Shown one piece after another: positions 1 to 64,000 of a DNA stretch of 64,000 nt. The notes beneath the pieces were generated by a model, which did no database searches, had not been told where the DNA came from, and saw nothing but the letters and a program-made list of their open reading frames with translations. The DNA comes from a filamentous cyanobacterium ESFC-1 (GTDB lineage: Bacteria; Cyanobacteriota; Cyanobacteriia; Cyanobacteriales; Spirulinaceae), in assembly GCA_000380225.1 (NCBI GenBank), contig KB904821.1, positions 3,154,744 through 3,218,743 on the forward strand, given 5' to 3'. Within the stretch, counting starts at the first letter, position 1. Each line of letters begins with the position of its first letter. The position numbers and the translations under genes were made by a program.

Positions 1-147
1 GTTGTTGGTTGTTGGTTATTGGTTGTTGGTTATTGGTTGTTGGTTATTGGTTGTTGGTTATTGGTTGTTGGTTATTGGTTATTGGTTGTTGGTTATTGGT
101 TGTTGGTTGTTGGTTATTGGTTGTTGGTTGTTGGTTATTGGTTGTTG
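1..147. repeat. Heptanucleotide tandem array (GTTGTTG/GTTATTG)
   Basis: About 20 consecutive 7-bp units alternate between GTTGTTG and GTTATTG. This is a short tandemly repeated repetitive sequence of the kind common in filamentous cyanobacteria. The array is cut by the left edge of the window. It ends in a degenerate GC palindrome (148-171) and a second heptad run of CTGCCTA/CTGCCCA type (about 173-205) just downstream of the menD stop codon. The open frames read through it (repeated WLLVIG peptides) are artefacts of the 7-bp period. Confidence 0.95.
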
Positions 148-195
148 GGCGGGGAAAAGAGCGCCCCTACAAGCCTACTGCCTACTGCCCACTGC

Positions 196-1959
196 CTACT
201 GCCCCTTAGAGACTGATAACTGAAAAGCCCACTGCCTAAAATACATCTTCCGTCGCTGTGCGTCAGAGTGACGATCGCAGCGAATTTCGAGTAAACGCAC
301 CCCTGTAGCGGGTAAGGGGTTGAGGCGATCGCGCAATGTGTCCCAAGTCGAGATTAACTCATATTGTATGCCGTGGGTTTGACATAAAGCCGCAAAATCC
401 ACGGTTTGAGGCGTGGCAAAATAATCTTCAAATACGGTATCAAATTTCGCGATCGGCAACATCTCGAAAATACCGCCGCCGTTGTTGTTGATTAAAATAA
501 TCGTGAGATGCCCTTGTAAACGCGATGCTTGTAAGAAGCCATTACTGTCGTGCAATAGGGCTAAATCCCCCGTTAACAGGACGCTGCTGCGATTGCGGTG
601 GGCGATACCCATAGCGGTTGAGAGTGTGCCGTCGATGCCATTTGCGCCGCGATTAAAAAAGGGTTGGAGGCGATCGCGATTCGGTTGCCAAAAATATTCT
701 ACATCTCGCACAGGCATACTATTGGCAATAAATAAGGGGGTTTGCGGCGGTAGGGTTTGGGATAACAACCAAGCCATTTTGCCTTCAAATCTATCCTCTA
801 GGCTGTCGAGAGTCGTATCAATTCGCGATCGCATTTCGGTTTCAGCTTGCAACCATTGATGCAGATATGCCGAAGCAGTTTTGATGTCAGGCAGTTGGGT
901 TGCCAGTTGTTCGACACTCAGGCATAAATGACGAGTTTTACCGTGGAGGGGGTCGAAGTTTTCCGGGTGTGGATCGATAATCCAGCGTTGGGGTTGAGTT
1001 TGCTCTAGCCACGCCCGAAGCTCTTTGCTGATGGGAAGTTCCCCGATTTGAATCACCAGATCGGGTTGGAGGTTTTGGGGGAGTTGGGGGTTGCGGAGGA
1101 GGGTGTCGTAAGTGGAAATCAGATAAGGGTTGCGATCGCGATAATTACGAAGCGGAGACAACCCTTCTGCTAGGACAGGAAAGCCGAGGCTTTGGGAAAG
1201 ATGGGCGATCGCGTCTACATATTTTGCCGGGGCTTGGGGTTGCGCTAAACCGCCGATAATAATGCCGCGATCGCAGTCTTGCCAATCGTTTACAGCTTTC
1301 ATAACAGTTGTTATGTTAGCCATAACAGTTGTTATGTTGGGTGGGGTTACATGGCCGAAAAAATCCTCATCCTCCCAACTCGCAGCTAAATCAGCCGTTG
1401 TGCCATCCGGTAGCGGGGGAAGCGGGTCGCGAAACGGCACATTAAGATGTACCGCCCCGGCTACGGGAAACTGAGCTATTTGCCAAGCGTGGCATAAAGA
1501 CTGCCGTAAATAGCGCAATAAAGTTAAATCGACGCTCGGTGTCGCAATTTCGACATAATCTCGGCTATATTTCCCGTAAAGCTGCGTTTGATTGATGGCT
1601 TGTCCGGCGTGACAATTGCGTAACTCCGGCGGACGATCTGCCGTTAAAACAATCAACGGGACATGACTGTAATAAGCTTCAATCACCGCCGGATAAAAAT
1701 TCGCCCCTGCCGTCCCCGACGTACAAATCAACACCACAGGCAAACCCTGTTGTTTGGCCACCCCCAAGGCAAAAAAAGCCGCCGATCGCTCATCTACAAT
1801 AGGCAAAGTTTCAATCTGGGGATGTTGGGCAAAAGCAACGGTTAGGGGTGTAGACCGAGACCCCGGACAAGCGATCGCGGTTTGCAACCCCAAACGAGCT
1901 AGGGTTTCTGCGATAACCGCAGCCCAAAGGGTATTGAGATTGCGAAAATCGAGGGACAT
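196..1959 (-). CDS. menD: MenD, SEPHCHC synthase
   Basis: Thiamine-diphosphate enzyme that condenses isochorismate with 2-oxoglutarate to give SEPHCHC, the first committed step of naphthoquinone synthesis. In cyanobacteria this feeds phylloquinone, the photosystem I quinone. The 587-aa length is normal. The N-terminal domain has the PGSRSTPLT motif (residues 32-40) and the catalytic Glu in VDERSAA (Glu57). The C-terminal domain has the diphosphate-binding GDLALLHDSNG stretch followed by NNNGGGIF. Residues 207-220 hold an in-frame direct repeat, ITTVMAN-ITTVMK, encoded by two 21-bp units, that looks like an insertion. The ATG is flush with a heptad array and has no Shine-Dalgarno sequence. Confidence 0.95.
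   Translation of the reverse strand: MSLDFRNLNTLWAAVIAETLARLGLQTAIACPGSRSTPLTVAFAQHPQIETLPIVDERSAAFFALGVAKQQGLPVVLICTSGTAGANFYPAVIEAYYSHVPLIVLTADRPPELRNCHAGQAINQTQLYGKYSRDYVEIATPSVDLTLLRYLRQSLCHAWQIAQFPVAGAVHLNVPFRDPLPPLPDGTTADLAASWEDEDFFGHVTPPNITTVMANITTVMKAVNDWQDCDRGIIIGGLAQPQAPAKYVDAIAHLSQSLGFPVLAEGLSPLRNYRDRNPYLISTYDTLLRNPQLPQNLQPDLVIQIGELPISKELRAWLEQTQPQRWIIDPHPENFDPLHGKTRHLCLSVEQLATQLPDIKTASAYLHQWLQAETEMRSRIDTTLDSLEDRFEGKMAWLLSQTLPPQTPLFIANSMPVRDVEYFWQPNRDRLQPFFNRGANGIDGTLSTAMGIAHRNRSSVLLTGDLALLHDSNGFLQASRLQGHLTIILINNNGGGIFEMLPIAKFDTVFEDYFATPQTVDFAALCQTHGIQYELISTWDTLRDRLNPLPATGVRLLEIRCDRHSDAQRRKMYFRQWAFQLSVSKGQ
1300..1340. repeat. Duplicated 21-bp palindromic unit inside menD
   Basis: The palindrome CATAACAGTTGTTATG (7-bp arms, 2-bp centre) occurs at 1300-1315 and again at 1321-1336, an exact 21-bp period. 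On the menD strand it encodes two ITTVM units and keeps the frame. Confidence 0.9.
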
Positions 1960-2115
1960 TGGTTGTTGGTTATTGGTTATTGGTTGTTGGTTATTGGTTG
2001 TTGGTTATTGGTTGTTGGTTGTTGGTTATTGGTTGTTGGTTATTGGTTGTTGGTTATTGGTTATTGGTTATTGGTTATTGGTTATTGGTTATTGGTTGTT
2101 GGTTATTGGTTATTG
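1960..2115. repeat. Heptanucleotide tandem array upstream of menD
   Basis: A second long GTTGTTG/GTTATTG array of about 22 units. It starts at the base next to the menD start codon, so the menD leader reads as CCAACAAC/CCAATAAC units. It runs straight into the GC palindrome at 2115-2137 and then a CTGCCTA/CTGCCCA heptad run (about 2147-2175) near the 3' end of the HIT gene. Confidence 0.95.
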
Positions 2116-2137
2116 GGCGGGGAAACCCCGCCCCTAC
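2115..2137. repeat. GC-rich dispersed palindrome (family F)
   Basis: Perfect palindrome of the form GGGCGGGGAAACCCCGCCCC followed by TAC. Good copies also lie at 8004-8026, 9978-10000, 53895-53917 and 55727-55749, with degenerate ones at 148-171 and 41188-41210. All are intergenic, and most touch a heptad array. Confidence 0.9.
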
Positions 2138-2217
2138 ATAACGATTGCCTACTGCCCACTGCCTACTGCCCCTTAGAAGCTGATGACTGATAACTGAAAA
2201 GCCCTATTGTTACAACC

Positions 2218-2571
<354 letters not shown>

Positions 2572-2611
2572 TCAACTCTCGTTGGTTCTAGGGTACAAGT
2601 TCCGGGAACTG

Positions 2612-3847
2612 TTATGAAGGATTGTTGGCAAAATTGCTTGTCCAAGTTTCTGCTTGTGCGAGATATTTTTCGACGATCGCGATCGCGTCTTGGGTTTCAA
2701 TGGGTTTGGTCAGAAAATCCGTTGCACCCACCAAATTAGACCGCATTCGGTCGATAAAGCCATTGCTATCGGACAAAATGACGATGGGGATATTTTGAAA
2801 GTCTGGGATGCGGCGGATTTGGCTGCACAACTCGTAACCGTTGACGATGGGTAAGGTCGAATCAAGGAAAATTAAACTCGGCTGATATTTCATCAACAAC
2901 GGCAAGGCTTGTATCCCTTCTTGAAGGGCGATAAGATCGTAGCCCTGGGGCTTGAGGAGATTCGCCATCAATTCGCAAGAGCGAGCGCAGCTATCAATTT
3001 GGACGATGGGAGCGTTGGAATTATCCTTGAGACGACGGGATAAGGGGCTTTGAGCGCGATCGCCCCGCGTGACAACATAACAAGTGGATAAATCGGAAAT
3101 GGGACGCAACCCGATTAAGTTGTGTCGAAAATACCAACTCAGCGATCGCCCTAGAAATGTAACATCTTTGGCCGCGATCGCCGCTAAATCTCGCAGTGGA
3201 CTACGACCTGTAACCAAACCCGATAATTTTTGATACAGTAAGGCTGAAGTGGCTAAACGCAGTTGTTGAGCATCCTGAACATAGGGCGCACCATCAGGAG
3301 AATAATAAACTAATCCGGCTTTAACCCAACGTTGCCATTCGATTTCAACTTCTTTTAAAGTATTTTCAATCTCTAGTGTCCATTTTCGCCGCAAAATCCC
3401 TGTACTGGTACTCGACGGACGTAACCCCAAGCGGGGCTTAATTTCAAAAGCATTGGGATCGGGTAAAGTCGCGATCGCCTGGATCATATCAAACAAGACT
3501 TCCCCAATAGTTCCCTGCACGACGCTCATAATTTGTTGGGAGGCGATCGCCTGTCGCTCTGAAAGTAAGGTAAGAGCATGATAATCCCAACATTCATATT
3601 CGTCGGTTTCCCGAAACGTGATCGGACTGGCATAGGCTTTATGACCACAATGTACCAATTGCCTACGCCAACGCCGTTTTGGGTGTAAGCCCCCCGTCCC
3701 CCAGACGAGGAAACCCAGGCTAATATACAAACTCCAAGTCCGACCCATCACCGCGATATCGAGTCGGCCTGTAAATTTTTGCTTGCTGTATAGTGCTAGT
3801 TGCGAACGCAAACGACTAATACCAGTCGCGTAAGTCGTTATCGACAT
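2612..3847 (-). CDS. PATAN-domain response regulator (PatA/PixG-like)
   Basis: 411 aa. The N-terminal 230 residues or so resemble the PATAN domain found before receiver domains in cyanobacterial phototaxis and heterocyst regulators. The C-terminal 120 residues are a CheY-like receiver with the phosphoacceptor in LIFLDSTLP and the conserved Lys in TDFLTKPIE. The first acidic pair is weakened: the usual DD reads as IDSC, so Mg2+ binding may be altered. There is no output domain after the receiver, so signalling is probably by protein-protein contact, as in PilG/PixG systems. No partner kinase is adjacent. Confidence 0.85.
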   Translation of the reverse strand: MSITTYATGISRLRSQLALYSKQKFTGRLDIAVMGRTWSLYISLGFLVWGTGGLHPKRRWRRQLVHCGHKAYASPITFRETDEYECWDYHALTLLSERQAIASQQIMSVVQGTIGEVLFDMIQAIATLPDPNAFEIKPRLGLRPSSTSTGILRRKWTLEIENTLKEVEIEWQRWVKAGLVYYSPDGAPYVQDAQQLRLATSALLYQKLSGLVTGRSPLRDLAAIAAKDVTFLGRSLSWYFRHNLIGLRPISDLSTCYVVTRGDRAQSPLSRRLKDNSNAPIVQIDSCARSCELMANLLKPQGYDLIALQEGIQALPLLMKYQPSLIFLDSTLPIVNGYELCSQIRRIPDFQNIPIVILSDSNGFIDRMRSNLVGATDFLTKPIETQDAIAIVEKYLAQAETWTSNFANNPS

Positions 3848-4139
3848 AACGATGCACCTTGATAACGAGACATTTTATTTTAACTTTATTTTTGCTCTCT
3901 GCATGAGTAGGTCTGACCCCCCTTTGGATCAAAATCGTCCCCCAAAGGGAATACTTTTTCGGGGGTTATGGGCCGAGAAGATGCCACCCTTGACCCCAAT
4001 CCCAGACAAAATTCCCCGAATCTGTAACGATAGATACTAGAGCAATTTGGGAACTGTTCGGGTTTCCTTGATTTAAAATCTTTGCCCGGTTTTTCAGGTT
4101 AGCAACTACCTCGAAATTTTCTGAGACGTTTTCAAGACC

Positions 4140-5120
4140 ATGATTTTACCTTTACCTCGGTATGACCGAGAAATCCAAGTGGCGATCGCCTCGGTTCAAG
4201 CCGCGGCCCAACTTTGTGAAGCGGTGCGTCGCGATCGCTCATCTCAATCCGTCCAAAAAGCCGATGCCAGTCCGGTCACTGTAGCGGATTTTGGCTCTCA
4301 AGCTTTGATTTGCGAGGCTTTAGCCACAGCTTTCCCCTTCGACCCCATTATTGCTGAAGAAGACGCAAGTTTACTGCAACAAAAAGCACAATCTGGGGTT
4401 TTAGAGCAAATCTTAGTCTATATCCGCGAGCAACTCCCCCAAGCCAACACCCGCAAAGTCATTAACTGGATTAATCAGGGAAATGGCACCATTGCCCCCC
4501 GCTACTGGACTCTAGACCCCATTGACGGCACAAAAGGCTTTTTGCGTGGCGATCAATACGCGATCGCCTTAGCCTTGATCGAAGAAGGACAAGTCAAACT
4601 CGGTATCCTCGCTTGTCCTGCGTTACCCCATCCTGACGGAGAAACCGGGGTGTTGTTTGTCGCACAACAAGGCAAAGGCGCAACCATGGGTCAACTCAAC
4701 GGCTGCAATCCACAATTCCTAAAAGTCCGTCAAACCGACACAACCCGCCAGTTACAAGCCATTGAAAGCATCGAATCGGCTCACAGCGATCGCGATCGTC
4801 AAATCGCACTGGCCGCCGCTTTGGGGATGACCCAATCCCCCCTCCGCATGGACTCCCAAGCCAAATACGGAGTCGTGGCGCGGGGCGATGCTGATTTTTA
4901 TCTTCGCATTCCTTTGGCAACTCAGGGCGATCGCAAAGAAAATATTTGGGATCACGCAGCCGGATCGATTATTGTGACCGAAGCTGGCGGAACTGTAACC
5001 GATTTGCTCGGTAAACCCCTCGATTTTTCCCAGAGTTTTAAATTAACTAAAAATCACGGCATTTGTGCCAGTCATGGCAAGTTCCACTCCCAAATTTTAG
5101 ACGCGATCGCCTCTATTTAA
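4140..5120 (+). CDS. cysQ: 3'(2'),5'-bisphosphate nucleotidase, CysQ/HAL2-like
   Basis: Inositol-monophosphatase superfamily phosphatase. It probably removes the 3'-phosphate from PAP/PAPS, the by-product of sulfate assimilation. The metal-binding signature is clear: IIAEED near residue 77, then WTLDPIDGTKGFLRGDQYAIALAL in the first third, and WDHAAGSIIVTEAGG near the C-terminus. At 326 aa it matches the longer HAL2-like branch rather than short E. coli CysQ. It is monocistronic: the 292 bp upstream is intergenic and the downstream region is repeat-rich. An inositol-monophosphatase specificity cannot be excluded. Confidence 0.88.
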   Translation: MILPLPRYDREIQVAIASVQAAAQLCEAVRRDRSSQSVQKADASPVTVADFGSQALICEALATAFPFDPIIAEEDASLLQQKAQSGVLEQILVYIREQLPQANTRKVINWINQGNGTIAPRYWTLDPIDGTKGFLRGDQYAIALALIEEGQVKLGILACPALPHPDGETGVLFVAQQGKGATMGQLNGCNPQFLKVRQTDTTRQLQAIESIESAHSDRDRQIALAAALGMTQSPLRMDSQAKYGVVARGDADFYLRIPLATQGDRKENIWDHAAGSIIVTEAGGTVTDLLGKPLDFSQSFKLTKNHGICASHGKFHSQILDAIASI

Positions 5121-5140
5121 TTAATATTAAATCCACTCTA

Positions 5141-5197
5141 AAACCTCGATTTCTAGAGTCAAATTCTAACCCGATTGGGTCAGTCAGGAAAAACCGG
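5141..5197. repeat. Degenerate copy of inverted-repeat family G
   Basis: Resembles the intact element at 49849-49913. The order is arm-like AAACCTCGATTTCTAG, then a similar central sequence (AATTCTAACCCGATTGGGT here against AATCTAACTTAATCGGGT there), then GAAAAACCGG. It lies 20 bp after the cysQ stop codon. Confidence 0.6.
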
Positions 5198-5220
5198 ATA
5201 AACAGATTGGAGATAAATGG

Positions 5221-5440
5221 GGGCGGTAGGGGCGTATTGCCACCCCTGTCAAGGTGTAATTTTCAGCAGGCGAGAATAACTCTCATTCGCCCTATTTTGT
5301 GGTCATTGGCGCTCACATCATTACCACTTAATCACCAACTTGAAGATGAAAGCACAGTTTTTTTCTTCCCACTCCTCCCCCTCTTCCCCCTCTCCCCCCT
5401 CTCAAACGGGTAGAATCGAGCGCAAAGCCTACCACCTTGA
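5221..5440 (-). repeat. Dispersed repeat family B, copy 1
   Basis: The reverse complement aligns with 12755-12945 along its length. In order, shared blocks are TCAAGGTGNTAG, CGGGTTTGAGAGGGGG, a homopurine tract, ACTGTGC, TGTGAGCG, AATGACC, then GAAAATNACACCTTGACAG. The copies are clearly diverged, with indels. The element fills most of the 400-bp gap between cysQ and msrP; no gene was seen there. The strong purine/pyrimidine strand bias lies at 5364-5402. Confidence 0.75.
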
Positions 5441-5520
5441 AAGGGCTGGGGCGTATTGCCTACGCCCTCTGTAGCTTGCGCCCTCTTTTCCTCACCAAAA
5501 AGGCAATTGCCAAAGATTAT

Positions 5521-6507
5521 TTAACCATACAAACTCGCCACATATTCCCCATAGCCGTTATAAGGGAATGTTTCCCGTTCTTCCCAAGTCAAATCCGGCC
5601 CTTCACTAATAAATCGTTCCGTCGCTTGAGACCAACGGGGATGGGGTTTGTTCGGATTAACATTAGCAACAAAACCGTATTCATTCGGGGCAAGACTATG
5701 CCAGTAAGTCGTCGGTTCTTCGGCCACAAATTCCACTTTTACAATTGATTTTGCCCCTTTAAAACCATACTTCCACGGTAAAACCGCCCGAATCGGTGCG
5801 CCGTGTTGTTTCGGTAATTCTTTACCATAAATTCCCACCGCAAAAAAGGCCAAATCGTTCGCCATTTCTTCCAGGCGTAAACCTTCAGTATAAGGCCAAG
5901 GTAAAGAACCCAAATGAAAGCCCGGCCCCGGCATCACTTCCGAGTCATAATAAGAGGTAAACTTGACAAACTTGGCCTCCGAAGTGGGTTCGACGGCTTC
6001 GACTAACAAACGCATCGGAAACCCAGACCAAGGTAACACCATCGACCAAGCTTCTACACAACGAAATCGATAAATGCGTTCTTCTAAAGGAAAGGCTTTT
6101 TTAAGGTCGTCAAGGTCATAAGTTTTCGGATTTTTAACCAAACCGGTCACTTCAACTTGCCAAGGATTGGTGGGTAAATCTTGAGCATTGGACCAAATGG
6201 ATTTATTCCCGCCAAACTCATAAAAATTATTATATTGACTGGCTAAAATTTGGTCGGTAACTGGACGATTTACTTGCGAAAAAGCCGGATTTTGAGATAA
6301 GTTTTTAAGGGCTGGTAAATCGTAAGAGGCTTTTAAAGCAGTTTTTTCCGTTTCCGATTGACCGCAACCCGTTAAAGGGAGTAAACTTGCCCCAATTCCT
6401 GCCCCCACTAAACCTTTCAGAAAGCGACGGCGATTTGTGTAAAATCGTTCTGAGGTAACTTGGGATTCGGGAATAGCCCAAGAAGGCGCGATACGAATCA
6501 AAGGCAT
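5521..6507 (-). CDS. msrP: MsrP, periplasmic methionine-sulfoxide reductase catalytic subunit
   Basis: Molybdopterin-containing sulfite-oxidase-fold enzyme that repairs oxidised methionine in exported proteins. The N-terminus is a twin-arginine signal (NRRRFLKGLVGAG near residue 26), with a hydrophobic stretch ending PLTGCG. The molybdenum-ligand Cys lies in FRCVEAWSMVLPWSG. The HGAPIRAVLPWKYGFKGAKS and THY/WHSLAPNEYGF blocks are also typical. The 328-aa length is normal. The usual membrane haem partner MsrQ (YedZ) is not in the window, so electron delivery must come from elsewhere. Confidence 0.95.
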   Translation of the reverse strand: MPLIRIAPSWAIPESQVTSERFYTNRRRFLKGLVGAGIGASLLPLTGCGQSETEKTALKASYDLPALKNLSQNPAFSQVNRPVTDQILASQYNNFYEFGGNKSIWSNAQDLPTNPWQVEVTGLVKNPKTYDLDDLKKAFPLEERIYRFRCVEAWSMVLPWSGFPMRLLVEAVEPTSEAKFVKFTSYYDSEVMPGPGFHLGSLPWPYTEGLRLEEMANDLAFFAVGIYGKELPKQHGAPIRAVLPWKYGFKGAKSIVKVEFVAEEPTTYWHSLAPNEYGFVANVNPNKPHPRWSQATERFISEGPDLTWEERETFPYNGYGEYVASLYG

Positions 6508-6556
6508 AATAAATTGCTAATGTATAATGACGGTTTTCAATTCTGGTTTAATTGTA

Positions 6557-6597
6557 GCGATCGCGTGCCGTTACGGGGATGCCTCCGCGATCGCGAG
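6557..6597. repeat. HIP1-flanked palindromic element upstream of msrP
   Basis: GCGATCGCGTGCCGTTACGG followed by a GATGCCTCC core and a closing GCGATCGCGAG. The core resembles the stretch inserted in the Uma2 gene at 32139-32168. It lies in the divergent promoter region between msrP and the next gene. Confidence 0.6.
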
Positions 6598-6647
6598 ACG
6601 AATCTAAAAATCTCTAAAATATAAAATAGACCGCCCAATATTTAGTA

Positions 6648-7916
6648 ATGACTCGTTTTCGCCTTTCACTTTGGTTAAAATTCCAGCGTCAAACCCCAAA
6701 AACAGCCCGTCGCTCGTTTTTGAAAAATATGACCCCCGAATGGTTACCCCCGTGGCAAAATAAGGGTGAAGACAATGTAGAATTTATCCCCACCCGTCCC
6801 CTGCATCCCTCTCCCCCACCGCCAAAACCGCCGCGGCCTTGGGGACGTTGGTTGCAAATTGCCGGGATTAGTATTAGTTTACCCGTGAGCGTCCTCGCGA
6901 TCGCGAACTTGCCTTTTGCCCCCATTCGCCGTTCTGTCGCCCAAACCGCCCCCGTTTTACTGACTCCTACCTATTTTGCCATCGATCGTGACTTCAGAGC
7001 CGCGATCGCCGCCACAGATACCGCCCAAAACCAACTGGGAGAAATCGCCACCCCCGACGACCTCGAACAACTCCGCCAAAACTTCGTCACCGCCCGCGAT
7101 CGCCTCGACCAACTTCCCCTCGACTTTCTACAATCCTTTCAGGGGTGCGATTTCGGCTTTTATCGCTGCGACTACAATCCCCTCAAATACCAACAAACCC
7201 GCAGCCAACTGCAAAACATCGAAACCGCCCTCGCGCAAGAAAGAAAAGCCCGACTTGCCTTTACCAACGCCGAACAAAACCTCAAAACCGGGAAATGGGA
7301 TTATCTCCAAGCTTATACCGAAACCGACCGCACCGCCGCGATCGCGTCCTGGCAAGTGGCCCTCGACCAAATCGCCCAAGTCCCCCCACAAACCCTAGCG
7401 GGCGAAATCGCCCAAGATAAACTCGTCAGCTACGAACAAGAATTTCAGCAAACCGTCGGCCCAAACCTCAGCCCCGAAAACCAAGGAAAACGCGCCATTG
7501 CCCTGATTGAAAGCGCCCGTCAATTCGCCTGGCAAGCCGCCCTCGCGTCCCAGAATCCCCCCCACACCGTCTCCCAATGGCAGCACGTCGAAAACCTCTG
7601 GGAACAAGCCATTCGTAGCCTAGGGCGCGTTTCTAGCCTCAATCTCGACCGTTATAACCAAGCCCAGCGCCTCCTCGCCCAATATAATGCTTATCAAGGG
7701 CAAATCCGCATTCGTAAAGAAGCCGAACAAAACGCGATCGCCACCCTCGAAACCGCCCAAAACCAAGTCGAAGACTTTATCGCCACCTCCCCCCGTCCAC
7801 CCCAAGCCCAAGCCCAACTCCAAAGCATTCTCCACGAACTAGACAAAATTCCCCCCGGTACAACTCCCCACTCCCAAGCCCAAGAAATGCGCCAATGGGT
7901 GCAGAGGCAGTGGTGA
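6648..7916 (+). CDS. Membrane-anchored protein with long helical periplasmic region
   Basis: Not recognised as a named family. The 422-aa protein has a basic, proline-rich cytoplasmic N-terminus (poly-Pro near residues 52-63) and one membrane segment (GISISLPVSVLAIANL, about 72-90). About 320 residues follow that are rich in Ala, Gln and Glu, with many heptad-like helices suggesting coiled coils. Two short Cys-containing stretches (GCDFGFYRCDYNPL) lie mid-protein. It may be an envelope structural or scaffold protein, but no enzymatic motif is visible. It is divergent from msrP. Confidence 0.75.
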   Translation: MTRFRLSLWLKFQRQTPKTARRSFLKNMTPEWLPPWQNKGEDNVEFIPTRPLHPSPPPPKPPRPWGRWLQIAGISISLPVSVLAIANLPFAPIRRSVAQTAPVLLTPTYFAIDRDFRAAIAATDTAQNQLGEIATPDDLEQLRQNFVTARDRLDQLPLDFLQSFQGCDFGFYRCDYNPLKYQQTRSQLQNIETALAQERKARLAFTNAEQNLKTGKWDYLQAYTETDRTAAIASWQVALDQIAQVPPQTLAGEIAQDKLVSYEQEFQQTVGPNLSPENQGKRAIALIESARQFAWQAALASQNPPHTVSQWQHVENLWEQAIRSLGRVSSLNLDRYNQAQRLLAQYNAYQGQIRIRKEAEQNAIATLETAQNQVEDFIATSPRPPQAQAQLQSILHELDKIPPGTTPHSQAQEMRQWVQRQW

Positions 7917-8100
7917 GAGAGGGGGGAGAGGGGGAGGAGTGGGGAGAGGGGGAGGAGTGGGGAGAGAGGGAGGAGTGGGGAGAAATCACCAATTACTTCT
8001 TGTGTAGGGGCGGGGTTTCCCCGTCCAAATTGATGTTAATCCTTGATGAGTCTCTTTGAAACGTTGATGCACGCTTGTTGAGGAACCGAACCCCAATATA
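7917..8100. repeat. Homopurine tract and GC palindrome
   Basis: 7917-7982 is almost pure G and A on the + strand, built of about three copies of an 18-bp unit GAGGGGGAGGAGTGGGGA. A family F palindrome lies at 8004-8026. The whole gap 7917-8218 between two convergent genes is repeat sequence with no gene. The tract starts immediately after the upstream stop codon. Confidence 0.85.
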
Positions 8101-8170
8101 GTCTAGTGTTGAGCCTTTTCTAGAGTCTGCCCTACAGCAAGAAGTTTCTGACTACTTTTTGGGGTAAAAT
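8101..8170 (+). repeat. Dispersed repeat family C, copy 1
   Basis: About 70 bp, mostly identical to the reverse complement of 53931-54001. The best-conserved block is GTTGAGCCTTTTCTAGAGTC, followed by TGCCCTA(C/T)AGCAAGAAG and TTTCTGAC. Weaker similarity extends about 50 bp to the left. A heptad run (GCCGACTGCCGATTGCC) follows at about 8177-8194. Confidence 0.85.
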
Positions 8171-8218
8171 CCCACCTCCCCGCCGACTGCCGATTGCCGA
8201 GGAGCCCCTTAGAAGCTG

Positions 8219-9289
8219 TTAATTGTCCACCGTCATATCAACGGAATTAGGTTCGAGATAATCGTTAAACTTCTCTTGGTTGTAAAAATAGAGGGTGCGA
8301 ATCGGATAGGGAATATTGATATCGGCTTCATCAAACGCCTTTTTGATTGCCAGAACTACGCGAGTTTTGACGCGACGGACATCTTTTTGTTGAGAGTTTG
8401 TCCAGTAGCGGATGACAAAATCGATGGAACTGTCGTTAAAGCTGACTAAATCTGTCTCAATTTCCGGTTCTGAGACAACGCCTTCTACCTGCGCGATCGC
8501 GCTCTTGAGTATATTACTCGCTTCGGCTAAGGATGTATTGTAGTCTACCCCCACTCCCAAGTCGGTACGCCGATAATTAAAAGCGGTGCGAACTTGCACA
8601 GCACTGGTAAAAATGGTGGAATTGGGAATTAAAACGATCTCTCCTTGATATGTCCGAATTTGAGTGGTACGGATATCAATATGCGTTACTGTTCCTTCGT
8701 AGTCTTCAACGATAATTTGATCGTCGATGCGGAATGGTTCTTGAATCAGTAGCAAAATTCCGGCCAGAAAGTTTTTAAAGATATCCTGAAACGCAAAACC
8801 AATCGCCACTGAGCCTAAACCCAATGTGGCGATAATATCTCCTAATCCCAAGTCAGGGAAGGAAACTACGGCAGCGAGTAAGATACCCAGTACCCAAGCG
8901 CCAACAAAAGCGGATTTTGCCAGTAAAAGCTGCAACGAGCGACTTTTGATCGCCCTAGTTCCTACTCTTTCCGCAACACCCTGAGCCGCTTGAGCTGCAT
9001 AGCGGGTCAACAGTAAAATAATGAGTGCGGCGATCAGAGCAGGAATGAGCCTCACCCCATCACCGACAATTTCCTGCAAACTCTGGATGATTGTATCTAT
9101 GAATAGGTTACCCGTCGTGCTGCCTCCCTCTTCCACGGTTTCAGCCGCATTTTGGGTTGCTTGAGCGGCATAAGGGGTCAACAGTACAAGAATGAGTCCA
9201 CTCAGGAGGGCGCGAATGTGCTTAACCCCACTCTTGACAATTACCAGCAAACTACTGGTAATCGCCTTCAGAAACCGATTTGTTCCCAT
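8219..9289 (-). CDS. MscS-family mechanosensitive channel
   Basis: Small-conductance mechanosensitive channel homologue, 356 aa, acting as an osmotic safety valve in the inner membrane. The pore helix and beta-domain are clear: LGLGSVAIGFAFQDIFKNFLAGILLLIQEPFRIDDQI, then GTVTHIDIRTTQIRTYQGEIVLIPNS. The N-terminus is odd. Residues about 22-50 (VKHIRALLSGLILVLLTPYAAQAT region) and 79-107 (VRLIPALIAALIILLLTRYAAQAA region) are a direct duplication, giving an extra transmembrane segment. The end of the gene encodes a charged tail typical of the family. Confidence 0.93.
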   Translation of the reverse strand: MGTNRFLKAITSSLLVIVKSGVKHIRALLSGLILVLLTPYAAQATQNAAETVEEGGSTTGNLFIDTIIQSLQEIVGDGVRLIPALIAALIILLLTRYAAQAAQGVAERVGTRAIKSRSLQLLLAKSAFVGAWVLGILLAAVVSFPDLGLGDIIATLGLGSVAIGFAFQDIFKNFLAGILLLIQEPFRIDDQIIVEDYEGTVTHIDIRTTQIRTYQGEIVLIPNSTIFTSAVQVRTAFNYRRTDLGVGVDYNTSLAEASNILKSAIAQVEGVVSEPEIETDLVSFNDSSIDFVIRYWTNSQQKDVRRVKTRVVLAIKKAFDEADINIPYPIRTLYFYNQEKFNDYLEPNSVDMTVDN

Positions 9290-9310
9290 GATTAAGAAAT
9301 AATAACTTTC

Positions 9311-9799
9311 TTACCAAGGATAACGGGGAGTTGCTTCGTTGTCAGGGGCTTGTCCGCCGACACCAATGGCGGTGTTGCCAATTTCGGCGTTTGTGATGGT
9401 CAAGTCTCGCATTGATGCACCCGCTACGATCGCGTTATACATCGTCACGCTGGTTAAGTCGGCATCGTTGAGATTAGCGTAGCGAAATACTGCATTGGTG
9501 AGAAAGGCGCTTTCTAAGTCGGCGTTGCGTAGATCGGCTCCGGTGAGGTCTGCTCCTTCTAAGTTAGTCCCCACTAAGGTTGCATTGCTTAAATCGGCGT
9601 TGCGTAAATCTGCACCAATGAGATGTGCGCCTGTCAAATCGGCTCCCGATAAATCGCAATTATAACAAGCGTTGGTTTCGAGCAGTTGTTGGACGTGGGC
9701 GGGGTTTTCTGCTTGGGCTGGAGTTGAGAGCAGCAAGGGGGTTGCGACGATAGCAAGGGGGGTTAAGAGTTTGTTTAAAAGATTCATATTGATTTCCAT
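9311..9799 (-). CDS. Exported pentapeptide-repeat protein
   Basis: 162 aa with a signal peptide (residues 5-30, ending STPAQA). A pentapeptide-repeat solenoid follows with about ten A(D/N)LxX units (LSGADLTGAHLIGADLRNADLSNATL and onward). Such proteins form a right-handed beta-helix; the function here is unknown. Two nearby Cys (CYNC) precede the solenoid. The second Met (residue 5) is an equally plausible start and would give a cleaner signal peptide. The gene lies 21 bp downstream of the MscS start codon on the same strand, in transcription order upstream of mscS, so the two may be co-transcribed. Confidence 0.88.
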   Translation of the reverse strand: MEINMNLLNKLLTPLAIVATPLLLSTPAQAENPAHVQQLLETNACYNCDLSGADLTGAHLIGADLRNADLSNATLVGTNLEGADLTGADLRNADLESAFLTNAVFRYANLNDADLTSVTMYNAIVAGASMRDLTITNAEIGNTAIGVGGQAPDNEATPRYPW

Positions 9800-9977
9800 A
9801 ATTAGGTTGATTTACAGCCAAAAGTTGAGTGTGCGATCGCCCTTGGGCTTGGTTTCAATCGCATCTTAAGGTTTGTTATTACTGTGTATATATTATCAAA
9901 TTACATTGTAAGTACAATCTACCGAACGACGGAAATTCGCGGCATACAGTATACAGCAATTAAGGGGAAGTGGGTGT

Positions 9978-10014
9978 GTAGGGGCGGGGAAACCCCGCCC
10001 AACAACCAACAACC
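9978..10014. repeat. GC palindrome plus short heptad run
   Basis: Family F palindrome (9978-10000) joined directly to two CAACAAC heptads. It ends 5 bp before the stop codon of the next minus-strand gene. Confidence 0.85.
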
Positions 10015-10018
10015 AAAT

Positions 10019-10618
10019 TTAATGATTGACAGCATCTTCGTACAGCGACCAATTATTACCAGAGCGATCCAGGCGTTGTAACACCGACTCAGCCCGCATT
10101 GTGTCATACTTGCTGCCGTGAATCAGTAAAAGATACTTACCTTGTTTGATATCTTCGTTGTAAACTTCGGCTTGTTTTTGGGGAATGCCCAAACTCGCTA
10201 ACGCCCCGACAAAACCCCCGGCAGCTATCCCCAAAGCCCCGCTAGAGAGACTGCTGGCTAATGCGGTGGCTTCTGTCCCTAAGAGAGCTACCTGACCAAT
10301 GCCTGGAATGGCGAGGGTTGTGAGTCCTGCGATTAGCCCGGCGACACCGCCAAAAGCACCCCCGGCGATCGCGCTGGTGGCCGCATCTTTGAGGTTATGC
10401 TGACCGGAGCGATTCGCATCATCGGGGATATCGTCGCGATCGCACACATCCACCCCGGCGATCGGCTTTTTCTCATCCCCTTCTTTGGCTAAAACCATCA
10501 CGCGATCGAGGGGATAGTTATAATTTTGTAATTCTTGAATTACGTCTGCTACATCTTGACGTTGTTCAAATACACCCACGGCTTTCACTTTTTTACTCAA
10601 TTTCTTTTCCCCTGCCAA
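10019..10618 (-). CDS. YflT-like general stress protein with glycine-zipper hydrophobic core
   Basis: 199 aa. The N-terminal domain (residues 10-60, AVGVFEQRQDVADVIQELQNYNYPLDRVMVLAKE) resembles the general stress protein 17M/YflT fold. A Gly/Ala-rich hydrophobic segment follows (about 85-150), with glycine-zipper spacing suggesting membrane or self association. The C-terminus reads YLLLIHGSKYDTMRAESVLQR. Cyanobacterial members are often stress induced; no regulatory site is evident here. The function is not established. Confidence 0.75.
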   Translation of the reverse strand: MAGEKKLSKKVKAVGVFEQRQDVADVIQELQNYNYPLDRVMVLAKEGDEKKPIAGVDVCDRDDIPDDANRSGQHNLKDAATSAIAGGAFGGVAGLIAGLTTLAIPGIGQVALLGTEATALASSLSSGALGIAAGGFVGALASLGIPQKQAEVYNEDIKQGKYLLLIHGSKYDTMRAESVLQRLDRSGNNWSLYEDAVNH

Positions 10619-10853
10619 TCTCGCTTTGGGTGCTGCTTTTCTAGCCCCAAGACTTTATTTATCTATTGAAAATACTACCTCAATATTAAAGAAGACCTTA
10701 CCAAAATTTCATCCTCATTCGGGACTAAGCCAAGGGAAAGAAAATATCTCTAAAATAAAGCATTCAGATTACTAAATCCCTAAAAAGAAAGATGTAAGAG
10801 AAGACAAGTTTTTTTAGTATAAAAGTGAAGATATTTATTAAACGAGGATTTTT

Positions 10854-11039
10854 ATGGAACTTTATTTATTACAAACTGCTGCTGCGGAAAGTCACTTTCC
10901 TTACGCTTCTACATTAGTGTATGTGGTTGGCTTTATTGCCGCCGCCACCATCGGCTCTATTGCTTGGTATAACTCCAAACGCCCGGTGGGTTGGCAAAAC
11001 AAAGAGCGTCCGGATATCGTTCCTGATATCGATCAATAA
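10854..11039 (+). CDS. psb35: Psb35-like photosystem II assembly protein
   Basis: 61-aa single-span membrane protein. An N-terminal luminal-type segment precedes the helix STLVYVVGFIAAATIGSIAWY, then a conserved polar tail NSKRPVGWQNKERPDIVPDIDQ. The tail pattern (SKRPxGWxNKERPD) is what I recall for Psb35, a small cyanobacterial protein associated with the CP47 module during photosystem II assembly. The assignment is from memory of the family, not a search. A good ribosome site (ACGAGGATTTTT) lies just before the ATG. A TAGTATAAAAG box about 30 bp upstream could be a -10 element. Confidence 0.75.
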   Translation: MELYLLQTAAAESHFPYASTLVYVVGFIAAATIGSIAWYNSKRPVGWQNKERPDIVPDIDQ

Positions 11040-11633
11040 TCAATAGTGGGTAGATTTGTACACTTTTGCTGAGGAATCCGATCGAGATAGGAACTATTTC
11101 ACAGCGCTTAACAACAAAACTGATGACTACTGTAGTAGTTTCAGATCGCAGGTAAACTCACATTTAAGTTGTTCTCAAGAACATCTAATATTGTAAAATC
11201 AAGGCGGAGCCTCATTTTTACGTTCCTTGGTTGAACCAAGGGACGAGATTATGGCGTTTACATCTGGTTTGTAAATACGACACGACCCGGATTTGTCTGC
11301 GCCCCTGTTTCGGCGGTGGATAAATTCGGGAACTCAAAAAACTTAAAGAAATTCCCGAAAATCATTTAGACGATGTAGAAGCGAGTGCATCTTTCGCTTC
11401 TACTGAGTTTGTTTTAACCCCAAAGTTTTGGGTAAAGATGCAAAATCCCCCCTAACGATCATCTCGAATCAGTTGACAGTCTGCGCCCTTAAAGTAGGGG
11501 GCGTTAGACTCAATTTTTTCGGGATCATCAGGGATGGGAGTGCGTTTGTGCCTGAAGTGAAGCGAGTTGGCTACAATAACGGATAACTGTTAACGATGAA
11601 CTGTTAACTGCCATTAGGATAATTTATTTAGAA
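11040..11633. other. 594-bp intergenic region with a dispersed hairpin and a short relic frame
   Basis: 11203-11248 holds GGCGGAGCCTC and then a hairpin CGTTCCTTGG-TTGAA-CCAAGGGACG, a layout I know as a common cyanobacterial intergenic repeat. 11325-11456 is open without a start codon and ends VLTPKFWVKMQNPP; it looks like a gene fragment but I do not recognise it. Nothing else is identifiable. Confidence 0.5.
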
Positions 11634-12719
11634 ATGAGTTCTTTTAACGATATCAACATTAACCAAGCCTTCGATCGCGTTTCAGATGTAATGAAAGGCG
11701 CAGTCGCCACAGGTCAAAAATTCCTCGACACTACCACCACCAATACCGGAAAAACCCTCGACGCGATCGCGGACTTCCCCCTAACCCGCTTTTTCACCAA
11801 AACCCTGAAAGCCGATTGGCTCGGAGTCGCCCTTGGTCGCGTTAACCTCGAAGAAGTCGAAAAAACCGTCAACCAAGTGCGGCGAGAATATCCCTATGAA
11901 TCCCCCAACAACCTCGCCCACCGTCTGATTGTTCAAAAAGCCCTGAGCGCGGGTGGCGTGGGCTTGATGACTAATTTGATTCCCCCGATGGCGATCGCGC
12001 TGCTGGGGGTCGAAATCGCGACAATTACTAAAATGCAAGTTGAGATGGTCTATGAAATCGCCGCCGCTTATGACCTCGAATTGGATGAACCCTCTCGACG
12101 CGGTGAAGCCCTAGCAATTTTTGGCCTGGCTTTGGGGAGCAACGGTGTAATTAAAACGGGTCTCAGCTTTGCTGAAATTATCCCTGGTGTTGGGGCAATT
12201 CTCGGTGCATCGAGCAACATGGCCTTATTCTACAGCCTCGGTTTTGTCGCTGCTCGTTACTACGAAGCCAAACGCCACGACCCCGACGGCAAAATCAATC
12301 TCGAAGCCGTCCGTAAAGCCAGTGCTGTTGATGTCGCCAGCACCCTCGAACAACGAGCCATCATGGATAAAATTCTGGTTCATGTGATTCGCATTAGCTA
12401 TCCCGATGGCGATTGGTCGCAAATCTTACCCAAACTTCGCAGTTGTACCAATCTCTCGCCCTCTTCGGTTGCGGCCATTTCCCAACACTTAGACACCCCA
12501 GAATCCCTTGATGCTTTGCTCGGTCGCCTCAACCACGATTTTGCCACCCCCTTAATCGCCCAAGCCTATCGTATTGCTCGCGCTAACGGCGAAATTTCTT
12601 TAGCTGAAAGCGCTTTACTCAACGATCTGGCTCATCGCTTCGATCTGAATCTCATCGCCATTCAAACCGCCGTGGATGAGTCGATGATTGCGCCTCACTG
12701 TGCGCCTATTTCTACCTGA
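11634..12719 (+). CDS. EcsC/DUF697-like protein with C-terminal TerB-like domain
   Basis: 361 aa. After a 60-residue polar N-terminus there is a helical region. Its hydrophobic segments (GVGLMTNLIPPMAIALLGVEIATITKMQVEMVYEIAAAY, then GVGAILGASSNMALFYSLGFVAARYYEAK) resemble EcsC or DUF697-type membrane-associated proteins. The last 100 residues, with IARANGEISLAESALLNDLAHRFDLN, resemble the acidic helical TerB fold. The role is unknown; tellurite-resistance-type stress or membrane trafficking is only a guess. The gene is monocistronic. Confidence 0.6.
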   Translation: MSSFNDININQAFDRVSDVMKGAVATGQKFLDTTTTNTGKTLDAIADFPLTRFFTKTLKADWLGVALGRVNLEEVEKTVNQVRREYPYESPNNLAHRLIVQKALSAGGVGLMTNLIPPMAIALLGVEIATITKMQVEMVYEIAAAYDLELDEPSRRGEALAIFGLALGSNGVIKTGLSFAEIIPGVGAILGASSNMALFYSLGFVAARYYEAKRHDPDGKINLEAVRKASAVDVASTLEQRAIMDKILVHVIRISYPDGDWSQILPKLRSCTNLSPSSVAAISQHLDTPESLDALLGRLNHDFATPLIAQAYRIARANGEISLAESALLNDLAHRFDLNLIAIQTAVDESMIAPHCAPIST

Positions 12720-12754
12720 GAAGCCGCGAAGCCAAAATGTACCCCCACCCGGAG

Positions 12755-12945
12755 TCAAGGTGCTAGATTTCGCTTGAGTTTTACGGGTTTGAGAGGGGGA
12801 GGAGTGGGAAGAGGGGGAGGAGGGGGAAGAAAAGAACTGTGCAACAGGTGTGCTAATGTGAGCGTAAATGACCCCAAAAAAGCGGCTTTGAGGCTGATTC
12901 TCTGGTCAGAAAATCACACCTTGACAGAAGTGCCAATGCACCCCC
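12755..12945 (+). repeat. Dispersed repeat family B, copy 2
   Basis: Counterpart of the element at 5221-5440 in opposite orientation. The homopurine core (12790-12832) lies in the middle, flanked by the same conserved blocks. It begins about 35 bp after the upstream stop codon and fills most of the gap. Confidence 0.75.
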
Positions 12946-12995
12946 CAAACCCTTCTCGGAGCAGTAGAGGGATTTGGGGGGTTCTCAGGTTGGGG

Positions 12996-13337
12996 TTAAT
13001 CTTGATTTAACACCTTGTCAACGCCTTTTTTGAATTTATCGGCCATAGTATCTGTTGAAGTGACCGACTCGGGCCCCTTCATTTTTTCTCGGTCTGCACT
13101 GCCTTGAACTGAATTAAGACCTTCGCGGGTTTTGGCTTGAACTTCCTCGATGCTGTCTGGCATAGAACGCACCGCCTTATCTGTTTCTTTTTGGACTTCG
13201 TTGAGTTGTTCTGCACCTCGATCAACGGGACTCTGGGCCGCTTGAGCCGGAATAGCACTACTCAGAAATAGTACCGTACAGACAACACAAATCATTAAAA
13301 AGCGCATTGCGTTGAAAATCATCAACTTTTTCCTCAA
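12996..13337 (-). CDS. Small secreted protein with amphipathic helices
   Basis: 113 aa. The signal peptide (FLMICVVCTVLFLSSAIPAQAAQS) is cleaved near residue 35. The short polar mature protein, rich in Glu, Lys and Val, resembles cyanobacterial low-temperature-induced or apolipoprotein-like helical proteins. Met11 is an alternative start that gives a more usual signal length. No catalytic motif is present. Confidence 0.65.
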   Translation of the reverse strand: MRKKLMIFNAMRFLMICVVCTVLFLSSAIPAQAAQSPVDRGAEQLNEVQKETDKAVRSMPDSIEEVQAKTREGLNSVQGSADREKMKGPESVTSTDTMADKFKKGVDKVLNQD

Positions 13338-13471
13338 AATCCAACATTATCGATCGTTTTCGCGATCGCGCCTTTATTACACCGCGAAAAGCCAATAGAG
13401 AAACATCGGACTTGAATTTTGCCCCTTTTTGAGGAACGGGAAAGAAGTCAGCATCGAGGATGAGACATTTT

Positions 13472-14077
13472 TTAAGAATTATGAAGGGAGTCGCGATCGC
13501 CCGACCAACGCCACAATCGCGGTAACTGAGCCAAATCCAGTAAATAATTGCCAATCCACACCACCACATTCGCCCACAGTAGCACTCGCACCCAATACAA
13601 CTCCGGCAGGGGGGCAAGGTGATTTAACCCCTCGTATAACTGCACAACACGATAAGGAACGTAGAGATAAGGAACCATCACCCACACCACAGAACGCAGT
13701 TGTCGCAAGGTAATGATTTCTGCCAAAATTTGTAAACCCAGTAACACCAAATAGGGGATTAAAATGATGACCACGCTGGTATATCCCCACCAAATCCCCC
13801 ACAATCCCAACGCCACAAACGGCAAGACACCGCCAATCACTTGTACGGTTGCAAACCACAGCTTAAACCAAGCCGGAAGCGGTTCGGGGAGAGAATAGGG
13901 TTTAACTTCGCGCCACGACCACCCGACAATCCCTAGAAAGGCGGTAGATGCCACAATAAAGGCGATATTTTCAATTAATAAATGAAAGTCAATCTTAAAG
14001 TAATCCACAGGTTTTTGAAGAAATAGATTTATGTAGGGCGATGATTTACGGTTTTTCGAGACAGTATAGCTTACCAA
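13472..14077 (-). CDS. Multi-span membrane protein of unknown function
   Basis: 201 aa with about five hydrophobic segments (IAFIVASTAFLGIVGW, FATVQVIGGVLPFVALGLWGIWW, VVIILIPYLVLLGLQIL, VWVMVPYLYVPYRV, VRVLLWANVVVWIGNYLL). I do not recognise the family. The start is uncertain: a Met further in or a GTG could also serve. A HIP1 site falls in the C-terminal codons. Confidence 0.65.
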   Translation of the reverse strand: MVSYTVSKNRKSSPYINLFLQKPVDYFKIDFHLLIENIAFIVASTAFLGIVGWSWREVKPYSLPEPLPAWFKLWFATVQVIGGVLPFVALGLWGIWWGYTSVVIILIPYLVLLGLQILAEIITLRQLRSVVWVMVPYLYVPYRVVQLYEGLNHLAPLPELYWVRVLLWANVVVWIGNYLLDLAQLPRLWRWSGDRDSLHNS

Positions 14078-14686
14078 AAGCGACGGGAAAGCCTACTCAA
14101 TTGAATGGGGGGAGGGCTAGTCACCCGTTGCTTTGTCATTTGTCCTCATTGGTCAGCACACAAGACGAATAATTGATAGATGGGGATGAGCTTACATAGG
14201 TATAGTCATTACAATTAATTTCCGTACAGTAATCTTCTCATACAGGTGTTGTACTGGCCCTTGCCCTCACCCCAAACCCCCCTCCCACCCGCAGGGCTGT
14301 TGGTTTTTATTGGGTATTACTATAGAAGCGATCGCGTGGGTGGGGGAGTAGACTCGGTGTAATTCCGATGGTACAACACCCGCTTTTCTGTTGCTGAAAA
14401 ATCCACTCAAATTTGCCCAAAAACAGATTAAACACGGCCTCGTTCTCGCTCTGATTCAGATTGCTTTTAAACGTCTGCGGATTCTTGAAAAACTGGGAAA
14501 TATACCTAGTCGTTTAATTATATCAATAAGCTCGGCATTCTAAGATAATAGCCTTTAATTTTACTAGATTATATGTGATTATTTAATCATTTATTTCTTT
14601 AGATCGATGTAAAAGTACAAGTCAATCTTTACAGTAGAATTAAACAACAAATTTTCTTTATAAACGTTAGTCTTTAATAATTTAGT
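14078..14686. other. 609-bp intergenic region with a terminal-inverted-repeat element
   Basis: 14245-14254 (GGTGTTGTAC) and 14371-14380 (GTACAACACC) are perfect 10-bp inverted repeats bounding 136 bp. Inside is the CCCTCACCCCAAACCC motif shared with repeat family E and a CCTCCCACCC/GGGTGGGGGAG pair. After it, an open frame without start (about 14354-14541, containing QIKHGLVLALIQIAFKRLRILEKLG) may be a gene relic. The last 100 bp is AT-rich and probably carries the promoter of the glycosyltransferase. Confidence 0.55.
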
Positions 14687-15964
14687 ATGTTTTCTCAAAA
14701 TCGCGAACGTATTGCCTTAATTTCAGTTCATGGCGACCCAGCTATTGCTATCGGTCAAGAAGAAGCAGGGGGTCAAAATGTCTATGTTAGGCGAGTGGGT
14801 GAAGCCTTAGCAGAAAAGGGGTGGCACGTTGATATGTTTGCTCGACGTATCGATCCCGATCAAGAGCATATTGTTCAACATAATGCTCGATGTCGTACCA
14901 TTCGTCTTGATGCTGGCGAACCCAAATTTATCGAGCGCAACGAACTGTTGCAGAAGTTACCCGAATTTATTGAGGCTTTCTTGCAGTTTCAAGAAGACCA
15001 TAACATTACTTATCCTATCCTTCATACTAACTACTGGCTATCGGGTTATGTCGGGATGGAACTCCGCCAACAGCAAGCCAGCAAAATGATTCATACCTAT
15101 CATTCTTTAGGGGCAATTAAGTATCGCAATACCGCCACTATTCCCCCTATTGCCAAAACCCGCTTACAAATCGAACAGGCTTGTTTAGAAACGGCTGATT
15201 GTGTCGTGTCTACCAGTCCTCAAGAAGAAGAACATTTGAGAGCGCACGTTTCCCAGAAAGGTAATATTACTATTATTCCTTGTGGTACAGAAATCGAGCG
15301 TTTTGGCCGGGTCGATCGCGCTACAGCCCGTCAAAAACTCGGCATTCCCCCCCAAGAAAAAATGGTGTTGTATGTCGGTCGTTTTGACCCCCGTAAAGGC
15401 ATTGAAACTTTGGTTAAGGCCGCCGGACGTTCTGAAGTGCGCGAACAACCTCATCTGCATTTATACATCGCTGGGGGAAGCCGTGAAGGTCACAAAGACA
15501 GCCAAGAATGTCAGCGTATTAAAAGTATTGTCGAACAACAGCAACTGAGCGATCGCACCTCTTTCCTCGGACGCTTAGACCGAGATGTGTTAGCGCTATA
15601 TTTTAGTGCTGCCGATGTTTGCGTGGTTCCCAGTCATTACGAACCCTTTGGCTTGGTGGCGATCGAAGCTATGGCCAGCCGGACTCCTGTGATTGCGAGT
15701 GCCGTTGGTGGCTTAAAGTTTACTGTGATTCCCGAAGAAACAGGTTTATTGGCTCCTGCTCAAGACGATGAAGCCTTTGCTGAGGCGATCGCCCGCTTAC
15801 TGTCCGATCCTGAATGGTGCGAACAACTCGGCGAAAAGGGTCGCGATCGCGTCGAAAATTTATTCAGTTGGCGCGGTGTTAGCAATCAGTTAGATTCACT
15901 TTATCTCAAGATGCTCAAGAGCTTAAAATCTGAGTCGGTACGAGAGTATCAAACAATCTCGTAA
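14687..15964 (+). CDS. GT4-family glycosyltransferase
   Basis: 425 aa, GT-B fold retaining glycosyltransferase. The N-terminal domain has the donor/acceptor loop GGQNVYVRRVGEAL and HTYHSLG. The C-terminal domain has VLYVGRFDPRKGIETL, then the EX7E motif in YEPFGLVAIEAMASRTPVIAS. The GGQN loop and overall layout resemble the sucrose-phosphate-synthase/MshA branch. The substrate cannot be fixed: sucrose-phosphate synthase-like, or a glycosyltransferase for envelope or compatible-solute synthesis. It is monocistronic and ends at a strong terminator. Confidence 0.88.
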   Translation: MFSQNRERIALISVHGDPAIAIGQEEAGGQNVYVRRVGEALAEKGWHVDMFARRIDPDQEHIVQHNARCRTIRLDAGEPKFIERNELLQKLPEFIEAFLQFQEDHNITYPILHTNYWLSGYVGMELRQQQASKMIHTYHSLGAIKYRNTATIPPIAKTRLQIEQACLETADCVVSTSPQEEEHLRAHVSQKGNITIIPCGTEIERFGRVDRATARQKLGIPPQEKMVLYVGRFDPRKGIETLVKAAGRSEVREQPHLHLYIAGGSREGHKDSQECQRIKSIVEQQQLSDRTSFLGRLDRDVLALYFSAADVCVVPSHYEPFGLVAIEAMASRTPVIASAVGGLKFTVIPEETGLLAPAQDDEAFAEAIARLLSDPEWCEQLGEKGRDRVENLFSWRGVSNQLDSLYLKMLKSLKSESVREYQTIS

Positions 15965-15985
15965 TTCTCGCTGCTATCTCAAAGC

Positions 15986-16020
15986 AACCCCCCTCGACGT
16001 TTTTAAGATCGAGGGGGGTT
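15986..16020. terminator. Strong bidirectional terminator
   Basis: Stem AACCCCCCTCGA / TCGAGGGGGGTT (12 bp, perfect) with an 11-nt loop, between the convergent glycosyltransferase and PRC-barrel genes. It lies 21 bp after the glycosyltransferase stop. Confidence 0.9.
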
Positions 16021-16057
16021 AACTATGACGACTAAACGCTTCGCCCTTTTTGGCAGG

Positions 16058-17251
16058 TTAGCGGTTGCGTTTCCGACGAGAGCGATTTCGTTTGGCTGAA
16101 TAAGGAGAGCGATATACAGAATCAAGCAATAACGGCAGAACCTTAGCTTTGCGGGCCCGAGCAACGGCTTGGTAGGTGATTAAATCCCCGACGTTGAGAA
16201 TAACCCGATTTTGGCGATCGATAATGGTACGGGTGACGGGATGACCTAATGCTTGTTTGACTTGACGATCGGTTTGTCGCTTGGACGAGTTGCGATCGCC
16301 CACCGAAGATTTAGAGGATTGACGATTAACGGGTTCGGTGGTTTCTAGACCAACGGCAGCGCACAACTGCGTACCCCTGCCTTTTTTCTGGGCTTTGTCA
16401 AGCAAACGTTGGGTGACGATTTGACCGGGAGTCGCGATCTCTTTGCCTTGAGCATCGTAAACCGGATGACGCACCCGACGACCTTTAGCTCGTTCGAGAT
16501 ATCGCCCCGAAAAGGGTTTAACTTTAGAATGAGATGTAAGGGTCGGTTTCGTTAGTTGGGGAGACGATCGGGTTAAAGACAAGGGTTTGGCTGCGGCTAA
16601 GGCCCCGGAAATGGTTTCACTCAAGCTAGGTTGTAAGACTTTGGGAACTTGGGGAGGTTGCATCAAGGCTACGGAGTTTTCTAAACCTCGATCAATCGAG
16701 ACTGCTTGGATAAACTGTTTAGGGCGATCGCTCGGAGGGGTGACTTCATATCCTTCGATTTTGCCCGTCTGGGGATCGAAATATAAATCCTGCAAGTTAC
16801 CGAGATATTCTCCAGTCGGGGTGACCACTGGACGACCTTCGAGAACGATTTTCTGTTTTACCGCTTCTTGGATATGTTGGGTTTGAGACGGAGATAAGCT
16901 GCTCTGGGGAGACGGTGCCACAATTCCTTGGGGTGCGATCGCCTTTACCTGTTCAAAGAGCAGAATCTTCTCTTGGTGGTCGGCATGACTCGGACAATCA
17001 ACTAAAAATCCGAGCAGTTGATTCGTTTTATAATTAAAAATTAAGTTTTTAACGCTAGTTTCTGGGATAATTTCCAGATTATCATTCAAAATAATCGGTT
17101 TTTTAATTAGTTCTTTACATTTCTGCACAATGGTTCGACCTCCTTCATCGGGTATGTTTGTTTGAGAATTAGCATTTATTAAAATGGGTTTTTGAAAACA
17201 AGGTACTATAATCATTTTGCTTGCCAATTTGGGAAAAAAGATAACAAGCAA
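16058..17251 (-). CDS. PRC-barrel domain protein with repeated C-terminal module
   Basis: 397 aa. It has two PRC-barrel-like segments: residues about 45-90 (KKPIILNDNLEIIPETSVKNLIFNYKTNQLLGFLVD) and about 135-175 (GRPVVTPTGEYLGNLQDLYFDPQTGKIEGYEV). Two similar basic modules follow, GRRVRHPVYDAQGKEIATPGQIVTQRLLDKAQ and GHPVTRTIIDRQNRVILNVGDLITYQAVARA, and a very basic C-terminal tail. The true start may be the internal Met13 (MIIVPCFQKP), since the first 12 residues are atypical. PRC barrels mediate protein interactions; the partner is unknown. Confidence 0.75.
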   Translation of the reverse strand: MLVIFFPKLASKMIIVPCFQKPILINANSQTNIPDEGGRTIVQKCKELIKKPIILNDNLEIIPETSVKNLIFNYKTNQLLGFLVDCPSHADHQEKILLFEQVKAIAPQGIVAPSPQSSLSPSQTQHIQEAVKQKIVLEGRPVVTPTGEYLGNLQDLYFDPQTGKIEGYEVTPPSDRPKQFIQAVSIDRGLENSVALMQPPQVPKVLQPSLSETISGALAAAKPLSLTRSSPQLTKPTLTSHSKVKPFSGRYLERAKGRRVRHPVYDAQGKEIATPGQIVTQRLLDKAQKKGRGTQLCAAVGLETTEPVNRQSSKSSVGDRNSSKRQTDRQVKQALGHPVTRTIIDRQNRVILNVGDLITYQAVARARKAKVLPLLLDSVYRSPYSAKRNRSRRKRNR

Positions 17252-17534
17252 AAGTCAGTTATGAGTTTCTGTTTATTATTTTCCTTTACTCAAGAAATAG
17301 GCGATACTCAGGCTCTGCCTAGCTTCTTCTCGATCATGTAATGGAATTTGATAAATTCAACTTTATTTTAAGTAAACTTTATATTCTGACAGGCTAGATT
17401 GCTTCTCTCTTTATTCATTACAGCTTAAAGATAAAAAAAAGTAATCTGGCTAGAGTCTGAATCCTTGATTCGATCCCAAAAAAAAGCCCTCCCCCTTCAG
17501 GAAGATTGCTTTACAAAAACTTTATATTCTAGTC

Positions 17535-18311
17535 TTATTCGACTAATCCCGATCGTAATGCTCGTACCGCCGCTTGGGTGCGGTCATCAGCACAAAGCTT
17601 GCTGAGAATATTACGAACGTGGGTTTTTACCGTTCCTACCGTAATATTCAACTTTTCAGAAATGGCGGCATTGCTACAGCCTGCGACAATCAACTCTAAA
17701 ACATCTAACTCGCGCTCTGTCAAGGGGTAAGCATCCAACATTTGTTGATATTCGGGTTCTGCCGCTTCGATGGTGCGGGTGTTAGCTTCTTCTTCATCGG
17801 CTTCGAGTTCTTTCCCCGCACGGGCTTGTTTGAGGACAATACGAGCAATGGTGGGGTCAACCCAAGCATTGCCTTCGTGGGTAAGTTCAATCGCTTGTAC
17901 CAAGTTATCCAAGCTGACATCTTTAAGACTATAAGAATCAGCCCCCGCCGCAAATGCAGCTAACACCGCATCATCGTTTTTGTGCATGGTCAGAATGAGA
18001 ATTTTGGTTTGGGTAAACCCAGAATTTTTTTGCGCTTCTTTAATGCGTTGGGTGACTTCGATGCCGTCCATATCCGGTAAACCAATGTCTACAACGGCGA
18101 CATCGGGCTTGGTTCTCGTAATCGCACTCAAACCTTCTTGGGCAGTTGCAGCATCCCCCACAACTTCAATATTTTCAGCTTGTTGCATGGCAGCCACCAA
18201 ACCAACTCGGCTGAGATGATGATCTTCAATTAAAACGACGCGGATTTTACTCATATTTCGGCAAGAAGCAAGACAATAGTCGGGAAAAGTGGGTTGAGCG
18301 GCAACCGTCAT
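17535..18311 (-). CDS. NarL/LuxR-type response regulator
   Basis: 258 aa. The receiver has Glu29-Asp30, phosphoacceptor Asp75 (VAVVDIGLPDMDG) and the conserved Lys in the SYSLKDVS loop. An acidic linker (KELEADEEEANTRT) joins it to a LuxR helix-turn-helix (LTERELDVLELIVAGCSNAAISEKLNITVGTVKTHVRNILSKL). It is a DNA-binding transcription regulator. The start could be Met20 (MSKIRVVLIED), which matches the usual family N-terminus better. The adjacent kinases at 18.8-22.8 kb are divergent and could be partners, but nothing in the sequence proves it. Confidence 0.9.
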   Translation of the reverse strand: MTVAAQPTFPDYCLASCRNMSKIRVVLIEDHHLSRVGLVAAMQQAENIEVVGDAATAQEGLSAITRTKPDVAVVDIGLPDMDGIEVTQRIKEAQKNSGFTQTKILILTMHKNDDAVLAAFAAGADSYSLKDVSLDNLVQAIELTHEGNAWVDPTIARIVLKQARAGKELEADEEEANTRTIEAAEPEYQQMLDAYPLTERELDVLELIVAGCSNAAISEKLNITVGTVKTHVRNILSKLCADDRTQAAVRALRSGLVE

Positions 18312-18811
18312 TTAGGTTTAAAAAACTCTAGTAATCCGTTAACATTTCGATGATGTCGGTATTTTAGTAGTGGAGCGGTTTTGCCTTAAGAGCAGATTCC
18401 ACTTTTCTCGATTTACCTTTCGATAGTACTACGCTCTGTTCCCTTTACAACTCTCCTAGGATAGATGCAAATTGACAGTTTTTGAGTTTTACTGTAAATC
18501 GAGTCGTCTTCCTTAAAGTCATCTCTTAGATGAAAATGAGGAAAACCATTGATTTATCACAATCGCAATTGTGGGTTGAGCGTCGGTCGATCTGCCAAGA
18601 TCATAACGGGAGAAAACCGCGTTTCTAAAACAATTGTACTAAAAAGGAGTTGCATCTTGCCTTCAAAGCGATTCGCCATACCGTATCCCCGGAATCATCA
18701 AATTAAATTCGTGGGTTTCGCCTCCTCATCGAGAGCGAAACAGGGGCAAATTTCGCGTTTGAGACTCACAAAGACTGTCAAAAACAAAAGTAATAATAAA
18801 CTGTTAATGCA
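18312..18811. other. Divergent intergenic region, nothing recognised
   Basis: About 500 bp between the LuxR regulator and the PAS kinase, presumably carrying both promoters. No repeat, hairpin or RNA gene was identified. An open frame at 18549-18845 has no credible composition or ribosome site. Confidence 0.4.
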
Positions 18812-21367
18812 ATGGGCTGCCACCGAACCAACGCCAGTTGGGTAGCAACAATCTCTAAGGACGCTGCTAAACGCTCTGATAATCTCTATTCATTCGAGCG
18901 CTCTCATTCATCTCCCCGCAAATCTTCAAATTCCTTTCACTCTCCAGTGTCTGATGAAATTAATTCCATGTTGTCTCAATCCAATCAAACGGACTTACTG
19001 GATTATTTACCCCACATGACCGGGGTGGCTGATGCCCACGGTCGGATGCAAAAGTTTAACGCCAGATGGCGTGATTATACAGGATTGTCCGAGTCGCGAT
19101 CGCGCTGTTGGGGTTTTTTAGAAGCCATTCATCCCCATCACCGCGATCGCTTTTTGCAAGAATGGCAAGCGGCGGTGAAGTGGCAAAACAGCTACACCAG
19201 CGAGCTAGAACTTCGTCGCCACGATGGTTGTTATCGGCGAACCATCTTTCGCGGGGAACCCATCCGCGACGACCAAAATGCGATTGTGGGTTGGATGAGT
19301 ACCTACACCGAAGCGAAACGCCTCGATCGCATCGAAGCCCAACTCCAACAAAAGCAATCTTTTCTCGATACATTATTAGATAATTTGTCCGACGCGATTG
19401 TGACTTGTAACAGCGAGGGTGTGGTTACTTTGTTTAACCAAGCCGCCCAAGAATTTCACAATCTGCCCCAAGCCGAAATTCCTTCCCAAGAATGGGCAGA
19501 ATATTACAGTTTGTATCGCGCTGACGGTACAGTTCCCCTCAAAACCGAAGAAACGCCCTTATGGAGAGCGTTACAAGGGGAGTCGGTGCGGAACTGTGAA
19601 ATGCAAATTATCCCGAAAGACGGTAAACCTCGCTCGGTTTTGGTTAATGGCGATCCGATTCGTTCGGTAACTCATAAAATTGTCGGGGCGATTGTGGCGA
19701 TGCGGGATATTAGCGATCGCGTGGCCGCCGAAAAAGCCCTTAAAGCCAGCGAGCAACGCTTTCGGGCTGTATTTAACCAAACCTTTCAGTTTATTGGCGT
19801 GATGCAGCCGGACGGCACTCTGCTCGAAATCAATCAAACGGCGTTAGATTTTGGGGGCTTGAGGGCCGAACAAGTGGTCGATCGCCCCTTTTGGCAAGCG
19901 CCTTGGTGGGGGACTTATACCGCAGGCCAACCCCTCACCCCCAAACAACAACATTTAAAAGACGCGATCGCCTCTGCCGCTCAAGGTGAGTTTATTCGCT
20001 ACGAAGTGGAGGTATATGGCCGCAATAAGGCGATCGCCATCATAGACTTTTCGATTAAACCCATTTACGACAACTTGGGTAACGTGGTGTTGCTGATTCC
20101 CGAAGGCCGCGACATTACCGACCGCAAAACCGCCGAAACCGAAATACAGCAACTCAACGCCGAACTCGAAAGACAACTCAAACAAGGCACCGATCAACTC
20201 ATTCAAAGCGAACGCTTGTATCGCAAAGTCGTTAACAGCGTTGAAGAAGTAATCTTTCAAACCGATACCCAGGGAAATTGGACATTTCTGAGTCCCGCTT
20301 GGACTAAAATCACCGAATATCCCATTAAAGAAAGTCTGCATACCGCTTTTGTTGATTGCGTATATGCCGAAGAAGACCAAGAGCAACTCCTTGAACTGTT
20401 TACAGAGTTGATCCAAGGCGATCGCGAAGACTTTGAATACGAATATCGCTGTCTCACCAAAAACCAAAACTTTTGCTGGCTCGAAATTTACGTTCAAGTC
20501 GAGCGACAACCTGCTCGTTCCTCGGAGGGCGATCGCCCTATCCTCGGCACTTACGGCACGATTAACGACATTACCGAACGCAAACAAACCGAGGCGATTC
20601 TCAAAGCCAAAGCCGATGAACTCGCGCGTCAAAGACAGCAAATTCAGTTGCAAAACCTCCAACTCCAAGAAGCCTCGCAACTAAAATCCCAGTTTTTGGC
20701 CACCATGTCCCACGAACTGCGAACCCCCATGAATGCCATTATGGGCTTTTCGCAAATGCTGTTATTACAACAACACGGCGATCTGCAAAATCATCAACTG
20801 GATATGGTCGAACGCATTTTCAACAATAGTCAAAATCTCTTGACCATGTTGAATGAAGTCCTCGACTTTTCCAAAATCGAAGCGGGTCATTTGGAGTTGA
20901 ACCCCGAACCCGTCGATCTGGCCATGCTGGTGACTTTTACAGTAGAAGAAATGCGGTCTTTGGCGATTAAAAAAGGGTTAACTCTACAAGTTAACCTGAA
21001 CTTGCACAATACCCAAGCCATTGTTGACCACAATTGTTTGCGACGGATTTTGATTAACTTAATCTCGAATGCGGTGAAGTTTACAGAATCCGGTAGTATT
21101 TGTGTGGAATTACAAGAAACTTACCCCGATCGCATTGCCCTGACTGTTACCGATACCGGGATTGGCATTAGTTCTCAGCAAATCGATGAAATCTTCGACG
21201 CATTTCGCCAACTTGACCAAAGTTTGACCCGGCAACATTCGGGAACCGGATTGGGTTTGGCGATCGCGAAGTCGATTATTGAAATGATGAAAGGCACAAT
21301 CAGCGTCGAAAGTCAACTTCATCAAGGATCAACATTTCGGGTTGAATTTCCCCGTCATGTTCAGTAG
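18812..21367 (+). CDS. Multi-PAS sensor histidine kinase
   Basis: Up to 851 aa, apparently cytosolic since no membrane segment is seen. About four PAS/PAC domains come in tandem; PAC ends such as AIVAMRDISDRVAAEKAL, LLIPEGRDITDRKTAE and GTYGTINDITERKQTE mark the borders. A short coiled coil follows, then HisKA with the phosphorylated His in FLATMSHELRTPMNAIMGF (residue 634), and an HATPase with NLISNAVKFTESG, DTGIGIS and GTGLGLAIAKSIIEMM. The start at 18812 has no ribosome site; ATG 18968 (MLSQSNQTDLLDYLPHM) is a good alternative and begins just before the first PAS domain. The input signal is unknown. Confidence 0.9.
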   Translation: MGCHRTNASWVATISKDAAKRSDNLYSFERSHSSPRKSSNSFHSPVSDEINSMLSQSNQTDLLDYLPHMTGVADAHGRMQKFNARWRDYTGLSESRSRCWGFLEAIHPHHRDRFLQEWQAAVKWQNSYTSELELRRHDGCYRRTIFRGEPIRDDQNAIVGWMSTYTEAKRLDRIEAQLQQKQSFLDTLLDNLSDAIVTCNSEGVVTLFNQAAQEFHNLPQAEIPSQEWAEYYSLYRADGTVPLKTEETPLWRALQGESVRNCEMQIIPKDGKPRSVLVNGDPIRSVTHKIVGAIVAMRDISDRVAAEKALKASEQRFRAVFNQTFQFIGVMQPDGTLLEINQTALDFGGLRAEQVVDRPFWQAPWWGTYTAGQPLTPKQQHLKDAIASAAQGEFIRYEVEVYGRNKAIAIIDFSIKPIYDNLGNVVLLIPEGRDITDRKTAETEIQQLNAELERQLKQGTDQLIQSERLYRKVVNSVEEVIFQTDTQGNWTFLSPAWTKITEYPIKESLHTAFVDCVYAEEDQEQLLELFTELIQGDREDFEYEYRCLTKNQNFCWLEIYVQVERQPARSSEGDRPILGTYGTINDITERKQTEAILKAKADELARQRQQIQLQNLQLQEASQLKSQFLATMSHELRTPMNAIMGFSQMLLLQQHGDLQNHQLDMVERIFNNSQNLLTMLNEVLDFSKIEAGHLELNPEPVDLAMLVTFTVEEMRSLAIKKGLTLQVNLNLHNTQAIVDHNCLRRILINLISNAVKFTESGSICVELQETYPDRIALTVTDTGIGISSQQIDEIFDAFRQLDQSLTRQHSGTGLGLAIAKSIIEMMKGTISVESQLHQGSTFRVEFPRHVQ

Positions 21368-21640
21368 TTTACTAACAGCACTAAAAAACATTTTTCTGAA
21401 TAAATTGTTAGTTGTTAGTCGTTGGCATTTCTCAGGTGACGGGATCGGCTTTTCCTGGCAAAATTCCTGAGAAACTTGGCCTTTAGGTAGACTCTTATGG
21501 GTATTGCTCCAAGCTAAAATTTACTAAGACGGTGGTTTCCCCAAAAGTCACTCTAAGTTTATTAGAGAGTAAAATTCCCAAAAAAGCTATTTCCTAAGCT
21601 TCAAAAAGTAACTTAAATTTGTATTGCGGTACGCTCGCTT

Positions 21641-22759
21641 ATGTCCAACTATATCCTCGCTGTAGACGATACCCCCGATAACCTCTTTTTGGTACAACTG
21701 GCCCTCGAACAAGAAGGCCATGAGGTTGTTTTGGTGGACAACGGCAGAGCAGCTTTATCCCAAATTGCCAAATCTCCCCCGGATTTGATTGTACTTGATG
21801 TGATGATGCCGGGAATGGATGGTTATGAGGTGACAAGGCGTATTCGTAGCAATCCCAATTTATCTTTTATTCCGATTTTGCTGATTACGGCTCACGAACA
21901 GCCAAGCGTGGTACGCGGCTTAGACGAAGGAGCCGACGAGTTTATCCGTAAACCCGTCCGAATTGATGAATTGCAAGCCAGGGTGCGATCGCTCCTGCGA
22001 CTCAAGCAAAGCATCGATCAACGGGAAAACTTTGTTCACTGTCTAACTCACGATCTGCGAACTCCCCTCGTTGCGGCGAATCGGATGTTAAAGCTGATTC
22101 AAAAAGGAGTTTTTGGGGAAGTGGCAGAAAAGGTAAATGAATCCCTCGAAACGATCCATTCGAGTAATGATAATCTCCTCGATCTCCTGAATAACTTGCT
22201 CGAAGTTTATTGTTACGATGTCGGTCAAAAACACCTTAACTTTATTGAATTTGACCTCACCCAACTCCTCGAAGAAATCGCCGCCGAACTCACTCCCTTG
22301 ATCGATGATAAAGAGATCGATTTACGCTTACATTGGGATAAACAAACGAATTTGCGGGGCGATCGCCTCGAACTGCGCCGCGTTTTGACCAATTTAATCA
22401 GCAATGGTCTTAAATTTACTGATTCTGGTTCTGTAGAAGTCCGTCTTCAGGAAAAAGACAATGAATTAATCCTCGTCGTCGAAGATACAGGAGTCGGCAT
22501 TTCTCCGGCAGAAATTCAACGCATTTTTGAGCGTTTTCGTCAAGGGAGTAACAAGCGATCGGGAACGGGTTTAGGCTTACATTTGTGTCGGCAAATCATC
22601 CAAGCCCATAACGGCACTTTAGAAGTTAATTCTCAAGTGAACGAAGGGACTTGTTTTACAATTCATCTTCCCCGTCATCCTGAAATGAATTCAAGTCAAA
22701 ACCAGGAACCCGAAGCAGAAAAATTGAGTGTTTCCTATCGCAACCGCGAATACCGATAA
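21641..22759 (+). CDS. Response-regulator/histidine-kinase hybrid
   Basis: 372 aa. The N-terminal receiver has Asp9-Asp10, phosphoacceptor Asp53 (LIVLDVMMPGMDGYEV) and Lys in EFIRKPVR. HisKA follows with His137 (HCLTHDLRTPLVAANRML), then an HATPase with NLISNGLKFTDSG, DTGVGIS and GTGLGLHLC. The order receiver then kinase is a cyanobacterial pattern in which receiver phosphorylation tunes the kinase. It lies 273 bp after the PAS kinase in the same direction, so the two could form one phosphorelay, but there is no overlap or tight coupling. Confidence 0.92.
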   Translation: MSNYILAVDDTPDNLFLVQLALEQEGHEVVLVDNGRAALSQIAKSPPDLIVLDVMMPGMDGYEVTRRIRSNPNLSFIPILLITAHEQPSVVRGLDEGADEFIRKPVRIDELQARVRSLLRLKQSIDQRENFVHCLTHDLRTPLVAANRMLKLIQKGVFGEVAEKVNESLETIHSSNDNLLDLLNNLLEVYCYDVGQKHLNFIEFDLTQLLEEIAAELTPLIDDKEIDLRLHWDKQTNLRGDRLELRRVLTNLISNGLKFTDSGSVEVRLQEKDNELILVVEDTGVGISPAEIQRIFERFRQGSNKRSGTGLGLHLCRQIIQAHNGTLEVNSQVNEGTCFTIHLPRHPEMNSSQNQEPEAEKLSVSYRNREYR

Positions 22760-22817
22760 TTATTATCAACGAGGACAAGATACAGTAGGGTAGGCAGTGA
22801 ATACCTCATAACCCTTT

Positions 22818-23906
22818 ATGCGTCGTCGTCAATTTCTACAAACTGCGGGAGCAACCCTTTCCGGTTTAGGTTTATCAAGTTGTGGTTGGACTTTAGCCAG
22901 CGTCAGCGATGAGCCGATCCCAACAGGCGATCGCGATACTTTGTATATCTATACCTGGGCGGGTTATACCGATGACAACCTTTTAGCTCGGTTTAAGGCG
23001 GAAACAGGCTACCGGGCGATCGCGGATGTGTTTGACTCCAATGAAGCCATGTTAGCCCGTATTCAAGCCAGTGGCGGCGGCGGTTACAGCATTTTGTATC
23101 CGTCCGATTACATGGTACAGAAAATGAAAGCCCTGGGGATGTTGTCCCCCTTGGAGCGATCGCGCCTGGTGGGTAAGGAGCGCTTATTTGAACGTTTCCG
23201 CAATCCCCAATACGATCCCGGTAATCGCTACAGTATCCCGGTGAGTTGGGGAACCACAGGACTAATTTATAATCGTCAGAAATTAGCAGAAGCCCCCCAA
23301 GATTGGGATTATTTGTGGAAAAATCAGGATAAAATCACCAAACGCTTTACCTTACTCAATGATGTGCGGGAAGTCCTCGGCGCAATTTTAAAATTTCAAG
23401 GTCACTCCTACAACGCCATTGATTCAGAAGAGATTCGTCAAGCCTACGAACAACTGCAACGACTCAAACCCGCGATCGCCTCCTTCACCTCAGATGCCTG
23501 GCGCAATCAAATCCTAAGCGGCGATTTATGGCTGGCCATGTGCTATTCTGCCGATGCCAATGAAGTCATGCGCGAAAGCGACGACTTGCGCTATTTGCTG
23601 CCTTTGAGTGGGTCTTGTGTCTCCACAGATGCTTTAGTCATTCCCCGCACCGCCCCCAATCCCGATGCCGCCTATGCCTGGATTAACTTTATGCTACAAC
23701 CCGATGTCGCGGCTCAAATTTGCAAGCGTTTGAGCTTTGCGACTCCGAACGAGTTGGCCTTTAAACAACTCCCCGAAACCCTACAACAAAATACCAGTTT
23801 ATTTCCTCCCGACCCCGCGATCGGACGCTGCGAGGAAATTTCCCCCGTCGGCGATGATGTCGGCGCAGTCTATGACCGCTACTGGACATTACTCACCAGC
23901 AGCTAA
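22818..23906 (+). CDS. potD: PotD/PotF-type polyamine-binding lipoprotein
   Basis: 362-aa substrate-binding protein of a spermidine/putrescine ABC importer. The N-terminus combines a twin-arginine-like MRRRQFLQTAG and a lipobox LSSC (Cys22), so it is probably a membrane-anchored periplasmic lipoprotein. Typical blocks are LYIYTWAGYTDDNLLARFKAETG, DVFDSNEAMLARI, YSIPVSWGTTGLIYN, and the C-terminal DAAYAWINFMLQPDVAAQI. No potABC genes are adjacent, so the permease is encoded elsewhere. It lies 58 bp after the hybrid kinase on the same strand. Confidence 0.9.
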   Translation: MRRRQFLQTAGATLSGLGLSSCGWTLASVSDEPIPTGDRDTLYIYTWAGYTDDNLLARFKAETGYRAIADVFDSNEAMLARIQASGGGGYSILYPSDYMVQKMKALGMLSPLERSRLVGKERLFERFRNPQYDPGNRYSIPVSWGTTGLIYNRQKLAEAPQDWDYLWKNQDKITKRFTLLNDVREVLGAILKFQGHSYNAIDSEEIRQAYEQLQRLKPAIASFTSDAWRNQILSGDLWLAMCYSADANEVMRESDDLRYLLPLSGSCVSTDALVIPRTAPNPDAAYAWINFMLQPDVAAQICKRLSFATPNELAFKQLPETLQQNTSLFPPDPAIGRCEEISPVGDDVGAVYDRYWTLLTSS

Positions 23907-23963
23907 AAATGTATAGCAACCGCCAAAGCAGTTAAGACACCGCCTCAATTTTTAGAAAACAAG

Positions 23964-23998
23964 CCCCTCTCCCGTGGGAGAGGGGTTGGGGTGAGGGC
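23964..23998. repeat. Repeat family E hairpin (CCCCTCTCCC/GGGAGAGGGG)
   Basis: Perfect 10-bp stem with a 2-nt centre, followed by TTGGGGTGAGGGC. The same element lies in opposite orientation after ileS at 31648-31683, and a partial one at 14263-14286. Placed 57 bp after the potD stop, it could end transcription. Confidence 0.85.
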
Positions 23999-24100
23999 AA
24001 ACCCCACCACGTCCTAACCTGAAGTGCTACTGCTATAGGTGTATTGGGGGGACTAGCCCCCCTAATACTAAATCCGCTTACCACAACCCATCTATTTTCT

Positions 24101-24157
24101 AGTCTGCGAAGGCAGACTTTGCTCTCATTAGCCCCGGATTTCAATCCGTGGGCGGGT
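24101..24157 (+). repeat. Dispersed repeat family D, copy 1
   Basis: AGTCTGCGAAGGCAGACTTT hairpin followed by TTAGCCCCGGATTTCAATCC and GTGGGCGGGTT. The second copy is at 48118-48175. This one ends at the stop codon of the exported protein gene (24157). Confidence 0.85.
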
Positions 24158-24762
24158 TAGCGGGATAAAGGGGGTGTCGAAACCGGATTTGGTATAACGC
24201 GATCTAAAGCTGTGAATGATGTATCACCGCCAGTACTACCATTTCCCATTAACAACAAATCGTTAGCAGAATCCTCCGCAGGAACAAACATCATGTCGCC
24301 GGACAACGGATAACCTGAGTTACTGAAAGTCACTACCTTAAAATATCCGTTGGCTGGCAGTAAAATAAACGGAAAAACATCCAGTTCAGCCAAGGATGTT
24401 TCGTCCAAAACTGTTACTGTTCCGGCCATGGTAATTGTCGTCAACAGCCGTTGAAAGAACAACTCTTGCCATTCTGGAGGGAGTTGCGAAAAAACGGTGG
24501 GGTCTGCCTTCAACTCAATAATAGCCTCGCTATCTTGAGTACCCACCATACTACTACCAAGCCGCGCACTCAGATCATCATTCATTTGCCAGCGACCTTC
24601 GAGACGTTGGATAACGGCATTCTCAAGATAGCGAGGAAAAACGATACTGCTGTTATCTTCAATCTTGTCAGTTTCATCGGATTCTGCTTTCACTGCGGTA
24701 GCCATAACCGAAGATGTCGTCAGAGTGAGCAGCAGAATGGCAACTTTGAGGGTGTTGATCAT
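24157..24762 (-). CDS. Exported protein of unknown function
   Basis: 201 aa with a signal peptide (INTLKVAILLLTLTTSSVMATAVKA, cleaved near residue 27). The mature part has no recognised domain. A hydrophobic stretch (LLTTITMAGTVTVLDETSLAELDVFPFILLPANGYFKVVTF) suggests a beta-rich fold. The C-terminus (VIPNPVSTPPLSR) abuts a family D repeat, so the last residues may be repeat-derived. It could be a periplasmic or outer-membrane-associated protein. Confidence 0.65.
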   Translation of the reverse strand: MINTLKVAILLLTLTTSSVMATAVKAESDETDKIEDNSSIVFPRYLENAVIQRLEGRWQMNDDLSARLGSSMVGTQDSEAIIELKADPTVFSQLPPEWQELFFQRLLTTITMAGTVTVLDETSLAELDVFPFILLPANGYFKVVTFSNSGYPLSGDMMFVPAEDSANDLLLMGNGSTGGDTSFTALDRVIPNPVSTPPLSR

Positions 24763-24871
24763 TTCGAGTTACATCATGAGTGAAAAATTAGACGGTTTTT
24801 GTCTGTCTTATCACTCCTACACCGATTCTGTCTGACTTTACGCACAATTATTGCAATATCACAGTTGTAAC

Positions 24872-26791
24872 CTAATTCCCTGCCGTGACTGCCTCAGTGG
24901 TACGATTTTGTACCTCTAAATAAATCAACAAAGCATTCACATCCGCCGGATTTACGCCGCCAATGCGAGAGGCTTGACCAATGGTGAGGGGACGCACCTT
25001 CGTTAACTTCTCCCGCGATTCCATCGAGAGAGTTTCGATGGCCATGTAGTCGATATCGGCAGGTAACTTGCGATTGGCGTGACGGGAAACCTGGTCGATT
25101 TGGTTTTGCTGGCGTTGGATGTAGCCAGAATATTTAATGGCGATTTCTGCCCCTTCTTTCTCGGCTTTTGCCAGGTCGAGATTGCCGAGGTTATAGCGTT
25201 CTAAGTCCTCGTAATGGAAACCGGGACGCAGCAACAATTCAGCCAGGGTAATAGACCCCTTGATTCTTTGTTGGGTATCCGCGACAATTTGCACTCCCAC
25301 TTCATCCCGTTCCTTAACGCGGGTATCGTGGAGGCGTTCTTTTTCGGCGGTGATGTTGGCATATTTGCGTTGAAATAAGTCCCAACGACGGTCATCAATC
25401 AAGCCGATTTCGCGACCGAGGGGAGTCAGGCGTTCGTCAGCGTTATCCGACCGCAACACCAAGCGATATTCCGACCGAGAGGTAAGCATTCGGTAGGGTT
25501 CTCGCAACTCCTTGGTACACAAATCGTCAATTAACGTGCCGATGTAGCTTTGTTCGCGGGGGAAAATCAGCATTTCTTGACCCCGCGCGAAACGTACCGC
25601 ATTAATTCCGGCGACAATGCCTTGGGCTGCGGCTTCCTCGTAACCCGTTGTCCCGTTAACTTGTCCCGCAGAGAATAGCCCCTCAATTTTCTTGGTCATC
25701 AGGGTAGGGAAACATTGAGTCGCGGGGAGATAATCGTATTCGACCGCATAGGCAGGCCGCAGCATCGTACAGTTTTCCAAACCGGGGAGACTCCGCAGCA
25801 TTTCCAGTTGCAGGGTTTCCGGTAAACCCGTGGAGAAGCCCTGGATATAAAGTTCGGGAATGTCGCGACCTTCCGGTTCGATAAAGATTTGGTGGGATTC
25901 TTTATCGGCAAAGCGCACGATTTTGTCCTCAATACTGGGACAATAGCGGGGACCTCTGGCTTCGACCCAACCGCCATACACCGGGGAGAGGTGGAGGTTT
26001 TCGCGGATGAGTTCGTGGGTTCGGGGGGTGGTGCGGGTGAGATAACAGTTCATTTGTTCCCGTTCTACCCAGGCTTCGGGGTCGAAGCTAAACCACCGCA
26101 CTTCCTCATCGGGGGGTTGCGGTTCCATTTTGCTGTAGTCCACCGACCGCTTATCCACGCGGGCTGGTGTTCCGGTTTTGAGGCGGTCGGTTTCAAAGCC
26201 TAAATTATTTAATGTCTCTGTTAACCCCACGGCGGCAAATTCGCCAGCGCGTCCGGCAGGCATGGATTTGTTACCAATCCAGATTGTACCGCCAAGGAAT
26301 GTCCCAGTGGTGAGGACAACGGCTTTGGCGGCAAAGCAAGTGCCGAAATAAGTCTGTACGCCGAGAATTTCGTCGTTTTTCCCCAGTACCAAGTCCGTGG
26401 CCATGCCTTCGCGAATGCTGAGGTTTTCCTGATTCTCGACGATTTCTTTCATCACCTTGGCGTATTCCCGCTTGTCGGTTTGCGCCCGTAATGCCCAAAC
26501 TGCGGGCCCTCGCGAGGCGTTGAGGACGCGCTTTTGGAGATAGGTGCGGTCGGCCATTTTGCCAATTTCACCGCCGAGGGCATCAACTTCGTGGGTGAGT
26601 TGGGATTTGGCAGGGCCACCCACGGCGGGGTTACAGGGTTGCCAGGCGATTCTATCGAGGTTCAGGGTTAACATCAGCGTCCGACACCCCAGACGGGCTG
26701 AGGCCAGGGCGGCTTCACAACCGGAATGGCCGGCCCCGATGACGATGACATCAAATTCGTCTTGGTAATTTACTGGGGTTCTAACGGTCAT
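24872..26791 (-). CDS. mnmG: MnmG (GidA), tRNA U34 carboxymethylaminomethyl synthase subunit
   Basis: FAD-dependent enzyme that works with MnmE to modify wobble uridine 34 of certain tRNAs. At 639 aa it is full length. It has the N-terminal FAD motif [22 protein letters not shown], the [13 protein letters not shown] signature, [11 protein letters not shown], and the C-terminal helical domain ([45 protein letters not shown]). The last domain binds MnmE and tRNA. It is a single gene with mnmE not in the window. Confidence 0.97.
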
Positions 26792-26880
26792 GGTTTCGGC
26801 GTGGTAAGGGTTACTTATGTTTTATTGTAGCGGTTTGGGTGGGGGGAAAAGGGGGCGGCAAGACTCAATCAATTTATCCC

Positions 26881-27291
26881 CTAAGCTTGCCAAAACATGA
26901 GACCGGGGAATACGCCTAAATCCCGATAATCTAATGTCCACACTTCTGCCTTTAAACGCATCGCCACATACACCACCGAGGCATCGGCTAAAGTGCCTGA
27001 CCAATTCGGGAAGCGCAAGACAATCTCTTTGATTGCTGCTAATTCAGGCTCCGCGATCGCGTACACTTCAAAACTCTGCTCTAGGGCAACAAACACTGCC
27101 TGGGCTAACTTCGCTCCTCCTTGTTGTAAGAGCCAGCGATACACTTCAAAGACAATGGGCAAGGGTAAAACCATGCGATCGCCCTGGGCTTGCAGTTGCT
27201 TGAATCCTGCTACCGCTTGCGGGTGGTAGCGGTCTTTGGCAAAGAGAACCGCAATCAAAGGGCCCGAATCAATCACAATCGTTGGCTTCAA
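26881..27291 (-). CDS. VapC-like PIN-domain toxin
   Basis: 136 aa PIN nuclease, predicted ribonuclease toxin of a type II toxin-antitoxin pair. The acidic active-site residues are present: Asp8 (VIDSGPLIAVL), Glu49 (PIVFEVYRW), Asp103 (TLADASVVYVA) and Asp121/Asp124 (TLDYRD). It overlaps the upstream antitoxin by 4 bp (27288-27291), the usual antitoxin-toxin coupling. The gene ends 89 bp from the mnmG start. Confidence 0.85.
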   Translation of the reverse strand: MKPTIVIDSGPLIAVLFAKDRYHPQAVAGFKQLQAQGDRMVLPLPIVFEVYRWLLQQGGAKLAQAVFVALEQSFEVYAIAEPELAAIKEIVLRFPNWSGTLADASVVYVAMRLKAEVWTLDYRDLGVFPGLMFWQA

Positions 27292-27485
27292 AAGTCCTCT
27301 GCCTCCTCATCTGCGTGGTGAGGTGCATCGGACACGGCCCCCGCAAACTCTAAAAAGTGCGCCACATCTTTCTGGGCCAATTCTTTTTCTACGGCTTGTT
27401 GAATGAACTTAGAGAGATTCTGGTCTCCTAGCTTCTCCTCAATCCGTTTGGCTAACTCATCGGGAAGATAAATTGTTGTTCTCAT
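27288..27485 (-). CDS. Ribbon-helix-helix antitoxin of the VapC pair
   Basis: 65 aa. The N-terminal half (MRTTIYLPDELAKRIEEKLGDQNLSKFIQQAVEKEL) is a ribbon-helix-helix DNA-binding fold. The acidic C-terminal tail (FAGAVSDAPHHADEEAEDF) would wrap the toxin. It probably autorepresses the operon from the promoter region upstream. It overlaps the toxin gene by 4 bp. Confidence 0.85.
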   Translation of the reverse strand: MRTTIYLPDELAKRIEEKLGDQNLSKFIQQAVEKELAQKDVAHFLEFAGAVSDAPHHADEEAEDF

Positions 27486-27900
27486 GGTTATTGGCTCAAA
27501 CTCATACTTTTATCATACCTCAACTTTTGGGGGGGGGGCTGATTAGGTCAGAAAGTTCAGTTAATTTGGTATTTATCGCAAAATTATCGCAAATTCACCG
27601 GAAAACGTTGTAAATAAGCCAAATTCGGTTAAAGAGAGCGTTAAAGCTTTTTCTTCTGGTTCAGTGTATTGCCGTGACACAGCTAAAATGAGGCTTGATA
27701 GTAGGGTGACGAAGCGCGTAGCGTAACGCACCGAAATGTAGACATTTTAGCGGTAATGACTATCACATAAATTAAAGTGTGTCGCGCCAGTAGTGTAGGG
27801 TAAATGCTTTGTGCGATCGCCACTTTAATAAGTCATGGATAATAGTAATTGCACGCCTTACGTCTTACAACAGTTTACCAATTCACCACAACGATTCAGA
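27486..27900. other. Intergenic region with a G run and a palindromic repeat
   Basis: Contains a run of ten G (27529-27538) close to the antitoxin start. It also has an inverted-repeat-rich stretch (GACGAAGCGCGTAGCG, TAACGCACCG, about 27706-27733) of a type common in cyanobacterial intergenic DNA. No gene is seen before xisH. Confidence 0.5.
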
Positions 27901-28317
27901 ATGGCAAGAGATATATTTCACCAACAAGTTAAAAATGCGTTAGTCAAAGCTGGATGGAATATTACCCACGATCCCTTAACAATTCGGATTAGTGAAGCTG
28001 TTAAACTACAAATTGATTTGGCAGCAGAAAGTACGATCGCTGCCGAAAGAGATTCTGAAAAAATTGCTGTAGAAATTAAAAGCTTTATTAGCGACTCAGA
28101 TATTAGTGCTTTTCATACTGCATTAGGACAATATCTGAATTATTGTCAAGCTCTGGAAGAATACGAACCCGATCGCATTGTTTATTTAGCTGTTCCTGTA
28201 GAAACTTATCAAGATTTTTTCCAACTTTCCTTTATTCAACGTTCTCTTAAACGTTTCCAAGTTAAGCTAATAATTTATAATCCTAGACAAGAGGAAATTG
28301 AGCAATGGATAAAGTAG
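27901..28317 (+). CDS. xisH: XisH-family protein
   Basis: 138 aa if started at ATG 27901 (MARDIFHQQVKNALVKAGWNITHDPLTIRI), the family's usual N-terminus. A longer in-frame start at 27835 adds 22 unlike residues. XisH was defined as a control factor for excision of the Nostoc fdxN element, but most genomes carry it as a solo pair with XisI. The fold resembles PD-(D/E)XK nucleases, here with VQID..AE and EKIAVEIKSF as candidate metal-binding parts. It overlaps xisI by 13 bp. No fdxN or recombinase gene is nearby. Confidence 0.88.
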   Translation: MARDIFHQQVKNALVKAGWNITHDPLTIRISEAVKLQIDLAAESTIAAERDSEKIAVEIKSFISDSDISAFHTALGQYLNYCQALEEYEPDRIVYLAVPVETYQDFFQLSFIQRSLKRFQVKLIIYNPRQEEIEQWIK

Positions 28318-28640
28318 AACAGTATCGACAATTTGTCAAACAAATTTTGACCGAACACGCCGAAATTTCTAACTCTACGGATACCGTTAAAGCAGAATTA
28401 ATATTCGATACAGAACGCGATCATTATCAACTGTCTTATGTGGGTTGGCAGGGGGATAAGCGAGTTTTTGGCCCGGTGCTACACTTTGATATTGAGGATG
28501 GCAAAATCTGGATTCAGTATAACGGGACAGAGGATTCGGTAGCCCAGAGATTAGTAGAAATGGGTGTCCCCACGACCGATATTGTGATTGGTTTTCACTC
28601 GGCGTTTAAACGCCAGTTTACCCGTTATGCGGTGAATTAG
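28305..28640 (+). CDS. xisI: XisI-family protein
   Basis: 111 aa, complete: MDKVEQYRQFVKQILTEHAE, QLSYVGWQGDKRVFGPVLHFDIEDGKIWIQYNGTED, and the C-terminal GFHSAFKRQFTRYAVN. It is the partner of XisH and is translated from a start inside the last codons of xisH. The molecular function is unknown; the tight pairing resembles a toxin-antitoxin or nuclease-inhibitor pair. Confidence 0.92.
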   Translation: MDKVEQYRQFVKQILTEHAEISNSTDTVKAELIFDTERDHYQLSYVGWQGDKRVFGPVLHFDIEDGKIWIQYNGTEDSVAQRLVEMGVPTTDIVIGFHSAFKRQFTRYAVN

Positions 28641-28767
28641 AAACGCGATCGCGCCCCACCTTCCCCATCACCAACAACTGTAGCATTCAAGGATGCAGGC
28701 GGTAGAGATACAATCTTCGGTAAGATTAGTAGAATAAACGCACACCTTACGCCCCGCAGCAGTTACC

Positions 28768-31647
28768 GTGACAGAGCAAAAGAGTTACAAAGAAACCGTT
28801 AACTTGCCCCAAACTAAATTTAGTATGCGGGCAAACGCCGTCCAGCGCGAACCGGAATTACAGCGTTTTTGGCAAGAAAAGCAAATTTATGAGCGACTGT
28901 CCCAGGATAACCCCGGAGATGTCTTTATTCTGCACGATGGGCCGCCTTATGCCAATGGTTCGCTACATACGGGTCATGCCCTCAACAAGATTCTCAAAGA
29001 TATTATTAATAAATACCAGTTGTTGCGCGATCGCAAGGTGCGCTATGTACCGGGGTGGGATTGTCACGGCTTACCGATTGAACTGAAGGTATTACAAAGC
29101 TTAAAGAGTAAGGACAAAGAAAACCTAACTCCCCTTAAAATTCGCTACAAAGCCCGCGATTTCGCCCTGAAAACCATGAAAGAGCAAAGCAAGGGTTTTC
29201 AACGTTATGGCGTGTGGGGAGATTGGGAAAATCCTTATTTAACCCTAAAACCCGAGTACGAAGCGGCACAAATTGGCGTATTTGGTCAAATGGTGCTGAA
29301 GGGCTACATTTATCGCGGTCTTAAGGCGGTTCACTGGAGTCCGAGTTCCCAGACGGCTTTGGCTGAAGCAGAATTAGAGTATCCTGAAGGACACACTTCT
29401 CGCAGTATCTATGCGGCGTTTAAGCTGGTGAAGCCGTCTGCGGCAGTTGAGGCTTTATTGCAGCCTTATGGGGATAAATTGGGGGTTGCGATTTGGACAA
29501 CCACACCCTGGACGATTCCGGGGAATTTAGCCGTGGCGGTGAATGCCGATTTGACTTATGCTGTGGTGGAAGTGGCTGAGTCTGACGCAAGTTTGCAATA
29601 CTTAATCGTTGCGGTCGATTTAGTAGAACGCCTCGCGGAAAAACTTGGCAAAACTCTGACAGTCAAAGCCAGCATCCCAGGAAAAGACCTCGAAGGAACG
29701 ACTTACAAACATCCCCTGTTTGACCGAGAAAGCCAAATCGTCATCGGTGGCGATTATATCACCACCGAATCCGGTACGGGCTTGGTTCATACAGCCCCCG
29801 GTCACGGTCAAGAAGATTTTATCGTGGGTCAGCGTTACGGTTTGCCGATTTTGTCCCCGGTGGATGCGAAAGGGAATTTTACCGACGAAGCAGGGGAATT
29901 TGCGGGCTTAAATGTCCTGAATGGCGGTAATGAAGCGATTATCACGGCTCTAACTGATGCGAAATCCCTCTTACTTGAAGAAGCTTACGCGCACAAGTAT
30001 CCTTACGATTGGCGGACGAAAAAACCGACGATTTTCCGGGCTACGGAACAATGGTTTGCTTCCGTTGAAGGTTTCCGAGATGAAGCCCTCAAAGCGATTG
30101 AGGAAGTGCAGTGGATTCCAGCCCAAGGGGAAAACCGCATCACGGCAATGGTGCAAGATCGTTCCGATTGGTGTATCTCTCGTCAACGGAGTTGGGGGGT
30201 TCCCATCCCGGTATTTTACGATGAGGAAACCAATGAACCCCTGTTGAATGAGGAGACAATCAACCATATTCAAGGGATTATTGCCCAAAAAGGCTCGGAT
30301 GCTTGGTGGCAGATGCCAGTTCAGGAGTTATTGCCCGAAAGCTACCGTAACAATGGCCGCAGCTATCGCAAAGGGACGGATACGATGGATGTGTGGTTTG
30401 ATTCTGGGTCATCTTGGGCTGCGGTGGCTAAACAGCGCGAGGAGTTGCGATATCCCGCCGATATTTACCTGGAAGGGTCTGACCAACATCGGGGCTGGTT
30501 TCAGTCGAGTTTGCTCACCAGTGTAGCGGCTAATGGGATTGCGCCTTATAAAACGGTTCTGACTCATGGCTTTGTGCTGGATGAAAATGGCTTCAAAATG
30601 AGTAAGTCTCTGGGGAATGTGGTAGACCCCACAATTGTCATTAACGGTGGCAAGAATCAAAAGCAAGACCCCGCTTATGGGGCGGATGTGTTGCGGTTGT
30701 GGGTGTCGTCGGTGGATTATTCCTCGGATGTGCGCTTGGGGAAAACGGTTCTCAAGCAGATGATCGATGTTCGCAATAAAATTCGCAATACGGCTCGTTT
30801 TCTGTTGGGAAATCTGCATGATTTTGACCCCCAAAAGGATGCTGTGGCTTATGCAGATTTACCGGAACTGGATCGCTATATGTTGCACCGTATGACGGAG
30901 GTGTTTGCGGAGGTGACGGAGGCGTTTGAGAGTTATCAATTCTTCCGCTTTTTCCAAACGGTACAGAATTTCTGTGTGGTGGATTTGTCGAACTTCTACC
31001 TGGATATTGCGAAGGATCGCCTTTATATTTCGGCGTTGGATTCTTCTCGTCGTCGCAGTTGTCAAACGGTACTCGCGATCGCCCTGGAGAATTTAGCAGT
31101 CGCGATCGCGCCAGTTCTGTGTCATACTGCCGAGGATATCTGGCAATTTCTACCCTATGACAGCCCTCACACCTCTGTATTCCAGGCGGGTTGGGTGAAA
31201 ATGAAGTCTGAGTGGGAAAACCCGGAACTGGCGGCTTCTTGGGCATCTCTGCGCGAGCTTCGCACCGAGGTAAATCAGGTGATGGAACAAGCCAGGGCTG
31301 CGAAGGCGATCGGTTCTTCTCTGGATGCGAAGGTGTTGCTGTATGTCGCGGATGCGGATTTGCAAGCCCGTCTGCAAGCCATGAACCCGGATGAGAGTTT
31401 GGGAGATACCCGCGTGGATGCGCTGCGCTATCTTTTCCTTGCGTCGCAGGTGGAGTTAGTCGATTCTGCTGATGCGGTGAAGGATGCAGAACATAAAATG
31501 ATGAGTGACGATCTCGCCATTGGTATTGTGAAAGCTGATGGGGAGAAGTGCGATCGCTGTTGGAATTATTCTACTCAAGTGGGTAGTTTCTCTGACGATC
31601 CGACGATTTGCGAACGGTGCGTGAGTGCTTTGTCTGGGGAGTTTTAA
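28768..31647 (+). CDS. ileS: IleS, isoleucyl-tRNA synthetase
   Basis: 959 aa class I aminoacyl-tRNA synthetase charging tRNA-Ile. It has the HIGH motif as HTGH (residues 67-70), the KMSKS motif (610-614), an editing domain between them, and a C-terminal zinc finger (CDRCWNYSTQVGSFSDDPTICERC). The start is GTG at 28768, fixed by the family N-terminus (SYKETVNLPQTKFSMRANA). A family E hairpin follows its stop codon with no gap. Confidence 0.97.
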   Translation: MTEQKSYKETVNLPQTKFSMRANAVQREPELQRFWQEKQIYERLSQDNPGDVFILHDGPPYANGSLHTGHALNKILKDIINKYQLLRDRKVRYVPGWDCHGLPIELKVLQSLKSKDKENLTPLKIRYKARDFALKTMKEQSKGFQRYGVWGDWENPYLTLKPEYEAAQIGVFGQMVLKGYIYRGLKAVHWSPSSQTALAEAELEYPEGHTSRSIYAAFKLVKPSAAVEALLQPYGDKLGVAIWTTTPWTIPGNLAVAVNADLTYAVVEVAESDASLQYLIVAVDLVERLAEKLGKTLTVKASIPGKDLEGTTYKHPLFDRESQIVIGGDYITTESGTGLVHTAPGHGQEDFIVGQRYGLPILSPVDAKGNFTDEAGEFAGLNVLNGGNEAIITALTDAKSLLLEEAYAHKYPYDWRTKKPTIFRATEQWFASVEGFRDEALKAIEEVQWIPAQGENRITAMVQDRSDWCISRQRSWGVPIPVFYDEETNEPLLNEETINHIQGIIAQKGSDAWWQMPVQELLPESYRNNGRSYRKGTDTMDVWFDSGSSWAAVAKQREELRYPADIYLEGSDQHRGWFQSSLLTSVAANGIAPYKTVLTHGFVLDENGFKMSKSLGNVVDPTIVINGGKNQKQDPAYGADVLRLWVSSVDYSSDVRLGKTVLKQMIDVRNKIRNTARFLLGNLHDFDPQKDAVAYADLPELDRYMLHRMTEVFAEVTEAFESYQFFRFFQTVQNFCVVDLSNFYLDIAKDRLYISALDSSRRRSCQTVLAIALENLAVAIAPVLCHTAEDIWQFLPYDSPHTSVFQAGWVKMKSEWENPELAASWASLRELRTEVNQVMEQARAAKAIGSSLDAKVLLYVADADLQARLQAMNPDESLGDTRVDALRYLFLASQVELVDSADAVKDAEHKMMSDDLAIGIVKADGEKCDRCWNYSTQVGSFSDDPTICERCVSALSGEF

Positions 31648-31683
31648 GCCCTCACCCCAAACCCCTCTCCCACGGGAGAGGGG
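31648..31683. terminator. Repeat family E hairpin acting as probable ileS terminator
   Basis: Begins at the base after the ileS stop. GCCCTCACCCCAAA leads into a perfect stem CCCCTCTCCC-AC-GGGAGAGGGG (31662-31683), followed by CTTATTTTTT. The hairpin plus U-run fits intrinsic termination. Confidence 0.75.
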
Positions 31684-31718
31684 CTTATTTTTTAGCAGTT
31701 TTTGGAAGTCTGTCAACA

Positions 31719-32318
31719 ATGGAAACTGTAACTCGCAAGCGATTTACCCGTGAAGATTATCATCGTCTGGGCGATTTGGGTTTCTTCGCACCCGATGAGC
31801 GAGTTGAGTTAATTCGGGGGGATATCGTCAATCAAGCGCGTAGAACTCCCCAACATTGCTTTTATACCCATCAATTACTTGAATCTTTAATTTTTCGCCT
31901 TCATCGTCGGGTTTGCTTGCGAGTTCACGAACCGATTATTTTATCTCACAATAGCGAACCAGAACCGGATATTGTGCTTGCTCGTTTGCGAAAAGATGAT
32001 TATTTGGAGTCGCATCCTCAACCGCAAGATATTATTTTAGTTATCGAGATATCTGATTCTACTTTAGAGCGCGATCGCGACATCAAACTGCCTCTTTATG
32101 CTGAAAGTAATATTAGCAATTACTGGATTTTGAATATACGCGTGCCGCTACGCGGATCCCCGTGGGATCGCATTCTCGAAGTCTACAGCGAACCCTATCA
32201 CAACCAAAGCAACGGCGAATACAATTACCGCAACAAGCGCATTATTTTGGCGAACGAAAGTGTGACTTTGCCGCAATTTCCTGAAGTTGCTTTAGATTTA
32301 GAATCGATTTTTGTTTAG
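31719..32318 (+). CDS. Uma2-family putative endonuclease (DUF820)
   Basis: 199 aa from ATG 31719 (METVTRKRFTREDYHRLGDLGFF). An upstream in-frame extension to 31608 runs through ileS and the repeat and is not real. The PD-(D/E)XK-like core is present: ERVELIRGDIV, SEPEPDIVLAR, DIILVIEISDSTLERD, KLPLYAESNISNYWI. Residues about 141-149 (RVPLRGSPW) interrupt the usual transition YWILNI-DRILEVY and match a dispersed palindrome, so the gene carries an in-frame repeat insertion. Uma2 proteins are very abundant in cyanobacteria; the biological role is uncertain. Confidence 0.88.
   Translation: METVTRKRFTREDYHRLGDLGFFAPDERVELIRGDIVNQARRTPQHCFYTHQLLESLIFRLHRRVCLRVHEPIILSHNSEPEPDIVLARLRKDDYLESHPQPQDIILVIEISDSTLERDRDIKLPLYAESNISNYWILNIRVPLRGSPWDRILEVYSEPYHNQSNGEYNYRNKRIILANESVTLPQFPEVALDLESIFV
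32139..32168. repeat. Palindromic element inserted in the Uma2 coding sequence
   Basis: CGCGTGCCGCTACGCGGATC with the following CCCGTGGGATCGC. Its first half matches the element at 6557-6597 upstream of msrP. It adds about 27-30 bp and keeps the reading frame. Confidence 0.65.
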
Positions 32319-32347
32319 GATACGATTAACGTAAAACTCCCTCACTC

Positions 32348-35300
32348 ATGGCTAAACGCTCTCTCAAACCCCTTTTTCACGGTAAAACATTAAATCTAGC
32401 TATCGCTCGTTTTCACTTCCCGAATGACCTCGAAAAGCGCCATCAAATTGTGATGAATTGGGTGGATTTGTTGCAAGGTGGGAAACTCATTGCCATGAAT
32501 GAGGTATCTCTCCACGGGCAGTTTTTGGGGGAGATATTTCAGGCAGTTTTGGGCTATCAACCCGTAACAAAAAGCGAAATTTGGGAGATTTATGCCGAAA
32601 CCTCGATTAGTGATGGTGGGGGGTCAGCCGATGCCGCTTTGGGCTTTTTTACCGCAGTTGCAGGCAAGAAAAACCAGAAAAAGTTAGAAGGCAAAATTGT
32701 CGCACCCATTGAATTAAAAGGGGCAAAAAACAACTTAGATAAAGTAACTCCTGGTCGTAAAGAGTCGGCGGTTGACCAGGGTTGGCGTTATGCTAATTAT
32801 ACACCGGATTGTCGCTGGATTATTGTTTCTAATTATCAAGAAATCCGCTTATATCAAACCAGTAAAACTCCGGCTTATGGAGAAGTCTTTTATCTCGAAG
32901 ATTTAGCCGATATTGAAAGATTTAAACGCTTTTATTTTCTGCTGTGTCGCGACAACTTTCTACCCAAAAGTCTCAAATCTCGTAAACCTGCACTCATTGA
33001 GCAACTGCTGAGTCAATCCAATGAAGCCGAAGAAGCCATTACTCAGCAACTCTACAGCGAATATAAACAAGTCCGTTTAAATTTAGCCAAACATTTCCAC
33101 AATACTGCTCCTGATAATATACCCGATACTCTCTTAATCGAAAAAGCCCAGAAAACCCTTGACCGTTTGCTATTCATCGCTTTTTGTGAAGACAAGCAAC
33201 TCCTTCCCCACCAAACCATTAAAAAAGCCCACGATTACCAAGACCCCTATAATCCTCGGTCAATTTGGGACAATTATAAAGCCGTTTTTCGGTCAGTGGA
33301 TGAGGGAAATGAAATATTAGGAATTCCCGGTTATAACGGGGGTTTATTTAAGCCAGATTCCCTGCTGGATGAAGTGTTGCAGGTGTCGGATGTTATTTGT
33401 TCGCAGCTTTGTCAACTCAGCCGCTTTGATTTTGATACGGAAGTTTCTGTTGATATTTTGGGACGGATTTTTGAACAATCGGTTACAGATTTAGAAGAAT
33501 TGCGAGCCTTAGCCACCGGGGAACAGTACGACCGCAAGCAAGGAAAGCGCAAGAAACAAGGCGTATTTTATACCCCGGCTTTTATTACCCAATACATTGC
33601 TCAAGTCGCTTTGGGGGGATATCTAGAACAAAAAGAAGCCCAACTGCGAACCGAATTTGAACTGGATAAAATCTCGAAACGAGCGACCAAAAAGCAAAAA
33701 GACGCTGAAATTAAATTCTGGGAAGCCTATCGAGACACAGTTTTACGCAATACTCGCATTGTAGACCCTGCTTGCGGTTCGGGGGCATTTCTGATTGCGG
33801 CGTTTGATTTGTTGCTGTACGAATATGAGCGAGTTAATACAGCTTTGCGGGAGTTAAAAGGCGGTCAACTCAGTGTTTTTGATTTGAATAAAACCATTTT
33901 GAATCATAATCTCTACGGGGTGGATTTATCTCCGGAATCTGTGGAGATTACTAAGCTTTCTTTGTGGCTGAAAACGGCTGAACCGGGGAAACCGTTAACT
34001 TATCTCGATGATAATATCAAATGCGGTAATTCGATTATTGCAGATAAAAGTTATGATGATTTGGCTTTCGATTGGGAAGCGGTTTTCTCGGATGTTTTTG
34101 CGGATGGGGGGTTTGATGTGGTTTTGGGAAATCCCCCTTATGTACGACAAGAATTGTTATCCCCATTCAAGCCTTATTTAGAAGACCATTATCAATGTTA
34201 TGACGGAGTGGCTGACCTTTATACCTACTTTTATGAGAAGGGGGTCAATATTCTCAAACCTAACGGCATTTTAGCTTATATTGTCACGAACAAATGGCTG
34301 AGAGCAGGGTATGGAGAAGCGTTACGAAAGTTTTTCAGCGAGAATAGTATTTTTGAGCAAATTGTGGATTTTGGTCACGCACCGATTTTTCAGGATGCAG
34401 ATACTTTTCCTTGTATTATTTCTCTGCGGAAACCCGAAAGCGAGTCATCGGAAACGCAACAAGAGTCTGATGATTCGGTGTGGGTTTGTCCTGTTCCTCG
34501 CGAGGATTTAGCGGATATTAATTTAACGCAATATGTGGAAAATGAGGGCTATTCTGTCCCTTGGGAAAGGTTTACTCATGAGGCTTGGAGTCTGGAACCT
34601 CCTGCGGTGGATGATTTGATGGCTAAGATTAAGTCGGTGGGAGTTCCTTTGAGGGAATTTACAGGGGTTAGGCCGTATCGTGGTATCACAACGGGTTTTA
34701 ATCAAGCTTTTTTGATTGATGATGAAACTCGCAATAATTTAGTAAAAGCTGACCCAAAATCGGCTGAAATCATTAAGCCTTATTTGCGAGGACAGGATAT
34801 TAAACGCTGGAGTCCTGAATGGCAGAATTTATGGATTATTCTATTAAAATCGAGCAGTGATTATAAATGGGCTTGGAGTCAATCAGATAACGCTGAAAAT
34901 GCAGAACATATATTTAACAAAAATTTTCCAGCTTTATATAAGCATTTCAAACCCTTGGAAAATAGATTGCGAAAACGCCAAGACAAAGGAAAGTATTGGT
35001 GGGAACTTCGTCCTTGCTCATTTTATAATATTTTTGACAATCCACTAATTTTTTATCAGCAAATTCAATTTCATCCTTACTTCTCATTCACAAATACTGG
35101 AAGATTCTCTAATAACAAAGTATCTCTAATTCCCAAAGATGATCTTTATTTAATTGCAGTTTTAAACTCACCTTTAATGTGGTGGCATAACTGGCGTTAT
35201 CTACCTCACATGAAAGATGATGCACTAGCTACTGTTGGGTATTGTATTGAAACTCTCCCAATCGCACCACCAAGCGACGAAATCCGCAATCAAATCGAAC

Positions 35301-35683
35301 CCCTGGTAAGTCGCTTAATTGAAATTACCAAAACCAACCAAGAAGCCAAACAAGAAATCCTTGACTGGCTGCGAATTGAACAAAACATAGAAAAACTCGG
35401 TCGCAAACTCGAAGACTTCGCAAATCTCGACTGCGAAACCTTCATCAAAGAAGTGAAAAAACGCCGTCCCAAAGGTTCAGATTTCAGCCCCAAACGTCTC
35501 AAAGAAGTCCGCACCGCTTACAACGACTATGCCCCCGCAATGCAAGCCCGTCAAGGGGAAGCTTTGCACCTCGAACAGCAACTTTCCGATTTAGTCAATC
35601 AAGCTTATGGGTTAACCCCCGAAGAAATAGACTTGATGTGGCGCACAGCACCCCCTAGAATGCCTATAAACCGTCCTGAATAA
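32348..35683 (+). CDS. Type IIG restriction-modification enzyme (Eco57I-like)
   Basis: 1111 aa fusion of nuclease, N6-adenine methyltransferase and specificity region. The N-terminal part has a candidate PD-(D/E)XK motif (APIELKG). The methyltransferase has the SAM-binding motif DPACGSGAFLIAAFD (from residue 473) and the catalytic NPPY (595-598, after FDVVLGNPPYVRQ). The C-terminal TaqI-like specificity region spans about 780-1000 (RPYRGITTGFNQAFLID, YLRGQDIKRW, FYQQIQFHPYF). One polypeptide would cut and methylate the same recognition site. It may act as an anti-phage defence protein. It is complete and in frame, 29 bp after Uma2. Confidence 0.9.
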   Translation: MAKRSLKPLFHGKTLNLAIARFHFPNDLEKRHQIVMNWVDLLQGGKLIAMNEVSLHGQFLGEIFQAVLGYQPVTKSEIWEIYAETSISDGGGSADAALGFFTAVAGKKNQKKLEGKIVAPIELKGAKNNLDKVTPGRKESAVDQGWRYANYTPDCRWIIVSNYQEIRLYQTSKTPAYGEVFYLEDLADIERFKRFYFLLCRDNFLPKSLKSRKPALIEQLLSQSNEAEEAITQQLYSEYKQVRLNLAKHFHNTAPDNIPDTLLIEKAQKTLDRLLFIAFCEDKQLLPHQTIKKAHDYQDPYNPRSIWDNYKAVFRSVDEGNEILGIPGYNGGLFKPDSLLDEVLQVSDVICSQLCQLSRFDFDTEVSVDILGRIFEQSVTDLEELRALATGEQYDRKQGKRKKQGVFYTPAFITQYIAQVALGGYLEQKEAQLRTEFELDKISKRATKKQKDAEIKFWEAYRDTVLRNTRIVDPACGSGAFLIAAFDLLLYEYERVNTALRELKGGQLSVFDLNKTILNHNLYGVDLSPESVEITKLSLWLKTAEPGKPLTYLDDNIKCGNSIIADKSYDDLAFDWEAVFSDVFADGGFDVVLGNPPYVRQELLSPFKPYLEDHYQCYDGVADLYTYFYEKGVNILKPNGILAYIVTNKWLRAGYGEALRKFFSENSIFEQIVDFGHAPIFQDADTFPCIISLRKPESESSETQQESDDSVWVCPVPREDLADINLTQYVENEGYSVPWERFTHEAWSLEPPAVDDLMAKIKSVGVPLREFTGVRPYRGITTGFNQAFLIDDETRNNLVKADPKSAEIIKPYLRGQDIKRWSPEWQNLWIILLKSSSDYKWAWSQSDNAENAEHIFNKNFPALYKHFKPLENRLRKRQDKGKYWWELRPCSFYNIFDNPLIFYQQIQFHPYFSFTNTGRFSNNKVSLIPKDDLYLIAVLNSPLMWWHNWRYLPHMKDDALATVGYCIETLPIAPPSDEIRNQIEPLVSRLIEITKTNQEAKQEILDWLRIEQNIEKLGRKLEDFANLDCETFIKEVKKRRPKGSDFSPKRLKEVRTAYNDYAPAMQARQGEALHLEQQLSDLVNQAYGLTPEEIDLMWRTAPPRMPINRPE

Positions 35684-35735
35684 TTTTTATATTAGCCCTT
35701 TCCTAATATTGCTATAACCTTCCCTCTTATGAAAT

Positions 35736-36089
35736 TTAAGTCTCTAAATCTTCGTCGCTCAATATGAGTTCTACCGTGGTTTTGAGCGGACTAAGTTGGG
35801 TTTGAGTAATGTTCCAGACAATTTTAGGATTAATGTAAAAATAGGTATGGGCAATAATATCTCGAAGTCCTGCCATTTTTTTCCATTCTATTTGCGAATA
35901 TTTCAACCGCAGTGATTCGGAAATTTGTTTCGTTGCTTCTCCAATAATTAATAAATTATGAATCACAGCATCTAGAGTTTTGTCATCTTCACAAAATTCA
36001 TCGTAAGTGAGGCTTGCTGTATATCTTTGAATCTTCTCGATGCTGTTAAGAATATCGCCCAGATAAAGGTTAAGGTTACGCGACATCAA
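35736..36089 (-). CDS. hepT: HepT-like toxin (DUF86)
   Basis: 117 aa HEPN-fold toxin. The family motif R-x4-H-x-Y is present as Arg76, His81, Tyr83 in GLRDIIAHTYFY. Known HepT proteins are ribonucleases silenced by the paired MntA, which AMPylates the Tyr of this motif. The first or second Met may be the start. It overlaps mntA by 14 bp. Confidence 0.9.
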   Translation of the reverse strand: MMSRNLNLYLGDILNSIEKIQRYTASLTYDEFCEDDKTLDAVIHNLLIIGEATKQISESLRLKYSQIEWKKMAGLRDIIAHTYFYINPKIVWNITQTQLSPLKTTVELILSDEDLET

Positions 36090-36396
36090 TAGCTTCGTTA
36101 ATAACAGTTTCTTTAATTTGGGGTTTGAGGTCGGTTTTAATGACCAAATCTACTTTTTTATTAAACAAGTCTTCGAGGAAGAATTTTAAATCCATATAGT
36201 CATCAAACGTGATTTCTTCAAATTCCACCAGGAAATCGAGGTCACTGTCTGTGGTGGCTTGATTACGAGCAACAGAACCAAATAAAGCCAGAGATTTGAC
36301 CCTAAACTGGTTGAGAGTATTTTGGTGTTTTTTCAGGGTCGATATAACAATTTCGCGGTTGATAGTGGGTGGGTTAGTTTGATTGACCATAAGCAA
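36076..36396 (-). CDS. mntA: MntA-like nucleotidyltransferase antitoxin
   Basis: 106 aa minimal nucleotidyltransferase with the GS-x10-DxD signature: Gly40-Ser41, then Asp52 and Asp54 (GSVARNQATTDSDLDFLVEF). It is the antitoxin for the downstream HepT, acting by polyadenylylation of the toxin in the type VII scheme. Met3 (MVNQTNPP) is a likely alternative start. Confidence 0.9.
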   Translation of the reverse strand: MLMVNQTNPPTINREIVISTLKKHQNTLNQFRVKSLALFGSVARNQATTDSDLDFLVEFEEITFDDYMDLKFFLEDLFNKKVDLVIKTDLKPQIKETVINEAIDVA

Positions 36397-36441
36397 ATAT
36401 TAAGAGGGCGCAAGCGCATACGCCCGTAATGCTGGCAACTT

Positions 36442-38490
36442 CTAAGACGAAACCTCAGAAGGGACACCCACCCGATTTGGTGGGGAGAGCTTTACGCCTC
36501 CGGTATAGCGGCGGCCCATCCCGGCGTTGAGGGTGTAGCTAAAGCTGAGAAGACGCAGCCACAGACTCGGATAGCGGGATTCGAGCCAGGGTTGGAGGCG
36601 GGGGAGAAAGGCGGGAAACCAAGCGAAAAGCAAGCCAATCAGGGAAGATAGCCCAAAGTTGAAGTAACTACCCAACCACCGCAGCAAGTCATGAGTTCCC
36701 CCTTGTTCCCATATCCAGGGAATCAGACGGGGATTCATAAAGGCAGCTTTGAGGGCAAGACGGTTGAAGGTGAACCAGGTAAAACGGTCTTTGATGAAGG
36801 TATCGGCGACTTCTGGGGGTTCGTTGGCAAGAAGGCCGAAGAAGGTGTTGAGCATGGCGTTGATGCGTTCTGGGGGCAAGGTAGCGCCTGTGGGAACCAT
36901 CATGCCTTTAGAAAATAGCCAAGTCACGGCGATATTGCTTTGATAAGCGTGAATTTTCCTGAGATGTTTGGTTTGGAGTAGGTCGTTTTTGAGGGCGAAG
37001 TCGAGGAGGGTGGTGAGTCGGGGCAGATTTCGCACCAGAGAACCAAAGCCAGTAAAAACAAGGGGAGATTGCAGGGAGGCGGCATCCCCAATGGCAAGTA
37101 AACGGTCAAAGGCGACGACGCGATCGCGCTCTCCTACGGTAAAATGACCGGGAATATAACCAAAAGTAGGCTTTTTCCACTCCAAGTCTTCCATCTCGCA
37201 ACGGCGATACTCCGGCAGAATTGTAAAGAAGTCTTCATACATTTCTAATAAAGAGCCGGGATTGTCGGGGTGGATTTGGTGGTAATGAAATAAATAAATG
37301 GTTAAATAATCTTCCTCGACGGGAAACAACTCCCAAATCAACTGTCTCCCCCGCGAAATGTCGCCATGAGAGTTGAGGACATCGCCGTAATCAGAATCCC
37401 ACACTTCCGGCTTCAAGCCCCGCACCACGCCGCCAACGGTAGGACATATACTATCAAACGCCCGACCGCCGTTGAGTTGCCAAGCAATGGGAGAAGCCGT
37501 CCCCATCGCGTCCATCAGGAGACGACCTGTAGCAGTTTGGGTTTCCCCGGTTTTTAGGGATTTGAGGGCAACAGTAACGGCATTTTCGCTGATATCTGCC
37601 CGTTCAAACTCGGTTTCGTCCCAAATCTCGCCCCCGGCATTCCGTAGCCTTTCGCCACACAGCCGCAGCAGCTTTTCGGAGTCAATAGCGATATTAAGGA
37701 CGGTAGGAGTATGTAAAACTTTTGATTTTAAATGGGGGGGATTGTTGCTGTCAAAAAATTTATTAAAACCGTCTTTATATTCCCTGGCAATCAGGGTTTC
37801 AAATTCGGCGGGGGTAAATAAGCCGAGATTAATTAAACTCTGGAATTCGTCGCGGGAGATGTTCCACTCGCGATTCATGCGACCAAAAGGCAAACGCTCA
37901 ACCAAAAGGACGCGATAACCCAATTGCGCCATGACTGCCGCATGAACCACCCCCAATGCGCCGCCAATATAAATTAAGTCGTAATCGGGGGAAGCATTGT
38001 CTTGAGTCGGCGTTTCAAAAATAACTTGTTGCGGTTGCTTCGGGTTACGCACTCCTTGCCGCCAGCGTTTTTCCCACCAGTAGCAGCGTGTGAGGTCATA
38101 CTCGCCGTTGGGCATCTTTTTGAAGAAATGCACCGTTTCGGGGTAATAGGGCGCGAGTGCCTCAAAAATGGACTGTTGGGAAAGGTCGATTTCTGGGGGT
38201 TTGGGATAGGTTTGGGGAAATTGTTGTCTGAGGTCTATGGTGAGTTGCGAGAGAATTTGCTTTTCGCGGGCAAAGGGTTTGTCGCCCCAACGAAAGGCTT
38301 TGAGGTAGGTGCTACGCTGTACCGACCAGACAAAGATAGATAATTCTGACGGGACAGTTGCGCTTTGTAGACGGATGCCGTCTGGGGTTATAATTTTTGC
38401 CCCGACAACCGGAGTCCAAGTTTGTTGTAACCAAGTGCAGACGGCGTTTGTGTCTGGGGTGGGAACTTCGAGATAAAGGCATTCTTTCAT
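36442..38490 (-). CDS. cruP: CruP-like flavoprotein (lycopene cyclase paralogue)
   Basis: 682 aa FAD-dependent protein. The dinucleotide motif is DLIYIGGALGVVHAAVMAQLGYRVLLVER (about residue 168), followed by FGRMNREWNISRDEFQSL, which matches what I know of CruA/CruP. The 110 residues ahead of the FAD domain (with RCYWWEKRWRQG just before it) and the helical C-terminus also fit. CruP is thought to limit accumulation of oxidised carotenoids rather than be the main lycopene cyclase. CruA is the alternative; GALGVVHAAVM favours CruP. The C-terminus has hydrophobic segments that could bind membrane. Confidence 0.72.
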   Translation of the reverse strand: MKECLYLEVPTPDTNAVCTWLQQTWTPVVGAKIITPDGIRLQSATVPSELSIFVWSVQRSTYLKAFRWGDKPFAREKQILSQLTIDLRQQFPQTYPKPPEIDLSQQSIFEALAPYYPETVHFFKKMPNGEYDLTRCYWWEKRWRQGVRNPKQPQQVIFETPTQDNASPDYDLIYIGGALGVVHAAVMAQLGYRVLLVERLPFGRMNREWNISRDEFQSLINLGLFTPAEFETLIAREYKDGFNKFFDSNNPPHLKSKVLHTPTVLNIAIDSEKLLRLCGERLRNAGGEIWDETEFERADISENAVTVALKSLKTGETQTATGRLLMDAMGTASPIAWQLNGGRAFDSICPTVGGVVRGLKPEVWDSDYGDVLNSHGDISRGRQLIWELFPVEEDYLTIYLFHYHQIHPDNPGSLLEMYEDFFTILPEYRRCEMEDLEWKKPTFGYIPGHFTVGERDRVVAFDRLLAIGDAASLQSPLVFTGFGSLVRNLPRLTTLLDFALKNDLLQTKHLRKIHAYQSNIAVTWLFSKGMMVPTGATLPPERINAMLNTFFGLLANEPPEVADTFIKDRFTWFTFNRLALKAAFMNPRLIPWIWEQGGTHDLLRWLGSYFNFGLSSLIGLLFAWFPAFLPRLQPWLESRYPSLWLRLLSFSYTLNAGMGRRYTGGVKLSPPNRVGVPSEVSS

Positions 38491-38532
38491 CTATCTTAGT
38501 ATCTTGGGGATTGATTTATGATTCTGACGATT

Positions 38533-38789
38533 GAGGGGTGTGAACAGTAATGCAAAATCTTTTCAAAACTACGCAACCTTATTCATTTCTTGTGAAGCGA
38601 ATGGTTATCTGCGTAAGTATCTAAACACTTATTTTGCCAAAAACCACGGCGTAATAGTGCGCTGATAACGCAGCTATTAATGGCGGTAAGTTCTACCGTG
38701 TCAGCTTGTGGACTTGATAGTGCCGACACTACAAGGTTGAAGCAAGAAGTAAATATCAAAGGCATTTAGGTAGGTTTGAGTAAGTTTTA
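38533..38789 (+). repeat. 257-bp twin element, copy 1 (tnpB 3'-end-like)
   Basis: 255 of 257 bases match 45652-45908; the only differences are two C/T changes near the 3' end. It contains a long imperfect hairpin (38571-38614: ACGCA-ACC and GGT-TATC-TGCGT outer stems, ATTC/GAAT and TTC/GAA inner stems). A second possible stem is GTGTC/GACAC. One frame ends VSSTVSACGLDSADTTRLKQ plus EVNIKGI and a stop 20 bp before the right boundary, resembling C-termini of IS200/IS605 TnpB proteins. Another frame reads CADNAAIN, like the TnpB DxNAAxN motif. No transposase gene remains. Confidence 0.85.
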
Positions 38790-38941
38790 GAGAACGGAAC
38801 AACAACATCCCAAAGTACGCTAAACTGCGAATTATTGAAAATTAGAATTGTTTACTTAAGTTTACAATTAGCTAAAGTTGTTTTAAAAATTGAGTGGGTG
38901 CGGAACGCAGGTTGTTCAACTGCGACATCGTAAATCAGCCT

Positions 38942-39175
38942 ATGAACTATTCAATACCAACCAGTCCTGAAGAACTGATTGCTTTGCGACAAAAGCCTGT
39001 TAACGAGGAATTGATTGCGACAGCGATCGCGGGGGTGGTTCAAATTGCGCGATCGCAAAACCAATCCCTCGATCAACTCCGAGCCGAGGTCTTAGCCGAT
39101 CATAACTTGTTAGACGACGCACAACGGCAATGGTTGAGTAGTCTTGTTGTGGAAACTTGGCAGGCGTTGGGTTAA
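38942..39175 (+). CDS. Small conserved-looking cytosolic protein
   Basis: 77 aa from ATG 38942 (MNYSIPTSPEELIALRQKPVNEELIATAIAGVVQIARSQ); the upstream in-frame start at 38894 is less likely. The protein is predicted all-helical with no membrane segment. A HIP1 site is inside. I do not recognise the family. It is followed by a dense block of heptad arrays. Confidence 0.6.
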   Translation: MNYSIPTSPEELIALRQKPVNEELIATAIAGVVQIARSQNQSLDQLRAEVLADHNLLDDAQRQWLSSLVVETWQALG

Positions 39176-39214
39176 ACGAGTTAGTTGGTGTTATGTCAGA
39201 TTGGCTGGTTTTTG

Positions 39215-39356
39215 GGCAATCGGCAATCGGCAATCGGCAATCGGGTTTTTGGAATGACCAATGACCAATGACCAATGACCAATGACCAATGACCAATGAC
39301 CAATGACCAATGACCAATGACCAATGACCAATGACCAATGACCAATAACCAATGAC
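39215..39356. repeat. Two heptad arrays (GGCAATC and ATGACCA)
   Basis: 39215-39244 is about four GGCAATC units. 39253-39356 is about 14 ATGACCA units. The second array runs up to the stop codon of the oligopeptide-binding protein gene (39356-39358). Confidence 0.95.
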
Positions 39357-41008
39357 TAACTTTTCTCAATCCGCCAAAACGGAATGCTTTGGGCAGGATT
39401 GAGCATTACGCCTTCGAGATTATTCTGCACGAATACATACTCCTTGTTTTGCCACAACGGAACATAAGGCACATCTTCGGCTAAAAGACCTTGAATTTCT
39501 GTGAAAATCGCCTCCCGTGCGGCAGGATCGCTTTCTTGCCGTTGGGCTGAGATTAACTCATTCATGCGATCGCTATAGTAAAAAGACCCTTGATTTTGGG
39601 CGCTACCTTCAATACAGCCCCCAGCCGTTGACCCCTCGGTACAAGACAGCAATGGCTGAATGAAGTTGTCTGCATCCAGATAATCGGGATACCAGTTGGA
39701 CAAAGCCGCCGGATAAATACCGTCAGCGATATTTTTAAAGAAAGTTGCCCCTTCTACGGCTTTCGGCTCAAACTGAATGATACCGCCTAATTCTTGCTCG
39801 GCGTAAGCTTTGAGGGTCGAAGCCGTTAAACTACGAGGGGTTGAGCTAGAAGGATACCAAATTTCGACCATAACCGGATTATCCGCCGAAAAGCCTGCTT
39901 CTGTGAGTAATTCCTCGGCTTTTTCGGGGTTTGCGTCGCCATAAGCTGCCTCAAAGGTTGGCTCGGATACTTCAAACGCCGTGGGGATTAAGCTATAAAG
40001 GGGATCGGCTTGACCTTGGAAGACGCGATCGCGAATCAAGGCGCGATTCATAATCGACGCGATCGCCTGACGCACTTCAAGCTGATCTAACGGCGGTTGT
40101 TGGCGATTGAGTACCAAAAAGTTAACCGCAGTCCCAGGGGCTTCTATCGCTTGCCACTCCTCATTTTCTGTCCCTTCTAACAAGGTTTTCATCTGATCCG
40201 GGTCAAGGGATTGATAAGCAATATCAACTGCCCCGGTGCGAAAGGCATTAAACAGATTCGCAGAGTTATCCCCATAAATTTGCATATCTACACCACTATT
40301 GCGGGGTTCTTCCCCCCAATAATCTTCAAACGGTTCAAATTGCAGGGAATCGCTGCTAAATTCTGCTAATTTGTAAGGCCCCGTCCCGACAAAAATATTG
40401 GGACTAAATTCTCCTGCGCCAATGGTATAAGCTTCAGGAGACACCGCAGCCGTCCCGGTAAACGCCAGCAACGAGGGGAAAGCGGCAAAAGGCTGTTTGA
40501 GTTGGATTGTTAGCTCATCGTCCCCTGTTGCCTCTACATTGTCCACGACATCGCTTAACAGGAAAGACGGTTTGCCGCCATTTTCCATAAAACGCTGAAG
40601 GGAAAAAGCCATGGCTTCGGCATTAAAATCTGTGCCATCGTGAAAGACAACACCTTCGCGGAGAGGAATGGTATAAGTCAAGCCATCCTCGCTTACCGTG
40701 GGCATTTCCGTGGCCAGCAGGGGCATTAATTCCGTCGTCCCTGGTTCGTAAGTGTACAGGGTGTCACCGAGGTTATAAATCGCGTTTAATCCGGCGATTT
40801 CGTAACTATCGGCGGGATCGAGCGTGCGGGGTCGAATCGTCATCCCGACGGTGACGCGATCGCTCGATGAAGCAGTCTCAGAATCTACATTAGTTGCCGA
40901 CTGATTGCTATTGCAACCCACAACTAACAAAAAGCAAAGGCTAAATAAACTAAAGAATTTAGCGAAAGAACGAATTGGTTGAGAGAAAGGGAGAAACCCG
41001 TTTTGCAT
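39356..41008 (-). CDS. DppA/OppA-type peptide-binding lipoprotein (SBP family 5)
   Basis: 550-aa extracytoplasmic solute-binding protein of a peptide or nickel ABC importer. The N-terminus is a lipoprotein signal with lipobox VVGC near residue 32. Family blocks are DRVTVGMTIRPRTLDPADSYEI, GLTYTIPLREGVVFHDGTDFNAEAMAFSLQRF, FVGTGPYKL, and the C-terminal PLWQNKEYVFVQNNLEGVMLNP. No permease or ATPase genes are adjacent. The ligand is not predictable from sequence. Confidence 0.92.
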   Translation of the reverse strand: MQNGFLPFSQPIRSFAKFFSLFSLCFLLVVGCNSNQSATNVDSETASSSDRVTVGMTIRPRTLDPADSYEIAGLNAIYNLGDTLYTYEPGTTELMPLLATEMPTVSEDGLTYTIPLREGVVFHDGTDFNAEAMAFSLQRFMENGGKPSFLLSDVVDNVEATGDDELTIQLKQPFAAFPSLLAFTGTAAVSPEAYTIGAGEFSPNIFVGTGPYKLAEFSSDSLQFEPFEDYWGEEPRNSGVDMQIYGDNSANLFNAFRTGAVDIAYQSLDPDQMKTLLEGTENEEWQAIEAPGTAVNFLVLNRQQPPLDQLEVRQAIASIMNRALIRDRVFQGQADPLYSLIPTAFEVSEPTFEAAYGDANPEKAEELLTEAGFSADNPVMVEIWYPSSSTPRSLTASTLKAYAEQELGGIIQFEPKAVEGATFFKNIADGIYPAALSNWYPDYLDADNFIQPLLSCTEGSTAGGCIEGSAQNQGSFYYSDRMNELISAQRQESDPAAREAIFTEIQGLLAEDVPYVPLWQNKEYVFVQNNLEGVMLNPAQSIPFWRIEKS

Positions 41009-41095
41009 CGTAATATTAGGCTGTCAAGATTGGTACTTGGAAGCCTTACGATTGTAATCGATTAATTGGTGTTCCTTGAGGATTCGTTGTTTTTT

Positions 41096-41210
41096 GGGCA
41101 ATCGGCAATCGGCTCCTCGGCAGTCGGGGGAATGGGTTTTAGTCAATCGCAACCTGTTAAACGGGTTGAAATTTCGCCAAGCCGCTTGTAGGGGCTGGGT
41201 TTCCCAGTCC
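41096..41210. repeat. GGCAATC/GGCAGTC heptads and degenerate GC palindrome
   Basis: 41096-41132 has heptads GGCAATC and GGCAGTC. 41188-41210 is a weakened family F palindrome (GTAGGGGCTGGGTTTCCCAG). They lie in the leader of the peptide-binding protein gene. Confidence 0.8.
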
Positions 41211-41263
41211 AATCTATTTTTTTGAAGCTTATCGATTTTGGCGCGATCGCAACTAACCTAGCC

Positions 41264-41458
41264 TTATACTGCAACAGGATTGGCAGTCGGCGCGATCGCT
41301 CTTTGAGTCGGAACCGTTGTATTCTGCGCGATCGCAACCTGAGACGCAGCTTGAGCGCGTTTTACCGACACAGGACGATAAAACAGATTACTCATCACGC
41401 TCATCCACACCAAAAACAGAAAAATCGGAAATAACAAAGCATTAATCGCTTCAATCAT
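41264..41458 (-). CDS. Small single-span membrane protein
   Basis: 64 aa. One N-terminal transmembrane helix (INALLFPIFLFLVWMSVMSNLFY) and a basic then Ala/Thr/Pro-rich tail. AGGTG lies 10 bp before the ATG, giving a credible ribosome site. It resembles the size and layout of small photosynthetic-complex subunits, but I cannot assign it. HIP1 sites fall in the tail codons. Confidence 0.5.
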   Translation of the reverse strand: MIEAINALLFPIFLFLVWMSVMSNLFYRPVSVKRAQAASQVAIAQNTTVPTQRAIAPTANPVAV

Positions 41459-41530
41459 GGCAGCTTATCACCTGAAAAGACGACACAACAGGACATTAGA
41501 GTTATTTTAACGAAATCAAACCCAAAAGTC

Positions 41531-41965
41531 TCAAGCAAACAAATCTAACGGTAAATGCCCATAAGTGCCGCAAACTCGCTCATCTTCAGCCTGAAACGAC
41601 ACCAAAACGCCGCGATACTTCCCCTCATAGCCATCCGTCAAACAAGACTGCTTCTGACCGTTATATTTAATATAAATTGGAGCCGGACAAGCCTCTAAAT
41701 CCACCTTGTCTTGGTCGAAATCGTAACCCAACGCCGCCAGATATTGCGCCAAAGCCGTAAACCCTTCTTTAGCATTTGTGGCACACACCCCCAAATTTTC
41801 CCAATCAGCTAAATTGCAAAATAAGCGCAAAGCCGCCTGTAGTTGTTGTTTTTCGGTTTCTGATTCGATTTGCTTTGGCTCAATGCAGCTAAACGCCGCC
41901 AAACACTTTCTTGCGTCTGCAATCTCTTGTTGTTGATTATTATCTGAGGGGAAAGTCTGTTTCAT
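41531..41965 (-). CDS. DUF1824 family protein
   Basis: 144 aa cyanobacterial/plastid-lineage protein of unknown function. Family blocks are LRLFCNLADWENLGVCATNAKEGFTALAQYLAALGY, PAPIYIKYNGQKQSC, and the C-terminal DGYEGKYRGVLVSFQ ... CGTYGHLPLDLF. It is cytosolic and complete. Confidence 0.82.
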   Translation of the reverse strand: MKQTFPSDNNQQQEIADARKCLAAFSCIEPKQIESETEKQQLQAALRLFCNLADWENLGVCATNAKEGFTALAQYLAALGYDFDQDKVDLEACPAPIYIKYNGQKQSCLTDGYEGKYRGVLVSFQAEDERVCGTYGHLPLDLFA

Positions 41966-42005
41966 AAGTGACTGTTTTTTTGTTGTTATTTTATAGTATT
42001 TACAA

Positions 42006-42800
42006 TTAATTGCTATCTGTAGAAAGCACTTGGCGTACTTGTTCGACAGTCAACTCCAACGCCTCTGCAATCTGTTCGACGGTCAATCCCATGCTGCGTA
42101 AGCGAGGTACAGTTTCTAATCGTGCTTCTTGTTGCGCCTCTTGCCAGACGCGGGTTTGCCGTAAATCATCTAAGCTAAACATCCGCTCAATTTCCTCCCG
42201 ACGGGTTTGGGGTAACTTGTAAACTAAAATCCTTTCTACTAATTCTAGAAGCGACTGCTGTTGCGGGGCTTCTACTTCGACTCTAATCCGTTCGATTAGT
42301 CTTTGACCGAGGGCGATCGCTTCCGAGGGATCGGACACAATTAACTCAACCGTGGCGATTCCCGGTGTTGCCGACTCGGTATCCCCCAACTCATCTAAAT
42401 ATAAGCGCGTCACTCGCCCCGAACTGAGAATTTCGCTGTAACGCTCTGGGTTACTGTTGTCTGTGCGGCGATTGGGAAACAGGATTACGCCGCGCCAATC
42501 GTTGCTGAAGTCGGTTTTATCGAGATAAAGGAAGATTTCGCTGAAAAACCGCGAATACAAGTCAGGGTCGGGCTGAAACTGGACTTCAGCAAAGTAAATC
42601 GGTACGTCGGGGACTAGGGGTAAAAATACGCCATCAATACGAAACGAGAGTTGCTTAACTTCTACTGAGTCAAAGCGATAGTTCTGCGCTTGTTGAGGGG
42701 AAGCCTGGAGGAGTTCAAAGAAAGTCTGGGGGAAGGAGCGAAAAAGACGATAGAAGATCGTGTCGGTTTTCAAGATGCTCAACCTCAGTGACGCAACCAA
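42006..42800 (-). CDS. DUF2887/Rpn-like putative nuclease
   Basis: 264 aa of the cyanobacterial DUF2887 group, related to recombination-promoting PD-(D/E)XK nucleases. The core reads KTDTIFYRLFRSFPQTFFELL, FDSVEVKQLSFRIDGVFLPL, IYFAEVQFQPDPDLYSRFFSEIFLYL. The ending LRSMGLTVEQIAEALELTVEQVRQVL is a helix-turn-helix-like tail. The family often begins at KTDTIFYR, so the TTG at codon 10 is a possible start; the annotated ATG overlaps the Uma2 fragment by 16 bp. Confidence 0.82.
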   Translation of the reverse strand: MVASLRLSILKTDTIFYRLFRSFPQTFFELLQASPQQAQNYRFDSVEVKQLSFRIDGVFLPLVPDVPIYFAEVQFQPDPDLYSRFFSEIFLYLDKTDFSNDWRGVILFPNRRTDNSNPERYSEILSSGRVTRLYLDELGDTESATPGIATVELIVSDPSEAIALGQRLIERIRVEVEAPQQQSLLELVERILVYKLPQTRREEIERMFSLDDLRQTRVWQEAQQEARLETVPRLRSMGLTVEQIAEALELTVEQVRQVLSTDSN

Positions 42801-43168
42801 CTAAACAAATCATCGACAGTCAAAGCCAACTCAATCCCTGGTAATACAGGCAAAACCGCATCCCCTGTCAACTCTTGCGGTAATTGATTGGGCTGAAATA
42901 CCAATACTACCTTTTCCATTGGGTCAATCAACCAGCCCAACTGCCCCCCATTTCGCAAAATATGAAGCAAATTGCGCGTAACTCTGGTTTCCCCTTGATT
43001 GGGAGATCAAATTTCGATCGCCCAATGAGGAGCGAAATCAATACCTGTCGCGACAACCTCCCCTTGTTCGTCAACCGGAATGTTGTCGCGTTCGACGACT
43101 GAAATATCGGGAACGACAGAGCGATCGCGCACAATACATCTTACATTTTTATTTCTGGCTACCTCGGC
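42785..43168 (-). pseudogene. Uma2-family gene, broken by an in-frame stop and 5' loss
   Basis: On the minus strand one frame reads ARNKNVRCIVRDRSVVPDIS, VVERDNIPVDEQGEVVATGIDFAPHWAIEI, stop, SPNQGETRVTRNLLHILRNGGQLGWLIDP and on to LTVDDLFSWLRH. This is a typical Uma2 C-terminal half with a TGA at 43007-43009 where Leu is expected (IEILSP). The N-terminal third is absent. The split means the gene is almost certainly inactive. Confidence 0.82.
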
Positions 43169-43327
43169 TCAACTTCAATTTATCCTGAATGCCGATAAAA
43201 CCATCAATCCTCACTACCGACCCCCCAACACAAGTTAGGATAAAGAAAGTCACAGTATTCAATTCGCTAGTTTTTCACTCTGGCGTAAAACCCAAATTAT
43301 AGAACAGGTATTTTTTAAGAAAACACT

Positions 43328-44326
43328 ATGAACTTGGTTGCTCTCCAGAACACACTGGACAACATCTCCTTTGCCATCCTCTCGATTACCATGTTGGTGT
43401 ATTGGGTGCGGGTTGCCTTCCCGAAACTGCCGTATCTACAAACCTTGGGAACCGTCGGCATGGCGATCGCGAACCTTTGTATCGCTACCCTATTAGGAGC
43501 AAGATGGCTCGAAGCGGGCTACTTTCCCATTAGCAATCTTTACGAATCTTTATTTTTCTTGACTTGGGGCATTACCGCCATGCACCTCGTCGCCGAAACC
43601 ATGAGCCGCTCTCGCCTCGTCGGAGCCGTTACCGCCCCTCTCGCCATGGGAATCGTCGCTTTTGCCGCTTTGACCCTCCCGGCGGATATGCAAGCCTCAG
43701 CGCCCCTTGTACCCGCCTTAAAATCCAACTGGCTGATGATGCACGTTAGCGTCATGATGATTAGTTATGCGACCTTAATGGTGGGGGCATTACTCGCGAT
43801 CGCGTTTCTCATCGTTACTCGCGGCCAAGCCATCGAACTCCGGGGCAGTTCCGTCGGCACCGGGGGCTATCGCCTCAAAACCACCACCTCCGAATCCTTC
43901 TCGACTCCCGCGAACTTTACCACCGATACCCCTGGGGGTAGCACCATGGTTCTCAACCGCACCACCCCAGAAGTCAGCGTTACCCCCACCCTTTCTCCCC
44001 AACGCTTGACCCTAGCCGAAACCCTCGATAACATTAGCTATCGCATCATTGGTTTAGGTTTTCCCTTATTAACCATTGGCATTATTGCCGGGGCGGTTTG
44101 GGCCAATGAAGCATGGGGGTCATACTGGAGTTGGGACCCGAAAGAAACCTGGGCATTTATCACCTGGTTAGTCTTTGCGGCTTATCTCCATGCCCGCATT
44201 ACCCGCAATTGGCAAGGGCGACGACCTGCACTTTTAGCCGCGACTGGCTTTATCGTCGTCTGGATTTGTTATCTTGGGGTGAATCTACTGGGTAAAGGTT
44301 TGCACTCCTATGGCTGGTTTTTCTAG
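43328..44326 (+). CDS. ccsA: CcsA, cytochrome c haem-attachment protein
   Basis: 332 aa membrane protein of system II cytochrome c biogenesis. With Ccs1/CcsB it delivers haem to apocytochromes f, c6 and c550 on the luminal side. The tryptophan-rich WWD haem-handling motif is [18 protein letters not shown] near residue 258, with periplasmic His residues around it. About eight transmembrane segments are visible. The partner ccs1 gene is not in the window. Confidence 0.95.
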
Positions 44327-44422
44327 ATTGCTAATTGTTATCAAGGCAACTGGACAATTGAGCCAATAAAGCGCAAACTAACCCTTGATATTCAGTAAAA
44401 ACGTGAATGGGGTGAAACAACC

Positions 44423-45646
44423 GTGGATAAACAGTTCGAGCCACTTTCTGAAGGGGAAGTTTTATCAGTCAATGATTCGGCCAAATTCTTAATCGGACAT
44501 GGTACGTTTCGAGTTGGCGAATTAGCAGACGCACTCAGACAGCAACTCCTCGAAAAAAGTATTGGTGGCCTCACGGATACAACGCAAGATTGGTTTACCG
44601 AAGATGGCATTCAGTGTGAAGCCTTACGCTTCGGGGCGACGGGCTGGGAAAAAGGCAAGGTTAGGATTCATATCGAATTTTGCCCCAGTAATGGTGCAGC
44701 CCCTGAAATAACCCCTTCACCCCAAGCGGCGAAAGCTGCGGCCCCAGAAACAACGCCCTCAAGTGCTGACCAAACAGCCAGCGAGACTTTAGGGGCAGCA
44801 ACGGCAATGGCGGCGGAGGAATTAATCGAAACCCCCGCCCCCGAAACAGTTGTAGAAGAAGAAGCTGCCGATGATGTATTTGGCGAGTCAGAAAGCACCC
44901 CAGAAGCCGAAGCTGATGACTTGTTTGGTGGGGAAGAAGAAGATACCTCAGACGACTTGTTTGGTGAGTCAGAAAGCACCCCAGAAGCCGAAGCCGACGA
45001 CTTGTTTGGCGGGGAAGAAGAAGATGCTGCCGATGATGTATTTGGCGAGTCAGAAAGCACCCCAGAAGCCGAAGCTGACGACTTGTTTGGTGGGGAAGAA
45101 GAAGATACCTCAGACGACTTGTTTGGCGGGGAAGAAGAAGATACCTCAGACGACTTGTTTGGCGGTGGAGACGAAGATACTGCCGATGACTTATTTGGTG
45201 GGGAAGAAAGCACCCCAGAAGCCGAGGCCGACGATCTTTTTGGCGGTGGAGACGAAGATACTGCCGATGACTTGTTTGGTGGGGAAGAAAGCACCCCAGA
45301 AGCCGAGGCCGACGATCTTTTTGGCGGTGGAGACGAAGAAGAATCTGTAGACGATCTCTTTGGGGGTGATGACGAATCTTCCGAAGCCGACGATCTCTTT
45401 GGCGGTGGAGACGAAGAAGAATCTGTAGACGATCTCTTTGGTAGTGGTGACACGGAAGCCAAATCGGATGAGGGCGTTACCGATCCTTGGGGGAGTGACG
45501 AGGAATCTGCTGACGATCTGTTTGGTGGTGATGAAGCCGACGATCTGTTTGGGGATTCATCGGAGGAGTTAGATTTAGGTGATTCGTCCGACGAAAACAG
45601 CGACGGTGACGATATTTTTGATGATGTTTGGCAAGATATCAGCTAG
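44423..45646 (+). CDS. KGK-domain protein with a long acidic DDLFG-repeat tail
   Basis: 407 aa from GTG 44423. Residues 1-90 are a KGK domain (EGEVLSVNDSAKFLIGHGTFRVGELADAL ... FGATGWEKGKVRIHIEFCP), a cyanobacterial family of unknown function. A Pro/Ala linker follows. From about residue 150 the tail has 17 DD(L/V)FG motifs spaced 9 to 28 residues apart, in an extremely acidic Glu/Asp/Gly/Ser context, ending DDIFDDVWQDIS. It is predicted disordered. The repeat DNA is partly identical between units, implying recent expansion. A 257-bp twin element starts 6 bp after the stop. Confidence 0.88.
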   Translation: MDKQFEPLSEGEVLSVNDSAKFLIGHGTFRVGELADALRQQLLEKSIGGLTDTTQDWFTEDGIQCEALRFGATGWEKGKVRIHIEFCPSNGAAPEITPSPQAAKAAAPETTPSSADQTASETLGAATAMAAEELIETPAPETVVEEEAADDVFGESESTPEAEADDLFGGEEEDTSDDLFGESESTPEAEADDLFGGEEEDAADDVFGESESTPEAEADDLFGGEEEDTSDDLFGGEEEDTSDDLFGGGDEDTADDLFGGEESTPEAEADDLFGGGDEDTADDLFGGEESTPEAEADDLFGGGDEEESVDDLFGGDDESSEADDLFGGGDEEESVDDLFGSGDTEAKSDEGVTDPWGSDEESADDLFGGDEADDLFGDSSEELDLGDSSDENSDGDDIFDDVWQDIS

Positions 45647-45651
45647 TCATA

Positions 45652-45908
45652 GAGGGGTGTGAACAGTAATGCAAAATCTTTTCAAAACTACGCAACCTTA
45701 TTCATTTCTTGTGAAGCGAATGGTTATCTGCGTAAGTATCTAAACACTTATTTTGCCAAAAACCACGGCGTAATAGTGCGCTGATAACGCAGCTATTAAT
45801 GGCGGTAAGTTCTACCGTGTCAGCTTGTGGACTTGATAGTGCCGACACTACAAGGTTGAAGCAAGAAGTAAACATCAAAGGTATTTAGGTAGGTTTGAGT
45901 AAGTTTTA
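45652..45908 (+). repeat. 257-bp twin element, copy 2
   Basis: Second copy of the element at 38533-38789, same length and orientation, 7119 bp apart. It begins 6 bp after the KGK gene stop and ends 66 bp before a truncated beta-barrel gene. Identity stops sharply at both ends, so the boundaries are those of a defined mobile unit. Confidence 0.9.
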
Positions 45909-45973
45909 TAAAACGGCTGCAACCAAATTATCCTGAAAACGTCCTAAACCGCAGCTAAACAAAAGCACAATAA

Positions 45974-46282
45974 ACCTTACCGATTTCGGCTAGAGGGGCG
46001 TTGTTTGTGGGGAGTGAGTCGCGGGCATTTGAGCCGACGATTTCCTACGATATGCCCGTCGCTGAAAATACGAATGTGTATGTGGGGGGCGGTTATACCT
46101 TTGTGGAAAATTCTGGCACAGAAACGCCGTTGGGCGATCGCAACTCTCCCGTTGTGGCGGCAGGGGTAGAGTCAGCAGTGGGGAATTTGGTGGTTTACAG
46201 TAAGGCCCGTATGCGCCTTAATCGGGGCGATTCTACCGCGTCTCCGGTCAAAGTGCAGATGGGGGCAGGCTACCGATTTTAA
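45974..46282 (+). pseudogene. 3' fragment of an outer-membrane beta-barrel protein
   Basis: An open frame of 102 codons after a TAA at 45971 reads TLPISARGALFVGSESRAFEP, TISYDMPVAENTNVYVGGGYTFVE and ends VKVQMGAGYRF. The alternating pattern and terminal aromatic (F) are those of an outer-membrane barrel. There is no ATG and no signal peptide; TTG 46001 is the only start-like codon. The missing 5' part lies on the side of the 257-bp element, so the gene was probably truncated by it or by a linked deletion. Confidence 0.7.
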
Positions 46283-46744
46283 AATTTTTTTCCAAACCTT
46301 CCAGATTGGGTCAAGTTTGACCCGTATTAAGGAATGGTAGATGCACCCTGGTTACTTACCCCTTCAAGCGTAGTATATATTGGTTTTGCCAATTCGCGAT
46401 CGCTTGAGGGGATTTTTTTTGGCAAAAATTACAGATTTATCATCATCCATAACACCAAAATCGAACTTTGAAGGTTATTCTCTCGGCAAAAAATATGCCT
46501 TGACGGGGGTGGAGATGGATGCCTAACCTAGGCTATGACTTAAATTGATGAAGGAAGCAAAACTTTGTTCTTCTCCCTCTCGCTAAGATATTTTTTGTAT
46601 GTGTGTGTATAAATAGTTACAAAAATGAAATGTATAACTCAATAAACTTCAGTAAAAATATATTTTTTGCAGTTGCCATTCCTAAACAGCACATGATAAA
46701 CTTTTTTAATATCTCATACGCCAAAGAAATAAATACCTATATTT
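46283..46744. other. AT-rich intergenic region
   Basis: 462 bp with one HIP1 site (46396-46403) and T-rich stretches. TGAGGGGATTTTTTTT at 46405-46420 may end transcription. The base composition becomes noticeably AT-rich from about 46.5 kb, at the edge of the orphan-gene patch. No gene seen. Confidence 0.5.
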
Positions 46745-47098
46745 ATGTCGTTTAACACACCTTTAACATCAATCAAAGGATCTTTCGTGCAAGCTCTCAA
46801 AAGCTTACCTGATTTCGGGGATCTCACTCAGTTGGATATTGGTCATATTGTCGATAAAACCTTAAAATCGATGCTTAGAGACTTTTTACTGGATTACGAT
46901 ATGAAGCCCGGTGAAGACTTTATCGATAATCTGCGTGATAATGAACCCAGTGCTGACTTTGTTGTTTGTTCAGAAAGAGCTAATCTTTTGGTTAAAGCAT
47001 TAATGGAAAATAGAGTAAGCGTTGTAAGAGAACATACAAGAATCAGCAAAACAGGTAGAGAATATACTGTACAAGCCCACTTTAGAGTAAAAAACTAA
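46745..47098 (+). CDS. Orphan protein, unknown function
   Basis: 117 aa, cytosolic, mixed alpha/beta (MSFNTPLTSIKGSFVQALKSLPDFGDLTQLDIGHIVDKTLKSMLRDF ... VREHTRISKTGREYTVQAHFRVKN). No motif recognised. Codon use is AT-biased compared with genes on either side. It is first of three same-strand small genes. Confidence 0.6.
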   Translation: MSFNTPLTSIKGSFVQALKSLPDFGDLTQLDIGHIVDKTLKSMLRDFLLDYDMKPGEDFIDNLRDNEPSADFVVCSERANLLVKALMENRVSVVREHTRISKTGREYTVQAHFRVKN

Positions 47099-47205
47099 CT
47101 TTCAGACTGCGATAATCGTAAGGAAAGCATTAAATCTTACTATATGGTGAGTCAGTACTTTGGTTTGAAAATGCTACATTTTGTTTATGCTAATCGGTTG
47201 TGGTC

Positions 47206-47550
47206 ATGAAATCTAAAGTTTTTAAGTCAGGAAATTATGTTTACGAATGTAAAACTGCCTCTGGTTTCTTGGGAGGTACAGTAGATGCTTTTTATCTCCA
47301 GCAGTCTATCAATAAACTTAAAAAACGCTGGGAAGTCTATGGTATGCCATCAGGTTACTACTATGTCTTCCCTACTAACTATATTAATAAAAAGTGTTTG
47401 GAAGTAATAAATACCTTTAAAAATGAATATAGGGGAGAAGTAGATATAGATTACTATGATTGCGACAATGTTAAAAATTTAATTAACAACTTATCTCGCC
47501 TTAGTAGCTTTCAATCTTTAGTGGATTACATTCAAAAAGTTAGAGGTTAA
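47206..47550 (+). CDS. Orphan protein, unknown function
   Basis: 114 aa from ATG 47206 (MKSKVFKSGNYVYECKTASGFLGGTVDAFYLQQ); an in-frame GTG at 47200 is possible. It is rich in Tyr, Lys and Asn. The second half (VYGMPSGYYYVFPTNYINKKCLEVINTFKN ... DYYDCDNVKNLINNL) has the look of a Mrr-like nuclease C-terminus, but this is a weak impression. The next gene starts directly after its stop codon. Confidence 0.6.
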   Translation: MKSKVFKSGNYVYECKTASGFLGGTVDAFYLQQSINKLKKRWEVYGMPSGYYYVFPTNYINKKCLEVINTFKNEYRGEVDIDYYDCDNVKNLINNLSRLSSFQSLVDYIQKVRG

Positions 47551-48021
47551 TTGACTTTGGCAATAGAATTTTATAAATGTAAATATTTTTGTTTTCCTCC
47601 AGATGAAGTAAAAACTATCGGGAGAGAAAGTGTAATCAAAGCTATCAAAAGCTTATTTGAAAAGCCTTCTGAAAGAGAAGATCAACATAACTCAATTATC
47701 AAAGATAATTTCGAGCCAATTGATATAAATATCCTAGAAATTGAACCAATACCAAATATTAATGAAATAATTAAAAAGGAAGATTTATCTATTTTAAATT
47801 CACAAAAAAAAGATTTGAAACCTTTCTTTTTTGCTGTTAATGAAACTATGTGGACAGAAATAGATCGTCAGTTTATAGAGCAGATTAATCAATCATTAAC
47901 AAGAGAATCGACCAGTTCAAAAACGCAACCTTCAGAAATAATCATACAAATCACTAATGAGTTTCAGACTCTTCAGAAAAGTTACAAGAGTCTCAATCTA
48001 TTTGTCAAGCCTGAAATGTAA
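47551..48021 (+). CDS. Orphan protein translated from TTG directly after the previous stop
   Basis: 156 aa. The start is TTG at 47551, the base after the TAA of the upstream gene, which suggests translational coupling. There is no in-frame Met until residue 110. The protein is polar with many Ile/Lys/Glu residues (KLYFEKPSERED-like linker, FEPIDINILEIEPIPNINEIIKKEDLSILN) and a coiled-coil-like C-terminus. No family recognised. It may work with the preceding protein. Confidence 0.5.
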   Translation: MTLAIEFYKCKYFCFPPDEVKTIGRESVIKAIKSLFEKPSEREDQHNSIIKDNFEPIDINILEIEPIPNINEIIKKEDLSILNSQKKDLKPFFFAVNETMWTEIDRQFIEQINQSLTRESTSSKTQPSEIIIQITNEFQTLQKSYKSLNLFVKPEM

Positions 48022-48117
48022 TAAAAGTGCGCCAGACTTGTTCTGCAATCTACGACGCACTTTTGATAGTCATTTCAATTAAGTTCCGTACATTAGGTAC
48101 ATTAGTTTGATGAGTTT

Positions 48118-48175
48118 AGTCCGCGAAGACGGACTTTGTTCTTGTTAGCCCCAGATTTTAATCTGTGGGTGGGTT
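48118..48175 (+). repeat. Dispersed repeat family D, copy 2
   Basis: AGTCCGCGAAGACGGACTTT hairpin followed by TTAGCCCCAGATTTTAATCT and GTGGGTGGGTT. It matches 24101-24157, with compensated changes in the second hairpin (GGATTTCAATCC against AGATTTTAATCT). Confidence 0.85.
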
Positions 48176-48215
48176 GTGGGTTGTTAGTTTTGACTTGGAA
48201 TTACTATATTAACCA

Positions 48216-49694
48216 CTAAAACAACTTCGCCCCCTTCACCTGCGCTGATTGTTGCAGATTCGCTCGTTCGCCACAAGCTTTCGGAGTCGGGAACAACTTA
48301 CCCGGATTGGCTAACCCCTTGGGATTAAACGCCCCCCGGACGAGTTGCATCGTTTCTAAGTCTGTTTCGTTGAACATTTGCGGCATATAGCAATTTTTGT
48401 CTGCCCCGATGCCATGTTCCCCCGACAAACTGCCCCCGGCTTCGACGCACAACCGCAGGATTTCTTCGCCCACTTTTTCGACTTCGGCAAAAGCTCCTTC
48501 TACCGCTTCATCATAAAGAACCAAAGGGTGTAAGTTGCCATCCCCGGCATGAAATACATTCGCAATGCGATAGCCAGAAGATTCGCTGAGGGCTTCAATT
48601 TCCCCTAATACTTTCGCCAGTTGGGTGCGGGGAATAACGCCATCTTGGACGAAATAGTTGGGGCTGATGTGTCCTGCCGCCGCAAACGCCGCTTTACGCC
48701 CTTTCCAGAGCTTCAGGCGAGTTTCGGCATCGCTGGCCGCTGTGACCCCGCGAGCGCCTTTCTGCTGGCAAATCTGGGTGACTCGTTCTTTATTGGTCGT
48801 CACTTCTACTTCTAAGCCGTCTAATTCCACCAGCAAGATTGCGCCAGCATCGCGGGGATAACAACCCGTCGCCACAATATCTTCAACGGCGTTGATGCTG
48901 AGGTTGTCCATGATTTCCATCCCGGCGGGTATCACCCCGGCACTAATAATCCCGGCTACGGCTTCTCCGGCGGCGGCGATGGTGTCAAAATCAGCCAAGA
49001 GAACGCAAATCGCTTCGGGGGTTTTGAGGATGCGGAGGGTGACTTCTGTGGCGATGCCTAATGTGCCTTCTGAGCCGACAAATACGCCCATGAGGTCATA
49101 ACCGGGCATTTCGGGGATTGCGCCGCCGAGGTCGATAATTGAGCCGTCGGGGGTGACGACTTTCACGCCTAAAACATGGTTGGTGGTTACGCCGTATTTG
49201 AGGCAATGTACCCCCCCAGAGTTTTCAGCGACGTTACCGCCAATGGAGCAGATAATTTGGCTGGAGGGGTCGGGAGCGTAGTAAAATCCGGCTCCGCTTA
49301 CGGTTTGGGTAACCCAGTTATTGATTACGCCGGGTTGCACGACAACGCGCTGATTTTCGAGGTCTACGTCGAGAATGCGATTCATGCGGGCGGTCACGAT
49401 GAGTACGCCGTCTTCAACGGGGAGTGCGCCCCCAGAAAGTCCGGTTCCTGCGCCTCTGGCCACCCAGGGGAGTTCGTATTGGTCGCAGATTTTGACGGCA
49501 GTGGCGACTTGTGCGGTGGTGCGGGGTAGGACGACGAGGGCGGGACGTTGGCGATAGGCGGCGAGTCCGTCGCATTCGTAGGTGAGTAGTTCGTCTTTGC
49601 GGCGCACGACGGCATCTTTGCCGAGGGCTTGTTCAAAGGCTTTGATGATGGGTTGACCGTTGCGTTTGCTGGTGGATGAGAGGAGGTTTAGCAT
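48216..49694 (-). CDS. glcD: GlcD, glycolate dehydrogenase FAD subunit
   Basis: 492 aa. It oxidises glycolate to glyoxylate in photorespiration, using FAD and passing electrons to the quinone pool or another acceptor. The FAD_binding_4 domain contains ARGAGTGLSGGALP, PDPSSQIICSIGGNVAENSGGVHCLKYG and GSEGTLGI. The C-terminal oxidase domain ends with HAGDGNLHPLVLYDE and GGSLSGEHGIGADK. It lies about 9 kb from ccm/rbcL, whose product Rubisco makes the 2-phosphoglycolate precursor. glcE/glcF are not in the window. Confidence 0.95.
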   Translation of the reverse strand: MLNLLSSTSKRNGQPIIKAFEQALGKDAVVRRKDELLTYECDGLAAYRQRPALVVLPRTTAQVATAVKICDQYELPWVARGAGTGLSGGALPVEDGVLIVTARMNRILDVDLENQRVVVQPGVINNWVTQTVSGAGFYYAPDPSSQIICSIGGNVAENSGGVHCLKYGVTTNHVLGVKVVTPDGSIIDLGGAIPEMPGYDLMGVFVGSEGTLGIATEVTLRILKTPEAICVLLADFDTIAAAGEAVAGIISAGVIPAGMEIMDNLSINAVEDIVATGCYPRDAGAILLVELDGLEVEVTTNKERVTQICQQKGARGVTAASDAETRLKLWKGRKAAFAAAGHISPNYFVQDGVIPRTQLAKVLGEIEALSESSGYRIANVFHAGDGNLHPLVLYDEAVEGAFAEVEKVGEEILRLCVEAGGSLSGEHGIGADKNCYMPQMFNETDLETMQLVRGAFNPKGLANPGKLFPTPKACGERANLQQSAQVKGAKLF

Positions 49695-49705
49695 TGATTG
49701 TTTTA

Positions 49706-49734
49706 GGCAGTGGGCAGTGGGCAGTGGGCAATAG
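49706..49734. repeat. GGCAGTG heptad run
   Basis: About four GGCAGTG units just upstream of the glcD start codon (10 bp away). Confidence 0.85.
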
Positions 49735-49848
49735 GGGGAGTTAGAAAGAGTTGCTTACTAATGATATGTATTATTTTAGAGATTTTTGTCAGGTTGCGAT
49801 CGCGCTACGAGTTAGATAGATTTCTTTAGTAGAACCCAGACATATTCC

Positions 49849-49913
49849 AGAACCCCGGTTTCTAGTGTCGAAATCTAACTTAATCGGGTAAGCAAATAAG
49901 AAACCGGGGTTCT
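49849..49913. repeat. Inverted-repeat element, family G
   Basis: Perfect 15-bp arms AGAACCCCGGTTTCT / AGAAACCGGGGTTCT flank 35 bp. A degenerate copy is at 5141-5197. Located in the gap between glcD and the GNAT gene. Confidence 0.88.
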
Positions 49914-49925
49914 TAATTCTCGATA

Positions 49926-50396
49926 TTAAGATTTTATGATTTTGGTCATTAAAAACTGTTTGAAAATTTGACCGCGATAGGGTTTTTCCCGTTCTTGGGT
50001 AACTACAAACCCTTTGGCGGTGAAAAAGGATTGGGCGGTGATGCTGACTTCGGCAGAAAGGGATGTGATGTTTTGCTGTTTGGCATCTTCTTCGAGTTGA
50101 TTTAATAAGTTTGAACCGACTTTGCAACCTTGCCATTGAGAGTGAACATAAAAGCAATCAATATGACCGTTTTGGGCAAATTCTGTAAAGCCGACGACAG
50201 TATTTTCGATTTCAGCGACGTAGACCACTTGATATTGAGAAAGGCGATCGCGCCAATAAGATATACTTTGAATACAAGGCGACCAAGCGGTAATCTGGGC
50301 GGGGCTGTAGTGCTGAGAGTTAATGCGGTGGATGGTATTATGATACAGTTGCGCGATCGCGCCAATATCTTTTTCTTGATAAGGACGAACGATCAT
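49926..50396 (-). CDS. GNAT-family N-acetyltransferase
   Basis: 156 aa. It has the acetyl-CoA-binding core HIDCFYVHSQWQGCKVGSNLLNQLEEDAKQQ and the C-terminal strand (AQSFFTAKGFVV). The substrate is unknown. It overlaps the upstream kinase gene by 4 bp (50393-50396), so the two are translationally coupled, and the acetyltransferase may act on or with the kinase. This pairing is inference from the overlap. Confidence 0.88.
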   Translation of the reverse strand: MIVRPYQEKDIGAIAQLYHNTIHRINSQHYSPAQITAWSPCIQSISYWRDRLSQYQVVYVAEIENTVVGFTEFAQNGHIDCFYVHSQWQGCKVGSNLLNQLEEDAKQQNITSLSAEVSITAQSFFTAKGFVVTQEREKPYRGQIFKQFLMTKIIKS

Positions 50397-52408
50397 GGTA
50401 ATTGATAGATGTGAATATCCTGGTCGTGACTTCCAGTAGCAATGGTTTTAAGGTCGCGAGTAATATCAAAATAGTTAATGGGATAGGGATAATCTGTAAC
50501 GATTTGTTGGGTTTCTCCGGTTTCTAAATCCCAAAAACGAATCGTTTTGTCAGCACTACTACTCACTAAAGTTTTGCCATCAATGGCAATTTCCACATCA
50601 TTAACATAACTGCTGTGACCAATTAAGGTTTGGCGTTCTTCCCCGGTATAAGTATCCCATAATTTAATCGTATCATCGGCACTTGCACTCGCAAGAGTTT
50701 GACCATCGGGACTTATTTCTAAGTCATTGACATAGCTTTTATGACCCTTTAAAGTTTGTAATTCTGTTCCCGTCGTCGTCTCCCAAAATCTAATGGTTTT
50801 GTCAGCGCTACCACTGGCTAAAACTTGACCGTCAGGACGAATGGCTAAGGCATTCACCGCACTGGTATGTCCCTGTAAAACTTGTTTTTCTTTCCGGGTT
50901 GCTAAGTCCCAAATCCGAATGGTTTGATCGGCACTGGCACTATATAAAATTTTACCATCTAAGTTAAAAAGTAAAGCATTAATAGAACTGGTATGACCGC
51001 TTAAATCAGCGAGTAGTTCTCCGGTTGCTAAATCCCACAATTTAATGATTTCATTCGCGCCACCACTGGCTAATATTTGACCATCAGGACTAATAGCTAA
51101 ATCATTAACATAACTGTTGTGATTGAAAGTTTTTAATAACTCTCCGGTGTTTAATTTCCAAACTTTGATGGTTTGATCGGCACTCGCACTAATTAACAGT
51201 TTACGATCTGCGGTAATTAAAAGGTTGTTTATTTCGCTAGTGTGACCTTGAAAGGTGCGATCGCTTTGCCAGGATCGCATTGATAAAGAAGCCACAGTCT
51301 GCGTAACTGGGGGACGAGAAGAAACGAAAAAGTAACCGCCAGTTACCATTAATAACACCGCTAATCCCCCACCAATTAAACTTTTGTGCTTAATATTTTT
51401 AGTTTTTTTCCCCTTTTGTAAAAAAGTGGTTTTGGCCATGACGACCGTATTTTCATCCCGTATTACATTGTGTTCAGCCGTTACAATTTCGGGATTTTTA
51501 CCGCTCAATTGGTTGAGAGTTGAAATAATTTCTTGGGTGTCTTTGGGGCGATTAATGGCTTTAGGAGACATCAAGCAATCGATAAAATTAGCGAATTGGG
51601 GCGAAATTTGGGGGGCATAAGCTCGCCATTCAAACTCGTCCGTGAGGGGGTTATAAATATCTTTATCGGTGAGTTTTTTCCCCGTGAGTAAATAAACAAA
51701 AGTACGTCCTAAAGCGTAAAAATCAGATTGGGGAACTGCATGACCTTTTTCCTGTTCGGGGGGTGTATATCCGGCGGAACTAATGCGCGTAATCGTTCCG
51801 GCGCTGCCAATTTGTGCGAGGTAAGTATAGGTCATTTCGCGGGCTGCACCAAAGTCAATTAAAACCAATTGACCCGAAGGACGCAGCATAATATTTTGTA
51901 GTTTAATATCCCGATGAAAGTAGTTTTTGAGGTGAACAACTTGCAGGATTTGGGTGATTTGCTGAAGCCATTGTATTGCTTGAGATTCATCAATCAGTTG
52001 CGTTTGTTGGCGCAACCATTGTTGTAAGTTCATCCCCTCAATTTTTTCCATGACAAAGCAATGGCTAGGTTCGGGATTGTTATGAGCAAAATAGGTAAAA
52101 TAAGCATCCGGTTCAACTTTAGGAATCCCCGGATGATTTAATTGACTGAGGATAACAGCTTCTTGGCGAAAAAGCTCAACGGCGCGGGTGTTTTTGTGAT
52201 GGTGAGATTTGAGAACTTTGAGAATTTTGTGTTCTGTGCCGTCGCTGACTTCATAAATCGCCGCAAAACCACTATCATCATTTAAGAGTTTAGTAATGCG
52301 GTAGTCATCGCGCAGTTTTAAAGAAGAACCACAATGACGACAAACTACATTTTCAGCATTCGCTAGATCGCCCGGTTGCGGACAAAGTGGGTTAATACAG
52401 TAGCACAT
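50393..52408 (-). CDS. Ser/Thr protein kinase with zinc ribbon, membrane segment and WD40 propeller
   Basis: 671 aa. The N-terminal Cys-rich segment (Cys2, Cys4, Cys9, Cys23, Cys26) looks like a zinc ribbon. The kinase domain has Lys64 (KILKVLK), catalytic Asp167 (YFHRDIKLQN) and DFG 185-187, with PPEQ in the activation region. A transmembrane helix (IGGGLAVLLMVTGGYFFVSS, near residue 350) separates it from seven WD40 blades ending VWKL, LWDL, IWDL, FWET, LWDT, FWDL, and HIYQL. The propeller would be periplasmic or thylakoid-luminal. This architecture is typical of cyanobacterial Hanks-type kinases. Confidence 0.93.
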   Translation of the reverse strand: MCYCINPLCPQPGDLANAENVVCRHCGSSLKLRDDYRITKLLNDDSGFAAIYEVSDGTEHKILKVLKSHHHKNTRAVELFRQEAVILSQLNHPGIPKVEPDAYFTYFAHNNPEPSHCFVMEKIEGMNLQQWLRQQTQLIDESQAIQWLQQITQILQVVHLKNYFHRDIKLQNIMLRPSGQLVLIDFGAAREMTYTYLAQIGSAGTITRISSAGYTPPEQEKGHAVPQSDFYALGRTFVYLLTGKKLTDKDIYNPLTDEFEWRAYAPQISPQFANFIDCLMSPKAINRPKDTQEIISTLNQLSGKNPEIVTAEHNVIRDENTVVMAKTTFLQKGKKTKNIKHKSLIGGGLAVLLMVTGGYFFVSSRPPVTQTVASLSMRSWQSDRTFQGHTSEINNLLITADRKLLISASADQTIKVWKLNTGELLKTFNHNSYVNDLAISPDGQILASGGANEIIKLWDLATGELLADLSGHTSSINALLFNLDGKILYSASADQTIRIWDLATRKEKQVLQGHTSAVNALAIRPDGQVLASGSADKTIRFWETTTGTELQTLKGHKSYVNDLEISPDGQTLASASADDTIKLWDTYTGEERQTLIGHSSYVNDVEIAIDGKTLVSSSADKTIRFWDLETGETQQIVTDYPYPINYFDITRDLKTIATGSHDQDIHIYQLP

Positions 52409-52465
52409 AGTTGGAGCTACCCAAAAATCGGGGAAGGATAGAACGTTACAGCGTCACAGATGCTT

Positions 52466-52609
52466 CTATCCCTTCATGTTACTGCGATTTGAATGGGTTT
52501 TGTGGCGATCGCCAGATAATGTTTGGACAATAACCCATTGTCCCGTAACTGGATCGCGATAAGTTTGAAACGGATTAGCTTTTAATGGGGTTTCACAAGC
52601 TTTGGCCAT
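52466..52609 (-). CDS. Small conserved cyanobacterial protein (47 aa)
   Basis: 47 codons, ATG at 52609-52607, stop TAG at 52468-52466. The sequence MAKACETPLKANPFQTYRDP then VTGQWVIVQTLSGDRHKTHS continues to the end. The NPFQTYRDPxTGQW core is one I recall from small conserved cyanobacterial proteins with no known function. The gene fills the gap between the kinase and the CO2-hydration gene. Confidence 0.65.
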   Translation of the reverse strand: MAKACETPLKANPFQTYRDPVTGQWVIVQTLSGDRHKTHSNRSNMKG

Positions 52610-52723
52610 GGCACTCCGATACCTCCCAATTTGATCCTTATCCTATTATTCTAGGGGCAGAGATTAATGAGGGGCGCGATCGCTATCACAGGTTTTGTTG
52701 TTTGTGGTTGGTGAAAATTGTGT

Positions 52724-53854
52724 CTAAGCTTCATTCACCGTCAGCAAGCGGGAGGTTTCAAAACGATCCATCCAACCCTGTAAATACTGACGATTTTCTT
52801 GTTGATGTTGGGGGTTTTGACTGTCGAAAGGATGGGGGGCTAAACCCTTAATCGCAGCAGTCGTGACGCAAAACATTGACTTCTGGAAACTTTGGCAAAT
52901 CTGCACCCGCAAATCATCTTCTTGACGGGGGGTTTGACGATAGACATCGTGGAGATAGGACGGCAGAAAATGGCGCATATCCTGCATTAATAGCGTCGGC
53001 GGAATACCTGACCCCCCAACGGGTATCGGGTCAGCATACAGCGCCCCGTAGGTAAAATCCCCTTGTCCCGATGGGATTTGATGGGCTTGGGCGTTGTAAG
53101 ATACCGTCCCTGGAAAGGGCGTACCCCGGAAGAAAATCGCCTCGACATAAGGGACGGCGGTATCCATCAAAAAGGTGAGTCCTGCCGACTGGGGAATAAT
53201 ATCGTAAGTTTCCCCGCGCAACTGGACGCTGTAGGTAATGGGCTTACTCGCATCAGCCACCAAGCCATCGAGGATATGTTGTACCACTTGGGGAATTGAG
53301 GTAATTTCGCCCTTGTCGTAGCGATCGCTCAAACTTAAAAACATATCGCTCATCACCCGCCAAAACTGCCCCAAACCACTGTAATACGACAGCATTCGCA
53401 CTTGTTCGGGCAGATAGTCGGGAAATAAAGCATTTAAGCCCAACATGAATGGATTATTGCGCCATTGGGCTTGAATCGCAGCTTTAGCATTTTTGACAAA
53501 CTCTGGCGAGTCGAGATAAGCATCTAATTTGCCGCCCCCATGCCAAAACATAGACTTCATGCAATATTCAGCATATTCGTAATTCAGGCGATCGTGAAAC
53601 CAATGGGCGGTTAAACGCTTGAGAGACACATCGCCATTAAAATACTTGAAAAAGGGAAACAACACCAAAAACTGATTTTCTGAGATGTAAATCAAATTGC
53701 GGGAATAAGCATCCAAAACCACCCCATAACTTTTGAGAATCCCTACCACTTCCACCACATTCAAGGGTGAATCTTGCAGTAAATCCTGTCCCGCTTCGAG
53801 GCGTTTGATATATTCAGCGAGGGGATGGCGAGAAGTTGCAATTCGAGTCGTCAT
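52724..53854 (-). CDS. cupB: CO2 hydration protein of the NDH-1 complex (CupB/ChpX-like)
   Basis: 376 aa. Characteristic family sequence: HPLAEYIKRLEAGQDLLQDSPLNVVEVVGILKSYGVVLDAYSRNLIYISENQFLVLFPFFKYFNG, and AHWFHDRLNYEYAEYCMKSMFWHGGG. The protein binds the NDH-1MS/MS' complex and converts CO2 to bicarbonate on the thylakoid. The shorter length and absence of a cupS gene beside it favour the constitutive CupB/ChpX form over inducible CupA/ChpY. It is last in the ndhF-ndhD-chp cluster, separated from ndhD by about 290 bp of repeats. Confidence 0.82.
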   Translation of the reverse strand: MTTRIATSRHPLAEYIKRLEAGQDLLQDSPLNVVEVVGILKSYGVVLDAYSRNLIYISENQFLVLFPFFKYFNGDVSLKRLTAHWFHDRLNYEYAEYCMKSMFWHGGGKLDAYLDSPEFVKNAKAAIQAQWRNNPFMLGLNALFPDYLPEQVRMLSYYSGLGQFWRVMSDMFLSLSDRYDKGEITSIPQVVQHILDGLVADASKPITYSVQLRGETYDIIPQSAGLTFLMDTAVPYVEAIFFRGTPFPGTVSYNAQAHQIPSGQGDFTYGALYADPIPVGGSGIPPTLLMQDMRHFLPSYLHDVYRQTPRQEDDLRVQICQSFQKSMFCVTTAAIKGLAPHPFDSQNPQHQQENRQYLQGWMDRFETSRLLTVNEA

Positions 53855-53865
53855 TTCAGTTATCA

Positions 53866-54001
53866 GCAGTTAAGGGGCAGTCGGCAGTAGGCGTGTAGGG
53901 GCGGGGTTTCCCCGCCCAAGAGAGAGTTTAATTCTACCCCAGAAAGGAGGTCAGAAACTTCTTGCTATAGGGCAGACTCTAGAAAAGGCTCAACGCTAGA
54001 A
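53866..54001. repeat. Heptads, GC palindrome and repeat family C copy 2
   Basis: 53866-53893 is a CAGTCGG/CAGTAGG heptad run. 53895-53917 is the family F palindrome. 53931-54001 is the reverse complement of the 8101-8170 element. They lie inside the putative ndhF-ndhD-chp transcription unit. From about 53983 an open + strand frame ending YRSQVGSLKLGIFITNNSGS (stop near 54147) may be a gene fragment. Confidence 0.85.
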
Positions 54002-54148
54002 TATATCTGGGTTTCAGCCTCAAAAAGCGAATTGAAGTTTCACGCGAGAGTTATCGCCTCATCAGTGACTACCGCAGCCAAGTCGGTAGCTTGAAATTAG
54101 GAATATTTATTACCAATAATTCTGGGTCACAGACATTGCCCTTTTGAT

Positions 54149-55669
54149 TTAGTCTAGTTGGCGGATTTTGTTTTGTTGAGCGAGATCGGTGGCAGGAATT
54201 TCAACCCGAAGCGCTGGATCGACAATTAAAGTGGCGGTGTTTAGCTCACTCCAGCGCGAAATCCAACTCGGTTGCAGCCCCAAAACCACAATCAAAACCG
54301 CTAAAGCAATGGCGGGAAGGCGCTCAGACCACTGAACCTGGGGCATTTGGGTGACGGGGGTAGTCAAACGGCCAAAAAAGACATTATTGACCATAAGCAA
54401 AAAATATACCGCCGTTAAGCCTGTCCCGATCATACACAGAAGCGTGGCGATTGGGAAAAGGGGGAAACTGCCGCGAAAGACCAGAAACTCAGCGATAAAG
54501 CCAATCATACCGGGAATCCCGGCGCTGGCCATCACCCCCAAGATAGTCAAACTGCCCACCAGGGGTAAGCCTCTTTCGGGATTGAGTAAACCGTGTAAGA
54601 CCCTGACATCACGGGTTCCAGTTTTTTGGTACACCACCCCGACTAATAAAAAGAGTAACGCCGAAATCAAACCGTGACCGATCATTTGATACACTGCCGC
54701 CATGAGACTGAGGGGAGTGGTTGCTGCGGTGGCAAGCAGTATATAAGCCATGTGCGCGATGGAAGAATAGGCGACGACTTTTTTCATATCTTGCTGCGCG
54801 ATCGCGGTTAGAGCGCCATATAAAGCGCTTACAGCCGCTAACCAAGCTAACCCAGGGGCAAGTACAATCCAGGCTTCGCGAAATAAGCCCACACCAAAGC
54901 GTAATAAGCCATAAGTCCCTAGTTTTAACAATACTCCTGCCAGTAACACTGAAACCGGAGTCGAGGCTTCAACGTGCGCGTCCGGTAGCCAGGTATGAAA
55001 GGGAAAAATCGGGATTTTGATAAATAACCCCACCAACAACATCCCCAACAACCAAAATTGTAAATCGAGGGGTAGCGCCGAGGATCGCAAGGGTTCATAA
55101 TCAAAGGTTGTCCCCTGGGTAAACCAGACAATCCCCAAAAAGGAAGCCAAGACAAGAAACCCGGATAAAGCTGTATAAATCAGGAATTTCATCGCCGCAT
55201 AGCCGCGACGACTGCCTCCCCATATCGCAATCAGGAAATAAAGGGGGATGACTTCAAATTCGTAAAACAGGAAAAATAAAAGTAAATTCTGCGCTAAAAA
55301 CGCCCCCGCAACGCCACCACTGAGAAACAGCATCAAGGCAAAATAAAAGCGCGATCGCCCAATTTTTTCATCGGTACTATAAATGGCAACCAGGGTTAAA
55401 AAGCTGTTGAGGACGATCAACGGCAGGGATAAGCCATCTAAGCCCAAATGGTAACTAATGCCTAAACTTGGCAACCACTCAAAACGCTCGACAAACTGCA
55501 TCGAAACTTGGTCGGGGTTGAAGTTGTACCCCAATACCAGCGTCCACAGTAAGACGACACTGGCAATGGTTATGGCGATTTTCCGATAACGATACGCTTC
55601 CCAATCGGGGGGTAATAACGCGATCGCGATCGCCCCTAGAATGGGTATCCAGATTAATGCACTTAACAT
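54149..55669 (-). CDS. ndhD4: NdhD-type NDH-1 subunit of the CO2-uptake complex
   Basis: 506 aa proton-pumping antiporter-like membrane subunit with about 14 transmembrane helices. The conserved core GHGLISALLFLLVGVVYQKTGTRD and HTWLPDAHVEASTPVSVLLAGVLLKLGTYGLLRFG matches NdhD. Position beside ndhF and a CO2-hydration gene identifies it as a D3/D4-type subunit of NDH-1MS or MS'. The D4 assignment follows from the CupB-like neighbour and is inferred. Upstream of the ATG is a heptad array that supplies AAGGACT as a ribosome-binding sequence. Confidence 0.88.
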   Translation of the reverse strand: MLSALIWIPILGAIAIALLPPDWEAYRYRKIAITIASVVLLWTLVLGYNFNPDQVSMQFVERFEWLPSLGISYHLGLDGLSLPLIVLNSFLTLVAIYSTDEKIGRSRFYFALMLFLSGGVAGAFLAQNLLLFFLFYEFEVIPLYFLIAIWGGSRRGYAAMKFLIYTALSGFLVLASFLGIVWFTQGTTFDYEPLRSSALPLDLQFWLLGMLLVGLFIKIPIFPFHTWLPDAHVEASTPVSVLLAGVLLKLGTYGLLRFGVGLFREAWIVLAPGLAWLAAVSALYGALTAIAQQDMKKVVAYSSIAHMAYILLATAATTPLSLMAAVYQMIGHGLISALLFLLVGVVYQKTGTRDVRVLHGLLNPERGLPLVGSLTILGVMASAGIPGMIGFIAEFLVFRGSFPLFPIATLLCMIGTGLTAVYFLLMVNNVFFGRLTTPVTQMPQVQWSERLPAIALAVLIVVLGLQPSWISRWSELNTATLIVDPALRVEIPATDLAQQNKIRQLD

Positions 55670-55722
55670 TTGTCTTTAGTCCTTTGTCATTTGTCTTTAG
55701 TCCTTTGTCCTTTGTCCTTTGT
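55670..55722. repeat. CTTTGTC/CTTTAGT heptad array upstream of ndhD
   Basis: Seven-base units CTTTAGT, CCTTTGT and CATTTGT start at the base beside the ndhD ATG. On the gene strand they read ACAAAGG/ACTAAAG, so AAGGACTAAAGACAA sits before the start codon. Confidence 0.95.
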
Positions 55723-55726
55723 TGTT

Positions 55727-55811
55727 GGGCGGGGAAACCCCGCCCCTACAAGGCGATTGCCGATTGCCGACTGCCGACTGCCCAAAAAACTGCCGACTGC
55801 CCAAAAAACTG
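55727..55811. repeat. GC palindrome and GCCGACT/GCCGATT heptads
   Basis: Family F palindrome (55727-55749), then GATTGCC/GACTGCC heptads (55754-55811). The last unit is adjacent to the ndhF stop codon (55812). Confidence 0.9.
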
Positions 55812-57713
55812 TTAACCAGAAAAAGCCGACGACCAATAATCTAAAATCCCTTCCCATTGACCACTAAACGCCAAACCCAGAATTACACTCACAGCCAAGA
55901 AAATCGTGAAGATATAAAACTGGGATTGACCCGAAACATTGTACTTTAGGGCATTACCGCTAAAAATAGCCGCCAAACCTACTAAATTCACGCCGCCATC
56001 GACAATGTAGCGGTCAAACCAAGCGGTAAAGCGGGAAAACGACGACACGGCCCAAACTACGGTCATGTTGTAAACACGCTCAATATAAAAGTCGTAGGCA
56101 AATAAATCTTGGAAAAAGCGCAGATAAACTTGCGTAGGTCTTTCCCAATTACGGCGTAAGGGTATCAACGCCCCGAATAAACAACCGACAGCCCCCGAAG
56201 CGATTAATAAGGGCATTGCCCAGTGATTCAACAGTAAAACATCTTCGATCCAGGCGTTTTCGGTGCGGACTAATAAATCCAGTTGTTGTAGGGCTACAGG
56301 CAGAAATAAGACGATCAGGGATAACGTTACCATCGGGACAGCCATAGGCCACTGCACTTCGGCACAACGGCGGGTTTTGGGGTGGGGTGGGCCGAGAAAG
56401 ACTAAGCGGAAAAGGCGGGTGAGGTTAACGGCGCTTAAACCATTGACCAACAGTAATAAAATCAGCAATAAAGGGGGAATGGTGTAAAAGCCTTGTAACC
56501 ATTGCTGCATTGTCCAAAACATCCCCATGGGCAGTAAAGCCACTAAACTCGCACTGCTGATGATAAAGGCCACGGTGGTTGCAGGCATTCGCGACCCTAA
56601 GCCCCCCATCTGGGTAACATCTTGGTTGGTGGTGTTGAATATAATTGAGCCAGCACTCATGAAAAGTAAAGCTTTCGCGATCGCGTGGGTGAATAAAAGC
56701 AAAAAGGCAACGGTAGCGGGTTGACCAATGCCGACGGTAACGAAAACTAAGCCCAGATAAGCACTGGTAGAGTGAGATAAGGCGCGTTTAATATCAATTT
56801 GCGCGATCGCCATTAAGGATGCCCCAATCGCGGTAATAACGCCAATTCCCACCAACACATCCGACGCAACCAAAGACAAGGTAAAAACCGGTTGCAATTT
56901 AATCAAGACATAAGCCCCCGCCGAAACCACAATCGAGTTGCGTAAAATCCCGGCAGGATTCGGCCCTTCCATGGCTTCATCAAGCCATAAATTTAAGGGA
57001 AATTGAGCGCACTTTCCCGTCGGCCCGGCAATTAAAGCCAGTCCTAACAAGGTCGCGGTGAAAGGTTGCAAAGGTGCAGTTTGTACCCAATCTTTGAGTT
57101 GACTAAAATCTAAGCCTTCCCCATAACTGGATAAGGCCACGACTCCCATTAAAAGTAAAATATCCCCGACTCGTTTGGTTAAAAAAGCGTCTCGCGCGGC
57201 GGTGACAACCAGGGGTTGGGCGTACCAAAAACCGACTAATAAATAAGTCGATAAGGTCAGCATTTCCAGCAATCCATAACTCAAAAGCAAGGAATCACTG
57301 AGGGCTAAACCACTTAAAGCCGCTTCAAAAAAGCCCATCAAGCCATAAAACCGCGCCATTGACCAATCTTTTTCCATGTACCCTAGGGCATAAATTTGGG
57401 CTAACAAACTTAAGCCCGTTACCAAAGATAAAGCACCCATACTAATCGGGGAAATATCTAAGGTTAGGGTGAGGTTGAGATCGGCAATTTGTAACCATTG
57501 GTAAGCCACTTGTTGGGGGGGTTGATGCCAGATGAAACGCAACAAGATTAGGTTATGTATCAAGGCAACCAAGGTCATTAAGATATTAAAATAGGCGGCG
57601 GGTCGCGGCCCGGTGCGGCGAACCATCCCCATCGACCAAGGTAATGTTAGTATTGCGCCAATTAAGCCATAAATAGGAATAATACTACTGCTGGATAAAA
57701 GCCATTCAGTCAT
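55812..57713 (-). CDS. ndhF4: NdhF-type NDH-1 subunit of the CO2-uptake complex
   Basis: 633 aa, homologous to complex I subunit 5 (about 15-16 transmembrane segments). Blocks LALIAGPTGKCAQFPLNLWLDEAMEGPNPAGILRNS and QIDIKRALSHSTSAYLGLVFVTVGIG identify NdhF. In the F3/F4 branch the quinone-facing pump works with NdhD and a Cup protein. First gene of the module; its promoter lies in the 840-bp divergent region shared with ccmK1. F4 rather than F3 is inferred from the CupB-like neighbour. Confidence 0.88.
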   Translation of the reverse strand: MTEWLLSSSSIIPIYGLIGAILTLPWSMGMVRRTGPRPAAYFNILMTLVALIHNLILLRFIWHQPPQQVAYQWLQIADLNLTLTLDISPISMGALSLVTGLSLLAQIYALGYMEKDWSMARFYGLMGFFEAALSGLALSDSLLLSYGLLEMLTLSTYLLVGFWYAQPLVVTAARDAFLTKRVGDILLLMGVVALSSYGEGLDFSQLKDWVQTAPLQPFTATLLGLALIAGPTGKCAQFPLNLWLDEAMEGPNPAGILRNSIVVSAGAYVLIKLQPVFTLSLVASDVLVGIGVITAIGASLMAIAQIDIKRALSHSTSAYLGLVFVTVGIGQPATVAFLLLFTHAIAKALLFMSAGSIIFNTTNQDVTQMGGLGSRMPATTVAFIISSASLVALLPMGMFWTMQQWLQGFYTIPPLLLILLLLVNGLSAVNLTRLFRLVFLGPPHPKTRRCAEVQWPMAVPMVTLSLIVLFLPVALQQLDLLVRTENAWIEDVLLLNHWAMPLLIASGAVGCLFGALIPLRRNWERPTQVYLRFFQDLFAYDFYIERVYNMTVVWAVSSFSRFTAWFDRYIVDGGVNLVGLAAIFSGNALKYNVSGQSQFYIFTIFLAVSVILGLAFSGQWEGILDYWSSAFSG

Positions 57714-58553
57714 TCAAAATTACCTTAAAAAAACAACATATTGTTGGGTTTAGAAGTAACGGCAAGCTTCCGGTTGAGTAGGGATATAAGATCAAGCACC
57801 GTCTAATTTTCTGACTTATAATTTTAGTAAAGAGTTGCTCTCGCGATCGCCCTGGATTACTGTTAAGTTTATTTAATTTTAACCCGAACATAGCTTGACA
57901 AAGTAACAACTTTTTGCATGAGTTATTGCTGTGGTTGAGTTGAGTAGAAATGACCCGATTTGAGTCCTCATTTTGTCCGGCTTGGGGCGATCGCGCTGTT
58001 GCCCTTTCACCCTGATTTAATCGCGATCCCTTTACATATCCCTGAGTATTGACTCACACGGGGCTGATTTTTGGTGTCAGAGAGTCTCAGACCGATTTCA
58101 ATCGCTTTTGAGGGAATTAATCCCCGAACAAAGCGATTATAAAACACCACTCTCACCCCCTCGCAAAATCCTTAAGATAGTCTTTGGGAGAAAACTCTCC
58201 CCAGCGATGTATTAATTTTTGTTAACTCACCAATTTAAAAAAATCATAAAGACTTATATTGTCAAAGGTACAAAGGTTTCCTATGCTTGTTTCTAGAAGG
58301 AAAATTTTAGAATCGCCGTTCCCGTCAAAAAAATATTAATCGGGAAATTAACCGGGTTCAAGTCGAGCCGAAAAGCGGTCGTAGATCGAGGTCGGAAAAC
58401 ATCCGTCTCTTAGATATTCGAGGAGCGATCGCGCCCTTTGACGACAGAATCGGTCAAAAACAGATTCAAAAATTACAGTACACCAAATTACGCAGAGGTC
58501 AGTTTGCGTGACCTTGCCAACTGCGTTCGTTTTAACGAGGAGCTAAACAAAAA
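57714..58553. promoter_or_regulatory. Divergent regulatory region between ndhF and ccmK1
   Basis: 840 bp carrying the outward promoters for the NDH-1 CO2-uptake genes and the ccm operon. It contains one or two HIP1 sites, AT-rich stretches and a CAGAGAGTCTCAGACC region. From 58309 an open + strand frame lacks a start codon (NRRSRQKNINREINRVQVEP) and I regard it as non-coding. No -35/-10 can be placed with confidence. Such head-to-head placement would allow joint control by low CO2, but no known regulator site was identified. Confidence 0.4.
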
Positions 58554-58865
58554 ATGCCAATTGCGGTAGGAATGATTGAAACTTTAGGATTTCCGGCGGT
58601 GGTAGAAGCGGCGGATGCTATGGTTAAAGCCGCTCGCGTCACCTTAGTCGGTTACGAAAAAATCGGGACTGGACGAGTCACCGTGATCGTGCGGGGTGAT
58701 GTCTCGGAAGTTCAAGCTTCGGTTTCAGCCGGAATCGACAACGCCGAGCGAGTTAATGGGGGTCAAGTCTTGTCTCACCATATTATTGCCCGTCCCCACG
58801 AAAACCTCGAATATGTCCTGCCGATTCGTTATACCGAAGAAGTCGAACAATTCCGAACGTATTAG
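58554..58865 (+). CDS. ccmK1: CcmK1, carboxysome shell hexamer protein
   Basis: 103 aa bacterial-microcompartment (BMC) domain. It forms hexamers tiling the carboxysome shell facets and a selective pore. It has [57 protein letters not shown] and pore residues in the KIGTGR loop. The ribosome site GAGGAG precedes the ATG. Between codon 22 and the stop it is nearly identical in DNA to ccmK2 110 bp downstream, while the first 66 bases differ at many synonymous positions. Confidence 0.97.
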
Positions 58866-58882
58866 CTTGTTTTTTTGAAATT

Positions 58883-58902
58883 TTACCCAAAAAACTGGGT
58901 AA
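58883..58902. promoter_or_regulatory. Intercistronic hairpin between ccmK1 and ccmK2
   Basis: Perfect 7-bp stem TTACCCA/TGGGTAA with AAAAAC loop. No U-run follows, so it is more likely an RNA-processing or stability element than a terminator. A closely related sequence (ACCCA-AAATAC-TGGGT, 63169-63184) lies in the rbcL leader. Confidence 0.6.
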
Positions 58903-58976
58903 GGAGCATCGTCGCGTTCCGCCCAATGAATTGTTAACTCATTTTCCATAAAAAATCCGTAGGAGCAAAATCAAAA

Positions 58977-59315
58977 ATGTCAATTGCAGTGGGAATGGTA
59001 GAAACCCTCGGTTTTCCGGCCGTCGTCGAAGCAGCAGACGCTATGGTCAAAGCCGCTCGCGTCACCTTAGTCGGTTATGAAAAAATCGGGACCGGACGAG
59101 TCACCGTAATCGTGCGGGGTGATGTCTCAGAAGTCCAAGCCTCGGTTTCAGCCGGAATCGATAACGTCAAGCGCGTGAGTGGCGGTCAAGTCTTGTCTCA
59201 CCACATTATCGCCCGTCCTCACGAAAACCTCGAATACGTCCTGCCCATTCGCTATACCGAAGCCGTCGAACAATTCCGGGAAAGCGTGAACCCGCGACCC
59301 ATCCAACGACGGTAA
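58977..59315 (+). CDS. ccmK2: CcmK2, major carboxysome shell hexamer protein
   Basis: 112 aa BMC protein, the main shell facet component. Same core as CcmK1 but with a basic C-terminal extension ([11 protein letters not shown]). TAGGAG gives a good ribosome site. CcmK2 is the partner for the CcmN encapsulation peptide in the known assembly model. The gene is 8 bp from ccmL. Confidence 0.97.
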
Positions 59316-59323
59316 GTTTATAA

Positions 59324-59635
59324 ATGCAAGTTGCTAAAGTTCGCGGCACCGTCGTAAGTACGCACAAACTCCCCGGCATGACAGGCGTTAAGCTTCTGTG
59401 GGTGCAGTTTGTAGACGAACAAGGGCAGTTATTGCCTCAGTACGAAGTTGTCGCCGATCGCATCGGGGCAGGGATCGACGAATGGATATTAGTCAGTCGC
59501 CGCGCCCTTGCTCCCGACAGCGATACAGACGATCGCGACTTGCGTCCCATTGACGCATTAGCGATCGGCATTATCGACACAATAACCCTGGGAAATAGCT
59601 TGCTCTATAGCAAAAAAGATGAATATCGCTATTGA
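59324..59635 (+). CDS. ccmL: CcmL, carboxysome vertex pentamer
   Basis: 103 aa EutN/CcmL-type protein that closes the twelve icosahedral vertices. Typical blocks are MQVAKVRGTVVSTHKLPGMTGVKLLWVQFVD, EVVADRIGAGIDEWILVSR, and the C-terminal DALAIGIIDTI. Between the last two is an acidic segment LAPDSDTDDRD where most relatives have a short SAAR-type loop. The gene overlaps nothing and starts 8 bp after ccmK2. Confidence 0.95.
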   Translation: MQVAKVRGTVVSTHKLPGMTGVKLLWVQFVDEQGQLLPQYEVVADRIGAGIDEWILVSRRALAPDSDTDDRDLRPIDALAIGIIDTITLGNSLLYSKKDEYRY

Positions 59636-59759
59636 AAATATCCATAGGGTTGCGAGGGTTGGTCTCGTTGTGCAGCGCGATCGCCCTCATCCCTACATCT
59701 TGTTTCTTGGGAGACGGATGGCGAGCGCTCAAACCCAGTTCAATCAGGAGGGATAACCT

Positions 59760-61832
59760 GTGGTAGTCCACCCAAATGCCGCGCCCCCAACCCCTTGGTC
59801 TCGCACCTTAGCCGAACCGCAAATCAATGAATCAGCTTATGTTCACTCCTTCTCGAACATCATTGGCGATGTCCGAGTCGGTGCGAATGTTTTAGTCGCT
59901 CCCGGAACTTCGATTCGGGCTGATGAAGGCTTTCCTTTTTACATCGGTGAAGGGACGAATATCCAAGACGGTGTTGTGATTCACGGCCTCGAAAAAGGTC
60001 GCGTGATCGGGGATGACGGTAAACCTTACTCAGCCTGGATCGGGAAGAATGCTTGTATTACGCACTTAGCCCTGATTCACGGCCCCGCTTATATCGGTCA
60101 AGAATGCTTTATCGGCTTTCGCTCGACGGTGTTTAATGCTCGCATCGGTCACGGTTGCATTATTATGATGCACGCCTTGATTCAGGATGTGGAAATCCCG
60201 CCGGGACGATATGTGCCGTCCGGAGCTATTATTACCAATCAACAACAAGCCGATCGCTTACCGGAAGTCCAAAACAGCGATCGCGAGTTTGCGCGTCATG
60301 TCGTTGAAATTAACGCCGCCCTACGCGCAGGCTATCGCTGCACTCAAGATCCCACTTGTATTTTGCCGTTGCAACAAGGATCGCAGCCCGCCACCAATGG
60401 TAACGGAAAAACATCGAGCAACGGTACTGGAAATGGTTTAAAAAGAAAGATGAGTTTAAGTTTAGATATCGTTGACCGCGTGCGATCGCTCTTAGCCCAA
60501 GGGTGCAAAATTGGCATAGAATACGCCGATAAACGGCGTTTTCGCACCAGTTCTTGGCTCACGGGGCCATCAATCCACAGCAATCGTCACACCGAAGTTT
60601 TAGCCACCCTCGAAGACGTTTTAGCCGAACATTCCGGGGAGTATGTCCGCTTGATTGGCATCGACCCCAACGCCAAACGCCGGGTGTTAGAAGAAACTAT
60701 CCAAACCCCCGATGGCCCTCTCAGTAACGGCAGCAGCAACGGCGCTCGTAACTCGGTAGTTCCTCGTTCTACAGCAAGCAACGGTTCTCGCCGTTCTGTG
60801 AGTTCAAATGGAGCCAGCAGCATCGAAGGAGATGCCAAACAACAAGTGCGATCGCTACTGTCCCAAGGCTACAAAGTTGGTGTCGAATATGCCAGCAAAC
60901 GGCGTTTCCGCACCAGCTCTTGGTTGACGGGCCCCGCCTTCGACAGTAAAAACCCGGATAAAGTGTTATCCGAGTTAAACTCCTGCTTAGACGACCATAA
61001 CGGTGAATACGTCCGCTTGATCGGCATTGACCCCCAAGCCAAACGCCGGGTGTTAGAAGAAATCATCCAAACCCCCGACGGCAGCGTGAGTAACGGCAAT
61101 GGCAAAGGTAACGGCTCAGTTGCCAGTCGCAGCAGTTATAACGGGGGCAGCAGCAGCTATAACAGCAGTTACAACATTTCGAGCGACATTGGCTTAGACC
61201 CAGAAGTGGTTCAACAAGTGCGATCGCTACTGTCTCAAGGCTATAAAATCGGCACCGAACACGCTTCTAAGCGCCGTTTCCGTACCAGTTCTTGGCAAAT
61301 CTGCCCGATTATCGACTCGAACAGCGAAGGTCAAGTGTTGACCGAATTAGAAGCTTGTTTGAACGACCATCGCGGCGAATATGTGCGCTTACTCGGGATT
61401 GATACCCAAGCCAAACGTCGCGTTTTAGAACAGTTGATTCAACGCCCGGATGCGCCCGCCACGGCTAACAATGGCTCTAGCTCGTCTCGTTCGACGAAAG
61501 TTAGTAAAAGTAAAGGGTTTGGCGAGTCGGTGAATAATTACCAAAAACGCCCTAATTCCTATACTTCTACCCGCTTAGATGCCGATGTGGTTCAGCAGGT
61601 GCGATCGCTCTTGGCTCAAGGTTATAAAATCGGCACCGAACACGCCGACAAACGCCGCTTCCGTACCAGTTCTTGGCAAGTTTGTTCTCCCATTGACTCT
61701 AAACGGGAAAACGAAGTGTTAGCCGGTCTAGAGGCTTGTTTGCAAGAACATTCCGGCGAGTATGTCCGCCTGCTGGGGATTGATGCCAAAGCCAAACGTC
61801 GGGTTTTAGAGCAGTTGATTCAAAAGCCCTAG
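59760..61832 (+). CDS. ccmM: CcmM, carboxysome scaffold with gamma-carbonic anhydrase domain and four SSU-like modules
   Basis: 690 aa from GTG 59760, chosen because AGGAGG lies 8 bp upstream. The N-terminal left-handed beta-helix gamma-CA domain has the zinc-binding triad His75, His102, His107 and Cys192/Cys198 (RCTQDPTC), the disulfide spacing of the active enzyme. Four Rubisco-small-subunit-like modules follow (about 240-320, 361-442, 483-563, 607-689), joined by Ser/Asn/Gly linkers. Modules 3 and 4 carry Cys pairs 18 residues apart (SWQIC...EAC, SWQVC...EAC); modules 1 and 2 lack the first. An internal Met231 could start a short form with only the modules. Confidence 0.97.
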
Positions 61833-62014
61833 GTAATGACAGGTTGACGGAAAACAGTCGGGTCTGCGATCGCGGGCAAAATTCGCGTCATTCGTCTTTT
61901 GTACTCAACTCATGACCAAGGACTCATGAAGAAGGACAAAGGGCGATCGCACCCTTGCTGTTTTCCTGTGAACCCCTTTGTACTTGTGACACTCATTACC
62001 AAGAGCCTGAATCC

Positions 62015-62620
62015 ATGACTTTGCAACCTTTGCATCCCGTTCAGACGGCTCACTTACAGAGCAGTGGGAATGTTGTTATCGATCCAAGTGCCGCGATCGC
62101 GCCAGGGGCGATTTTACGCGCTGCTCCCAACAGCAAAATTATTATTGCTGGCGGGGTTTGTATTGGCATGGGCGTAATTCTCAATGCCTACAACGGCATT
62201 ATAGAAATTCAAGCCGGGGCCACCTTAGCCCCTGGGGTGTTGATTGTCGGTGCGAGTACCATCGGGGCCAATGCTTGTATCGGTGGGATTACAACCATTT
62301 TTAATGCTTCAGTCGCCGCAATGCAGGTGATTCCCGCAGGTTCGGTGTTAGGAGATACCTCCCGCGCCGCAGAAGTTTTAGAGGAGGTTACCCCCGATTT
62401 AGAAAGCGACATAGCCGAACCCGAAACTCCAGAACCTTCTGAATCTCACACTTCGACTCCCGAACCCCCACCCGCCCCTGAACCGGATTCCCCAGAACCA
62501 CAAAATTCAGGAAATCCCTTCAAAGCGCAAGTTTCCGGGCGCGTTCATGTGGATCGTTTATTGTTTACCTTATTTCCCAAAAAGAAATCCTCGAATAATT
62601 CCACCCCTCACTCTGAATAA
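62015..62620 (+). CDS. ccmN: CcmN, carboxysome assembly adaptor
   Basis: 201 aa from ATG 62015 (MTLQPLHPVQ); an upstream in-frame Met at 61955 would add an unlike N-terminus. Residues about 15-120 form a left-handed beta-helix related to the CcmM gamma-CA domain but lacking zinc His residues. A Pro/Glu/Ser-rich linker follows. The C-terminal amphipathic encapsulation peptide (GRVHVDRLLFTLFPKKK) recruits CcmK shell proteins to the CcmM-Rubisco procarboxysome. Confidence 0.95.
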   Translation: MTLQPLHPVQTAHLQSSGNVVIDPSAAIAPGAILRAAPNSKIIIAGGVCIGMGVILNAYNGIIEIQAGATLAPGVLIVGASTIGANACIGGITTIFNASVAAMQVIPAGSVLGDTSRAAEVLEEVTPDLESDIAEPETPEPSESHTSTPEPPPAPEPDSPEPQNSGNPFKAQVSGRVHVDRLLFTLFPKKKSSNNSTPHSE

Positions 62621-63059
62621 GTGCAGTTGTCCCAAATTTTTGAAAAATGAGCTTACACTTTTTTTCTTGTTAAGAAATATTGCAATCAGTTCGGGCTATT
62701 AGACTGTAAAGCTCAAGCAATATTGTCTGTTATTTATAAACTTTAGTGATTTGGCTTGGATCGCGATTCAAGCCTATTCTTGCTTTATTTGAAAGTTCAT
62801 TTCTCAATTCTTGTGGTTTACAAGCTGATAAACTTCACATTTTTTCATGTCTCTTTAAAGATGATTAGATAAATTAATGAACCTTAGAATAAAATGCAAT
62901 CAATCTTCTCAAAGAAACCTTACAAAAAGTTGAAAAATAAAATTAAATTCGTGTTAGACTAGAGTGCGACAGCAAAATTGTCAAACTCAAACTTTGACAG
63001 AAAAGAGAAATTTTTAGAATTTGGCTAATTTCGGTTTGGTCTACCGCGTCGATTGGTAA
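62621..63059. promoter_or_regulatory. AT-rich region upstream of the rbcL leader
   Basis: About 440 bp after ccmN with no gene. TTGAAA at 62931-62936 and TTAGAC 18 bp further on could be a weak promoter for rbcL. No terminator is clear after ccmN, so read-through from ccm into rbcL is possible. Confidence 0.35.

Positions 63060-64000
<941 letters not shown>

Follow-up and report, generated by a model that had tools for sequence, protein, structure and literature searches.

A probable protein-less IS607 miniature family with a guide-RNA scaffold in a filamentous cyanobacterium

What is a short repeated element that encodes no intact transposase and ends in what resembles the 3' end of a tnpB gene? 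The question is raised by two copies (Table 1) found in a 64,000-nucleotide stretch of the genome of the filamentous cyanobacterium ESFC-1 (hereafter the window), which are spaced by 7.1 kb and share the same orientation, with similarity dropping abruptly at both edges, as sequence comparison confirms for the pair reported in the first-pass annotation. Searching the window for a 25-base pattern of the left end, at a tolerance of 3 mismatches, brings up the two copies and nothing else, with no match expected from shuffles. The edges, however, need to be redrawn: the right edge had been placed 8 bp short, leaving out two of the four mismatches between the copies (element positions 220, 229, 256, and 258), and the 'GA' included on the left, common to both copies, is flank, the base preceding GGGG being A or G among copies.

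Table 1. Features of the two element copies, in positions of the window
Feature	Position	Strand	Basis
Miniature element copy 1 (GGGG...AACGG), 263 bp	38535..38797	+	boundaries set from 7 genomic copies
Miniature element copy 2, 263 bp	45654..45916	+	259/263 identical to copy 1
Left end through degenerate tnpA start	38535..38627	+	77.7% identity over 94 bp to L084 left end
Mid-tnpB scrap LNTYFAKNHGVIV	38621..38659	+	TnpB similarity and DNA matches in L057
Residual tnpB 3' reading frame MAVSSTVSACGLDSADTTRLKQEVNIKGI, including stop	38680..38769	+	TnpB C terminus similarity
Guide-RNA (omegaRNA) scaffold core, copy 1, element positions 148-219	38682..38753	+	covariation, low variability
Guide-RNA scaffold core, copy 2, element positions 148-219	45801..45872	+	identical to copy 1 core
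Hairpin P1 (38684-38688 pairs with 38694-38698)	38684..38698	+	5/5 pairs with changes on both sides
Multi-step hairpin (stems 38705-38709/38742-38746, 38713-38716/38732-38735, 38720-38722/38727-38729)	38705..38746	+	9/12 pairs with changes on both sides
Right end GTAGGTTTGAGTAAGTTTTAGAGAACGG	38770..38797	+	motif common to related tnpA loci
Predicted guide AACAACAACATCCCAAAGTA, right flank of copy 1	38798..38817	+	placed by IS607 reRNA biology (PMC10711439)
Predicted guide CTGCAACCAAATTATCCTGA, right flank of copy 2	45917..45936	+	placed as for copy 1 (PMC10711439)

Family, termini, and parentage

Counting the copies along with their flanking motifs, as had been proposed, reveals a genome-wide family of seven near-full-length copies of the 263-bp element, along with six left-end pieces. 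We judged membership in the IS607 family by a serine-recombinase TnpA with a MerR-type HTH, by GG at the termini and the target with no duplication, and by shared short TnpA-binding motifs. As to the termini, all seven copies start with GGGG and end with CGG, in mutually unrelated flanks in which no repeat is recognized by eye, and the termini do not form inverted repeats; at each of the 13 left junctions, those of fragments and relatives among them, the left GG has a purine before it. As to the transposase, the miniature itself lacks tnpA, copy 1 carrying CTG at the position of the tnpA ATG, while the L084 element of the same genome runs from a homologous left end into an intact TnpA with both domains in question (G000:C1:362250-362849; PF00376, MerR-type HTH, residues 5-41; PF00239, resolvase, residues 57-186). 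As to the binding motifs, L005 carries a candidate, TCAAACCTAC, in its left end and again, in inverted form, in its right end, and the left-end motif of L001-L003 differs from it by one mismatch. The right-end motif is found in 20 of the 30 loci carrying the closest tnpA and in 31 stretches from named cyanobacterial records, and the suggested search for a full-length element ending alike was successful, in that TnpA-TnpB relatives in related cyanobacteria share this end. The joined flanks of the seven copies were also compared to 13 genomes of the same family as ESFC-1, its own included; no match spanning a joint was found in the 12 relatives, and a 52-base, 83% match over the L003 joint in the own genome (857958-858009) involves a repetitive flank and hence is not counted as an empty site.

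The element had originally been considered an IS200/IS605-type miniature, moved by a Y1 (HUH) TnpA. TnpB is common to both families, the genome possesses Y1 transposase genes (PF01797, five rows, four above the cut-off), and it also has two miniatures originating from IS200/IS605-like tnpB (L159 and L162). However, the left end and the tnpA start belong to a serine-recombinase element, the right end is common to IS607 elements, and the GG termini, with no target duplication, are present in every copy, so that the IS200/IS605 assignment is wrong; the ends are not of the Y1/HUH kind either, and we reject such an origin as having next to no probability. What holds of the earlier proposal, of a trans-mobilised miniature with an orphan tnpB 3' end, is the multi-copy, transposase-less nature of the element and the conservation of a guide-type RNA; what changes is the family.

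The interior of the element is that of a deletion product, composed of a tnpA start, a tnpB scrap, and a tnpB 3' end, with identical internal deletions in all seven copies. The scrap is 69% identical to residues 262-274 of the L219 TnpB (E 0.03 in a small local database), and L057 DNA matches element positions 92-126. The most likely parent of the family is an IS607-family transposon with both TnpA and TnpB that lost internal parts.

The guide-RNA scaffold

The residual TnpB-like frame and the multi-step hairpin that had been noticed at first pass are both present, the latter of about 42 nt (element positions 171-212). The frame is 58% identical to the TnpB C terminus of L130 over 45 columns (E 4e-11). 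A protein role for it was considered and rejected: because the tnpB genes of L123-L125 stop within the first hairpin, P1, with the RNA downstream still conserved, the frame is better read, from these comparisons, as RNA than as protein.

Folding the 257 nt alone, which had been suggested as a check, gave no support for a structure, the stability of the sequence lying within the range of its shuffled versions (z -0.51), 60 of which, out of 200, equalled or surpassed it. As the fold of a single sequence is uninformative, the support for the structure comes from covariation. Alignment A1 contains 17 base pairs across 18 sequences, 14 of them with changes on both sides; as its rows were picked by a loop and inner-stem pattern, which covers neither P1 nor the outer stem, invariance in the loop and inner stem is partly selected. 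Paired cells amount to 94.4%, shuffling lowers this to 79.0% and sliding to 31-57%, and 44 cells have changes on both sides, a number reached by none of the 500 shuffles. The 18 rows come from 40 distinct sequences, with four near-identical element copies left out, along with the near-duplicates L075, L125, L130, and L132, L021 (a genuine tnpB 3' end with three mismatches), and 13 sequences judged to be chance matches.

A whole-genome search with an RNA model (R1) retrieves the seven elements at E about 1e-18 and, at E 1e-4 to 0.011, another 12 sites that match less well. Ten of the 12 are located on the same strand as a TnpB zinc-ribbon match, at a distance ranging from 8 bp within it to 16 bp past it. 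Scores for the TnpB-side scaffolds of this genome are at most 39.5 bits, versus at least 98.5 bits for the elements. The property by which we recognize an omegaRNA, a conserved structure at the tnpB 3' end, is thus seen both in the covariation and in these tnpB-abutting matches. In this the element RNA is similar to the reRNA/omegaRNA of IS607 TnpBs, a structured RNA at or just after the tnpB 3' end, reaching the right boundary (RAGATH-18, PMC11061315; ISXfa1, PMC10711439). It differs in having no adjoining tnpB, and a scan of 38500-38830 with the covariance models of Rfam, accepting hits to E 5, brings up neither RAGATH-18 nor any other family. According to PMC11061315, 64% of RAGATH-18 RNAs (10,258/16,029) adjoin IS607 TnpBs, leaving over a third that do not. 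Elsewhere in the window, away from the element, Rfam recognizes NsiR1.

Apparent constraint on the scaffold and its proposed role

The scaffold core is the least variable stretch of the element. Among the seven copies, 1 of 72 columns is variable in the core versus 36 of 191 elsewhere (Fisher p 8.8e-5), and 0 of 72 versus 20 of 191 when L007 is excluded (p 0.0027), with the reservation, for all the p values given here, that they assume independent columns and that the copies are related. A second miniature family (G046, G118) presents the same bias, 2/70 versus 36/275 and 38/275 (p 0.011 each), while the two G118 copies compared against each other reveal no significant bias (0/70 versus 6/275, p 0.61). 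As the core varies less than the remainder, and as this bias is repeated in the second family, selection on the guide scaffold after the loss of tnpB is suggested. Families of this guide-only type appear to have originated repeatedly, in ESFC-1 and in G046/G118.

A rival explanation would be a plain IS607 deletion derivative moved by TnpA, with the scaffold being a functionless passenger beside the right end. TnpA by itself is enough for IS607 transposition (PMC6188088). Neither a search of the whole own genome nor a local BLAST (23 TnpB-like ORFs from 30 of 45 loci) brought up an intact TnpB of the cognate clade, the best full-length TnpB of this genome being 40% identical to that of L130, and the sole close piece (66%; 362876-363205) being truncated. 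A promoter and terminator scan, which for promoters covered consensus sites, returned nothing within the element. However, a mere passenger would be expected to show no less variation than the ends, and it is the core that varies least in copies sharing the same deletions, and again between species in the second family; we consider this explanation rather unlikely.

Alternatively, the copies may have lost their mobility and now serve the host cell as small regulatory RNAs that, for instance, direct a nuclease-dead TnpB to genes in the vicinity. Guide-RNA regulators that derive from TnpB have been described (TldR; PMC13418256), and the core is conserved though no tnpB adjoins it. However, seven copies in unrelated flanks, with seven different predicted guides, resemble a mobile family and not one regulator, and such adoption appears very improbable.

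The reading that we favor, and consider probable, is that of a protein-less IS607 miniature that keeps both ends and the guide scaffold and uses TnpA and TnpB in trans. Action in trans is something that we infer, as no intact cognate TnpB was found in this genome, no promoter-like site in the element by consensus scan, and no empty site in the 12 relatives. According to this model, IS607 TnpA supplied in trans would cut the element at its GG ends and insert it at another GG, and each inserted copy could make an omegaRNA, with the host sequence immediately right of the element as the guide. The TnpB of a full-length relative, loaded with this omegaRNA, would then cleave, on a sister chromosome, the site that excision had left empty and resealed, and repair of the cut would restore the miniature there by copying. 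The miniature would in this way depend on two enzymes of other elements, a transposase and an RNA-guided nuclease, and we propose that selection for being retained has kept the RNA core from diverging since tnpB was lost. The further idea, of a hyper-parasite without proteins, selected for its guide RNA alone and relying on IS607 TnpA to jump and on the TnpB of a relative for copy-back into the sites that it vacates, is a serious possibility that we put forward tentatively.

Relation to known systems and significance

Like the IS607 TnpA-TnpB elements, the miniature possesses GG termini without target duplication, homologous ends, and a guide scaffold at the right end, while, unlike these elements of about 1.8 kb, it has been reduced to 263 bp, with neither tnpA nor tnpB. 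Non-autonomous, multi-copy elements mobilised in trans are represented by bacterial MITEs and by the PATEs of IS200/IS605, and the miniature would belong in the same category if its mobilisation in trans is as we propose. Unlike MITEs and PATEs, it has no terminal inverted repeats or target duplication, its enzyme would be a serine recombinase and not a DDE or Y1 enzyme, and what it carries is a guide-RNA scaffold that appears to be constrained. Guide-only derivatives of IS200/IS605 or IscB have been reported. For guide-only IS607 miniature elements, we found no paper in the literature searched, which mostly excluded subscription papers, and we make no claim that the idea is unpublished.

A current view is that TnpB helps its own transposon to persist at its site. 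Should a protein-less relative retain only the scaffold under selection, then TnpB would promote retention in trans, with an effect large enough to mould an element of 263 bp. TnpB guide RNAs could then spread without an adjoining nuclease gene, to be overlooked by tnpB-based annotation. Cyanobacteria carry several chromosome copies per cell, and hence, if the hyper-parasite reading is true, the element might function as a gene drive that operates within one cell and encodes no protein. The miniature family offers a small natural construct with which IS607 retention or gene drive could be tested.

Family and origin of the element

The window corresponds to G000:C1:3154744-3218743 of the 5.63 Mb ESFC-1 genome. 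In a DNA-level search of this genome with the repeat as first reported, 13 places matched, seven of them near full-length (91–100% identical) and six covering the left part of the repeat only. Comparison of the seven copies and their flanks, which are unrelated to one another, sets the element limits at GGGG...AACGG and its length at 263 bp (262 in two copies). The two near-identical repeats of the first-pass annotation are thus present in the window (259/263 identical), with their boundaries moved by this comparison.

Features of the window and of the ESFC-1 genome (G000)
Feature	Position	Strand	Basis or content
Element copy 1	window 38535-38797		seven-copy comparison
Element copy 2	window 45654-45916		seven-copy comparison
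Repeat-containing frame	window 39000-39338	-	VIGHWSLVIGHWSL tandem repeats
Acidic 407-aa protein	window 44423-45646		DDLFGGEE-type tandem repeats
NsiR1 (nitrogen-stress-induced RNA 1)	window 46335-46420		Rfam, 46.5 bits, cut-off 39
L159, tnpB-less miniature	G000:C1:4984711-4984825	-	tnpB pieces, scaffold
L162, tnpB-less miniature	2432869-2432982	+	tnpB pieces, scaffold

As to the neighbors, the acidic protein immediately precedes copy 2, and NsiR1 lies approximately 420 bp to its right. The frame found shortly past copy 1 is probably a short DNA tandem repeat.

As to the family, IS200/IS605 had been proposed, and this assignment does not hold. One locus of the ESFC-1 genome, L084, has a left end 77.7% identical to that of the element over 94 bp, followed by an intact open frame of 200 aa and by a tnpB that breaks off after approximately 122 aa. 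Pfam recognizes in the 200-aa frame a MerR-type HTH (residues 5–41) followed by a resolvase domain (57–186), the inverted domain order described for the IS607 TnpA (PMC4058570); a second, broken copy of this tnpA start is found at L010/L086. Matches to the L084 TnpA occur in 257 of 388 genomes searched from the order, and 20 of the best 30 matching loci possess an element-like right end. Among these 20 are full-length relatives of the kind the annotation had suggested seeking, with intact tnpA and tnpB (L123, L125, L128, L129, L130), as well as three loci with tnpA and without tnpB (L122, L131, L138); the remaining 10 either lack such a right end or (L134, L140, L142) yielded no tnpA frame recognized by our script. 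Among named genome records, 31 stretches carry the exact right-end pattern, all under cyanobacterial titles; the script saw a tnpB-like frame upstream in 12 of them, and some of the others are at contig edges. IS607 elements are reported to use GG as their insertion site and to leave the target unduplicated (PMC6188088); GG is found at both termini in all seven copies, and a purine precedes the left GG run in 13/13 left junctions. The L084 left end with its TnpA domains, the shared right end, and the GG termini together place the element, judged by sequence, within IS607.

Between its ends, the element carries a degenerate tnpA start, a mid-tnpB scrap (TYFAKNHGVIV), and a tnpB 3' end, in agreement with the early view of an orphan tnpB 3' end devoid of transposase. 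Its last part has a 79.8% match in a Microcystis aeruginosa NIES-2481 plasmid, where a gene with a TnpB-family annotation lies. The same internal joints are seen in 7/7 copies, which therefore descend from a single deleted ancestor.

The conserved RNA

We aligned 18 sequences, two element copies and 16 relatives, at least seven of which (L069, L123, L124, L127, L128, L129, L133) adjoin a tnpB frame. RNAalifold predicts 17 pairs; in 14, both sides have changed with pairing preserved. Paired cells make up 94.4%, versus 79.0% in shuffles and 31–57% with one side slid, and 44 cells are changed on both sides versus 11.8 in shuffles (0/500 reaching 44). In L123–L125, tnpB stops inside P1, the first hairpin of the scaffold core, most of the conserved part there being outside the gene. 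A covariance model of this RNA (R1), built without any of the ESFC-1 tnpB ends that it detects, returned 19 matches in the whole genome at E up to 1: the seven elements, at 98.5–101.1 bits, and 12 weaker ones, at 30.6–39.5 bits. Ten of the 12 share the strand of a TnpB zinc-ribbon match and adjoin it, at most 8 bp inside it or 16 bp past it; the other two (L159, L162) are relics of another tnpB. The covariation and the matches abutting tnpB point to the conserved part as the predicted scaffold of a TnpB guide RNA, as the structured guide-like RNA noted originally had implied, and of a kind not found in an Rfam search.

L159 and L162 represent a second tnpB-less miniature kind, holding fragments (LSRKLVDENQV ... 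GVLACGDDVRPKLE) of a tnpB akin to the L089/L163 one, with a terminal palindrome resembling IS200/IS605 and with a guide-RNA scaffold also kept. In two Oscillatoria records (L090, L100), a right-end/guide-RNA piece lacks the left end, and the sequence to its right, GGTAAGAGATTC, recurs on the left, as if by an unusual insertion route. On contig C1 of the genome G297, R1 gives weak matches by the dozen, nearly identical to one another (36.5 bits), marking one very high-copy element; in the one copy fetched (L210), the script saw no same-strand tnpB-like frame.

Apparent constraint on the scaffold core

The core (element positions 148–219) was delimited by structure and not by variability. Among the seven copies, 1/72 columns vary in the core versus 36/191 outside (Fisher p 8.8e-5), and 0/72 versus 20/191 when the most divergent copy is dropped (p 0.0027), these and the p values below being indicative only, as the copies are related. 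A 72-column window is equally quiet in just 8/263 circular placements, and the eight such linear windows begin at 141–148, i.e., at the core. The element ends, required for transposition, are more variable. A second IS607-type miniature family, of approximately 342 bp, was recognized through R1 matches in genomes G046 (five copies, L200–L204) and G118 (two, L208–L209), with no same-strand tnpA or tnpB frame in the fetched stretches. Between G046 and G118, the core differs at 2/70 positions versus 36/275 and 38/275 outside (p 0.011 each); the two G118 copies, compared with each other, give no significant core/outside difference. This family also possesses approximately 150 nt of conserved non-coding sequence, absent from Rfam, between the left end and the core. 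Core-restricted gene conversion is a possible alternative, with no obvious reason for it; constraint on the scaffold core is the reading that the substitution patterns favor.

Proposed mobility and guide function

IS607 elements, TnpB guide RNAs, and MITEs are each already known. A guide-only IS607 miniature family whose scaffold is its most conserved part was not found in the literature searched, which left out most subscription papers. Guide RNAs without tnpB are already implied by the report that just 64% of RAGATH-18 RNAs adjoin an IS607 TnpB (PMC11061315). The sequences themselves show the ends, the GG termini, the RNA structure, and the constraint. We infer that TnpA acting in trans would move the element, and that its RNA, with the right flank as guide, would load the TnpB of a relative, which would cut the resealed site, repair then bringing the element back. 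Such an RNA is used by IS607 TnpB, a fixed right-flanking base belonging to the scaffold (PMC10711439); the reported target motifs, AGGAG or GAGGG (PMC11061315), fit the GG target of the element in a general way. PMC11870625 discusses a role of TnpB in helping transposons to be retained and in gene drive on plasmids.

A whole-genome search of ESFC-1 found no intact cognate TnpB: the best full-length TnpB is 40% identical to that of the related L130 element, and only the truncated tnpB next to the intact tnpA comes closer (66%). The scaffolds at tnpB ends of this genome score far below the elements with R1, a consensus scan found no promoter-like site in the element, and no empty site was seen in 12 relatives. 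The same genome has 45 TnpB zinc-ribbon matches versus five rows each for PF01797 and PF00239, and with so few transposases of either kind, most of its TnpBs look orphaned. Lack of a cognate TnpB, of high-scoring scaffolds elsewhere, and of promoter-like or empty sites argues against a function of the element at present; it may therefore have been orphaned recently, with selection having acted on it when its TnpB was still there.
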